Shown in pieces: positions 1-24,706 of a stretch of 24,706 nucleotides of DNA. This DNA is from a virus, in IMG/VR virus record IMGVR_UViG_3300011013_000088, positions 1-24,706 of that record. One strand, 5' to 3'. A program made the position numbers and the translations under genes. The first letter of the stretch is position 1, and each line of letters starts with the position of its first letter. The notes beneath the pieces are model-generated. The model had not been told where the DNA came from. It saw only the letters and a list, made by a program, of their open reading frames with translations, and did no database searches.

Positions 1-257
1 AGGGGCCAGTGTAGGAAGTGCCCGCCCGCCCGGGGCCACGCCACGGGGACGCTCGGGAGCACCGGAAGCGCCTCGGCCGTGTCTTCGTCCTGCTCCTCGT
101 CGGCCGCGGACCGAACCCGCTGGACCCCGGGTTCGATGTCCGCGGTCTGCGTTGCCGCATCGTACGAGCGCACCACGCCCGGCAAAGCGACGTGGAGATC
201 GCTCGCGAACGAATCCAGGACGCTACGGAGCGCCTCGGTTGTGCTTCGGTTTCTCAA
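1..257 (-). CDS. Baseplate spike, gp138 N-terminal type (partial)
   Basis: This is the first 85 codons of a gene that continues past the left edge. The frame has no stop to position 1. The residues read SYDAATQTADIEP, then LPVLPSVPVAWPRAGG, which is the pattern of the phage gp138 N-terminal OB-fold found in the central spike of contractile tails. A short amphipathic helix precedes it, as is usual in the family. The start is taken as TTG at 257 because it overlaps the hub stop codon as TTGA, and because a later GTG would remove the N-terminal helix. Its place directly after the hub gene fits a spike that sits under the hub and pierces the host envelope. An acidic insert (EEQDEDTAE) lies between the two motifs. 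The family call is confident for the visible part; the C-terminal tip domain is outside the window. Confidence 0.82.
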   Translation of the reverse strand, partial: MRNRSTTEALRSVLDSFASDLHVALPGVVRSYDAATQTADIEPGVQRVRSAADEEQDEDTAEALPVLPSVPVAWPRAGGHFLHWP

Positions 258-1087
258 AGCGGGGCCAGCTCCATTGTAGCATGCCAAGGCTCGCCGCTCG
301 TGGCCCCCTTGTAGACGGTTTGGCGGATTTCATACGAGCCCTCGATCTGGTCGCTCGCGAGCACCACGCGACGCCCAGGCTCTAGCCCGGGCTGTAGCAG
401 GGCCGTCGCCGTGACCTTGCCGTCCTCGTCCCGCGTCGGTGTGCCTACCAGGCCGCTGGACGCGCTCAGTCGAGGCGCCGAGGCTTGGAGCGCTTGCCCG
501 GCCCGTTGAAGCTGTAGCGCGCCATTCTGGACGCTCCAGCGGAGCCCGGCCGCGCGCGCGAGGGCCTGAATGATCCTCCGCGCCGGCCCGTCCGCTACGA
601 ACCCATCCGCGAACACGGATGCGCCCGTCCGCATGGAATAGGCGCCCTCGAAGTCCGAGAGATTGCCCTCCCCGATCCCCGCCGCCTCTACCGCGTCACG
701 AAGCGCGCGCGAGACGTTCGAGCCCGGAGCGTAGCTCCGCGAGATCCGCCCGGTGAGTAGCTCACGCCCGGAGTCCGATGCCTGGATCGTGGTGACAAGA
801 TCCAATCCCTCGCGCGCCGTGTAGATCCGGCGGGACCCGCCAAGGAAGAGAAGCGGCGGAGGATCCCCGTCCGAGAGGTACCCCGCACGGAGCACCACGC
901 GAGCGCCGACCGATGCGGCCTCCAACGTGGCGCGGGTCGAGGGCCCGAGATTGAACACGCGAATCTCCGCTTTGTTCGGATCTCGGGCCGTGCTCTTTGT
1001 GACGTCGAAGGAGAGGTCAAGCGCGCTCATGTCGAGCGTGTCCACGGTGAGCCGGTAGCGTCGATCAAATAGAACGCGCTCCGGCAT
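254..1087 (-). CDS. Baseplate hub protein (gp27/protein D-like)
   Basis: This 277-residue protein is probably the baseplate hub that joins the tail tube to the spike. The N-terminal half reads like hub proteins of Mu gp44/P2 D/T4 gp27 type: a beta-rich start (YRLTVDTLDMSALDLSFDV), then AEIRVFNLGPSTRATL, then VVLRAGY and a TIQASDSG stretch. The middle has a helical segment (NVSRALRDAVEAAGIGEG) and a RRIIQALARAAGLRW segment. This order is typical of hub barrels with an inserted domain. The start ATG directly follows the TGA of the plug gene (TGAATG), and its own stop overlaps the spike start. Position between plug and spike agrees with the role. The call rests on pattern and synteny, not on an alignment. 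Confidence 0.72.
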   Translation of the reverse strand: MPERVLFDRRYRLTVDTLDMSALDLSFDVTKSTARDPNKAEIRVFNLGPSTRATLEAASVGARVVLRAGYLSDGDPPPLLFLGGSRRIYTAREGLDLVTTIQASDSGRELLTGRISRSYAPGSNVSRALRDAVEAAGIGEGNLSDFEGAYSMRTGASVFADGFVADGPARRIIQALARAAGLRWSVQNGALQLQRAGQALQASAPRLSASSGLVGTPTRDEDGKVTATALLQPGLEPGRRVVLASDQIEGSYEIRQTVYKGATSGEPWHATMELAPL

Positions 1088-1429
1088 TCAAACGACCTCG
1101 GACAACGGGACGTAGCTCAGGACGTGACGAACCCCGAGCGTGTCAAGCTCCGCCTCGGAGTCCAGCCTCTGGAGGTCTCGAAGGATCAAGAGACCTTGCG
1201 GGCACTCCGGCTTGTACCGCGTGCGCTGGAGCAGGTCCGCCCCCAACACGAGCCCCTTTGTCAAGAGCACCGGCGCGCCGCCCGAGGTGTACAGTGAGAA
1301 GGTCCAGCGCTGGATCCGACCAATCCAATCCACTTCGAGCCTGTACCCTCGCCCGTCGAGCGTGACGTTGACCGCCTGATGTGCGAGGTCCGGCCGGAGC
1401 GGGATCCGTTGCGTTGCGTAAACCGTCAT
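1088..1429 (-). CDS. Baseplate plug protein (Pam3 gp18-like)
   Basis: This 113-residue protein matches the small baseplate plug family of simple myophages, named from cyanophage Pam3 gp18. Visible marks are TQRIPLRP near the start, VTLDGRGYRLEVDW, RWTFSLYTSGGAPVL, a LVLGADLL segment, PQGLLILRD, and a final LGVRHVLSYVPL. In known structures this protein closes the centre of the baseplate next to the hub. The start overlaps the upstream Dit-like gene by ATGA, and the stop sits next to the hub start. The family length is usually about 100 to 120 residues, so the gene looks intact. Confidence 0.75.
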   Translation of the reverse strand: MTVYATQRIPLRPDLAHQAVNVTLDGRGYRLEVDWIGRIQRWTFSLYTSGGAPVLLTKGLVLGADLLQRTRYKPECPQGLLILRDLQRLDSEAELDTLGVRHVLSYVPLSEVV

Positions 1430-2091
1430 CCGAGAAGCCCGATCGCTTGATTCAGCCAGGAGCTATCATCCTCCTCGTCCGAGTCCGCCTCCTCGTCCTC
1501 GGGCTCGCTGCTAGTCTCACTGCGAGACGCGCCCCGAGGCTCCCGAGGCAACGGAGCGTCAACGGTCTGCGTCTCCGCCCGGAACACTTCGCGGAACCGG
1601 AGCGAGAACGAGGCCGCGTCCTCGGGCTCCTTGCGGGGTATAGACACGGAAAGGAGCTGGACGCGCTCGTACGTGCGGATCGCCGTGGCCACCGTGAGAT
1701 CCACGGCCTCGGCCCGCAAGCGGTCAAGGGTACTTGCGACGTCCGCCACGCGATCGAACTCCTCCGAGAACACGATCACGTTGGCCTTGGCGTTCCCAAC
1801 ATCCTTGCGCACTCGGGCGGAGATCGCGCGAGTGCCGAACCCACTGGGCGGCGGTACTCCGATCGGGGTGTTCGTCACGAGCACGTCAAGACGAAGTGCG
1901 CGGGGCTTGGCTCGCTTGTGGTCGCTGATCGCCTCCGAGGACTCGACCACATGATCGGTCATCTCGGATTCTGCCTCGTGCTCTTCCGATAGGACCGCGT
2001 CGAACTCCAGCAGATGATACGAGGCCGTGATCACGGCCTCGCCGTCCTCCACGGATTCGGCCTCGGTCTCCCATGAGATCTCAAGAGTCAT
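1426..2091 (-). CDS. Dit-like tail/baseplate protein
   Basis: This 221-residue protein lies between tape measure and plug, where distal-tail (Dit)-like proteins of small myophages are found. The central part (DHVVESSEAISDHKRAKP, then ALRLDVLVTNTP, then RTYERVQLLSVSIPRK) resembles the Dit-like N-terminal domain, in which a loading peptide or assay of the form expected for a tail-ring protein precedes a conserved ERVQLLSVSIPR strand. Residues near the C-terminus form a strongly acidic, low-complexity linker (SEPEDEEADSDEEDDSS) followed by a short hydrophobic end. The start overlaps the tape measure stop as ATGA. It may form the ring that connects the tube to the hub. Identification is by position and partial pattern. 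Confidence 0.6.
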   Translation of the reverse strand: MTLEISWETEAESVEDGEAVITASYHLLEFDAVLSEEHEAESEMTDHVVESSEAISDHKRAKPRALRLDVLVTNTPIGVPPPSGFGTRAISARVRKDVGNAKANVIVFSEEFDRVADVASTLDRLRAEAVDLTVATAIRTYERVQLLSVSIPRKEPEDAASFSLRFREVFRAETQTVDAPLPREPRGASRSETSSEPEDEEADSDEEDDSSWLNQAIGLLG

Positions 2092-3551
2092 TGACCTAGC
2101 GCCTCGATCGCTTCGCGGTTCGAGCCGTCCATAACGCGGCGCACACTCTCCGCTATGTCCTGCGGGTTCGCGCCGGTGATGTTGATCGCCGTGGTTTGCG
2201 TAACGGTTTGGTTCGTGGGCCTTCGATCCTCCGTGAGAGCCGCGAAGGCCCCCCGGCTCGTGCCCTCACCACCCACGCGGCGCAGTCGAGCGAGCACGCC
2301 CTGCCCGAAGGTCTCGCGCGAGCCCGAGGCGCTACCGCTTGCGCTCGTGGCGGAGCCGTCCCCGCCGTCCTTGGCGTCTGTCGTTGTGACAGGCCCCGAC
2401 GAATCCCCGCCCGCGGAGATCGTGGGCAGCCCGAGCGTCTCTGCCAGCGAGTTGTAACCCGTGCGAAGCTCCTCGAACAAGCCCGCGATCTGGTCTCGAA
2501 GCCCCGCCATGGAGAGCCCGGCGAGCGCCAGCAACGCGTCAACGAACGTTCCGATAACAGAGGTTCCGCCCTGGAACCACACGATCATGTCCTGAACCAC
2601 GACCACCACGGCCATGAAAGCCAAGGCGACCAGGCCCATGATCACGAGCGTGATCCCCCATATGGGGATCGACGCAATCACGATGAACGCCACGAGGGCG
2701 CCGAACGCTACCAGCAGAGACCATAGCGCCACCTCGACAACTAGGATCACCTCCTCGTGGCGCGCGAGCCACGCGGTAAGGTCCGTGAACGCATCGACCG
2801 CGGCCTCCACGACCGGGATCAAGATCGTGGCCAGGCGGGACTTGATAGAGAGCGTGGCGAGATCGAGCCGCGCGTATGCGTCCGTGAGATCCGCGCTCTG
2901 CTGGATCATCTCGGGAGATGCGCCCCCGCCTAGCTCCTCCAGCTCCGCGCGCATGGCCTCCACGCCCGCGCGCCCCTGCTCGAACATCGGCCCGAGCCGC
3001 GCGCCTTGGCGCCCGAGGAGAGCCGTCAACGTCGCGACCCTTTGCGAGTTCGATCCCATTTGTGAGATCGGGTCCGCCATATCCATCATGACGTCCGACA
3101 TGTCCCGAAGCTGCCCATCCGGGCCGCGGAGCTGAACCCCGAGCCGGCGAAACTCGATCGCGGCCGCGCTTGTCGGCGTGATCACCGCGGTGTTCATATT
3201 CGCCCCAAGCCGGCGTAGCGATCCTGTAAACTCGCTAGCTCCGATCCCGCTCAGGCCCGCCGCGTGCTGCCACTCTTGGAGCGCCGTTGTGCCAATCCCG
3301 AGTGCGCGCGATGTCTTGTCCAGCTCATCGCCCACGGTGATGATCTCGGACACGAAAGACGCGGCCGCGCTGATCCACCCTTGGATGATCTGGACAATGG
3401 CCAACCCATGGAAGGCCGCCCCGAGAGCGCGCGCCGCGCCCATGGCTCCGCCGATCCGCGAGGTAAGCCCCCCGACCTGCTGAGCCCCACGCTGAAGCGC
3501 GGTGCCATTGAAGCGCGTGGTAAACTGCGCGAATACTTCTCGGAGGGCCAT
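2088..3551 (-). CDS. Tail tape measure protein
   Basis: This 487-residue protein is the probable tape measure, which sets tail length and occupies the tube lumen before DNA ejection. It starts with a helical, Gly/Ala-rich N-terminus (QQVGGLTSRIGGAMGAARAL). Residues 267 to 326 form a long hydrophobic stretch with several possible membrane helices. A Gly/Ser/Thr-rich linker follows near 380 to 415. Its place after the tail assembly chaperone pair is diagnostic. It is short for the family. Using the usual rule of about 1.5 angstrom per residue, the tail would be roughly 70 to 75 nm, which is an estimate. The ATG overlaps the stop of the chaperone extension frame (TGATG), and its own stop overlaps the Dit-like gene. 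Confidence 0.85.
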   Translation of the reverse strand: MALREVFAQFTTRFNGTALQRGAQQVGGLTSRIGGAMGAARALGAAFHGLAIVQIIQGWISAAASFVSEIITVGDELDKTSRALGIGTTALQEWQHAAGLSGIGASEFTGSLRRLGANMNTAVITPTSAAAIEFRRLGVQLRGPDGQLRDMSDVMMDMADPISQMGSNSQRVATLTALLGRQGARLGPMFEQGRAGVEAMRAELEELGGGASPEMIQQSADLTDAYARLDLATLSIKSRLATILIPVVEAAVDAFTDLTAWLARHEEVILVVEVALWSLLVAFGALVAFIVIASIPIWGITLVIMGLVALAFMAVVVVVQDMIVWFQGGTSVIGTFVDALLALAGLSMAGLRDQIAGLFEELRTGYNSLAETLGLPTISAGGDSSGPVTTTDAKDGGDGSATSASGSASGSRETFGQGVLARLRRVGGEGTSRGAFAALTEDRRPTNQTVTQTTAINITGANPQDIAESVRRVMDGSNREAIEALGQ

Positions 3552-4158
3552 CAGTGCTTCGGCATGCTCAGGGTGTTAGCGTCCTCGATAATGTCGAGCG
3601 CGAGGTTCGCGCGCTCTACATCCGCAAGGGTCCAGTGGGTTTCGATCTCAAAAAGGCTTGCGCTATTGCGATCCGATAGTGCGACCCGCCATAGCTCCCA
3701 GTCGAGTACGCCCGGATCATCTAGTCGGTCAAGTCCGATTGCGCGCTCGCGACGGGGCCGCCTCCTTGATCGGCGCTTTTCAGAAAGTCCAAAAAATCGG
3801 AGAAGTTGACCTCCAGCGCGAAGGCCAACCACTGAAAAAACAGAAGGAGCCGACCGGTGAAGAGTACCTCGCGCTCCGGTCCGCGTAAGAACGGGAACTT
3901 GTCCCCGTCCGTGCTGAACTTCGTCGCCGTGCCGAAAGCCTCCGCGAACCACTCTAGATCCGAATCGTCGACATTGTCCACGAGCGCTCCGAGGATCGCT
4001 TGCACGTCCATGTCCTCGGGCTTGACGCCCGCGCCCGATGCGAGGGCCGGGCCCACGGCCTTGGTGAGGCGTACAAACGCCTTGCGCGCCTTGCCATAGC
4101 CTAGCGGCGTGACGCAGAACGTCACGCCCTCGATCGTCTTTCGTTGCTCGTGTTTCAA
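3551..4158 (-). CDS. Tail assembly chaperone, -1 frameshift product (predicted)
   Basis: A second frame stays open from inside the short chaperone to a stop at 3551. It has no good start of its own and lies in the -1 frame. Ribosomes slipping at the TTTTTTG heptamer (3790-3796) would join about 123 residues of the short form to about 79 residues of the extension, giving about 202 residues. The extension contains LDDPGVLDWELWRVALS and ETHWTLADVERANLALDI, which look like real protein. Its stop overlaps the tape measure ATG as TGATG, the tight packing seen for translated genes. Many tailed phages make a G/GT pair this way; the extension usually recruits tube protein. The frameshift itself is inferred. 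Confidence 0.62.
3721..4158 (-). CDS. Tail assembly chaperone, short form
   Basis: This 145-residue protein lies between tube and tape measure and is the probable gpG-like tail assembly chaperone, which coats the tape measure while the tube polymerises. The sequence is mixed helical with a conserved-looking EWFAEAF segment and a hydrophobic LLLFFQWLAFALEVNF helix near residues 103 to 118, as in chaperones of DUF3383/DUF3277 phages. It starts at TTG 4158, chosen because a strong GAGGAGG sits just upstream and no ATG lies close by. A slippery heptamer near residue 122 gives access to the -1 frame (see 3551..4158). The family call depends mainly on synteny. Confidence 0.7.
   Translation of the reverse strand: MKHEQRKTIEGVTFCVTPLGYGKARKAFVRLTKAVGPALASGAGVKPEDMDVQAILGALVDNVDDSDLEWFAEAFGTATKFSTDGDKFPFLRGPEREVLFTGRLLLFFQWLAFALEVNFSDFLDFLKSADQGGGPVASAQSDLTD
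3790..3796 (-). promoter_or_regulatory. -1 ribosomal frameshift slippery site
   Basis: On the minus strand the heptamer TTTTTTG reads in the zero frame as GAT TTT TTG, so it fits the X XXY YYZ rule for -1 slippage. It lies 23 codons before the zero-frame stop, inside the overlap with the extension frame. The position between tube and tape measure is where tail chaperone frameshifts occur. Confidence 0.6.
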
Positions 4159-4178
4159 GGTGCCTCCTCAAAGGACGA

Positions 4179-4619
4179 TCACTCGTCCGGATTGCCGCCA
4201 TGGATGGGGGCGTAGTCTGTCAAGATGAACGTCCACTCCCGAGTGCTCGCCTCGTCCGAAAGCTCGACGTCGGGGTCATCCGAGATAAACGCCTTGGACG
4301 CCTGCAATACGGTCGTCCCGGCCCTGTCCTGGACATAGAACACGCCCACGCCTTGACCGTTGACGGCCGCGCGGTCGGCCGCGTAGAGCGCGCTCAGTCG
4401 GTCGTTGACCTCGCTCGTCTGCATGAGCGTCACTTTCGCCTCGGCCACCTTCGAGTGACTCCGCGTGCGGGTCGCCTCCCCGTCGACACCCACCTTGACG
4501 CTAAAGCCCGGGGTGTCGCTGGAGATGGTAAGAAACGTTCCATCCGCCAGTCCCTCATTGATGAGGATCCCAGCAAAAATGATGTCATGCTTCCGAGGGT
4601 CGTAAGTCTTGAGTGCCAT
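4179..4619 (-). CDS. Tail tube protein (DUF3277-like)
   Basis: This 146-residue protein follows the sheath gene and matches the length and layout of DUF3277-type tail tube proteins. It opens with KTYDPRKHDIIFAGILINEGLADGTF split by beta turns, then TPGFSVKVGVDGEATRTRS, VTLMQTSEVNDRLSALY, and ends with REWTFILTDY. The VGVDGEATRTRS and LMQTSEVND patterns are typical of tube subunits that build hexameric rings. A strong GAGGAGGA ribosome binding site precedes the ATG at 4619, as expected for a protein made in high copy. The order sheath, tube, chaperone, tape measure is the standard contractile-tail order. Confidence 0.85.
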   Translation of the reverse strand: MALKTYDPRKHDIIFAGILINEGLADGTFLTISSDTPGFSVKVGVDGEATRTRSHSKVAEAKVTLMQTSEVNDRLSALYAADRAAVNGQGVGVFYVQDRAGTTVLQASKAFISDDPDVELSDEASTREWTFILTDYAPIHGGNPDE

Positions 4620-4634
4620 AGTTCAGGGTCCTCC

Positions 4635-5969
4635 TCAGACCGTAACGGTGCCAGCGATGTTGACGGTGTGGATCGCGCCCGCGAGCGTGCCCGCGAAGTC
4701 GATATCGCGAAGGATGCGCGCGGCCCTGTCGGCGGTAGCTTGGCTTGCGGCCGTCGGGAGCGTGACGCTCCAGCCCGAAGCGAGCACGCCGCGATCCTCG
4801 GCCTCCTGCAACTGCGCCGAGATCTCCGCGCCGATGACCGCGATCCCTGCGTCCGTGTAGGGGATTTTCGGGCTGTTCACCAGGGCCGAGAAGATCCGCT
4901 CTTCCATGCGCGCTTCGAGCCACGCGAGACCGCGGACCACGTCGATCCATTCCCCGCCAAACATCTTGCCCGGCCGAGTGATCCCCACGCCGGCCTCCGC
5001 CGCATAGTGGTTTGCCTTGTGCGCGCTCGCCTCGATCAACGCGCGTTCGGTCGGGGTCCAAGTGTCGGCCCCCACGCCCGCAAGCTGCTTGAACGCCCAC
5101 GTGGCGGAGCCGGGGTCCCGCGGGAGCATGTTCGAGAACCACGCGGCTTCTTTGAACGTGCTCCGAGGCTCCGCTGTAAACAGACCCCAGGCCGCATCAT
5201 TCGCCATCAAGGCCGTGTAGTCGGCGCCCGCGGTGAACTCGCCCGTGACGAACTGCGCCGGCTTCGTGTACTGCGGACCGAACCCACACATCCGATCATT
5301 GGTCAAGGCCCATCGGGCGACCTTGTCCATGTTCACCGGGGAGTTGTTCTCGACGCACACCGCGTAGAACTCGGGGTCCACGTTCAGGATCACGTCAAGC
5401 TGTGTGTCGTATGCCCATGTCGCGGATGTGTCTCGGACGTCCACGCCCTCGGTTGTGAAATCGTAGTAGAACTGCTGGCCCGCGGTGTCCGCGGTAGCGA
5501 CCACCACATCACCCGAGGGCGCGCCACACGTGAGCCCCGAGATCGCGCTAAGCGCGGTCTGTAGGTCGGTCATCGTGGTTGTCAGGTTCGTGTTCCAGGT
5601 AACGGAGATCGCCGTCACGGTGCCATCCGGAGAGGTCACCGATCCGACAATGTCCGTTGACGTCGCCATGTCGTTACCGTCGATCGACGTAGCCTGACCC
5701 GAGGCCGGGGTCGGCAAGCGACCGATCTTGATCGTGGTCGGTCGAGGGTCCTGCGAGAAGAACGCGGCCGCCGCGAGGTTGACCGTGCGCTGATTCGCGT
5801 CCGTTGCGGAAAAATCCGCCGCCACGCTGGAGAACGTGGTATAGCTGCGGACCTCGTTCGTGGCCCACGCGTCGTGAAACATGAGCAGGAGAGGCACGCC
5901 GAAGCCCGCCCGCGCGGGGTTGACGGTGCCCGCCTGGATTGATACGTTGACGATCTCGGAAAGTGCCAT
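4635..5969 (-). CDS. Tail sheath protein (DUF3383)
   Basis: This 444-residue protein is the contractile sheath, DUF3383 family. It starts with SEIVNVSIQAGTVNPARAG and GFGVPLLL, then RSYTTFSSVAADF, PRPTTIKIGRLP, and contains LGDYT-like sheath features such as VDPEFYAVCVENN in the middle. The C-terminal third (GITRPGKMFGGEWIDVVRG, then RIFSALVNSPKIPYTDAGI, then ISAQLQEAEDRG) is the conserved sheath fold that contacts the tube and neighbouring subunits. The length is normal for the family. The ATG at 5969 is preceded by AGGAG about 9 nt upstream. The presence of this gene is what shows that the phage is a myovirus. Confidence 0.9.
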   Translation of the reverse strand: MALSEIVNVSIQAGTVNPARAGFGVPLLLMFHDAWATNEVRSYTTFSSVAADFSATDANQRTVNLAAAAFFSQDPRPTTIKIGRLPTPASGQATSIDGNDMATSTDIVGSVTSPDGTVTAISVTWNTNLTTTMTDLQTALSAISGLTCGAPSGDVVVATADTAGQQFYYDFTTEGVDVRDTSATWAYDTQLDVILNVDPEFYAVCVENNSPVNMDKVARWALTNDRMCGFGPQYTKPAQFVTGEFTAGADYTALMANDAAWGLFTAEPRSTFKEAAWFSNMLPRDPGSATWAFKQLAGVGADTWTPTERALIEASAHKANHYAAEAGVGITRPGKMFGGEWIDVVRGLAWLEARMEERIFSALVNSPKIPYTDAGIAVIGAEISAQLQEAEDRGVLASGWSVTLPTAASQATADRAARILRDIDFAGTLAGAIHTVNIAGTVTV

Positions 5970-5992
5970 GGGGGTGCTCCTAGTCTAGCACG

Positions 5993-6544
5993 TTACTCGG
6001 TGACGGTGAACGGCCCCACGTTGGGCCCGTTCGTGATCGTGCCCTCGATCTCCGCCGCCTGGACGTAAGGCACGAGGGGGCCCGTCTTCGAGCCGTGCGC
6101 GTTGAATCGGACGTCCAGGACGACCACGGAACGAACCTTGCCCTTGCCGTCCGGCGCGTTGATCTGCCTCGGGGGCTCGACACGCGCCACGCCGAGGCCG
6201 GCCGTGTCAAGGATCGCCTCGACGTCGCTCTGATGGAGCCCGGCCGCGATGTCCTCGGCCGTTTGGAGCGCAGATGAGATCAAGTCCTGATCTCGCGTCT
6301 CGCATCGGATCGACACCACGAGCCTACGCGGCCCGTAGACGCGCTCACGGATGTCGTCCGAGCCCTCGGCCGTATACCGGCGCTCCTCGCGCCCCAGGGG
6401 CACGCTGGAGAGCACGGAGAGGCGCACGTGAGAGGCCGCGCGGTAGCGCGCCTCCCGATCGGTCCATCCCACGTCCGCGGTGAGGTCCCCGAGCGCGGTC
6501 TGCACAGCCAAGGGTAGCGCCGTCTGGATCGTCGCCCAGTCCAT
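5993..6544 (-). CDS. Probable tail terminator / neck protein
   Basis: This 183-residue protein lies between the tail-completion-like gene and the sheath, where tail terminator (neck gp12-like, LIC_12616 family) proteins are found. Visible parts are a helical start (IQTALPLAVQTALG), a beta-strand block RRLVVSIRCETRDQD, a helix ALQTAEDIAAGLHQSDVEA, and a strand SVVVLDVRFNAH. This alpha/beta order with LVVSIRCET and a final VLDVRFN strand matches tail terminators, which cap the tube and join it to the neck. The ATG overlaps the previous stop as TGATG. The call is by synteny and secondary-structure pattern, without a diagnostic motif. Confidence 0.6.
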   Translation of the reverse strand: MDWATIQTALPLAVQTALGDLTADVGWTDREARYRAASHVRLSVLSSVPLGREERRYTAEGSDDIRERVYGPRRLVVSIRCETRDQDLISSALQTAEDIAAGLHQSDVEAILDTAGLGVARVEPPRQINAPDGKGKVRSVVVLDVRFNAHGSKTGPLVPYVQAAEIEGTITNGPNVGPFTVTE

Positions 6545-7005
6545 CAGTCGTGGACCTTATGGGTGATGCTCGAACGGAGCTGACCGGTGTTGATCAGCGG
6601 AACGGATGAACCCTTGCGCTCGATCGTGCTAGGCGCGTTCGGCTCCAGCCCGTTGTCCGGAAAGTTGGCGATGTTCAACTGCACTTCACCTTGCAACCAA
6701 ACGCCGATCCGCTTGAGCGCTTGCGCTTGCGTGCGCTTGCCTTGGAGGACTGCCCGCGTCTCCCGCTCGATTCGGTCGAAGATCAGGCCCTCGTTCGAGT
6801 CCACCCAACCCCGGAGCCATGATCGCTCGGGCTGCCCGATCCCGAACTCCGCCCACTCCGCCACCTGCGCGACGGTGATCGGGGAGCCCTTGCCCGCCGG
6901 CTTCGAGCCCTCGCGCCCGAGCACCCCGACCGTTACGAACGACTTCCCCCGTTGGTTCGTCACGCGGAGCACGCGCGCGGCCCCGTTGTCCGTGACCTTG
7001 ATCAC
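6544..7005 (-). CDS. Tail completion / neck protein (HK97 gp10-like)
   Basis: This 153-residue protein ends with NAPSTIERKGSSVPLINTG then QLRSSITHKV. The pattern S-T-I-x-x-K-G-S-x-P-L-I-x-T-G-x-L-x-x-S-I is the signature of HK97 gp10-like and virion morphogenesis neck proteins, which help join head and tail. The middle holds VAEWAEFGIGQPERSWLRGW, a helical segment typical of the same group. I chose GTG at 7005 because it overlaps the upstream stop as GTGA; the open frame runs further upstream but that part only shadows the neighbouring gene. It acts in virion assembly in the cytoplasm. Confidence 0.75.
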   Translation of the reverse strand: MIKVTDNGAARVLRVTNQRGKSFVTVGVLGREGSKPAGKGSPITVAQVAEWAEFGIGQPERSWLRGWVDSNEGLIFDRIERETRAVLQGKRTQAQALKRIGVWLQGEVQLNIANFPDNGLEPNAPSTIERKGSSVPLINTGQLRSSITHKVHD

Positions 7006-7481
7006 GTCAGGTGAGCTTTCGCCAACTCGAACCCTTGCCGCGCCTCGCGGAGCCCGAGGCGCTCGCCTTGCTCGATCGTGCTTTCGGAGAAGTTGATATC
7101 CGCGCTCCAGTGCGCAAAGAGCGGGACGTGGGGCATGTCCAGATCTCGCGGGTTGCGATTGATCGCCACGGCGCGAAGGAACGCGCCGAACGCGGCGCCG
7201 AGCACGCAAGAGAACTGTTCGCCCGTCGCGCGGTCCACGCCGAGGATTCGGAACACGCCCGGAGCTTGGCGCCACGAGCAAAGGAGCTGAGCGTTTACCG
7301 TGCCGGCCGACCGGAGGGGCGGAAGGTCGCGGAGTGCCGGACGGCGCCCGAGGCCGCGGACCTGATGGAACCGCTCCGAGGGATCCGACCGATCCCGGTC
7401 GTGCTTCCGGAGAGGCATCGGAGCGCACTCGGGGCCCTCCATGAAACGACAAAGGCGCGCGGCGTGGACTCGGTCGTTCAT
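7002..7481 (-). CDS. Unidentified connector-region protein
   Basis: I do not recognise this 159-residue protein. It starts at ATG 7481, which overlaps the fibre-like gene stop as ATGA, and ends with a GTGA overlap to the neck protein gene. The N-terminal third is rich in Arg and Pro (MPLRKHDRDRSDPSERFHQ, then RPALRDLPPLRSAGTVNA). The C-terminal half has a beta-like VFRILGVDRATGEQFSC block and PLFAHWSADINFSEST. Because it sits between neck genes, a role in head-tail joining is likely. A carbohydrate or peptidase motif is not visible. It could also be a chaperone for the fibre-like protein encoded just upstream. Confidence 0.7.
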   Translation of the reverse strand: MNDRVHAARLCRFMEGPECAPMPLRKHDRDRSDPSERFHQVRGLGRRPALRDLPPLRSAGTVNAQLLCSWRQAPGVFRILGVDRATGEQFSCVLGAAFGAFLRAVAINRNPRDLDMPHVPLFAHWSADINFSESTIEQGERLGLREARQGFELAKAHLT

Positions 7482-8860
7482 GCTCGGAAGATCTTTCGGG
7501 TCACGGAGACGGGGGTGCCGAAGCACTGCAGGGAAGATGCGCCCTCGGCCGCGGCCCAGGTGGCCCCGGGCGTGTCTGCCGCCGCGGACCAGCGGTTCGT
7601 AGCGGACACGGGGAGGGCGACGATCGCGCCCGCTTCATAGACCGCGTGCGCGTACTCTTTCATCTGAGCGTCTGTTAACGTGCCTTCGTAGTACACGAGA
7701 CCCTCCACGCCCTCGCCCTCGCCGCCGGAGCAGAGGTTCATTGTGCCCGTGGAGACGGTCATACCCGTCGCGGCCGCGCTCTGCTGGTCGACGCGGAGGG
7801 CGCCGAACCACAGGTCCGCGTGGAGCACCCCGCCGGACTGGTAGCACTGAAGACCGATGCAGACGGCGCGGCCGACCTCGAAACCGTTGGATGCGTAGAA
7901 GTCGCTCGGGGATCCGCCGACGCTGTTTCCGGACCCGTCGTATGCCTCATATTGCACGTTCCCGAAGTTCCAGGCGATCGCCCACCCGGTAGACCCGTTG
8001 TCGTTCCGCGCGATGTCCTTGAAGCCGGAGGGCTGCGCCGGCCCCTCGTGCTGGTAGAGTACGTGCACTGTGAAGTCGGCCGCGCCATCGCAGACCCCGG
8101 AGGCCGCGCCATAGTAGTCTGCCGTGCTCGGGCTCGTGATCAGGATCATGTCGGGAACGCCCGAGCCTCCGCCAGCTCCGATCTCTTGCCACACCGCGGC
8201 CCCGGTCGACGCGTCAAGGCAAACATACGCCGTGTCCGCCGTGGTGTCGATCCACACCGACCCGACCGCGTAACCCGAGGTCCCGTCATCGGACACGCCC
8301 GGAGCGACCGCGGCCGCGTAGTTGTTTTTGCGGAGGTCGACATCCGCATCGGGAACGTTGATCGTCCGCGTGGTTCCTGTGGTGATCGCGCCCGCCTCGA
8401 AGTCGATTTGCTTGGTGGCGTCCGCTGTATCGTTGATCCTGAACGTCGATTCGTCGAACTCCACGACGTTTACCTGAGCGCCCGCGGCGATCCCGTCGAG
8501 CTTCGTAACCTGAGCGCCCGTCATGAAGCCCGACGCGCCCGCCGCTATCGCGGCCGCATGTACCGCACCCCCGGCGCCCTCGTGCGAGGTCGCAAGAGAA
8601 CCGCTGTGCGGGTTCGCGGCCGCGATGTGCGAGTCTTGCGCGGTGCCGTCCGCCGCGACGTCTCGACCGGCGATCGTGCCCGTGGTGGTGACGTTGTTTG
8701 ATCCGAAGTCGATCACGCCGGTAGCGAGAAGCCCCGCGCGCGTGATCACGCTAGGCAAGGCGCTTCGCGTGACCCCGCCGGAGTCGTCCACGATCGGGAT
8801 CTGATCTGCGGCTCCGTCGACCGTCGCCAGATTCGGGAGCAGGCTAATAGGGGTCGGCAT
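7478..8860 (-). CDS. Fibre-like virion protein with C-terminal LamG-like domain
   Basis: This 460-residue protein looks like a tail or head fibre. Residues 1 to 45 (PTPISLLPNLATVDGAADQI) are a common phage fibre or structural start. Residues 111 to 131 read GFMTGAQVTKLDGIAAGAQ, the repeat found in many tail fibres. A strand-rich linker (EFDESTFRIND, TTGTTRTINVPDADVDLRKN) follows. Residues about 240 to 430 resemble a concanavalin/LamG-like sandwich (DFTVHVLYQHEG, ARNDNGSTGWAIAWNFG, GLVYYEGTLTDAQMKEYAH), often used to bind glycans. It lies among connector genes, so it may decorate the head or neck instead of the baseplate. The ribosome binding site is weak (GGAG at 10 nt) and the start follows the previous gene closely. 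Confidence 0.75.
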   Translation of the reverse strand: MPTPISLLPNLATVDGAADQIPIVDDSGGVTRSALPSVITRAGLLATGVIDFGSNNVTTTGTIAGRDVAADGTAQDSHIAAANPHSGSLATSHEGAGGAVHAAAIAAGASGFMTGAQVTKLDGIAAGAQVNVVEFDESTFRINDTADATKQIDFEAGAITTGTTRTINVPDADVDLRKNNYAAAVAPGVSDDGTSGYAVGSVWIDTTADTAYVCLDASTGAAVWQEIGAGGGSGVPDMILITSPSTADYYGAASGVCDGAADFTVHVLYQHEGPAQPSGFKDIARNDNGSTGWAIAWNFGNVQYEAYDGSGNSVGGSPSDFYASNGFEVGRAVCIGLQCYQSGGVLHADLWFGALRVDQQSAAATGMTVSTGTMNLCSGGEGEGVEGLVYYEGTLTDAQMKEYAHAVYEAGAIVALPVSATNRWSAAADTPGATWAAAEGASSLQCFGTPVSVTRKIFRA

Positions 8861-8863
8861 CTG

Positions 8864-9067
8864 TCAAAGCTCCGTGATGATCGGATCGCCCGCTTCGGTC
8901 GTGATGGCGTCCGCGGTCTCGGTCGTGATGGTATCGCCGGGGACCGTGACGATCCCGCCCCCGCCTCGTGCGCGTTCGAGGGCGCGCCGGACCGTGCGGC
9001 CCTGCTGGCCCTTGACGATCCGCATGATCGGAGATCGTCCGATTTTCAGGATGCGACGGACCGACAT
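8864..9067 (-). CDS. Small unknown protein with Thr/Glu repeats
   Basis: This 67-residue protein has a basic N-terminal half (RRILKIGRSPIMRIVKGQQ) and a C-terminal half built from a short imperfect repeat: DTITTETADAITTEAGDP then IITE. The start ATG at 9067 has GGGGAG about 6 nt upstream and follows the DUF4054 stop by one base. No known domain is visible. A similar TE-GDP motif occurs in the unknown gene at 23771-24187 (GDPLLTEAGEPIL), which suggests a shared virion-associated repeat. It may be a small connector or decoration peptide. Confidence 0.65.
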   Translation of the reverse strand: MSVRRILKIGRSPIMRIVKGQQGRTVRRALERARGGGGIVTVPGDTITTETADAITTEAGDPIITEL

Positions 9068-9068
9068 A

Positions 9069-9350
9069 TCACTCCCCGGCTTGGCGGAACCCGCTCGCCA
9101 CGATCTTATTCAGGCGCGCGCGCTCGCGGCCGTACATGGTTTCTCCGGGCTTCTCGCCCTTGCGCATGTCCTCGCTCCCAGGGAGCAGGCAAAGGAAGTG
9201 CGCCGCAAGCCAGGCTACCCCCTGATCCTCTTTGTCGCCCCAGATCCCCGCCGGGGTGCGCTCCTCGGCCCACGTCAAGCGCCCTTGCACAAGCGCATCC
9301 GATGCCCCGTCGAACTCGGGAAAAAGAGCCTTGAACGCGGCCGGAGTCAC
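9069..9350 (-). CDS. DUF4054 head-tail connector protein
   Basis: This 93-residue protein begins TPAAFKALFPEF, continues with DALVQGRLTWAEERTP and GIWGDKEDQGVAWLAAHFL, and ends in a basic segment. That order is the DUF4054 pattern, a small helical connector that binds below the portal in myophages with DUF2184 capsids. The GTG start at 9350 overlaps the previous stop as GTGA. The length is slightly short for the family, and the usual longer C-terminal tail is absent, which may be natural variation. It is followed by the Thr/Glu repeat protein. Confidence 0.78.
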   Translation of the reverse strand: MTPAAFKALFPEFDGASDALVQGRLTWAEERTPAGIWGDKEDQGVAWLAAHFLCLLPGSEDMRKGEKPGETMYGRERARLNKIVASGFRQAGE

Positions 9351-9688
9351 GCGAGCGCCTTGATCTTGCGCTCCGCGGCCGTGCGCACACTAGATCGTGG
9401 GTCGTCCAGGAAGGGGCGGATCTCCGAGGCGCTTTGAGCCTTGGAGATCAAGCGACGAGCCTTGCGCGCGTTGACCTCGGCCCGTTGTGCCTCCAAGGGG
9501 TCCACGGGGGGCCCAGGCTCGGGCTCTACGGCCTCGGGCTCGGGCTCCGGCTCCACGGGCGCACCGACAGGCGCAAGCGCCGTGAGAGCCCAAGGGTAGC
9601 GGTTCAGGGTCTCGCGCGAGACCATCCCGTCTTGTCCGGGGTGGACGTTGCCAACCATCGCCGCGTGCCTGTTGTGAACCTTGATCAT
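9347..9688 (-). CDS. Unknown capsid-module protein with Pro-Glu linker
   Basis: This 113-residue protein is not recognised. It starts with MIKVHNRHAAMVGNVHPG, followed by MVSRET, then a Pro-Glu linker (APVEPEPEPEAVEPEPGPP), then a helical, charged C-terminus (AQRAEVNARKARRL). Such short proteins with an extended Pro-Glu linker often follow the major capsid gene in this phage type, but the role is not known. A strong AGGAGG sits upstream of ATG 9688, just after the capsid gene terminator, so it is transcribed or read through as the first gene of the connector block. The VSRET codons form a 16-bp palindrome (see findings). Confidence 0.7.
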   Translation of the reverse strand: MIKVHNRHAAMVGNVHPGQDGMVSRETLNRYPWALTALAPVGAPVEPEPEPEAVEPEPGPPVDPLEAQRAEVNARKARRLISKAQSASEIRPFLDDPRSSVRTAAERKIKALA

Positions 9689-9710
9689 GTGGGTTGCCTC
9701 CTACACCTCG

Positions 9711-9738
9711 AAAGGCGCGCCCCTTGAGAGGGCGCGCC
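9711..9738 (-). terminator. Terminator after the major capsid gene
   Basis: Read on the minus strand, a 9-bp perfect GC stem (GGCGCGCCC paired with GGGCGCGCC) with a 7-nt loop is followed by CTTTCG. It lies 21 bp after the capsid stop codon. The T tract is short, so termination may be partial, which would lower connector expression relative to capsid. Confidence 0.68.
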
Positions 9739-9758
9739 GGTGACTCCGAGGAGTGCGA

Positions 9759-10787
9759 TCAGACGGTCGGATCGTTCGGCATGCCGGAGAGGTACCGGAG
9801 GCCGAGGGGCCGGTAAACCACGGTCCCCGCGGTGCGCCCGTGGGCGAGCACGCGAAAAGCATAGTTGCGGACCTGCGGGGGAAGGATCTCGAACTCCTGG
9901 GGCACGACAAGTTCCACGACCTCGGGACTCTTGCGGTACAGAAGACCGCGCGAGTTGTTACCGCTCGCGCCGTCGACGGCCTTAAGCAGGTTCCAGGGCT
10001 GGACGTCCTCGATCCACGGGTTCGTGCGAAGGAACGCTTCGAGGGCGGTCTCGCTCGTGTCCGTGCTCATGCGCTTGTGTGAGAGGCGCAAAAACAGCGA
10101 GGTGGTAAGCAGGAGGTGGTTCGGGGTGTATAGCTCGGCCGAGTCCTCGATCATCTCCTGCACCGCGAGGTTCAGATCGGCGACCATGGTGTCTCCGGTG
10201 CTCGTGGCATCGGCCCAGCTCGCGGCCGTCATGGTGGTCCCGCGGATCTGGCCCGCGCTCGTGCCGATCGTCTTGTTCAGAAGACCGTTTGCGATCCCGT
10301 CCTGGGGTGCGCCGGTGGCCGCGATGTCGTCAAGGCCGCGCTCCCACACTCGACGCGCGGCAATCGCCTTGCGTGCGGTGAGGGGCTGGCCCGAGAGGGC
10401 CGCGCGCCGCATGTCCTGGATCGTGTAATCGAAGCTGTCCCCGAGCGCGACCACGGAATGGGTGGTCTTGCTGCTGGACGTCTCGACGCTCGGCGGGTCG
10501 TCCGCGTAGTTGCGAATGACCTTCGCCTTGCCCGCAATGTCCGTCTCTCGGTATGAGAAGGTCTCGGCGCCGGAGTCGATCTCGGACATGATCGGAAGGA
10601 ACTTGCGCGCCTTCAACTCGGGGTATTCGGCCTCGTAAACCCTGGAACGCATCTGTTCCAGTTCGAGGGCCAGCATGTTGGTCTCGTCCGCGTCGAGACG
10701 GGTATCGCCCGACCCCGCCGCGACGTGGTTCAGATGGTCGACGATCATCTCGGCCTGGGCCAGTGATCGCTTGTGTGCTCGCTTCAT
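9759..10787 (-). CDS. Major capsid protein (DUF2184)
   Basis: This 342-residue protein matches the DUF2184 major capsid family, an HK97-fold shell protein. Visible parts are a helical N-arm, LKARKFLPIMSEIDSGAETF with the start of the domain, SYRETDIAGKAKVI, a TTHSVVALGDSFDYTIQDMR stretch, RKAIAARRVWERGLDDIA, GLLNKTIG, a helix AVQEMIEDSAELYTPNHLL split from LLTTSLFLRLSHKR, and a final PLGLRYLSGM. The length fits a mature subunit without a large delta domain. It is the most expressed protein in this module. It has an AGGAAACCACAC leader shared with the gene upstream and a terminator downstream. It follows the decoration-like and scaffold/protease genes, the usual order. Confidence 0.87.
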   Translation of the reverse strand: MKRAHKRSLAQAEMIVDHLNHVAAGSGDTRLDADETNMLALELEQMRSRVYEAEYPELKARKFLPIMSEIDSGAETFSYRETDIAGKAKVIRNYADDPPSVETSSSKTTHSVVALGDSFDYTIQDMRRAALSGQPLTARKAIAARRVWERGLDDIAATGAPQDGIANGLLNKTIGTSAGQIRGTTMTAASWADATSTGDTMVADLNLAVQEMIEDSAELYTPNHLLLTTSLFLRLSHKRMSTDTSETALEAFLRTNPWIEDVQPWNLLKAVDGASGNNSRGLLYRKSPEVVELVVPQEFEILPPQVRNYAFRVLAHGRTAGTVVYRPLGLRYLSGMPNDPTV

Positions 10788-10791
10788 AGTG

Positions 10792-10803
10792 GTGTGGTTT
10801 CCT
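10792..10803 (-). promoter_or_regulatory. Shared leader with ribosome binding site, capsid gene
   Basis: AGGAAACCACAC lies 4 nt before ATG 10787. The same 12 nt occur before the decoration-like gene at 11739-11750. AGGA is the likely Shine-Dalgarno core; the A/C-rich part may keep the start site unfolded. Confidence 0.55.
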
Positions 10804-10821
10804 TTTCTGCGGCCGACGCGA

Positions 10822-11736
10822 TCAGGCGTAGGTGCGAAGCTCCAGGACGATCATCCCGGCGGGGTAGGTGGCGGAAGCGCCCGCGGTCAGCTCGAAGGTG
10901 AGGACATCGCCCGCGAGCAAGTCCTCCACGCCTCCGCCGACCATCTCGAAGTCCCCGGCCTCGAAGGCAGCCAGGACACCGTCGTCGTTCCAGTCCTGCG
11001 ATTCGGCCGCGACGTTCGAGCCGTCCGCGACAGCAACCTGTGTTGCGGGGAGCGCGTTCGTGCGCTTGTTGATCTGGAGGTTCATCGCCGTGGCGCCCGT
11101 GCCCGCGGTGATCGCCGCGGCCGGAATGTACTTTGCGCCGATCAGCTTGCAGTCCTCGGGGACCGCGCCGATCACGTTCTCGGCGATGTCCGTGCCCGCG
11201 ACGCCCGAGGCCGCGAACTCCGCGGAGAGCATGAACCGGGATCCGGCGGAGCCCTTCATGCGGACAGAAGCGATCGCAAGGCCAGCGGCCCCGATCGTCT
11301 CTTCCCAGCGACAGCCCGGGAGGCGAGCCGTACCGGTGGGGGCGTTCTCTTCCGCGCCAAGGCCCACGAGGGCGCCCGAGGACTTGACAACGGCCACGTC
11401 CTCGCCGGCCGTCACGACCTCGGATGCGTCAAGGTAGATGTGCCCCTCTTGTAGAACGGCAACGGGATCGTCGTCAACGATCGGGGTGTCGGCCTGGGGC
11501 CGCGAGGTTTCCAGAATCACGAAGCCGAAAAAGCTTTCGGCGGTGATGTCGGAGGCCGCAACGACGGGAGCCGCGTCCTTCTCGGGAACGGTGCCGCGGA
11601 TGACGGGATCGCCCGCCTCCAGGGCGCCGCTGGAGAAATCGGCCGAGGCCGATCGAGCGTATCGGGGGGCGCCCGATTCGGCGATCTGGCCCTTGTAGCC
11701 GACCGGGATATCTTCGGGGATGCTGAGCTGGGGCAT
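10822..11736 (-). CDS. Head structural protein, probably decoration or cement protein
   Basis: This 304-residue protein lies between the DUF2213 protease/scaffold and the major capsid protein. It begins with PQLSIPEDIPVGYKGQIAES and has repeated beta-rich blocks (DPVIRGTVPEKDAAPV, then FFGFVILETSRPQADTP, then YLDASEVVTAGEDVAVV), typical of gp24-like structural cement proteins of DUF2184 phages. The C-terminal part (NVIGAVPEDCKLIGAKYIPA, then AMNLQINKRTNALPA, and a final GMIVLELRTY) resembles the jelly-roll ending seen in decoration proteins of this group. It shares a 12-nt leader with the capsid gene, so comparable, strong expression is likely. Confidence 0.7.
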   Translation of the reverse strand: MPQLSIPEDIPVGYKGQIAESGAPRYARSASADFSSGALEAGDPVIRGTVPEKDAAPVVAASDITAESFFGFVILETSRPQADTPIVDDDPVAVLQEGHIYLDASEVVTAGEDVAVVKSSGALVGLGAEENAPTGTARLPGCRWEETIGAAGLAIASVRMKGSAGSRFMLSAEFAASGVAGTDIAENVIGAVPEDCKLIGAKYIPAAAITAGTGATAMNLQINKRTNALPATQVAVADGSNVAAESQDWNDDGVLAAFEAGDFEMVGGGVEDLLAGDVLTFELTAGASATYPAGMIVLELRTYA

Positions 11737-11738
11737 TT

Positions 11739-11750
11739 GTGTGGTTTCCT
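11739..11750 (-). promoter_or_regulatory. Shared leader with ribosome binding site, decoration-like gene
   Basis: AGGAAACCACAC lies 2 nt before ATG 11736 and is identical to the leader of the capsid gene. The two leaders also share A-rich sequence just upstream. Confidence 0.55.
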
Positions 11751-11765
11751 ATTCTTTCGAGGGGT

Positions 11766-12881
11766 TCAGGACTTGTCCACGGCCCCGGGGGTTCGTGCGC
11801 TCGCGCTTCGCTGCGCTCGCTTGACCATGTTTCGGCGAGCACGCTCGTCGGGCGCGAGCCCGTCGTCCGCGTCCTCGCGCTCACCTTCTCCGCGCCGCGC
11901 GTGGTGCGCGTCCTCGCGGACACTCGCGGCGCTGGACTTGCCGGAGAGGCTCGCGATCGCGACGTCGAAGGCGGCCTCGATGTACGCCTCGGCCTTGCCT
12001 TCGAGATCCATCGAAGGATGGAGCTTGCCGATCACGGCGCGCCGTGCCTCGTCGTCGCTCATGTCCTCGCGGATGTCCACGCCCGCACGCTTGCCGATGG
12101 CGAGAAGCGCGATCCGAGCCTGGACGGCCTCCGCGATCTTGCCGGGCATGGCGTCGAGCCGCGCGTTTGCCTCCTGAAGCTGAGCGGTGAGGGTCGCTTT
12201 CGCGCCCTCCAGCCCGGGGAGCGCGTCAAGGCGGAGCTGCGTCTCACGCTCCGAGTCCGCTCGCGCGGTGAGTGCGGCACGATGGGCGGCGGAGCCGACC
12301 TCATGCTCGATGCCTGAAATGATTTCGATCTTCATTGTGTCTTGTAGCCCGTCAATCTGATTGTCTTGGGCGTCCAACCGGAGCGCCACTTCGCGGCCGG
12401 CTCGCCCACGCGGGACGAGTGCGACGTGATTATATTTGATGTCCCGCTGGATCGCGTCGTACCGCTCGCCCTCGAACGTGCCCGGGGTGCGCTCAAGCCG
12501 ACACTGGTAGCCGCAAGAGATTTCGCGGCGCTCGCCCGAGTCGATCAGGCCGATCGTGTGCTTATCCTGGACCACGAGATCGGCAACGACCTTGTCCCCG
12601 TCCATGCGCGCCACGCCGGAGAGCGAGCCCACGGCCGCGCGCCTCCAGTTCGACGCGTTGATCAACCCGTGGTGTAGGTTCGTGACCGGCGCATCGGTGA
12701 GGGTTGCGAGCGAGTCCGCGCGCTCCACCTCCGAGATCGGCCGGTACTCCACGCGAGCGGACCCGTCCGGGTTCTGATACCGAAAAAGGCCCGCACGGGT
12801 CAGGACCGCGGGAACGCGGATCCCGCCCTGGGGCGTCCGCTTGACGTTGCCAAGCGATCCTGTATCATAGCGGGTTACCAC
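11766..12881 (-). CDS. DUF2213 prohead protease / scaffold protein
   Basis: This 371-residue protein fits DUF2213, which combines a prohead protease-like N-terminus with a scaffold-like C-terminus. In the N-terminal domain one sees VLTRAGLFRYQNPDG (26-40), EVERADSLATLTDAPVTNLH (51-70), ERREISCGYQ (117-126) and NHVALVPRGRAG (151-162). The Ser in ISCGY and the His in NHVALV are the candidate catalytic residues, by analogy with prohead proteases. From about residue 190 the sequence is helical and charged (GAKATLTAQLQEANARLDAM), then ends in a basic tail, as expected for a scaffold removed after assembly. The start GTG at 12881 has no Shine-Dalgarno site but has TAAGCT 7 nt upstream. Confidence 0.82.
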   Translation of the reverse strand: MVTRYDTGSLGNVKRTPQGGIRVPAVLTRAGLFRYQNPDGSARVEYRPISEVERADSLATLTDAPVTNLHHGLINASNWRRAAVGSLSGVARMDGDKVVADLVVQDKHTIGLIDSGERREISCGYQCRLERTPGTFEGERYDAIQRDIKYNHVALVPRGRAGREVALRLDAQDNQIDGLQDTMKIEIISGIEHEVGSAAHRAALTARADSERETQLRLDALPGLEGAKATLTAQLQEANARLDAMPGKIAEAVQARIALLAIGKRAGVDIREDMSDDEARRAVIGKLHPSMDLEGKAEAYIEAAFDVAIASLSGKSSAASVREDAHHARRGEGEREDADDGLAPDERARRNMVKRAQRSASARTPGAVDKS

Positions 12882-12888
12882 TGAGGGA

Positions 12889-12897
12889 AGCTTAGCA
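12889..12897 (-). promoter_or_regulatory. Extended -10-like element before the DUF2213 gene
   Basis: TGCTAAGCT ends 7 nt before GTG 12881, in the only gap in this part of the head operon. No Shine-Dalgarno site is visible. Confidence 0.4.
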
Positions 12898-12917
12898 CGT
12901 CCGCGCGGGCGTGATTT

Positions 12918-13688
12918 TCAGTCCAGCACCGGCACGGCTAGGCACCTACAGCTGTAGTCGCGTCCGGGGTGATTCCTTGCGCCGTCCTCGGACGTGATCG
13001 GGGGATCGCTCCACTTCTGAGTGAACCCGTCGAGCGCGGCGTGAATCTCGCGGACCCGTTCGTCGCGCGAGGCGCTCCACACGTACTCCGTGATCCCCGC
13101 GTCAAGGTGTCGTTCCCTGGTGAGGTCCGAGTTTGCTTTGAGCGTTTGATCGCGAGCGATCAGGCGCGCGCGCGAGTCCGACACGGAATAGCGCTCCTCG
13201 ATCTGTTTGGCGAGCGTCTCCACGCGCGTGCCGTTGATCACGGACTCGGTCACCACGCGGAACACGTCCGAGAGTTGGCGATCGGCGATGCTCTGGATTA
13301 GAGCTACGTTCTCGGTGCGCGCTTGCGCCAAGACCGATTGCACCCCGGCGGACTCGCGCGTGATGTCGATCCGCAACACGCGTTCCATCTCGCCCGTGTT
13401 CCATTCGCGGATCTCGCGGCCCCATCGGTCGACGATCGCGGAGACGCGTCGGCCTCGAACGATGCGCCCCACGCGGATCCGTAGGTTGCCGAAGTCCGCG
13501 CCGAACGTCGCCGTCGAGATCTCCGCGTCCTCGCGCGCGGCCTGCTTTCGAGCATAGGCCAGGTGGGGGCGAATCACCTTGGAGATCTCGCGGGAGACCT
13601 CGCGCGAGATGCGAACGAGCGCCCGCGTGTATCGGCGCTCTACGCCCCGAGGACCGCGCGGGCGTGGCGTGCCCCTACGCCGGGCCAT
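12918..13688 (-). CDS. Head morphogenesis / minor capsid protein (SPP1 gp7 / Mu F-like)
   Basis: This 256-residue protein matches the phage head morphogenesis family (PF04233). The key region lies in the C-terminal half: SDSRARLIARDQTLKANSDL, TRERHLDAGITEYVWSASRD, ERVREIHAALDG, and the end HPGRDYSCRCLAVPVL with the conserved CRC. The N-terminus is very basic (ARRRGTPRPRGPRG), which suits a protein that contacts DNA or the inner capsid. The family is found in a few copies inside the procapsid next to the portal. ATG 13688 overlaps the portal stop by one base (TAATG), and GAGGAGG lies just upstream. The order portal, this gene, protease, capsid is standard. Confidence 0.88.
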   Translation of the reverse strand: MARRRGTPRPRGPRGVERRYTRALVRISREVSREISKVIRPHLAYARKQAAREDAEISTATFGADFGNLRIRVGRIVRGRRVSAIVDRWGREIREWNTGEMERVLRIDITRESAGVQSVLAQARTENVALIQSIADRQLSDVFRVVTESVINGTRVETLAKQIEERYSVSDSRARLIARDQTLKANSDLTRERHLDAGITEYVWSASRDERVREIHAALDGFTQKWSDPPITSEDGARNHPGRDYSCRCLAVPVLD

Positions 13689-15079
13689 TATTCCTCCTCG
13701 GTCTCGTCCTGGGGCGGCTCAAGCCCGGGAACCGGCAAGATCGGCTCAGGCTCGGGCTCCGCTAGTGCCTCCTCGCGCGCCTTGAAGTCGATCACGTCCG
13801 CATACAACGGATCATCCTGGAGCTTGGCGAGCGTGACCTCCTCGGGCTCCAAGACCCCGGAGTCGATCCGGATCTTGTCGGTCTCGGCCTCCTTTTTGTC
13901 AAGGTCCGCCTGCTCCGCCGGGCTTGGCTGCCATAAGCTCGGCCAATCGACATCCAGATCGTCGCCCACTGCGATCCCCGCGTCCGCCGCGACCACGCGC
14001 GCGAGCCGAAGGAGCCCGTCCTCGATCCCCTCGTCCCGCTCGGCCTGGACAGAATCGTACCAGTGCCGCGTATCGCTCTCACCCGTGGCGTTCATCCCGC
14101 CCGGGCTCATGCCCATGAGCTTGGTCAAGGGCATTCCCGCGGCGCTCGCGAGCCGCTGAAACACCATGGAGAGCACGGGCTCCACGCCCCCGATGTTCGC
14201 GGCCCCCTGATGGGTGAAGGACTCGGCCTCCGCGTCGATCACGACCGCGCGCGCCACGGAGCGCGCCATATCAACGACCTCCATTCGAGCGAGCATGGTG
14301 TCCTTCTCGCCCTCCGCGATCATGTCGATCAGGCCGTCAATCGCAAAAACCGCTTGACTCATGTCCTGGATCATGAGCATGACGGATCGCCAGCTCTGGT
14401 CCGTGTCCCGGAGCACGCTTGACGGGCGCTGTAGCACGGAAAGATCGAAGCCCTCGTTTCGCGTCTTGATCCGCTCCGAGGTGAGGGCGCCCCCGAACTG
14501 GATCAGACGGGACGCGTGGATCAACTGGGATTCGCCGCGCATGGTCTGGAGCCGGAAGGTTCGAGGCTCGCCGTAGGTCTCGGACTCGGGATCCTCGTCA
14601 TGATCGGCGATCGACAGACTCTGACGATCGAGGACCATTAGATACCGAAGCGAGTCCGGCCCCATGGTGTCGAGGTCCAGCGGCTCGTCCATGGGCCCGT
14701 CCGAGCCGATCAGAATCGCACCCATGCCGTACAGGCGGCCCCACTTGCGCGCCTCCTTGAGAAGCGCGCCGGCCTTCTGAGCGCGTAGCGCATCGTCAAG
14801 CCCCTCGACCCCGGGGAACGAGAACCCGCCGCGGAGCGCATCGTCCACGACCGCGTCCACGATCCGCGCCGCGAGGTCGTTCCCGTGATAGAGAGCCTCC
14901 AGCTCCACGGGCTGTACGACGCAAAGCGCCGCAACGGCGCTCCGTGTCGACTTGTCCCGCGAGCCGCCCAGGCCCGTGATCGCGTTTATCCACGAGTCCG
15001 CGCGCACTTGGCGCGCCATGTCCTCGCGGAACGAGGAGGCCCCCGCGAAGGCCTCCTTGAGCCGGTCTTTGAATGCCAC
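13688..15079 (-). CDS. Portal protein (DUF1073)
   Basis: This protein is the DUF1073 portal, a dodecameric ring at the capsid vertex through which DNA enters. Visible parts are the ARKWGRLYGMGAILIG block, DTMGPDSLRYLMVLDRQSL, PRTFRLQ with IHASRLIQFGG, GFDLSVLQRPSSVLRDTDQ split here for length, and the diagnostic KLMGMSPGGMNATGESDTRH followed by WYDSVQAERDEG. The C-terminus is acidic. I set the start at GTG 15079 because it has an extended -10-like element (TGCTATGCT) 5 nt upstream; the in-frame GTG at 15094 would overlap this element. Neither has a Shine-Dalgarno site. The length (463 residues) is usual for the family. Confidence 0.88.
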   Translation of the reverse strand: MAFKDRLKEAFAGASSFREDMARQVRADSWINAITGLGGSRDKSTRSAVAALCVVQPVELEALYHGNDLAARIVDAVVDDALRGGFSFPGVEGLDDALRAQKAGALLKEARKWGRLYGMGAILIGSDGPMDEPLDLDTMGPDSLRYLMVLDRQSLSIADHDEDPESETYGEPRTFRLQTMRGESQLIHASRLIQFGGALTSERIKTRNEGFDLSVLQRPSSVLRDTDQSWRSVMLMIQDMSQAVFAIDGLIDMIAEGEKDTMLARMEVVDMARSVARAVVIDAEAESFTHQGAANIGGVEPVLSMVFQRLASAAGMPLTKLMGMSPGGMNATGESDTRHWYDSVQAERDEGIEDGLLRLARVVAADAGIAVGDDLDVDWPSLWQPSPAEQADLDKKEAETDKIRIDSGVLEPEEVTLAKLQDDPLYADVIDFKAREEALAEPEPEPILPVPGLEPPQDETEEE

Positions 15080-15084
15080 GCGTA

Positions 15085-15093
15085 AGCATAGCA
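15085..15093 (-). promoter_or_regulatory. Extended -10-like element before the portal gene
   Basis: TGCTATGCT ends 5 nt before GTG 15079 in the gap after the terminase gene. No ribosome binding site is visible, which supports this start and a leaderless transcript. Confidence 0.4.
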
Positions 15094-15104
15094 CGGGGGC
15101 GGGG

Positions 15105-16562
15105 TCAACCGTTCCGGAGCATTTTCTTGACCGCGTCCCGATATCGTCGATGCTTTGGCTTGTGGAGGATCAGGAGCGCCATCGTGGATGCGTCGATCTC
15201 ATCGTCATGCTTGATCATCGGGAACCGGCCCATAGCGGTCAAGTAGGGTTGCACCCATGGCACTTGATCGGGGTCGGGGACGAAGACGTTCCCGGCCTCC
15301 GCGAGGGGCGCCACGGCCTCGGCCCTGGACGTCTTCGAGGCCGTCCCAGGGTTCCATGCGATCAGGCCCGGGATCGTGTCCCCGAGGATCTGCATGACGG
15401 CGGAGCCGTTCGCCTTGTCCTCGACGTAGACGCCCGTGGACCTCGGCCGCCGGTCTTTCATCTCCGCGATCAGCTCCATGGTCTTGAGAATGTTCGCGCG
15501 CACGAGGATCTGATCGATCAAGTAGTAGCTCGGATTTTTCACGCCCCAAGCCTGAACGCACACATAGTCGGACGTCTTCGTGTCCTTGAACGCACAGTCT
15601 ACGGTGATGATCTCGCGGAGCCCCCTCGGGAGCTTAGTCCAGATATTGAACCAAGCAGGGCGGAAGATGTTACCCTCCGCCGGGGTCGGATTCTGATTCA
15701 TTTGCGCCGCGAATGTGCGCGCACCCATGGCTACGCGATCGGCCTCGACCACATCACGAGGGAACCTCGCAGGGTTCAATAGCTCCCCGGGCACCGTTCG
15801 AGGGTCCTCCCAGTGGAGTACGCCCGGGATATCGATCACGCACTTGCGCGCGGGGTCGAACTCCATCGGGAGGCATAGATGCACGTAGTCTCCCTTTTTG
15901 AGGCACTGTGCGGACGCGTCCTCGTGGTGGAGCCGCTGCATGATCCCCACGTGCACAGTGTTCGCGGGGTCCGCGCGCCTGGTGTGCATGGTCTTGAACC
16001 AGAAATCATTCGCCTTGTAGATCGCCTGGGGATCGACTACGGCCCGGCCCTCCGAGTCCTGAGCCTTGACTAGATCGTCGAAGACAAGATCCGTCCCGTG
16101 TCTACCGGTGACCTCACCGCCCACGCTCGTGGAGAAGCGCCAGCCCTTCGCCGTGGTGTGGAACTCGCGGACGCGCTTTGCGCTTGACTTTCCGATCGAG
16201 GCATCGGGCCAGCGCGCCTGGAACCAATCCGATTGGACTAGGTTTCGGTGCAGCTCCGCATTTTTGTTTGACAACCCCTGGGCGTACGTGGCGGAGATCA
16301 TGCGCCGCGTCGGGTCGTGGATCCATTGCCACGCGGGCCAGAACGTGGACACGAGGAGGGACTTCGACATCCCCGGCGGGACGTTGATCAAGACCTTGCG
16401 GATCTGCCCGAACGTGACGGCCTCCAGGAGCAGGCAGATCGCGGACATGTGCCAGGCCCACACGAGCGGGTTGGGCTCCACCTGCGACCACGCAAGGCGG
16501 ACGAACTGGGCGAAGCTCCGCCGCCCGAGTTCGGCCTCCAGCGAGATACGGAGATCGTTCAT
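15105..16562 (-). CDS. Terminase large subunit
   Basis: This 485-residue protein is the packaging motor ATPase and nuclease. A Walker A-like NVPPGMSKS lies at 60-68. Walker B is TDLVFDD at 157-163, with a coupling segment after it (GIMQRLHHEDAS near 206-217). The nuclease domain carries D322 in VDCAFKDTKTSDY, the acidic pair in YVEDKANG (379-386), and HDDEIDA at 452-458, which give the metal-binding acid residues of an RNase H-like fold. The protein docks on the portal encoded just downstream. Its ATG overlaps the methyltransferase stop as ATGA, so terminase is translated from the same mRNA. No small terminase gene was recognised nearby. Confidence 0.93.
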   Translation of the reverse strand: MNDLRISLEAELGRRSFAQFVRLAWSQVEPNPLVWAWHMSAICLLLEAVTFGQIRKVLINVPPGMSKSLLVSTFWPAWQWIHDPTRRMISATYAQGLSNKNAELHRNLVQSDWFQARWPDASIGKSSAKRVREFHTTAKGWRFSTSVGGEVTGRHGTDLVFDDLVKAQDSEGRAVVDPQAIYKANDFWFKTMHTRRADPANTVHVGIMQRLHHEDASAQCLKKGDYVHLCLPMEFDPARKCVIDIPGVLHWEDPRTVPGELLNPARFPRDVVEADRVAMGARTFAAQMNQNPTPAEGNIFRPAWFNIWTKLPRGLREIITVDCAFKDTKTSDYVCVQAWGVKNPSYYLIDQILVRANILKTMELIAEMKDRRPRSTGVYVEDKANGSAVMQILGDTIPGLIAWNPGTASKTSRAEAVAPLAEAGNVFVPDPDQVPWVQPYLTAMGRFPMIKHDDEIDASTMALLILHKPKHRRYRDAVKKMLRNG

Positions 16563-17542
16563 CCGTGGTGCGCAATCCTCGCGCGAGCCACGGCCGCGTG
16601 GCGCGCGTCAAGTTCGCACCCCAGAAAGGCCCGGCCCTCGGCCGCACATGCGGCCCCGGTCGTCCCCGAGCCCGTGAACGGGTCCATGATCAAGCCCGAG
16701 CCGTCGCCCCCCACAAGGCGCACTAGCCAGCGCATGAGCGCAAGGGGCTTGACAGTGGGGTGCGCGTTCTTTCGCTTCGAGCCTCGGCCTGCTCCGGCCC
16801 TCGGGGACTTGCGCCCGTCCGAGCCCTCCGCGCGCGTGGGGTCCACGTGCGCGACCTCGAACGCGTCAAGCCCGGCCTCGCGCTCGGAGCGGCTCGCCTT
16901 GGCGCAGTAGAAATAGCGCCGCCAATCCTCGGGTCCTTCGTCAAGGATCAAGTTAGCGGGCCAGCGGCCAACGTTGGGATCGTGCCCGGATTCTGCCCCC
17001 GTCTCTTTCGCTGCCCCATAGGACGTGCGATCCGTGGACCGAGACACGCTAGCGGGCACGTCCTTTGACGTCCCGATCCGCGTCGCGTCAATGTTCAGTG
17101 CGCCGGTTCCGTGTGCTAGCACGCACTTCGCAACGGTCGTTCCGAGGGGCTTGCGCGCGAGTAGGATCGGCTCCCAGGCCGGCTTCAGCGCGGTTCCGAA
17201 TCCTTCCCAGGCCGGGAGCGCCTTCCCAACGTTCAGGGACTTGGGGAACCCCGAGCCGTAAAGCCACATGAGGCAATCCCGGATCTCGAAACCTTGATCC
17301 TCGATGTCTACCGCGAGCCGGTGATATACTCGCGGCGCGCCAAAGGCTACCATGTGCCCGCCGGGCTTGAGCACGCGGAGACACTCGCGCCAGATCGCGG
17401 GGTCCGGCAGGACCTTGTCCCAGCCCCGCCCCATGAAACTGAGCCCGTAAGGGGGATCGGTCACGATGGCGGAAACGGAGTTGTCGGGCATTCGCCCGAG
17501 GACGTGGAGGCAGTTCTCGTTCAGTACGATCTGTGCGGTCAT
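16559..17542 (-). CDS. DNA methyltransferase (N6-adenine/N4-cytosine, beta order)
   Basis: This 327-residue protein is an N6_N4 DNA methyltransferase. The catalytic motif IV TDPPYG is at 28-33, followed by LKPGG at 58-62, a WLYGSGFPKS segment near 93-102 often seen in phage enzymes, then a variable target-recognition part. The AdoMet motif I, DPFTGSGTTG, is at 287-296 with GCELD after it. The order IV before I places it in the beta class. It transfers a methyl group to adenine N6 or cytosine N4, and the target cannot be read from sequence. No restriction enzyme is nearby, so it is an orphan, which may protect phage DNA from host restriction or mark it for packaging. It has TAGGGT 6 nt before the ATG. 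Confidence 0.9.
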   Translation of the reverse strand: MTAQIVLNENCLHVLGRMPDNSVSAIVTDPPYGLSFMGRGWDKVLPDPAIWRECLRVLKPGGHMVAFGAPRVYHRLAVDIEDQGFEIRDCLMWLYGSGFPKSLNVGKALPAWEGFGTALKPAWEPILLARKPLGTTVAKCVLAHGTGALNIDATRIGTSKDVPASVSRSTDRTSYGAAKETGAESGHDPNVGRWPANLILDEGPEDWRRYFYCAKASRSEREAGLDAFEVAHVDPTRAEGSDGRKSPRAGAGRGSKRKNAHPTVKPLALMRWLVRLVGGDGSGLIMDPFTGSGTTGAACAAEGRAFLGCELDARHAAVARARIAHHG

Positions 17543-17548
17543 CCCCCG

Positions 17549-17554
17549 ACCCTA
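17549..17554 (-). promoter_or_regulatory. -10-like element before the methyltransferase gene
   Basis: TAGGGT lies 6 nt before ATG 17542. It includes the stop codon of the previous gene, so the match could be chance; a GGGGG stretch before the ATG could also act as a ribosome binding site. Confidence 0.3.
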
Positions 17555-17824
17555 CTCCTCTTCGTCAAAGGACGCAAGCCATTCCAGGAAAGAATCCGAG
17601 GGCATGATCGTGACGTCCGAATCCTCGGGGTCCCATCGTGCACTGAACGGGACCGGGGAGACCGGCCACGCGCGGCCGTGCGTGGTTCCCTGGTAGTAGA
17701 GCAGGGCCATGTGATGCGCGATCTCACGCATGGTGCCAGGCCCGGCGTTCACTCCGCGGAACTTGCGGCCGCACTCGAAGATCCAGCGCTGGATCTGCTC
17801 AAAGGTCTCCTCAGGGTCGATCAT
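17552..17824 (-). CDS. Unknown small acidic protein
   Basis: This 90-residue protein is not recognised. It is acidic, with a helix at the start (DPEETFEQIQRWIFECGRKF) and another near residues 30 to 45 (MREIAHHMALLYYQG). Aromatic residues are frequent in the C-terminal half (PFSARWDPEDSD, SFLEWLASFDEEE). The start is set at ATG 17824 because it overlaps the previous stop as ATGA; an ATG two codons earlier (17830) is the alternative. It sits between a membrane protein and the methyltransferase. The compact charged helices would fit a small regulator or partner protein, but nothing shows this directly. Confidence 0.65.
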   Translation of the reverse strand: MIDPEETFEQIQRWIFECGRKFRGVNAGPGTMREIAHHMALLYYQGTTHGRAWPVSPVPFSARWDPEDSDVTIMPSDSFLEWLASFDEEE

Positions 17825-18021
17825 CGCCAATAGCTTTCATGTGCCAGCTCGGCAAGCTCGGAGAGCTTGTCCCCGAGCATGCCGACACCCACGCAAGCGA
17901 CGATCGCCACGAGGGCCGGAGAAGCGAGCGCAAGGAGCGCCCACCAAATCACGAGGCGCGCCGTGATCGCGTCCTCTGGGGGCGGGGTAGTACGGGCGGC
18001 GGTTCGGTAGGGTCCGGTCAT
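17821..18021 (-). CDS. Small protein with one transmembrane segment
   Basis: This 66-residue protein has a short polar N-terminus (TGPYRTAARTTPPPEDAIT), one long hydrophobic segment at about 23 to 50 (LVIWWALLALASPALVAI and onward), and a polar C-terminus (SELAELAHESYWR). This is a single-span membrane protein. It could be a small holin-like or accessory membrane protein, but no lysin or spanin is next to it, so lysis is not supported. The ATG at 18021 overlaps the phosphoesterase stop as ATGA. TATGGT with an upstream TGC lies 6 nt before the ATG, so it may also be made from a leaderless transcript. Confidence 0.72.
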   Translation of the reverse strand: MTGPYRTAARTTPPPEDAITARLVIWWALLALASPALVAIVACVGVGMLGDKLSELAELAHESYWR

Positions 18022-19235
18022 CCGATCACCATAGCAGCGGACACGGTCTCGCGCGAGACTTCTCCGTGATCTTTGTGGTAGACGATCCGGGTAAGGTCTC
18101 GCCCGGAGATATAGCCCGCGGCCTCGTGCCAGGCATCGCGCGGAGCGAGCGTGCGAAAGGACTCCACGAGCACACCGTCGATCTCGGCCTTGCGCGTGTG
18201 GTGGACGTGCCCTACAAGCCAATACCGATGCAGCGTACGGCCCCACGCCTCGCGCTGATCGTGTGCCATCTTGGAGGGCAGTTTGGTGGTCTTGCACGCC
18301 TGTCCGTGGGTGAACCCGAACAAGTTTTGCCCCCATTCAAACCACTGGAACGCGGCGCCCGAGACGTCCACGCGCACGCGCGTCTCATCGCGGAAATGCG
18401 CATCGATCAGGAGCGTCAAAAAGATCGAGGACAGATCATCGTGGTTCCCGATCATGCACTTGACGTTTACGATCTCGTGGTGTTCGAGCGCCTCCGCGAT
18501 CAACGCCAGGAAGAGATCCCGCCCGACCTTCAGGATCTCGAACCAGTCCCCGTCGACGTCGAGCGGGTTCCCGCTCCGGCGGGTCTTGTTTGACGGATCG
18601 TCGGAATGGTAGTAGTCTCCCAGGTTGACGATCAGGCACTCGTGCGTGCGTGTTCCGCGGCGCACGAGATCCGCCACGGCCTCCCCGAGTAGCTCCGCGC
18701 CGTCCATGAGCCCCGAGCCGTCGAGCCCGCGGAGCCCGATGTGCGGGTCACCGATCGGGTAGACGGTCAAGAGATCTTGTCGATCCGTAACGGGCGCGGG
18801 CGTGGGCGCGGCCCTCGGGATCGAGCCGTCGAAGTCCTCGATCACGCGCTGGATCAAATCGTCCGGGCCCGCGCCCTTTTGCCAGATCTCCCACGTGTTC
18901 AGGACCGCGCCGTCCCCGCGCGTGAGCCGCGAGATCCGGCGAAGCTCGAACCCCTCGGGGGGCTCCTCGGCCGGGGTCGCGAGCGGGCGCGCCTGGACAC
19001 TCTGGCCCCGGGGGCCGGTCGTGATGCGCGCGGCCTCGTACCCCTCGGGGACGGTCGGGAACGGCCCCGTAGCGTGCCCCTCGATCCCTCGCCCCCTTGG
19101 GTACATCTTGCGCTCCGGAGGCAGCTCGGCGCCTTCCTCGCGCGCTTGGCGGATAAGCCGGCGGCGCACGTCCGAGACATCGATCCCGAAGTGCGCCGCC
19201 GTGGTCTCGAACGCTTGCCGTAGGTATGGGTTCAC
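18018..19235 (-). CDS. Calcineurin-like metallophosphoesterase with N-terminal helical domain
   Basis: This 405-residue protein carries the full metal-site set of calcineurin-like phosphoesterases: GDPHIG (162-167), NLGDYYHSDD (204-213), GNHDD (263-267), THG (309-311) and GHVHH (342-346). These bind two metal ions and cleave phosphoester bonds. The N-terminal 36 residues look like a small helix-turn-helix (FETTAAHFGIDVSDVRRRL) and residues 40 to 145 are a Pro/Arg-rich linker region. The domain pair is common among large phosphoesterases encoded near terminase genes, whose substrate is usually unknown; DNA end or nucleotide processing is possible. The GTG at 19235 overlaps the previous stop (GTGA) and has TAGGCT 6 nt upstream instead of a ribosome binding site. 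Confidence 0.88.
   Translation of the reverse strand: MNPYLRQAFETTAAHFGIDVSDVRRRLIRQAREEGAELPPERKMYPRGRGIEGHATGPFPTVPEGYEAARITTGPRGQSVQARPLATPAEEPPEGFELRRISRLTRGDGAVLNTWEIWQKGAGPDDLIQRVIEDFDGSIPRAAPTPAPVTDRQDLLTVYPIGDPHIGLRGLDGSGLMDGAELLGEAVADLVRRGTRTHECLIVNLGDYYHSDDPSNKTRRSGNPLDVDGDWFEILKVGRDLFLALIAEALEHHEIVNVKCMIGNHDDLSSIFLTLLIDAHFRDETRVRVDVSGAAFQWFEWGQNLFGFTHGQACKTTKLPSKMAHDQREAWGRTLHRYWLVGHVHHTRKAEIDGVLVESFRTLAPRDAWHEAAGYISGRDLTRIVYHKDHGEVSRETVSAAMVIG
18028..18036 (-). promoter_or_regulatory. Extended -10-like element before the membrane protein gene
   Basis: TGCTATGGT matches the extended -10 form TGNTANNNT and ends 6 nt before ATG 18021. No good -35 is visible. Confidence 0.4.
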
Positions 19236-19846
19236 GTCAGTAGCCTAGCACGTCGATCCCGATCCCGTCGAGCGCGATCCGCTCGGTCGTTTCGTGCGAC
19301 CTGTCGAGCCTCGGCCCGATCCTCGCGCCGGAGCATCCGCCGCGTTCGAGCCGTTGCCGCGCGCCTCGCCTTGCGGTTCAAGCGTAGCGCGATCCCCGGC
19401 CCGCGCAAGGTGAGAACGGCCCGGCCCTTGAACCGTTCGGCCATGCTCGCGATCAGCGCGTCCACCTCCTCGGGTAGAGTGCATGTTTGGTGCGCGATCA
19501 CCCGGATCTCGTCGGGCCCCTCCAGGATCCCGCGGTAGAACTCGATCGACCCTCGGATCTGTTCGGCCTCCACAGCCAGAGAAAACTTGCCCTCCTCCAG
19601 GCCGGCACTTAGCCGATCCCAAGTAGCGGTGAGCGCTCGAATCTGATCCCGTGCGTCCGCGTGCGTTTTCGTCCACGCGACCACCACGAACGGGGCCGCC
19701 TGCTCCTCGGGGATCTCTTCCAGCTCGGGGAGATCCTTCGTGAACATCGCACGGAGCATCGCATACATGCGATGGAGCCACGCCAGCGCGCCGCCCTCGT
19801 CCACCTTCTCACTCGCGCCCTTTTTCAGGGCTCTCATCTTGTCCAT
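19232..19846 (-). CDS. Unknown protein with very basic C-terminus
   Basis: This 204-residue protein is not recognised. The N-terminal half is mostly helical and acidic (MYAMLRAMFTKDLPELEEIP). The middle has an alpha/beta feel (PFVVVAWTKTHADARDQ, EIRVIAHQTCTLPEEVDAL). From about residue 155 it is extremely Arg-rich (LRLNRKARRAATARTRRM, then RADRARRDRDRRAR), a nucleic-acid-binding type tail. It precedes the phosphoesterase, with a GTGA overlap, and has a strong ribosome binding site (GAGGAG) 5 nt before ATG 19846. A DNA-binding packaging factor or small terminase is possible by position, but no family pattern supports it. A hairpin sits in its leader. Confidence 0.72.
   Translation of the reverse strand: MDKMRALKKGASEKVDEGGALAWLHRMYAMLRAMFTKDLPELEEIPEEQAAPFVVVAWTKTHADARDQIRALTATWDRLSAGLEEGKFSLAVEAEQIRGSIEFYRGILEGPDEIRVIAHQTCTLPEEVDALIASMAERFKGRAVLTLRGPGIALRLNRKARRAATARTRRMLRREDRAEARQVARNDRADRARRDRDRRARLLT
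19242..19250 (-). promoter_or_regulatory. Extended -10-like element before the phosphoesterase gene
   Basis: TGCTAGGCT ends 6 nt before GTG 19235. A weak -35, TCGACG, lies 18 nt upstream of TAGGCT. No ribosome binding site is present. Confidence 0.4.
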
Positions 19847-19867
19847 GACTTCTCCTCAATAGGTTGC

Positions 19868-19897
19868 GCCCGGACTGCGAAGGGGCGCAGTCCGGGC
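19868..19897 (-). other. Hairpin in the leader of the basic-tail protein gene
   Basis: A perfect 12-bp GC stem (GCCCGGACTGCG and its complement) with a 6-nt loop lies about 10 nt before the ribosome binding site of the gene at 19232-19846. No T tract follows on either strand, so it is more likely a translational or mRNA stability element than a terminator. Confidence 0.55.
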
Positions 19898-19905
19898 CGT
19901 GGTTC

Positions 19906-19992
19906 TTTAGATGTGCTGGTGTCCTTGCTATTGCCCGGGAACACCCCGGGGCTTCTTACTAGCACGCCCAACATGGGCGCGCAAGATCTAAA
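19906..19992 (-). ncRNA. Possible structured RNA between accessory genes
   Basis: This stretch of about 85 nt lies almost wholly in the gap between two genes. On the minus strand TTTAGAT at the start pairs with ATCTAAA at the end. Between them lie a 9-bp hairpin (GCGCGCCCA, loop TGT, TGGGCGTGC) and a second GC-rich hairpin built on CCCGGG copies. A third helix (GGTGTTCC with GGACACC) competes with the second. It does not fit a tRNA: there is no T-arm pattern. It may be a phage small RNA or a leader with alternative folds. Folding conservation is unknown. Confidence 0.35.
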
Positions 19993-20185
19993 CCGCTCCT
20001 GATCCGGAGCAGGGTGAATCGCCGCACACGGGGCAAGGGGTCGGGATTAGCCCGGCGTCCGCGAGCATCGCACGCGTGACCCTCACAAGCCGGGGTCCTG
20101 TCATCCCGTCCGCCCAGTTCCGGCGCTTGGCTTCGAGCCGCGAGATACCCTCCCGCTCGGCCCTCTCCTGGTGGACGTCGCTCAC
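19988..20185 (-). CDS. Small unknown protein with CPxCG motif
   Basis: This 65-residue protein reads VSDVHQERAEREGISRLEAK at the start and ends with PTPCPVCGDSPCSGSG. The Cys pattern (CPVCGDSPC) could bind one zinc ion. The helical N-terminus is charged, with RRNWADGMTG in the middle. GTG 20185 overlaps the preceding short gene stop as GTGA, so translation is probably coupled. No Shine-Dalgarno sequence is clear. The function is unknown; small zinc proteins of this size in phages are often regulators or anti-host factors. Confidence 0.58.
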   Translation of the reverse strand: MSDVHQERAEREGISRLEAKRRNWADGMTGPRLVRVTRAMLADAGLIPTPCPVCGDSPCSGSGAV

Positions 20186-20277
20186 AGCCAAGCCCGCAAG
20201 GCTCGAAGCCGGAGCCCGCGCGGGAGCTTGCCCGCGTAGGCTAGCGTGCGCAAGGCGCGCAATAGTCCGAAGTACAT
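20182..20277 (-). CDS. Very small basic peptide (31 residues)
   Basis: This 31-residue frame reads MYFGLLRALRTLAYAGKLP then RGLRLRALRAWL, and is very basic and possibly amphipathic. GGAGG lies 5 nt before its ATG at 20277, and its stop overlaps the GTG of the next gene as GTGA. Both facts support it. Against it, the first 37 nt overlap the end of the larger zinc-motif frame upstream, so the GGAGG could be coincidental. If real it could be a leader peptide coupling the next gene. Confidence 0.4.
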   Translation of the reverse strand: MYFGLLRALRTLAYAGKLPRGLRLRALRAWL

Positions 20278-20468
20278 CGGATCCTCCATTGATCTGTGAA
20301 GTGCACACGCCTTGCGTGTCCACAAGTGAGCCGCGCTACGCGCGTACCGTCGACGTCGGGCCGGTCCCAGAATAGAACAGACCGGAGCGGCCCCTTGAAG
20401 CGCTGCGCCCGGAGGCGCGCGCGCCACACCGCGGGCCCCCGAGGGGCGAGCGCGCTAGGCCGGGACAC
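20241..20468 (-). CDS. Small unknown protein with Cys/His motif
   Basis: This 75-residue protein ends with RLTCGHARRVHF, then RCTSDYCAPC. The set Cys-x-x-His and Cys-x(5)-Cys-x-x-Cys resembles a small zinc-binding fold. The N-terminus is basic (SRPSALAPRGPAVWRARLRA). GTG 20468 is chosen because GGAGG lies 5 nt upstream and the gene overlaps the preceding one by 14 nt. The frame is open further upstream but that part shadows the neighbour. The role is unknown; it could bind nucleic acid. Confidence 0.6.
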   Translation of the reverse strand: MSRPSALAPRGPAVWRARLRAQRFKGPLRSVLFWDRPDVDGTRVARLTCGHARRVHFTDQWRIRCTSDYCAPCAR

Positions 20469-20682
20469 GAGGGCCTCCAGTGTACCACAGGGACGTGAAC
20501 TCGCCGATCGCGATCTCGACGTGCCCGAACGCGCGCGCGGTGTCGACGTGTACCACGGCGAAGATCCCGTGCGGGCGTTCAATGAAGTAGTCAAGGCGCC
20601 CCATGCCCTCGCCGGCAACGGGGACCCGTGTGCCTGCTTTGTAGGTCTCCGCGAGGCGCTTGATCTCGTTCGTGTTCGTCAT
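20455..20682 (-). CDS. MTNTN-family small protein, paralogue 1
   Basis: This 75-residue protein begins MTNTNEIKRLAETYKAGTRV. Its pattern RL..TY.AGT..PV...G.GRLD.F is repeated in the protein at 21382-21579, and both end with F.SLW, so the two are paralogues. Its sequence suggests a small beta-rich fold (IFAVVHVDTARAFGHVEIAI). The ATG overlaps the previous stop as ATGA, but a good promoter (TTGACG, 17 nt, TAAGGT) lies inside the upstream gene with only 6 nt between TAAGGT and the ATG. A leaderless transcript may therefore start at this gene. The function is unknown. Confidence 0.72.
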   Translation of the reverse strand: MTNTNEIKRLAETYKAGTRVPVAGEGMGRLDYFIERPHGIFAVVHVDTARAFGHVEIAIGEFTSLWYTGGPRVPA

Positions 20683-20864
20683 GTTCTTACCTTAGTCCGG
20701 GTCCGAGGGTTCGTCAAGGGCTGAATCGGCTCATTTGCGACGCGCGCTCGGTGCCCCTGGTCTCGGGCGCATCGGGCCACAGAAGCGGCCCCGGCCTTGG
20801 TCTCGCATACCGCGAGCATGCGGAACGGGAGCCCGTTCCGCGAGACGTAGACATACCAGTTCAT
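20679..20864 (-). CDS. Small unknown protein
   Basis: This 61-residue protein begins with a strand-like block (NWYVYVSRNGLPFRMLAVCE) followed by a helix (TKAGAASVARCARDQG), a compact alpha/beta look. The C-terminal tail (PIQPLTNPRTRTKVRT) is basic and encodes the promoter of the next gene. It overlaps both neighbours by ATGA. No family is recognised. Start ATG 20864 is secured by the overlap. Confidence 0.68.
   Translation of the reverse strand: MNWYVYVSRNGLPFRMLAVCETKAGAASVARCARDQGHRARVANEPIQPLTNPRTRTKVRT
20689..20717 (-). promoter_or_regulatory. Promoter for MTNTN paralogue 1, inside the upstream gene
   Basis: TTGACG (20712-20717) and TAAGGT (20689-20694) are 17 nt apart, with AAGAAC between the -10 and ATG 20682. 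The whole promoter lies inside codons of the gene at 20679-20864. Confidence 0.62.
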
Positions 20865-21100
20865 GCGCCGATGCTCGCGCGCCAGGAGCGACGGACCTCG
20901 ATCTCCTCGTCGCTGAGGCTCGCGTGCCAGGCGCGACGGGCCTTGATCTCCTCGCTGATGTAGTGGGCCCGGGCCGCGCGAAAGGCGGGGAGGGCGCGGG
21001 TTTCGGCGGGGAGAGCGTCAAAGGCCGCGACGCAACGGTTGGCCGCGAGGAGTGCCAGGCGAAAAGCGGAGAGGGCGGGGTTCGTGTTCGTGTTCGTCAT
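20861..21100 (-). CDS. MTNTN-start small helical protein with tandem repeat
   Basis: This 79-residue protein starts MTNTNTNPALSAFRLALLA and is helical throughout. Its last third holds a tandem repeat of about 15 residues: SEEIKARRAWHASL then SDEEIEVRRSWRASI. The repeat is amphipathic and basic/acidic, like a small coiled segment that might bind nucleic acid or self-associate. Upstream is a promoter-like pair, TTGACG and TACGGT, 17 nt apart, with 6 nt to the ATG. There is no ribosome binding site. The stop overlaps the next ATG. Confidence 0.7.
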   Translation of the reverse strand: MTNTNTNPALSAFRLALLAANRCVAAFDALPAETRALPAFRAARAHYISEEIKARRAWHASLSDEEIEVRRSWRASIGA

Positions 21101-21106
21101 GTTCTT

Positions 21107-21135
21107 ACCGTAGCTCGGGGTTCGGGGCTCGTCAA
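21107..21135 (-). promoter_or_regulatory. Promoter for the MTNTN gene at 20861-21100
   Basis: TTGACG (21130-21135) and TACGGT (21107-21112) are 17 nt apart, with AAGAAC between the -10 and ATG 21100. The AAGAAC-ATG part is identical in the promoter at 20689-20717. Confidence 0.62.
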
Positions 21136-21148
21136 GAGTTATTTTCGA

Positions 21149-21328
21149 TCAATCGTTCCAGCCGCGGAACCGGCGCACGCGGGGCGCGCCCGCGGGATCG
21201 GCCTTGGCCGCGCGGCGGTCCGCGCGCGCGGCCGCGCGCTTGGCGTAGCGACGGCTCCCGGCCGTCGAGTAGCGGCCGATCTGTTCGGCCGTCGGGGTTC
21301 GGTTCGTGCGCTTGTTCGTGTTCGTCAT
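21149..21328 (-). CDS. MTNTN-start small basic protein (59 residues)
   Basis: This 59-residue protein begins MTNTNKRTNRTPTAEQIGRY, then is dominated by Arg and Ala (RRYAKRAAARADRRAAKAD) and ends RRFRGWND. The charge is strongly positive, so nucleic acid binding is likely. It starts with the same five residues as three neighbouring genes and has a strong promoter-like pair TTGACA and TAGTGT, 16 nt apart, with 6 nt to the ATG. The gap before the next gene is 48 bp and carries that gene's promoter. I derived the frame codon by codon; no stop interrupts it. Confidence 0.68.
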   Translation of the reverse strand: MTNTNKRTNRTPTAEQIGRYSTAGSRRYAKRAAARADRRAAKADPAGAPRVRRFRGWND

Positions 21329-21334
21329 GTCCGT

Positions 21335-21362
21335 ACACTAACCCGGCCCGAGCCCCTGTCAA
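21335..21362 (-). promoter_or_regulatory. Promoter for the 59-residue MTNTN gene
   Basis: TTGACA (21357-21362) and TAGTGT (21335-21340) are 16 nt apart. Only 6 nt separate the -10 from ATG 21328, so the transcript would start at or next to the ATG. Confidence 0.6.
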
Positions 21363-21382
21363 GGGCTCGGGCGGACTTTTTT
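21346..21382 (+). terminator. Terminator-like hairpin on the plus strand, loop holding a -35 element
   Basis: A 10-bp perfect stem (GCCCGAGCCC, loop CTGTCAA, GGGCTCGGGC) is followed on the plus strand by GGAC and six T residues. This is a textbook terminator shape, but no plus-strand gene precedes it. On the minus strand the loop contains TTGACA of the promoter for the gene at 21149-21328, so the same DNA may serve as an operator or block antisense transcription. Confidence 0.5.
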
Positions 21383-21579
21383 CAGCGTGCGCGCCAGAGT
21401 GACAGGAACGCCCGAAGCGGGATTCGGACGGTCTCCCCGTCCACGGTCACGAGGGCGTGACTACCCGAGGGGGTGAACCCGTCGAGCCGGCCGCGCGTGC
21501 CGGTTGCGGGCACGGGGATCGTGGTCCCCGCCCGGTAAGTGTTGCTCAGTCGCGCGCCCTTGTTCGTGTTCGTCATCAT
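21382..21579 (-). CDS. MTNTN-family small protein, paralogue 2
   Basis: This 65-residue protein (MMTNTNKGARLSNTYRAGTT and onward) is a paralogue of the gene at 20455-20682: both have RL..TY.AGT..PV, GRLD.F, a V.VD strand and a final F.SLW. It is shorter by a segment near the end. The start is set at ATG 21579 because that overlaps the upstream stop as ATGA and places TACTGT exactly 6 nt upstream, as in the sister genes. Codons for residues near GARLSNTYRAG lie in the 31-bp sequence that recurs at 22991-23021. The function is unknown. Confidence 0.72.
   Translation of the reverse strand: MMTNTNKGARLSNTYRAGTTIPVPATGTRGRLDGFTPSGSHALVTVDGETVRIPLRAFLSLWRAR
21529..21559. repeat. 31-bp exact direct repeat, copy 1
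   Basis: This copy is inside the MTNTN paralogue 2 gene and is read in that gene's frame as GARLSNTYRAG. It is identical to 22991-23021, and the flanks on both sides differ, so the identity stops abruptly. This copy looks like the original because it fits the protein family. Confidence 0.92.
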
Positions 21580-21938
21580 GTCCCCACAGTAGCCCGGGTT
21601 CGGCGCCCGGTTCCAATCTTTTTCGGGTCCCAGACCGAAAAAGATTGGAACCGGGCGGGACCGCATCCGCGGAGGCGCGGAACGAGCGAGTCCCGGAACA
21701 CGAGCCGGCCCTTGCCCCCGTCGTGGCGTGTCCAGGTTGCCGTGAGAACGCCCGAGGCCGCGTCCAGGCTCAAACGGTGCTCCCGCACCTTGCGGGGCGT
21801 TAGGAGGGCGCCTAGCTTCGAGAGCCGCACGCGTTCGATCCCACGGAGGGGGGAATCGGCAGAGGGCTCGAACACGAGCCACGTGGCGCGGCCGCGCGTG
21901 TTCGAGCGGAGTTGAGCGAGCGTGATCGGTTCGTGCAT
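21576..21938 (-). CDS. Small unknown beta-rich protein
   Basis: This 120-residue protein is not recognised. It has a helical start (HEPITLAQLRSNTRG), a beta-like core (RATWLVFEPSAD, RLSLDAASGVLTATW) and an unusual C-terminus (SFSVWDPKKIGTGRRTRATV), which is encoded by a 23-bp perfect inverted repeat. The last part may therefore be an insertion or overrun past an older stop. The stop overlaps the next ATG as ATGA. Just before ATG 21938 lies a terminator-like hairpin with no clear ribosome binding site, so the start is uncertain. Confidence 0.62.
   Translation of the reverse strand: MHEPITLAQLRSNTRGRATWLVFEPSADSPLRGIERVRLSKLGALLTPRKVREHRLSLDAASGVLTATWTRHDGGKGRLVFRDSLVPRLRGCGPARFQSFSVWDPKKIGTGRRTRATVGT
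21586..21591 (-). promoter_or_regulatory. -10-like element for MTNTN paralogue 2
   Basis: TACTGT lies 6 nt before ATG 21579, the same spacing as in the sister genes. The -35 is weak: TTGGAA at 19 nt, inside the inverted repeat arm. Confidence 0.45.
21604..21657. repeat. 23-bp perfect inverted repeat with 8-nt spacer
   Basis: The arms 21604-21626 and 21635-21657 are exact reverse complements, with spacer GTCCCAGA. It lies in the 3' end of the gene at 21576-21938 and next to the -10-like element of the following gene; a weak -35 (TTGGAA) falls inside one arm. The transcript would fold into a very stable hairpin. It could be an operator, an RNA element or a remnant of a small mobile element. 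Confidence 0.9.
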
Positions 21939-21944
21939 ACCCCG

Positions 21945-21972
21945 AAAGGCCCGCCCCTTGCGAGGGCGGGCC
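21945..21972 (-). terminator. Terminator after the CxxCxGxG gene
   Basis: On the minus strand a 9-bp stem (GGCCCGCCC with GGGCGGGCC) and a 7-nt loop are followed by TTTCG. Loop and tail match the terminator after the capsid gene almost exactly. It lies just before ATG 21938. Confidence 0.65.
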
Positions 21973-21996
21973 GGGGAGGGGAGCGCCCTAGGGCGC

Positions 21997-22503
21997 TCAG
22001 CCCCAGGTCACGAACTCGGCGCCCGCTTCCGAGGCCACGTCCAGGAACGCACCGAGGCGCGCCACGCGGGCCGCGGTACCGTCCGCGGTAGGCTCTCCGT
22101 GCCATCCGTGCTCCGCGAGGGGCGCGCGGCCGTCCCCGAGGCCAAGGCGCGCGTTCTCGCGCCGTACAGGGGCGACGAGGAGCCGGAGAAGCGCGAGATC
22201 GGCGCGGCCGGGCCCGAGGTCCAGCCCGATCACGCGGGCCACGAGGGCGGCCCCCACGTTGTGAAAGTTGACGTCCAGGTTCGTGGCGTAAGTCACGATC
22301 CCCGAGCCCGAGCACGTAGAGCAGCCCTCGAACGCGTCCGAGCAGAGGGCCGCGAGAAGGTCCGCGGAATAGACCGCGGTCCGTGCGTCAAGATCCATGG
22401 CGACCATGAAAGCGTCTCCCATTTGGGTACAGAGACAAGGCTCCACACACGAACCGGTCGAAACCGGGCCCGCACTCGTGCGGGCCGTAAAAGTGAGGCT
22501 CAC
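21997..22503 (-). CDS. Unknown protein with CxxCxGxG motif
   Basis: This 168-residue protein has CSTCSGSG at 61-68, which matches one half of a DnaJ-type CxxCxGxG zinc repeat. Two further Cys (CVEPCLC) lie near residue 20. The middle (VIGLDLGPGRADLALLRLLV) is helical and the C-terminus alternates Gly and Ala. The start is GTG 22503: it overlaps the previous stop as GTGA and has GAGGAGG 4 nt upstream. A GTG at 22524 is open but lies before that site. The single motif copy is not enough for a chaperone call. It is followed by a terminator, so it closes a two-gene unit. Confidence 0.68.
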   Translation of the reverse strand: MSLTFTARTSAGPVSTGSCVEPCLCTQMGDAFMVAMDLDARTAVYSADLLAALCSDAFEGCSTCSGSGIVTYATNLDVNFHNVGAALVARVIGLDLGPGRADLALLRLLVAPVRRENARLGLGDGRAPLAEHGWHGEPTADGTAARVARLGAFLDVASEAGAEFVTWG

Positions 22504-22907
22504 GCGGCCTCCTCGGCGCGGCACTCGCGCTCATAGCGGAGCGTGTCCGCAAGGTTCATCTCTCGCACGCTCGCGAGCGTGATCGAGGGGTCGAAGTGAT
22601 CGGGGATGTAGCACGCGCAGTCAATACGCGTGATCCAGAAGTAACGCTCCATGTCACGCGACCACGCGCGCCCGTCGACCTTGAGCGCGTAGGTCGCTTT
22701 GCGGACGGTGCGGGATGCCTCACAGGCTCCCGCCATGACGGCCCGACGGTCGCCCGTCGAGTAGCCGATCAGGACGTTGACCGTGAAGTCGTAGAACTCC
22801 GCGAGGTCCGCGGCCGAGGCCGAGAGGAAGACGGCCGAAAGGGCCGAGGTGAGGTCCGCCGCGGCGGAGTCACGAAGGGTGCGGGCGATGTTCGAGATGA
22901 TGGTCAT
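22500..22907 (-). CDS. Unknown helical protein
   Basis: This 135-residue protein starts TIISNIARTLRDSAAADLTS and is largely helical, with a hydrophobic segment near 35 to 50 (ADLAEFYDFTVNVLIGYS). The second half has aromatic residues and Cys (SRDMERYFWITRIDCACY) and ends in a charged helix. No family is recognised. It is the first gene after the repeat junction and has its own promoter-like pair 45 nt upstream. The gene below overlaps it by GTGA. The compact helical make-up would fit a small cytoplasmic early protein. Confidence 0.65.
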   Translation of the reverse strand: MTIISNIARTLRDSAAADLTSALSAVFLSASAADLAEFYDFTVNVLIGYSTGDRRAVMAGACEASRTVRKATYALKVDGRAWSRDMERYFWITRIDCACYIPDHFDPSITLASVREMNLADTLRYERECRAEEAA

Positions 22908-22952
22908 TTTCTTGTTCGCTTTCGTTGTGCGCCGCTTCGTTGCGACAAAGAG

Positions 22953-22980
22953 AAGATAGCTCAGCCACGGAAAAGCGCAA
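22953..22980 (-). promoter_or_regulatory. Promoter-like pair upstream of the 22500-22907 gene
   Basis: TTGCGC (22975-22980) and TATCTT (22953-22958) are 16 nt apart. The predicted leader is about 40 nt and A-rich near the ATG. It lies 10 nt past the 31-bp repeat. Confidence 0.45.
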
Positions 22981-22990
22981 GGGCGAAATG

Positions 22991-23021
22991 CGCCCGGTAA
23001 GTGTTGCTCAGTCGCGCGCCC
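22991..23021. repeat. 31-bp exact direct repeat, copy 2, at the end of the Asp-box gene
   Basis: This copy spans the stop codon of the Asp-box gene (TGA at 23008-23010) and the start of the following gap. It is read in a different frame from copy 1. Its right edge touches a 17-bp Asp-box DNA repeat (23020-23036, also at 23149-23165). It marks the place where gene style changes. Confidence 0.92.
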
Positions 23022-23757
23022 ACGTGATGCCGTCGGCCGAGCGCGACACTTCGGTTTGCGAGTACGCGATCCACAGCGGATTCAGCGGGTCGCGATTGTG
23101 CCGAATCCCGAACGCCGCGGCGGCCGCGAGACCGCTCGCGCGAAGCGTCCACGTGATGCCGTCGGGCGACGTGTAGATCACGCCGAGATCCGTCATCGCG
23201 GCGAAGAGCCCGCCGCCGCCGTCGGCGTTGCGGTCGTGATCGATCGACCGGAAGTTGAGCCCGGGCGCGCCGGGGATCGTCTGGAGCGGCCACGTACCGT
23301 CGCCCATGACGGCGCTACGTCGCACGCCGTCGGCTTCGCCCGTGAGCGCGACGCGCACGCCGTTACCGTCGGCGGCGAGCCCGTGCGTATTGTTCGGCAA
23401 GCCGCCGCCCGGGTTCGGCCCGACTTCGTCATCCCACACGAGCCCGTGCGTTCCGATCCCGCCCGCGAAGTCTTGCGAGACGCCGCCTTGCCCGTTGCCC
23501 GAGAAGAGCGAGAAGGTGAACGTCGACTCGTCGTAACAGTACGCGCCCGAGCCCGAGAGCATCGTGCCCGTCGCGGTGAGCCCCGTACCTTCGGGGATCT
23601 GAAAGTTCGACAAGTGCAACGAGCGGTTCGCGCGCGTGCGGTTCGCGAGACCTTGCAGCGCGTTCGGCACGATGCTCGCCGCGTTCAACGGGTCGCCGTC
23701 GGCGGGCACCGTGATCGGGTCGGTAAAGGTCGCAACGTCTACAAGATCGGTCGGCAT
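23008..23757 (-). CDS. Asp-box (BNR-like) phage protein, probably truncated
   Basis: This 249-residue protein has Asp-box motifs: YTSPDGITW near 195-203 and SRSADGITW at 238-246, with a weaker GDGTW near 152. Asp-boxes mark beta-propeller blades in sialidase-like and tail-associated proteins. The N-terminus (TFTDPITVPADGDPLNAAS) resembles phage fibre starts. The frame stops three residues after an Asp-box, within the 31-bp repeat, so the propeller is incomplete and the C-terminus is probably lost or misjoined. A good GGAAGGGG site precedes ATG 23757. No terminator follows. It may be a receptor-binding or virion surface protein. Confidence 0.75.
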   Translation of the reverse strand: MPTDLVDVATFTDPITVPADGDPLNAASIVPNALQGLANRTRANRSLHLSNFQIPEGTGLTATGTMLSGSGAYCYDESTFTFSLFSGNGQGGVSQDFAGGIGTHGLVWDDEVGPNPGGGLPNNTHGLAADGNGVRVALTGEADGVRRSAVMGDGTWPLQTIPGAPGLNFRSIDHDRNADGGGGLFAAMTDLGVIYTSPDGITWTLRASGLAAAAAFGIRHNRDPLNPLWIAYSQTEVSRSADGITWARD

Positions 23758-23770
23758 GTTCGCCCCTTCC

Positions 23771-24187
23771 TTAGCACGTGATCGAGACGGTCAGACCGCC
23801 GCCCCACGTCTTGCCTACTTCGCCCCATTCGAGGCTTTCAGGAATGCCCCACGCGTAGCCGTCGAGCGGCACGAGCACGAGGTAAATCCGGTCGATGTGC
23901 GCCGCGCTCCATTCGCGCGGCACCGCGCACAAAATGTCGATCTCTTCGGAGGTCAGCGCGTAGATCGAGACGGTCGCGAGAATCGGTTCGCCCGCCTCGG
24001 TCAACAGTGGGTCGCCCGACTCGCGGTCGGCGAACTCGCGTCGACCGTAGCCCTTCGCGTCGTCGTCGGGCGAGTAGTCGCCCGAGAGCGTCGGCACGTT
24101 GCGGTCGAAGAGCACGCGCGCGCACACGAGTGCGGCGGCGCGCACGATGCGCGGCGCGTGTGTCTTGCTGATTCGGATCTTGAACAT
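23771..24187 (-). CDS. Unknown virion-type protein with TEAGEP motif
   Basis: This 138-residue protein starts FKIRISKTHAPRIVRAAALV. Its centre has RESGDPLLTEAGEPILATVS, a repeat also seen in the small gene at 8864-9067 (TTEAGDP, then IITE). The C-terminal half is beta-like with PREWSAAHIDRIYLVLVPLD and ends in WGGGLTVSITC. The family is not recognised. It precedes the Asp-box gene closely, and both may serve the same structure. The start has AAAGGGG about 11 nt upstream. GAA codons are more common than in the packaging genes. Confidence 0.65.
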   Translation of the reverse strand: MFKIRISKTHAPRIVRAAALVCARVLFDRNVPTLSGDYSPDDDAKGYGRREFADRESGDPLLTEAGEPILATVSIYALTSEEIDILCAVPREWSAAHIDRIYLVLVPLDGYAWGIPESLEWGEVGKTWGGGLTVSITC

Positions 24188-24226
24188 GGTCGGGTGCCCC
24201 TTTCGTGGGTCGCAGGTTACACCGCG

Positions 24227-24258
24227 AAAGCCCCGCCGACCTCGCGGGTCGACGGGGC
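24227..24258 (-). terminator. Terminator after the gene at the right edge
   Basis: A 12-bp stem with one G-T pair and a 5-nt loop (24230-24258) is followed on the minus strand by TTTCG. It lies 19 bp after the stop of the right-edge gene and before the gene at 23771-24187. Confidence 0.62.
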
Positions 24259-24277
24259 GGCGCGGGGCGCGCGGCGT

Positions 24278-24706
24278 TCAGCGGTTGCGCGCGTGGTAGC
24301 GCTCGCACGCGGCGATCACTTCGTCGACCGTGACGTTCGCCGACTCGGCAACGCGGTCGAGGTTTCCGCCCCACCGGCCGACCGGCTTGCCGCCGCGGGT
24401 CACGCGCCATTCGATGCCGCCGACGCGGTACGAGATCGAGTTGCCCGCGAACGCACGCTCGCGCCGCTCGACTTCGATGCCCGCCGTGATCAACGCACGC
24501 GCCTTCTCGACCGTCGAGAAGTACGCCGCCTCGCCGCGCTCGCCGCGAGCGAAGTTCGCGTGCACGTACGACGTCACGGCGCGCGACTCGGCAGTCGCGG
24601 CGCGACGGTACGCGCCCGGCACGTACGGGTTCGCGTTCGCCGCGGCGATCGTCGCCGCGCACAACGGGGCGAGGTCGGCGAGCGTCGGCACGAGCGCGAC
24701 TTCGTC
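24278..24706 (-). CDS. Unknown protein, partial at the right edge
   Basis: This frame stays open to the window edge, and GTG 24691 lacks a ribosome binding site, so the true start is probably outside. The visible 142 residues are rich in Ala, Arg and Val: LADLAPLCAATIAAANANPY, then EKARALITAGIEVERRERAF, then VGGIEWRVTRGGKPVGRWGG. It ends with a charged helix (TVDEVIAACERYHARNR). No family is recognised. The helix-then-strand order and frequent Arg could fit a DNA- or RNA-binding protein, but no motif proves it. Confidence 0.6.
   Translation of the reverse strand, partial: DEVALVPTLADLAPLCAATIAAANANPYVPGAYRRAATAESRAVTSYVHANFARGERGEAAYFSTVEKARALITAGIEVERRERAFAGNSISYRVGGIEWRVTRGGKPVGRWGGNLDRVAESANVTVDEVIAACERYHARNR

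Follow-up and report, generated by a model that had tools for sequence, protein, structure and literature searches.

Four small genes of a virus held in IMG/VR, starting at 20682, 21100, 21328, and 21579, encode the same first residues, MTNTN, behind similarly arranged upstream bases, which raises the question of what this common start is and how the genes behind it are expressed. The DNA analysed here (the window) is the whole record of 24,706 bases, with a GC content of 66% and almost every gene on the minus strand. Matches to the TerL, portal, MuF, protease, major head, tail sheath, tape measure, and baseplate families identified a contractile-tailed phage. Among the best matches, the TerL of cultured phages was at most about 40% identical to that of the window, and no close prophage was found when 84,980 species genomes were searched with exonuclease and TerL profiles, the best candidate being a Hyphomonadaceae MAG with a TerL identity of only 26%.

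The four starts are marked by a 15-base sequence, ATGACGAACACGAAC, identical on the minus strand at 20682, 21100, 21328, and 21576 and present nowhere else in the window; the observed number of near-matches to it was reached in none of 100 shuffles. The fourth gene begins with ATGATGACG at 21579 (MMTNTN). As stated in the original prediction, each start follows a TANNGT hexamer placed exactly 6 nt before the ATG, its first T lying 12 nt before the ATG. These putative -10 elements, all on the minus strand, are TAAGGT at 20689..20694 (gene 20682), TACGGT at 21107..21112 (gene 21100), TAGTGT at 21335..21340 (gene 21328), and TACTGT at 21586..21591 (gene 21579, where the 6 nt lead to the first of two ATGs, ATGATG). 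The -35 elements proposed for three of the genes were also recovered on this strand: TTGACG at 20712..20717 for gene 20682 (spacer of 17 nt), TTGACG at 21130..21135 for gene 21100 (17 nt), and TTGACA at 21357..21362 for gene 21328 (16 nt). Three genes out of four thus display the TTGACA-like -35, the 16-18 nt spacer, and the TANNNT of a sigma-A/sigma-70 promoter; gene 21579 has no good -35, with just TTGGAA at a spacer of 19.

Throughout the window, the minus strand has TTGACR-N16..18-TANNNT only at the 20682, 21100, and 21328 sites. The complete pattern, TTGACR-N16..18-TANNNT-N6-ATG, was observed three times, versus a mean of 0.003 and a maximum of 1 in 300 dinucleotide shuffles. The anatomy and the statistics of these start blocks, hereafter cassettes, are established for the window, and a chance origin was ruled out by the shuffles.

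Two inverted repeats were observed in the same region. A terminator-like hairpin on the plus strand, at 21346-21372, carries the TTGACA of gene 21328 in the loop of its 10-bp inverted repeat. The other inverted repeat, with perfect 23-bp arms and a loop of 8 nt, occupies 21604-21657, immediately upstream of 21579 and at the expected place of the -35; it may represent a terminator or an operator, or else a fold-back artefact. Rfam gave no match and no tRNA was found.

The four genes had been described as lacking a ribosome binding site. This was confirmed for 21100, 21328, and 21579, upstream of which no Shine-Dalgarno sequence of at least five bases is present; it does not apply to 20682, where the bases TAAGG occur 7 nt ahead of the ATG, within the gene's own -10. 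Two of the starts overlap an upstream ORF as ATGA, as had also been noted, and the other two have no overlap; a gene that begins with ATGA, however, itself supplies the TGA of such an overlap, whatever the gene. The leaderless mRNAs put forward in the original prediction are strongly supported at the level of sequence, namely by a spacing above chance, by the cassettes of a relative, by orthologous starts, and by the literature. When TANNNT was positioned relative to 34 likely gene starts of the window, the profile showed a peak at a gap of 6 nt (7 occurrences versus 0.09 expected) and almost none elsewhere. Because of this excess, leaderless starts appear to reach past the four MTNTN genes. 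The three further starts with TANNNT at this gap are 19235, 18021, and 17542; those at 18021 and 17542 may be coincidental, since the former falls within a coding sequence and the latter shares bases with a stop codon and is preceded by AGGAG.

The coding parts beyond MTNTN had been said to differ. This is the case for MTNTNTNPALSAF... (79 aa, 20861..21100, minus strand), which bears no relation to the other three, and for the small basic MTNTNKRTNRTPT... (59 aa, 21149..21328, minus strand): past the first five residues, neither matches the other or the remaining pair. That pair, MTNTNEIKRLAETYKAG... (75 aa, 20455..20682) and MMTNTNKGARLSNTYRAG... (65 aa, 21382..21579), both on the minus strand, consists of paralogues homologous over their full length (48% identity, E 4e-15), so that their shared start is not independent. 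The upstream DNA tells another story, as the most similar sequences are those of 20682 and 21100 (33 of 43 aligned positions, 77%, over about 42 nt), whose coding parts are unrelated; the promoters of the true paralogues 20682 and 21579 are less alike. Since the closest promoters precede unrelated proteins and those of the paralogues are less close, the comparison indicates that cassette and coding part have separate, uncoupled histories.

A second putative promoter class was recognised in the window, where GTGCTANNCT occurs four times, each time directly before a gene (exonuclease, portal, protease, and sheath), versus 0.15 in shuffles. These extended -10 elements are located on the minus strand, the coordinates 5982, 12889, 15085, and 19242 being the low ends of TGCTANNCT. 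They comprise TGCTAGGCT at 19242..19250, 6 nt before the exonuclease GTG (19235); TGCTATGCT at 15085..15093, 5 nt before the portal GTG (15079); TGCTAAGCT at 12889..12897, 7 nt before the protease GTG (12881); and TGCTAGACT at 5982..5990, before the tail sheath gene (5969), which has a short leader with AGGAG. Several of the starts are GTG codons without a Shine-Dalgarno sequence. The exonuclease and portal elements are conserved in the relatives L035 and L036 (TerL identity of 67-70%), neither of which spans the small-gene region: in both, as in the window, TGCTANNNT lies 5-8 nt before the orthologous starts. It also lies 6 nt before the portal start of L255 (portal identity of 48%). The exonuclease and portal starts of L035 and L036 offer an independent, comparative test of leaderless starts, and the structural and exonuclease genes appear to use this extended -10 class, TGCTANNNT, and to be mostly leaderless too.

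The cassettes themselves were recovered in a further relative, L122 (TerL identity of 51%), which covers its non-structural region. It contains eight TTGACN-N17-NANNNT-N6-start cassettes (shuffle maximum of 1), all on the strand opposite the structural genes; both promoter classes are present, separated by strand. The cassettes precede small unrelated proteins, including those with MTKNKTETK, MKTTTNK, MNKTATRK, and MSKTIK, and in one case a 794-residue Prim-Pol protein (PF09250, E 3e-30). Two pairs of promoter twins, 17796/14456 and 7843/1331, have 14/17 and 13/17 identical spacer bases, respectively, and unrelated coding parts. Because the L122 copies all stand on the strand opposite the structural genes, in front of small genes and Prim-Pol, the cassette class is probably early, a timing judged from gene content and strand in this one relative. 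Of 163 contigs related more distantly through TerL and exonuclease, 138 had no cassette.

Viral contigs were also scanned for the promoter pattern, with the pattern read backwards as a control, which gave zero in every record. Arrays of 3-4 cassettes were present in unrelated contigs (G005, G006, and G008); three cassettes were counted in the L230 record. In L210, three near-identical predicted leaderless promoters were found at 4172-6600; in two of the copies, the promoter is shared together with 11 initial codons (MGTTTRTDQEA), the copied block reaching 33 nt past the start, beyond which the proteins are unrelated. One of these two proteins had a weak DNA-binding PHROG match. A search of viral contigs for MTNTN preceded by TANNGT-N6, along the lines recommended in the original prediction, returned 30 stretches, most of them without a -35 and many from AT-richer phages or short frames. 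A clear exception was the L010 record, which has four cassettes, of which one places MTNTN behind TTGACA-N17-TAGAGT-N6 and a second precedes a helix-turn-helix-like protein (assigned by eye). Among cultured phages, no cassette was found in phiC31, Mx8, P23-45, or TM4 and a single one in Gordonia phage GTE2, so dense arrays are no general trait of GC-rich phages.

The original prediction of a mobile or duplicated module in front of unrelated genes is therefore retained in part. Duplication before unrelated genes is supported by the 20682/21100 pair, the L122 twins, and L210. Mobility, in the sense of a transposing element with terminal repeats, a transposase, or target duplications around each copy, received no support: the repeat search gave a 51-nt start block alone as the shared unit, with no flanking repeats common to the copies.

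The codons after the ATG, described beforehand as CA-rich, were indeed enriched in A+C: over codons 2-6, the fraction was 0.72 for 19 independent cassette genes versus 0.60 for other genes of the window (P 0.0006). When the predicted messages were folded, the first 18 bases were unpaired with a probability of 0.89, versus 0.58 for 27 other window genes. CA multimers after the start codon raise the expression of leadered and leaderless mRNAs in E. coli (PMC4611024). The A/C-rich tag is best read as a sequence predicted to keep the 5' end of the mRNA open, and its necessity would depend on the host. For leaderless genes of mycobacteria, a 5' ATG or GTG is enough by itself, and these genes displayed no preferred downstream sequence (PMC4633059); the tag may accordingly be a legacy of descent and not a requirement.

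We consider it very likely that the four blocks are duplicated leaderless promoter-start cassettes, probably early, with A/C-rich codons that keep the 5' end open. We infer from the arrangement that host RNA polymerase would read TTGACR and TANNGT, or TANNGT alone at 21579, and that transcription would start at or beside the A of the ATG, since only six bases part the -10 from the start codon. A 70S ribosome would load straight onto the 5'-terminal AUG with no need for a Shine-Dalgarno sequence, the invariant ACG AAC ACG AAC keeping the message unpaired over its first ~18 nt. Every small gene would have its own promoter, and duplication would be the route by which promoter and start were copied to unrelated small genes, unless they were retained before them.

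Other readings of the block were weighed against this one. If it were a phage regulatory site, with a repressor or activator bound from the -10 to codon 5 in the manner conceivable for stoperators or start-associated sequences, the constraint on the 15 coding bases would be explained: 15/15 bases are the same in the four genes, codon choice included (chance of about 0.002 given MTNTN), ACGAAC forms a tandem 6-mer, and the copied block of L210 also enters the coding part. The block, however, is not palindromic and is absent elsewhere in the window, and L122 holds the spacing constant and varies the codons (MKTTTNK, MTKNK, and MAHQEE), so the coding part is no fixed site across relatives; we regard a regulatory site as improbable. 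Longer mRNAs started upstream, translated through ATGA coupling or a weak Shine-Dalgarno sequence with TANNGT as a degenerate ribosome binding site, seem more improbable still. Neither TACGGT, TAGTGT, nor TACTGT pairs with the anti-Shine-Dalgarno, and TTGACR at 16-17 nt, which has no role in translation, recurs in L122 and in unrelated contigs; the two ATGA overlaps agree with this reading, as does the TAAGG before 20682, which could act as a weak Shine-Dalgarno, but the other two starts have no overlap.

The original prediction had also named homology along the whole length of the proteins as a finding that would count against it. Such homology could account for MTNTN in the paralogues 20682 and 21579 and is contradicted for 21100 and 21328. 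Full-length paralogy of all four genes was excluded, 21100 and 21328 being unrelated beyond the start, and the closest upstream DNA is that of the unrelated 20682 and 21100; recent whole-length paralogy as the only source of the common MTNTN is thus extremely unlikely.

Leaderless expression is already known in several bacterial phyla, as are two promoter classes within one phage; the new element, on present sequence comparisons, is the duplicated phage cassette. In M. tuberculosis, TANNNT located 7-12 nt upstream of the transcription start is the mapped -10, and leaderless genes make up ~26% (PMC3898074). Across bacteria, a TANNNT ~12 nt ahead of the start codon is used to classify a gene as leaderless, with shares of about 20% for Actinobacteria and 40% for Deinococcus-Thermus (PMC3160421), and in Deinococcus this motif drives leaderless genes and is strengthened by a -35 at about 17 bases (PMC12340547). 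The genes of the window resemble these in their TANNNT 6 nt before the start, the lack of a Shine-Dalgarno sequence, and the small size of their proteins (PMC3160421, PMC3898074, PMC12340547). In those bacteria, however, the promoters are single and genome-wide, whereas in the window the promoter, the start, and the first codons are near-copied before unrelated genes, with near-consensus -35s.

In Thermus phage P23-45, gp39 shuts -10/-35 promoters, and the middle and late promoters are extended -10 (PMC7403470). The window would be similar in having two putative classes in one phage, with -10/-35 promoters in front of small genes that are probably early and extended -10 promoters in front of structural genes; it differs in that TTGAC-N16..18-TANNNT-N6-ATG is absent from P23-45, and the sequences are unrelated. 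The SAS/ESAS of cluster K mycobacteriophages are short repeats at the starts of small non-structural genes, conserved between relatives; SAS is the 13-bp GGGATAGGAGCCC, situated 3-7 bp upstream of start codons; its core is ribosome-binding, and the role proposed for it is in translation (PMC3203893). The window likewise has short repeats at small-gene starts; unlike SAS, its repeat is a putative promoter without a ribosome binding site that enters the coding part, and GGGATAGGAGCCC was not found in the upstream sequences of the four genes. The lambda cI message begins at AUG; cI, unlike the genes of the window, is a single gene without a repeated cassette. Leaderless initiation was first found in lambda (PMC3160421). 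In a literature search, we did not find a promoter, start codon, and N-terminal tag repeated as one block before unrelated small genes.

It is conceivable, and we propose it only tentatively, that some phages multiply promoter, start, and N-terminal tag as a unit that activates any small ORF behind it. This would give arrays of leaderless early genes with one promoter per gene, in which new small proteins would arise already equipped with a start and share their N-terminus. Most small genes that phages express early are orphans, and how they come to be expressed is poorly understood; if a leaderless start block can be copied, this would account for unrelated ORFs being brought under early control at once. 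The signature TTGACN-N17-TANNNT-N6-ATG followed by A/C-rich codons would help, in phages whose hosts translate leaderless mRNAs, to locate genuine starts and small genes missed by annotation, and would suggest leaderless-translating hosts for uncultivated phages.

As for the four small proteins, none had a significant Pfam or PHROG match, and neither viral contigs nor cultured phages yielded relatives of their genes, save for a single 23-residue match to 21100. The 20682 protein was predicted to form an SH3/Tudor-like barrel (mean pLDDT of 79, pTM of 0.66). The top Foldseek matches were RNAP-binding Tudor-like domains (CarD, CdnL, and UvrD), with E values of 0.04 or worse, and VIA-align returned many unrelated SH3-like folds at Z < 7; the predicted likeness to RNA-polymerase-binding domains is a lead only, and no function is claimed. 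Gene 20861-21100 contains a tandem 45-nt duplication at 20866-20954, with copies 86% identical, which doubles about 15 residues. Finally, an exact 31-nt direct repeat was observed at 21529-21559, inside gene 21579, and at 22991-23021. The second copy lies exactly at the 3' end of the tail-like gene 23757-23008, whose last repeat is shortened (ITWARD*), and the repeat looks like a recombination or assembly junction.
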